NCBI GenBank assembly: GCA_017398245.1
Contig: JAFQGN010000113.1
Coordinates: forward strand, 1-7,183
Direction: 5' to 3'
DNA: 7,183 bases
DNA from: Clostridia bacterium
GTDB taxonomy: Bacteria; Bacillota_A; Clostridia; Christensenellales; Aristaeellaceae
Shown here: piece after piece, positions 1-7,183 of the stretch
Layout: the number at the start of each line of letters is the position of its first letter
Numbering within the stretch: position 1 is the first letter of the stretch
Position numbers and translations under genes: made by a program
The notes under the pieces: generated by a model
Database searches by the model: none
What the model saw: the letters and a program-made list of their open reading frames with translations, nothing else
What the model was told of the DNA's origin: nothing

Positions 1-77
1 AGAGGATAGATATTTCCCTTGCCCAAGATTCCGTTCAGTTTCCGAAGCATGTGTATCTGTCCTTTCCCCAAGTGCAT
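1..77 (-). CDS. Start of an unidentified protein, truncated by the left edge of the window
   Basis: An open frame on the minus strand begins at an ATG at 75-77 and runs without a stop to base 1 (25 codons visible). A second in-frame ATG lies at 48-50, and from there the protein reads MLRKLNGILGKGNIYP. The ATG at 77 has AGGAA about 6 nt upstream. The ATG at 50 has AAAGGA about 9 nt upstream. Because the likely transcription start is near 90, the ATG at 50 gives a more normal leader, while the ATG at 77 would leave only about 13 nt. The reason to believe it is a gene is the near-consensus promoter directly in front (97-126) together with a ribosome binding site. The visible residues are too few to name a family, and I do not recognise it. 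Confidence 0.45.
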   Translation of the reverse strand, partial: MHLGKGQIHMLRKLNGILGKGNIYP

Positions 78-96
78 GTAAGCTTCCTGTAAACAC

Positions 97-126
97 AGTA
101 TATTGTCCGCCGCCGAAGGCTGTCAA
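97..126 (-). promoter_or_regulatory. Sigma70/SigA-type promoter for the left-edge gene
   Basis: On the minus strand TTGACA (121-126) is a perfect -35 box. It is followed after 18 bp by TATACT (97-102), which matches the -10 consensus at five of six positions. The predicted transcription start is near 90, upstream of both candidate start codons of the left-edge frame. It lies beyond the hairpin at the end of the adaptor gene, so it probably begins a new unit rather than serving the ABC operon. Confidence 0.7.
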
Positions 127-129
127 GCC

Positions 130-141
130 GTTTTGCAAAAC
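130..141. promoter_or_regulatory. Perfect 12-bp palindrome GTTTTGCAAAAC next to the -35 box; candidate operator
   Basis: The sequence GTTTTGCAAAAC is identical on both strands. The symmetry extends through flanking GC/GC with one mismatch on each side. It ends 3 bp upstream of the -35 box of the minus-strand promoter at 97-126. That is where an activator or UP-element-type contact would sit, although a repressor is equally possible. The regulator is unknown. Being AT-rich, it is unlikely to act as a terminator on its own. Confidence 0.4.
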
Positions 142-196
142 AGCACAAATCCGGACCCATCCTACAAAACATTGGACAACATACGAGCATACAGTC

Positions 197-213
197 AAAA
201 AGCCGGACGGCCT
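197..213 (-). terminator. Weak rho-independent terminator after the adaptor gene
   Basis: On the minus strand, 9 nt after the adaptor stop codon, AGGCC-GTCC-GGCTT can form a 5-bp stem (one G-U pair) with a 4-nt loop. It runs into a T-run (five T in total, two of them used in the stem). It is short for an intrinsic terminator, but it lies exactly at the end of the ABC operon and before a new promoter on the same strand. Confidence 0.45.
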
Positions 214-222
214 GTTAATCGT

Positions 223-1293
223 TTATCGGGGCAGATACACCTTCGCGCTCTGGCCAAGCATCAGCTCTTTTGCGCCGGAAACGGTGATATGCACGGTGTA
301 ATACGCCGCGTTCTGAATGGTGTTGCCCAGCGCCGAGATCTCCGTGACCGTGCCGGTCAGGATGCTCGTCTCATCGGTATCGAGCGTCACGGGCAGCTCG
401 TCGCCCACCTTGATGTTTTTGAGATAAACCTCGTCCACCTCGGCGACGATCTCCTTGCGGCCCTGCACAAACAGCCGTGCCAGCGCCTGTCCCTTCCACA
501 CCTGCTGGCCCGGGCCTACGTGCACTGCGGCGATCACGCCGTCCTCCGGCGCGCTCACGATGGGGCTCGCGCCCACGTCCGCATCCGCGCCCATCAGCGT
601 GAACAGCACATCGCCCGGCTGCACGCTCTGGCCGGCTTCCACGCACATTTCAGCGATCACGCCGCTGCCCGCCGCAGAGAGGGGATCGCGCCGCACGACG
701 GAGCCCTTGCCCACATTCTCCTTGTTGGAATAATCGTCGTCGCGATACAGAGTGAGGGTTTCTCCGGCCTCAAATTCGCCGGTCAGAATATCCACCACAT
801 AATTTGCGCCGCTGACCGAGATCACGCGGCCCGCGCCCTCGTCCTTGCCGCCGCGGGAGGATTTGAAATACAGCACCTCGCCCACGTGGATCGTCTTGTT
901 CTCCTCCTCGCTGTACGCCTGCGCGGTGGAGGCCAGAATGCGCTGGCTCTGCTCCGGTTCCATGGAAACGATCGCGCCATAGCGCGCAATGGCCGCATCC
1001 GCGCTCTCGCCCGCATCGGCGAAGACCCAAGTCACCGTGGCCTCTTCCGCAGCGGTCACTTTGGCCGTGAGCATGGAAAACAGCGCGTTTCCGCCCATCA
1101 CAACATCGCCCGCGCTTGCGTCAAACGGCTCCAGAACGCCCGAACACGGCGCGGTCAGATCGATATACTCCGCCGCCGTCACGCCGCCGTTGGCCACCGC
1201 GCGGCCGGTCAAGTCACTTTCCGTATAGGCAAAGGCCGTGCACGCGCTCAGCAGCAGCGCTGCGCACAGGATGATCGCTCCCCATTTTTTCAT
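223..1293 (-). CDS. HlyD/MacA-like adaptor (membrane fusion-type) subunit of an ABC exporter, probable lipoprotein
   Basis: A 356-residue exported adaptor, last gene of the ABC operon. The N-terminus is a classic signal peptide: MKKW, then a hydrophobic run to residue 15. It ends in a lipobox, LLSAC (Cys18), although a signal peptidase I site after AFA (22) is an alternative. Three biotinyl/lipoyl-like hairpin motifs of the SG-x(n)-GD/GQ-V type can be read near 48-74, 209-233 and 248-275, for example APEDGVIAAVHVGPGQQVWKGQ. Residues from about 280 (IVAEVDEVYLKNIKVGDELP) to 356 match the beta-barrel region of HlyD-type adaptors, including the ending LMLGQSAKVYL. The start is supported by GGAGGG 7 nt upstream, and the gap to the permease is 27 bp. 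In tripartite systems such adaptors dock on the extracytoplasmic part of the MacB-like permease and relay its mechanical movement. The substrate cannot be deduced. A long coiled-coil hairpin is not obvious, which is usual for Gram-positive versions. Confidence 0.85.
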   Translation of the reverse strand: MKKWGAIILCAALLLSACTAFAYTESDLTGRAVANGGVTAAEYIDLTAPCSGVLEPFDASAGDVVMGGNALFSMLTAKVTAAEEATVTWVFADAGESADAAIARYGAIVSMEPEQSQRILASTAQAYSEEENKTIHVGEVLYFKSSRGGKDEGAGRVISVSGANYVVDILTGEFEAGETLTLYRDDDYSNKENVGKGSVVRRDPLSAAGSGVIAEMCVEAGQSVQPGDVLFTLMGADADVGASPIVSAPEDGVIAAVHVGPGQQVWKGQALARLFVQGRKEIVAEVDEVYLKNIKVGDELPVTLDTDETSILTGTVTEISALGNTIQNAAYYTVHITVSGAKELMLGQSAKVYLPR

Positions 1294-1320
1294 TGTATTG
1301 CCCTCCTCAATCTGTTTCTG

Positions 1321-3657
1321 TCATTCCACGCTCTTGAGCGCCTCAACCATATCGATCGAGGGCACCTTGCGCGTGAGCAGCCATTCGATAAACCGGCTGA
1401 ACACGAAGGTGATCGCACAAGCGCCGAGGATCGACGGCGCTGTGATATCCGAAACGAAGATCATCGAATCGTGCTGCACCATGCCCAAAATAATATCCAC
1501 CAGCAGGATACCCGGCCAGATGCCCAGAAGGACCGCGATGATGGCCGTGATATCGTTCTCGCGCATCATCAGCGCCTTGATCTCCTTCTGGTGGTAGCCC
1601 AGCACCTTCAGCGTCGCATAATCGCGCACGCGCTCGGTAAAGTTCATCAGGCCCATGTTGTAGCAAATCACAAACGCGAGCCCCAGCGCCACAGCCGTCA
1701 GCAGTGTGAATATCGCTTTGGTCGAATCCATGAACCGGTTTGTCTGCGCGTTCTGCTGCACGGGGTATTTCAGATCGGCCACTTCATCCATTTCGGAAAG
1801 CAGATGGCTGCAGCGCGCGTCCGGCCCCTTGATGAGCAGCGCGCTCACCGCGAAATCGCCCTTGCGGCAGTCCTCCCACGCTTCCTTGGACATGTACAGG
1901 CTCTGCCCGATGTTGATCTCCACGATCCGCTCCACCTTCAGGCGCATCACTTCGTCGTCGCCCGTGAGCATCATTTCGATCTCTTCGCCCTCAGTCACGT
2001 TCATCAGATCGGCCAGCTTTGTGCTCAAAAGCACGCCGCTGCGGGGCAGCTCCAGCACCGTGTGGCCTTCGCCCAGCTGTATGCTCTGCTGGTCTTCCGT
2101 CAGCACCGTCAGCTGCGCGGCGCGGATCGCGCTCTGGCTGCGCAAACTCACGCTGCGCTCCATCACGCCGTCTACTCTCTCAGCCGAAAGCCGCGCGCGG
2201 TAGCCGTCCAGCGTGCCGGCCTGCATCCTGTCCAAATCGGTGCGCACGTCGTAATCCAGCACGCCCAAATAATAATCCTCGATAAACGAGGGGATGGATT
2301 CCTGCAGGCCGAACGAGCAGATGATGAGCATATTGCAGCAGAGCATGCCCGCCATAGCCATAAAGGTGCGGCTCTTGTTGCGCATCAAATTGCGGACAAC
2401 CATTTTTGCATTGAACCCCAGCCGGTTCCAGATCCTCGGGAAGCGCTCCAGAAGGATACGGCTGCCCGATTTCGGCGGCCTCGGCCTGAGCAGCTCCGCC
2501 GTGCATTCCTTCGCCGCCTGGTTGTACGAATGCATGCAGATATACAGGCTCAGGCCGATCGTGAGCAGCGTCGCCGCCCAGCTCAGAGGAGAGATCGGCG
2601 GATAGATCTTGCCCGGCACGCGAATATTCGTGCACACGATATCCCACAGCATGCCGGGGATGATCGCCACGCCCAGAAACAGCCCCGCCACCGAGCCGAT
2701 GGCCGAGGGGATGAGCGCGTAGGAAAGATAATGCCGGCGGATCTGCCTGTCGGTATAGCCGAGCGACTTGAGCGTGCCGATCTGCAGCCGCTCCTTTTCG
2801 ATCATGCGGCGCAGAGTCGAAACCACGATCATCGCCGCTACGGAATACGAAAGCAGCGGAAACACGAAGCTGAGCGAATGGAACAGCACCACAAAGCTGC
2901 GCGCCGAGGAGACCGCGCCGTGCGTCTTTTGCGAAATGACCGCGCTGCCCACCAGCATCTGTTCGATCTGCTCCTGCACTGCACTCGCATCCGCGCCCTC
3001 CTCCAGGCGCACCAGCAGCTCGTTCTGGGGCAAGTCGCTCACCGCGCCCCAGTTCATCAGCACGAAGCCGTAATGCTCCGGATCGGGCGAAACATCTTTA
3101 GACGTCACCACAAATTCCGGCGAAAGCGCGATGCCCTTTACAGTGAACACCTGCTCCCGCCCGTTGATCTCCAGCTTCAGCTCGTCGCCGAGGGCGATCC
3201 CCTGCGCGAGGGCGAACTGTTCTTCCACCAGCAGGCCGCGCCGGTCTCCCTCGCCAAGCGCGCTGCCCTCGCGGATAAAGGGCGTGTTCAGCGTCATTGC
3301 GCCGTCAAACGCGTTGACCGAAACGCTCACTCCGTCGCCTAACCCCGGACAATCAGCCTCGTACACCGCCTTGGGAACGACCTCTTCCACCCCGGCCAGC
3401 TGCTCCACCTGCGTGATATCCCGGTGGGAAAACGCGCTGCCCTTCACCCAGAGATCGGAAAGATTATGCTGCGCAAAATACGTTTCGAACGATTCGTTCA
3501 TCACGCGCCAGTTCGTATCCAGCCCGCCGAACACCCATGTGGCCAGCGTACACAAAAACAGCAGCGCGATAAACTGCATACCGCTTTGGCGGATATCGCG
3601 CGCAAGCTTCCGGTTCAGCGCACGCAAGCCGCGCCCGGCCCGCTTTTTTCTTACCAT
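1321..3657 (-). CDS. ABC transporter permease with two FtsX domains (MacB/LolE-like superfamily)
   Basis: A 778-residue membrane protein. A basic N-terminus is followed by a first membrane helix at about 25-45, then an extracytoplasmic MacB_PCD-like domain to about 250. The first FtsX domain (about 255-380) has helices near 257-282, 312-338 and 358-376. A linker with the typical RNLMRNKSRTF motif (422-432) leads into a helix at about 433-450, a second extracytoplasmic domain (about 452-640), and a second FtsX domain (about 645-762). The coupling segments EKERLQIGTLKSLGY (287-301) and ERVRDYATLKVLGY (675-688) are the family's hallmark ATPase-facing motifs, one in each half, so one chain carries two FtsX units. 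The start is supported by GGAGGA about 7 nt upstream, and the start overlaps the end of the ATPase gene by 7 bp. Such permeases move lipids, peptides or proteins out of the membrane, or act as mechanotransmitters. The exact substrate is unknown. Confidence 0.92.
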   Translation of the reverse strand: MVRKKRAGRGLRALNRKLARDIRQSGMQFIALLFLCTLATWVFGGLDTNWRVMNESFETYFAQHNLSDLWVKGSAFSHRDITQVEQLAGVEEVVPKAVYEADCPGLGDGVSVSVNAFDGAMTLNTPFIREGSALGEGDRRGLLVEEQFALAQGIALGDELKLEINGREQVFTVKGIALSPEFVVTSKDVSPDPEHYGFVLMNWGAVSDLPQNELLVRLEEGADASAVQEQIEQMLVGSAVISQKTHGAVSSARSFVVLFHSLSFVFPLLSYSVAAMIVVSTLRRMIEKERLQIGTLKSLGYTDRQIRRHYLSYALIPSAIGSVAGLFLGVAIIPGMLWDIVCTNIRVPGKIYPPISPLSWAATLLTIGLSLYICMHSYNQAAKECTAELLRPRPPKSGSRILLERFPRIWNRLGFNAKMVVRNLMRNKSRTFMAMAGMLCCNMLIICSFGLQESIPSFIEDYYLGVLDYDVRTDLDRMQAGTLDGYRARLSAERVDGVMERSVSLRSQSAIRAAQLTVLTEDQQSIQLGEGHTVLELPRSGVLLSTKLADLMNVTEGEEIEMMLTGDDEVMRLKVERIVEINIGQSLYMSKEAWEDCRKGDFAVSALLIKGPDARCSHLLSEMDEVADLKYPVQQNAQTNRFMDSTKAIFTLLTAVALGLAFVICYNMGLMNFTERVRDYATLKVLGYHQKEIKALMMRENDITAIIAVLLGIWPGILLVDIILGMVQHDSMIFVSDITAPSILGACAITFVFSRFIEWLLTRKVPSIDMVEALKSVE

Positions 3658-4352
3658 GCGATGTCCTCCACTCTGGCCGGATGCTCGTTTAGCGTCACTT
3701 CGTGCACGCCGCCGTTGCGCATGCGGATGATCCTGTTGCCCAGCGGGGCGATGGACGCGTTGTGCGTGATGACGACCACCGTCGCCTCAAAGTCTCGGCA
3801 GAGCCTCGTCAGCAGTTCCAGCACCTGCGCGCCGGTCTTGCTGTCCAGCGCGCCGGTCGGCTCGTCGCACAGCAGCAGCGAAGGGTTCTTGCACAGCGCC
3901 CTTGCGATGGAAACGCGCTGCTGCTCGCCGCCGGAAAGCTGCGCCGGGAAATTATGCATCCTTTCGCCAAGGCCCACCTGCTGCAGCACCTGCTGGGGCG
4001 AGAGCGCCTTCGGGCAGATCTGCTGCGCCAGCTCCACGTTTTCCAGCGCGGTCAAGTTGGGCATCAGGTTATAAAACTGGAACACGAAGCCCACGTCCAG
4101 CCGCCGGTAATCGGTCAGCTCGTGCCCGCCCATCGCGGTCACTTCCTTACCGCCCACGGTGATTGTTCCGCTGGTGGCCTTATCCATGCCGCCCAGCAGG
4201 TTCAAAACCGTGGTCTTGCCAGCACCGCTGGGCCCCAGTACCACGCAGAATTCGCCCTTTTCAATTTCAAACGATACGTTGTTTGCCGCGTGCACCACCG
4301 TTTCGCCGGTGATATAATCCTTGCACACGTTTTCAAATCTGATATAGCTCAT
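3651..4352 (-). CDS. ABC transporter ATP-binding protein, MacB/LolD type
   Basis: A 233-residue cytoplasmic ATPase that powers the FtsX-type permease encoded next. All nucleotide-binding motifs are intact: Walker A GPSGAGKTT (40-48), Q-loop Gln92 in FVFQFYNLMP, signature LSGGEQQR (139-146), Walker B LLLCDEP with Asp163/Glu164, D-loop GALD (167-170) and switch His197 in VITH. FQFYNLMPNLTALENVELA is typical of the LolD/MacB branch. The frame stays open up to 4517, but the start at 4352 (MSYIRFENV) is preferred. It has GGAGGG 4 nt upstream, and the family's beta-strand begins right there, while the 55 extra upstream residues look like translated intergenic DNA. Its stop lies inside the permease start (7-bp overlap), implying translational coupling. 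No good -35/-10 pair could be found for this operon. Confidence 0.94.
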   Translation of the reverse strand: MSYIRFENVCKDYITGETVVHAANNVSFEIEKGEFCVVLGPSGAGKTTVLNLLGGMDKATSGTITVGGKEVTAMGGHELTDYRRLDVGFVFQFYNLMPNLTALENVELAQQICPKALSPQQVLQQVGLGERMHNFPAQLSGGEQQRVSIARALCKNPSLLLCDEPTGALDSKTGAQVLELLTRLCRDFEATVVVITHNASIAPLGNRIIRMRNGGVHEVTLNEHPARVEDIAW

Positions 4353-4356
4353 GCCG

Positions 4357-4362
4357 CCCTCC
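4357..4362 (-). promoter_or_regulatory. Ribosome binding site that fixes the start of the ABC ATPase
   Basis: GGAGGG on the minus strand lies 4 nt before the ATG at 4350-4352. It is the only strong Shine-Dalgarno sequence correctly placed before a start codon in this open frame. It therefore argues against the longer frame that begins at 4517. Confidence 0.75.
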
Positions 4363-4410
4363 GGAGCCTGAATTTCCTGTGTTTTACAGCATACACCCTC
4401 GCCTTGACGC

Positions 4411-4459
4411 TTCCATGGAACAAAACGAACGTTTTTGTAAATTCGTTGCCGAATGCAAC
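4411..4459. repeat. Cluster of overlapping inverted repeats between the divergent operons; candidate operator region
   Basis: Several dyads lie within 49 bp: TTCCATGGAA (4411-4420, perfect), CAAAACG-AA-CGTTTTTG (4421-4437, one extra T), AACGAA-N12-TTCGTT (4424-4429 and 4442-4447), ATTCG-TTGC-CGAAT (4441-4454) and GTTGC-N5-GCAAC (4445-4459). They lie upstream of the fucosidase promoter and in the leader region of the ABC operon, so a DNA-binding regulator could control both directions. No regulator gene is present in the window. The repeats overlap, so not all can be used at once. Confidence 0.4.
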
Positions 4460-4483
4460 ATCTCCTCCCCTTGAAACCCACAC

Positions 4484-4513
4484 TTGTCCGCCCCTTTGCA
4501 GGCGTAGTATAAT
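4484..4513 (+). promoter_or_regulatory. Sigma70/SigA-type promoter of the fucosidase operon
   Basis: TTGTCC (4484-4489, four of six consensus positions) is followed after 18 bp by a perfect TATAAT (4508-4513). The predicted start near 4520 gives a leader of about 34 nt carrying AGGAGG (4540-4545), 8 nt before the ATG at 4554. Confidence 0.65.
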
Positions 4514-4553
4514 ACAATAAAACCGTACATCACCCCGACAGGAGGTTTTCTCT

Positions 4554-5573
4554 ATGGATACCCGCGCATGGTTCAAAAACAAGAACGGCATGATGGTGCA
4601 CTGGGGCCTGTATTCTCTGCTGGGCGGCGAATACATGGGCAAGCGCAGCAAATCGTACGCCGAGTGGATCCAATCCTGTTTCGCCATCCCGAACGCGGAA
4701 TACGGCAAGCTCGCCCGCGTGTTCAACCCGGTCTATTTCGATGCGGAAGAGTGGATCCGCCTGGCCAAGGAATGCGGCATGGAATATTTCGTCGTCACTT
4801 CCAAGCATCACGATGGCTTTGCCCTGTTCCGCTCCCGCGCCGACCGCTACAACATCGCCGATGCCACCCCCTACGGCCGCGATGCGCTCGTCGAAATGGC
4901 CGAAGCCTGCTATAAATACGGCCTGAAGTTCGGCGTGTACTATTCGCAGGATCTGGACTGGCACGAGGAGCACGGCGGCGGCTATCTCTCCAACCATATC
5001 GAATGCGCCGGCACCGCCTGGAACAACAATTGGGATTTCCCGGGCGTCGAGGGCAAGGATTACGATATCTGCTTCCGCAACAAGATCCTGCCGCAGGTGG
5101 AGGAGCTCATGACAAATTACGGCGAGCTCTGCCTCGTCTGGTTCGATGTGCCCATGACCCTTTCCGATGCGCATTCCCGCATCCTGTACGATACCGTGCG
5201 TCGCTATCAGCCCAATGCTCTGGTCAATTCCCGCCTGGGCAACGGCGTGTACGATTACGTATCCCTCGGCGATAACGAGATCCCCTCCGCCGCCCCCACC
5301 GGCGCGGAAGAGGGCGATTCCAATTCTATCGATGGGTTCAAAAAATCGCCCTTTGGCCTGTATGAGACCGCCGGCACCCTGAACGACAGCTGGGGCTACT
5401 GCGCGTGGGACCGCAACTGGAAATCTCCCGAGCAGCTGCTGGCCAATAAGCGCCGCCTGAATTCCTTCGGCGTGAATTATCTGCTCAACGTCGGCCCGGA
5501 CGCCCTCGGCCGCTTCCCCGCCGATGCGCAGGCCATCCTGCACGCCTATGCCGATCTGCTGGCCAAGGAATGA
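4554..5573 (+). CDS. GH29-type alpha-L-fucosidase, short cytoplasmic form
   Basis: A 339-residue enzyme expected to remove alpha-linked L-fucose from glycans with retention. Family GH29 signatures appear in order: MMVHWGLYS (13-21), YAEW (35-38), FDAEEWIRLAKECGMEYFVVTSKHHDGFALF (starting at 62), where KHHDGF at 84-89 lines the active site, GVYYS (127-131), LVWFD (194-198) with Asp198 at the nucleophile position, YETAGTLNDSWGY (270-282) and NYLLNVGPDALGRFP (308-322). Glu271 is a candidate acid/base, but this residue varies across the family, so that call is tentative. No signal peptide or membrane helix is visible, so it should act on imported oligosaccharides. At 339 residues it covers only the catalytic barrel. 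The C-terminal beta-sandwich common in GH29 enzymes of about 450 residues or more is missing. The start has AGGAGG at 8 nt. It is the first gene of the plus-strand block, and no fucose transporter or catabolic gene is in view. Confidence 0.88.
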   Translation: MDTRAWFKNKNGMMVHWGLYSLLGGEYMGKRSKSYAEWIQSCFAIPNAEYGKLARVFNPVYFDAEEWIRLAKECGMEYFVVTSKHHDGFALFRSRADRYNIADATPYGRDALVEMAEACYKYGLKFGVYYSQDLDWHEEHGGGYLSNHIECAGTAWNNNWDFPGVEGKDYDICFRNKILPQVEELMTNYGELCLVWFDVPMTLSDAHSRILYDTVRRYQPNALVNSRLGNGVYDYVSLGDNEIPSAAPTGAEEGDSNSIDGFKKSPFGLYETAGTLNDSWGYCAWDRNWKSPEQLLANKRRLNSFGVNYLLNVGPDALGRFPADAQAILHAYADLLAKE

Positions 5574-5625
5574 TCGCCGGTCCGCTCCGTACCCGAATCC
5601 GCCGTGCTAAAGGAGTGCGCATCGC

Positions 5626-5889
5626 ATGAAAGTTCTACTCACCGTCCTCGAAAGCCGCTGCCGCAGCGGATACCATAAGGCGGGCGATACCTTCCTCGTC
5701 GAAGATCTCTGCCCGCCCCTGTGCCACGAGCTTTGGCACGCGGCCTACCCCTATGTCTTCGCGCTGCAAAACGGCGCCGCGCTCGATTCGGGCGAGACAA
5801 AGGCCCGCTCCTGCACCGTGAAATGCCCGGACGGTGCGCGCGTCGTTCTGCGCATCGAAACCGTATCCGAAGGGAGCGAGGGTGCATGA
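5626..5889 (+). CDS. TIGR04076-family small Cys-rich protein of unknown function
   Basis: An 87-residue protein recognised by the family pattern: MKVLLTVLESRCRSGYHKAGDTFLVEDLCPPLCHELWHAAYPYVFAL and onward. It contains the conserved CPPLCHELW core (29-37) and a C-terminal CPDGARVV-L-IE strand (67-78). Cysteines are at 12, 29, 33, 63 and 67, with His17, His34 and His38, which could bind metal or take part in redox chemistry; this is inference, as the family has no established function known to me. The start at 5626 is chosen because AAAGGAG lies 10 nt upstream and the family begins with MKV. The gap to the fucosidase is 52 bp with no terminator. Its stop TGA overlaps the ATG of the next ORF (ATGA at 5886-5889). 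The C-terminal tail SEGSEGA is encoded by purine-rich DNA that also provides the ribosome binding site for that next ORF. Confidence 0.85.
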   Translation: MKVLLTVLESRCRSGYHKAGDTFLVEDLCPPLCHELWHAAYPYVFALQNGAALDSGETKARSCTVKCPDGARVVLRIETVSEGSEGA

Positions 5890-5981
5890 AAACAAACCCT
5901 GTCTGCTTAGTGATATACCCGGACAGCGTGCATGTGTTGCTGTGCTTTGAGACAATCTGCGAAGGGGTTGAAGGCGCATGA
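5886..5981 (+). CDS. 31-codon ORF resembling a duplicated C-terminal tail of the preceding TIGR04076 protein
   Basis: The frame starts at ATG 5886 inside the stop of the TIGR04076 gene and ends with a TGA that overlaps the next gene's ATG (ATGA 5978-5981). The product begins MKTNPVCLVIYPDSVHVLL and ends CFETICEGVEGA. Its residues 12-31 align with residues 68-87 of the preceding protein at 11 of 20 positions (P, D, V, L, E, T, E, G, E, G, A). Just before that, Cys7 and Val9 match Cys63 and Val65. There is no room for the CPPLCHELW core, so it cannot be a complete family member. The ribosome binding site is GGGAG/GAGGG in the preceding tail. It may be a real micro-protein, a translational-coupling leader for the membrane protein, or the leftover of a tandem gene copy. 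Expression is not proven. Confidence 0.5.
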   Translation: MKTNPVCLVIYPDSVHVLLCFETICEGVEGA

Positions 5982-6343
5982 ACCAAAGCCCACTCAGAAA
6001 ATTTTGCGCTGCGCACCCGGCCGTGCTCTGCCATGCGCTCGTGTTCGGCTTTGCGCCGCTCGTTCATCGCGCGCTGATCGCCCTTGCAAGCCTGCTTTGG
6101 GCCGAACAGCCGCAGTACTTCGCCTCCGTCGAATCGGTCCTCCGCTATCTTCTCGCGCCTGTATGGCTGTATCTGCTCATCCGCTCAGTCAACAGTGCGC
6201 TCGCCCTGCCCTGCCGAGAAAGCACGCGCAAAACTCTGTTCATCTATCGCATCGTGCTCATCGTATTGCTCCTGAGCATGCTCAGCTTCCTCGCTATCAC
6301 GCTCATGCAATCTCTGCTCGCGCCCCTTCTGCCCATCCGCTGA
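5978..6343 (+). CDS. Small three-helix membrane protein of unknown function
   Basis: A 121-residue integral membrane protein that I do not recognise. Hydrophobic segments lie near 14-40 (containing AVLCHALVFGFAPLVH), 53-73 (VLRYLLAPVWLYLLIRSV) and 87-118 (LFIYRIVLIVLLLSMLSFLA and onward). A basic N-terminus (PLRKFC) and basic loops (RESTRK) help set orientation. No catalytic motif is seen. The ATG overlaps the stop of the 31-codon ORF (ATGA), with the purine-rich GAAGGGG and GAAGG just upstream serving as ribosome binding site, so its translation is probably coupled to the two small genes before it. It is followed after 18 bp by the metallophosphoesterase gene. A partner role with one of the neighbouring soluble proteins is possible but unproven. 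Confidence 0.75.
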   Translation: MNQSPLRKFCAAHPAVLCHALVFGFAPLVHRALIALASLLWAEQPQYFASVESVLRYLLAPVWLYLLIRSVNSALALPCRESTRKTLFIYRIVLIVLLLSMLSFLAITLMQSLLAPLLPIR

Positions 6344-6361
6344 TCACAAGGAGGTCTCCCC

Positions 6362-7183
6362 ATGCAACTGACCAACCACACCGTCCATATCGGCCTGGAA
6401 CGGCCGCTCAAGGTTCTGCACGTGTCCGATACCCACATCGCCTATGCCGACGAGCGCGACGACGAGCGTAAGCGCGCGCTGGCCGCCAGCCGCCAAATCT
6501 CCTTCGGCAACAAGGGCGACAGCGACCTGAACACCTTCCTCAGCCAGATCTCCTACGCCAACGAGCACTGCGATCTGCTCGTCCACACCGGCGATCTGTG
6601 CGATTTCGTCTCCCACCTCAATCTGGAAAAGGCGCGCGCGGCCCTCGATACCGCTCAGAACGCCTTCATGATCGCCGGAAACCACGAATTCAGCCAATAT
6701 GTGGGCGAGGCGTGGGAAGACACGGCCTACAAGATGACCGGATATCAGCAGGTGCGCAAAGGGCTGGGGTTCGATCTGCTCTTCCGTTCGCAAATCGTCG
6801 GCGGCGTGAACTTTGTCGGCGTCGATAACGGCTACTACAACACCGAGCCGTGGCAGCTCGAACGCCTCAAGATGGAGGCCGCGAAGGGCCTGCCCATCGT
6901 GCTGTGCATGCACACGCCCATCTACGAGCCCGCGCTGTACGATTTTACCATGCAGCGGCTGGACAACCTCTGCTCTTATCTCATGGGCTGCCGCGAGGAG
7001 CTCCTGCTGCCCTATTCGGAGTACCGCGCCTATCAGCAGCGGCCCACGCCGGACACCATGCGCTTTGTCGATTATGTCCAGCACCAGCCGCTTATCAAGG
7101 TCGTGCTCGCCGGGCACCTGCACGTGCCCTTCGTCTCCACTCTGCCCGGCGGGGCTCTGCAGTTCGTCGCCGGCGCGGGCTAT
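6362..7183 (+). CDS. Calcineurin-like metallophosphoesterase, cut at the right edge
   Basis: 274 codons are visible and the frame is still open at the last base. Motifs of the dimetal phosphoesterase superfamily occur in order: DTH (Asp23, His25), GD (Asp78), GNHE (Asn107, His108), CMHTP (His184) and GHLH (His252, His254). The full set of metal ligands is therefore present and the enzyme should be active on a phosphomonoester or phosphodiester, with the substrate unknown. Nothing at the N-terminus looks like a signal peptide (MQLTNHTVHIGLERPLKVLHVSD), so it is cytoplasmic. AAGGAGG lies 7 nt before the start. The long insert between DTH and GD (about 50 residues) and the segment 196-240 between the two last His motifs probably cover the active site. 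It is the last visible gene of the plus-strand operon. Cyclic-nucleotide, nucleotide or protein phosphatase activity cannot be told apart here. Confidence 0.88.
   Translation, partial: MQLTNHTVHIGLERPLKVLHVSDTHIAYADERDDERKRALAASRQISFGNKGDSDLNTFLSQISYANEHCDLLVHTGDLCDFVSHLNLEKARAALDTAQNAFMIAGNHEFSQYVGEAWEDTAYKMTGYQQVRKGLGFDLLFRSQIVGGVNFVGVDNGYYNTEPWQLERLKMEAAKGLPIVLCMHTPIYEPALYDFTMQRLDNLCSYLMGCREELLLPYSEYRAYQQRPTPDTMRFVDYVQHQPLIKVVLAGHLHVPFVSTLPGGALQFVAGAGY

Follow-up and report, generated by a model that had tools for sequence, protein, structure and literature searches.

A tandemly duplicated gene end with ATGA overlaps on both sides as a candidate ribosome relay in a Clostridia bacterium

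ATGA-coupled genes and the locus

Gene pairs coupled by termination-reinitiation at an ATGA, as described in PMC6728339 and PMC10666635, are close counterparts of the locus analyzed here, a 31-codon mini-ORF with a 4-nt stop/start overlap on each side. For two E. coli pairs reported in PMC10666635, a short stretch at the 3' end of the first gene was enough for coupling. In contrast to such pairs, the coupled element here is a duplicated gene end that forms a separate frame between two genes. Mycobacterial interspersed repetitive units (MIRUs), as portrayed in PMC12548453, resemble the locus in that a short ORF lies at the start codon with a spacing of -4 nt and the added DNA likely does little harm. 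A short ORF at -4 nt to the next gene is indeed present in our sequence, but it is a local copy of the neighboring gene's end, and the likeness considered here is one of layout. Whereas MIRUs are dispersed, the pair of segments described below is the only one in the window to reach its repeat score at offsets of 20-2999. Short upstream ORFs that deliver ribosomes downstream, in the account given in PMC12548453, share the mechanism that we propose for the mini-ORF. They differ in context: a longer gene precedes the mini-ORF in an operon-like row, and the mini-ORF still shows that it arose by duplication. A member of the TIGR04076 family is the source of the mini-ORF's tail, yet the mini-ORF itself has no match to the family model. 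A small literature search listed one paper that mentions TIGR04076 and none on junction duplications that make coupled ORFs.

The window, meaning the whole stretch of DNA analyzed, is 7,183 nt long, and all genes discussed in this paragraph lie on its forward strand. An alpha-L-fucosidase-like gene (Pfam PF01120) occupies 4554-5573 and is followed at 5626-5889 by a complete TIGR04076 family gene of 87 aa, whose TGA is shared with the next start as ATGA. Its protein matches NCBIfam TIGR04076 with an E-value of 2.1e-15 and 57 bits, above the curated cut-off of 33 bits, which places it within the family, and it has 982 homologs at E 0.001. The first ATGA (5886-5889) opens the mini-ORF, which runs from ATG to TGA at 5886-5981. 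The second ATGA (5978-5981) closes the mini-ORF and opens a gene for a 121-aa hydrophobic (membrane) protein at 5978-6343, so that both ends of the mini-ORF carry the 4-nt overlap typical of ATGA-coupled genes. The membrane protein belongs to an orphan family with 5 homologs among approximately 5.8 billion proteins, and at E 0.1 it falls into none of the Pfam or NCBIfam families. A calcineurin-like phosphoesterase gene (Pfam PF00149) begins at 6362 and is open at the end of the window. Rfam gave no matches in the window at gathering scores.

Two further open frames were observed. At 5570-5629, a 19-codon frame begins in an overlap with the fucosidase stop and closes with the ATGA of the TIGR04076 start, giving a second ATGA-mini-ATGA layout; this one lacks a repeat at the corresponding spacing (score 7) and may be due to chance. 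On the forward strand, a 1079-codon frame is open at 103-3342 opposite HlyD-like and permease genes, and it is most likely a by-product of high-GC coding sequence.

An old tandem duplication at the gene junction

The last 63 nt of the TIGR04076 gene (5827-5889) and of the mini-ORF (5919-5981) share 42 of 63 bases, their translations share 11 of 20 residues, and both end in GCATGA, in agreement with the coordinates and counts of the original prediction. No other ungapped 63-base match on the forward strand of the window exceeds 29 bases for the first tail or 28 for the other. At an offset of 92, the maximal ungapped segment spans 5811-5899 with 59/89 identical bases and a score of 29. This is the top score for offsets of 20-2999 in the window, where the runner-up is 20. 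When 5626-6343 was shuffled and scanned at offsets of 20-399, the maximum was 17 in 200 Markov shuffles and 16 in 200 codon shuffles, with 0/400 reaching 29. The duplicated block thus comprises unit 1 at 5811-5889, a gene end with its ATGA, and unit 2 at 5903-5981, which has a lower GC content; the units are identical at 53/79 bases, or approximately 0.43 substitutions per site by Jukes-Cantor over this 79-base core. Similarity is highest in the last 21 bases (16/21) and continues through the preceding part (37/58).

As controls, we collected 44 sites where a frame of at least 150 open codons meets a frame of at least 100 codons by ATGA. These ends match the two tails at no more than 27 and 29 of 63 bases, with means of 20.6 and 20.5 (n=44). 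When ATGA ends from different loci were compared pairwise, 1 of 923 pairs reached at least 42, namely L055/L056 at 51, which is probably one gene seen in two genomes. Tandem Repeats Finder (score 30) and a second repeat finder (length 30) did not detect the repeat at those settings. Since the score at offset 92 exceeds that of the other offsets and all shuffles, and unrelated ATGA ends reach at most 29/63, the repeat is, for practical purposes certainly, an old tandem duplication, with adjacent head-to-tail copies more alike than chance allows, rather than convergence on a ribosome-binding site. The tandem duplication originally proposed is therefore supported by tail identity, the offset scan, and the shuffles. 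It was also said that the proposal would fall if the tails were no more similar than unrelated ATGA-coupled ends, and in that comparison they stand at 42/63, above all 44 control ends.

The full extent of the duplicated unit is less clear. The first mini-ORF codons after the ATGA (5890-5902) resemble either the membrane-gene start or the part of TIGR04076 upstream of the block. In an ungapped comparison at offset 92, the membrane-gene start matches at 9/16 bases, a level reached at 0/19 other ATGA sites in the window. In a gapped alignment, the TIGR04076 sequence upstream of 5811 fits 5890-5902 about equally well, with a net loss of 3 nt. Shuffles reach these alignment scores at frequencies of 0.24 for the membrane start and 0.06 for TIGR04076, and either score is reached by approximately 0.03 of window positions. 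The unit either spans the junction into the membrane gene or ends at the ATGA, and the conclusion is the same both ways. The mini-ORF may be a chimera of both genes, with the 9/16 bases speaking for it and the equal gapped fit against.

Relay, relic, or micro-protein

We propose, with a probability of roughly 0.6, that the mini-ORF is a duplicated gene end acting as a ribosome relay and that its peptide would be mainly a by-product. A block of approximately 92 bases at the junction of the TIGR04076 and membrane-protein genes, including the gene end and the ATGA overlap, was duplicated in tandem. Both flanking genes stayed unbroken, with TIGR04076 ending at the first ATGA and the membrane gene beginning at the second. 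The copy lies in frame with the first ATGA, and a ribosome ending TIGR04076 could restart immediately, translate 31 codons, terminate at the second ATGA, and restart on the membrane-protein gene. Coupling between the two genes would in this way be maintained by the relay despite the inserted DNA.

Of the three frames, that of the mini-ORF alone is open between the two ATGA sites, and the others contain internal stops. If the mini-ORF were untranslated, the gap from the TIGR04076 stop to the membrane-gene start would be 88 nt. In the experiments presented in PMC10666635, coupling was nearly lost at gaps of approximately 20 nt in six gene pairs from E. coli and Haloferax, and in two E. coli pairs the final 15 nt of the preceding gene were enough for coupling; in one of the latter, de novo initiation amounted to 10-30% and coupling spanned a gap of 15 nt. 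By those measurements, made in other organisms, 88 nt is too far for termination-reinitiation (PMC10666635). Together, the open frame, the ATGA overlaps, the 88-nt gap, and these coupling distances make a relay the proposed reading for this locus. Pairing with an anti-SD string gave -8.6 and -7.9 kcal/mol for the two purine-rich tails, similar to -8.3 for the TIGR04076 start. Counting against a relay, the membrane gene has its own SD-like stretch and could initiate alone.

The phase of the copies follows from the layout. At an ATGA overlap, the next frame lies one base back, and a copy is read in the parent frame only if the spacing leaves a remainder of 2 on division by 3, as 92 does. As a control on the layout, we scanned 150 loci (933 kb) plus the window for an open frame of at least 70 codons, an ATGA, 18-60 codons, a second ATGA, and another frame of at least 70 codons. 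The scan returned 25 sites of open frames, which are putative genes, with two in the window and 23 elsewhere; five of the 23 look like duplicate listings of one site. A period of 2 modulo 3 occurs in 25/25 layouts as a consequence of the arrangement, and it adds no extra evidence. Among the 25, only the site at 5886 has a repeat at its own spacing (29 versus 8 or less elsewhere). Since such layouts exist without any repeat, the layout alone proves little.

The next most probable explanation, though clearly behind the relay, is that the duplication is real and the mini-ORF is unneeded, with the membrane gene using its own ribosome-binding site and the frame open by chance. Several properties of the copy are consistent with this. 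GC content is 0.50 in 5890-5981 compared to 0.64 in 5798-5889. Across the 92-base units, 21 differences have G or C in the parent where the copy has A or T, and 8 show the reverse; for the 79-base core these counts are 15 and 6 (P 0.08). Split by codon position, the identities are 19, 19, and 14 over 26 codons, stop included, and 13/25 residues are identical between parent and copy. In simulations, a neutral copy reaches 13/25 with P 0.15 when all change falls in the copy, 0.88 when 70% does, and in nearly all runs when half does. The mini-ORF has stayed open across the approximately 0.43 substitutions per site between the copies. The open frame and its stop survived neutrally in 23, 37, and 50% of those same runs, so an open frame alone is no proof of selection and may have survived by chance. 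The mini-ORF corresponds to predicted protein P0126 (31 residues, two contigs), and a protein search recovered only the window's own copy and no second mini-ORF. Gene callers often skip frames this short, and because of this the negative search is weak. With its lower GC, lack of a relative, and identity within neutral expectation, the peptide looks drifted, and the evidence leans against selection on the peptide itself; this drift also fits a relay whose peptide is a by-product. Against a mere relic, both ATGA overlaps and the purine-rich tails are kept, as coupling would need, and the last 21 bases are, by raw count, more alike than the part before them.

A functional micro-protein is improbable. 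In that case the 31-mer would fold as a beta hairpin and would pair with the parent's C-terminal hairpin, cap it, or take its place. The copied part corresponds to parent residues 63-87, and in the parent model it holds the last two predicted strands, 62-66 and 73-80, which corrects the earlier statement that the 31-mer keeps only the C-terminal strand. Modeled alone from its single sequence, the 31-mer has predicted strands at 6-11, 14-21, and 24-27, with a mean pLDDT of 82 and a pTM of 0.39. However, the copy has Tyr in place of Cys67, which is invariant in a 30-row alignment, and His in place of Arg72, which hardly varies in that alignment. Residue identity is not above neutral, the protein search returned zero homologs, and the mini-ORF matches 0 families in Pfam and NCBIfam, TIGR04076 included, at E 0.1. 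For the parent, a fold search with the model gave 197 matches at E up to 10 but none at E 0.001 (best 0.34), and no solved structure was found by sequence at E 1. An extension of the micro-protein idea, which we consider slightly less probable still, is a new selected 31-codon gene whose beta-hairpin product docks on the TIGR04076 parent while its translation also meters the membrane protein. If true, a gene would have been born here through the copying of a coupled gene end together with its start, ribosome-binding site, and stop.

Very unlikely as well is that the mini-ORF is what remains of a second, once complete TIGR04076 gene after loss of the middle part. Its first bases, ATGAAA, are those of the TIGR04076 start and its tail matches the TIGR04076 end, but the 14 bases after the ATG match the TIGR04076 start at only 4, comparable to fucosidase (5) and phosphoesterase (4). 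The similarity block (89) also nearly equals the spacing (92) in length, as expected from a single short tandem duplication, and it does not look like what an entire second gene would leave behind. The idea that two unrelated ATGA-coupled ends converged on a purine-rich ribosome-binding site, which the original prediction had allowed could account for part of the similarity, is refuted, since although the last 21 bases are the most alike, the 37/58 match remains without them and neither the control ends nor any of the 400 shuffles come near.

Of the three roles originally left side by side, namely a micro-protein, a relic paralog, and a coupling leader, the analysis favors a relic working as a coupling relay, and the underlying observations of a tandem duplication with ATGA overlaps at both ends hold. 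Overall, a ribosome relay is most likely, a plain relic comes next, and a functional micro-protein is unlikely.

Relatives, timing, and implications

Relatives of the two flanking genes differ greatly in number. A membrane-gene profile found 42 pattern stretches in genome contigs and 73 in viral contigs, with 0 relatives in either set. The TIGR04076 profile gave 306 stretches and 224 relatives in genome contigs, and 5 stretches and 0 relatives in viral contigs. In the best 80 of the 224 TIGR04076 loci, tblastn detected neither the mini-ORF nor the membrane gene at E below 1, and at E 1e-5 the loci lacked matches to the fucosidase, phosphodiesterase, HlyD-like, and permease genes. Overlapping genome groups of 297, 5, and 395 genomes each gave 0 matches to the membrane gene; no known carrier genome is among them, and for this reason these negatives show little. 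Weak matches to the membrane gene occurred in 1 of 8 genomes (E 1e-3) and 1 of 394 (E 7e-4), both with internal stops. The locus behind the former, L081, is 32% identical to the membrane protein over 66 residues (E 0.018). TIGR04076 itself was matched in 36 of 308 genomes from the family of G002 (best 73%) and in 8 of 9 genomes from the genus of G001 (best 77%). Phosphodiesterase matches were found in 4/43, 19/200, and 46/146 genomes, with best identities of 47, 52, and 55%, which indicates that the window's own genus lies outside the genomes searched.

The nearest protein relative, P0001, is 93% identical and ends in VCEENEGA, where the parent has VSEGSEGA and the copy ICEGVEGA. The copy shares the Cys with P0001, and shares the Gly and, just before this stretch, a Thr with the parent. 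The Cys common to the copy and P0001 hints that the parent changed after the duplication, but it does not fix the age of the duplication relative to the P0001 split.

An ATGA at the gene end recurs across the family. Among the TIGR04076 genes examined, 20/97 end in ATGA, so the family is repeatedly found overlapping a following frame. In eight of these, all from other genomes, an open frame of more than 100 codons follows (L143, L023, L048, L053, L059, L063, L065, and L060). In other loci, the TIGR04076 frame runs into a long C-terminal part (L020, L026, L052, L112, L114, and L117), and these are possible domain fusions. The C-terminal part in L052 contains an MGGDEF stretch, which we take to be a diguanylate cyclase signature.

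The locus preserves a clear fossil of one route by which a small ORF arises while its neighbors stay unbroken, the duplication of a gene end together with its ATGA overlap. For any duplication length equal to 2 modulo 3, the copy keeps the reading frame of the parent and is coupled on either side. By this reasoning, operons could take up short insertions, and duplications of this kind are predicted to survive mainly at remainder-2 lengths. Although drawn from the sequence of a single locus, this case offers a testable rule for the origin of unannotated coupled mini-ORFs.
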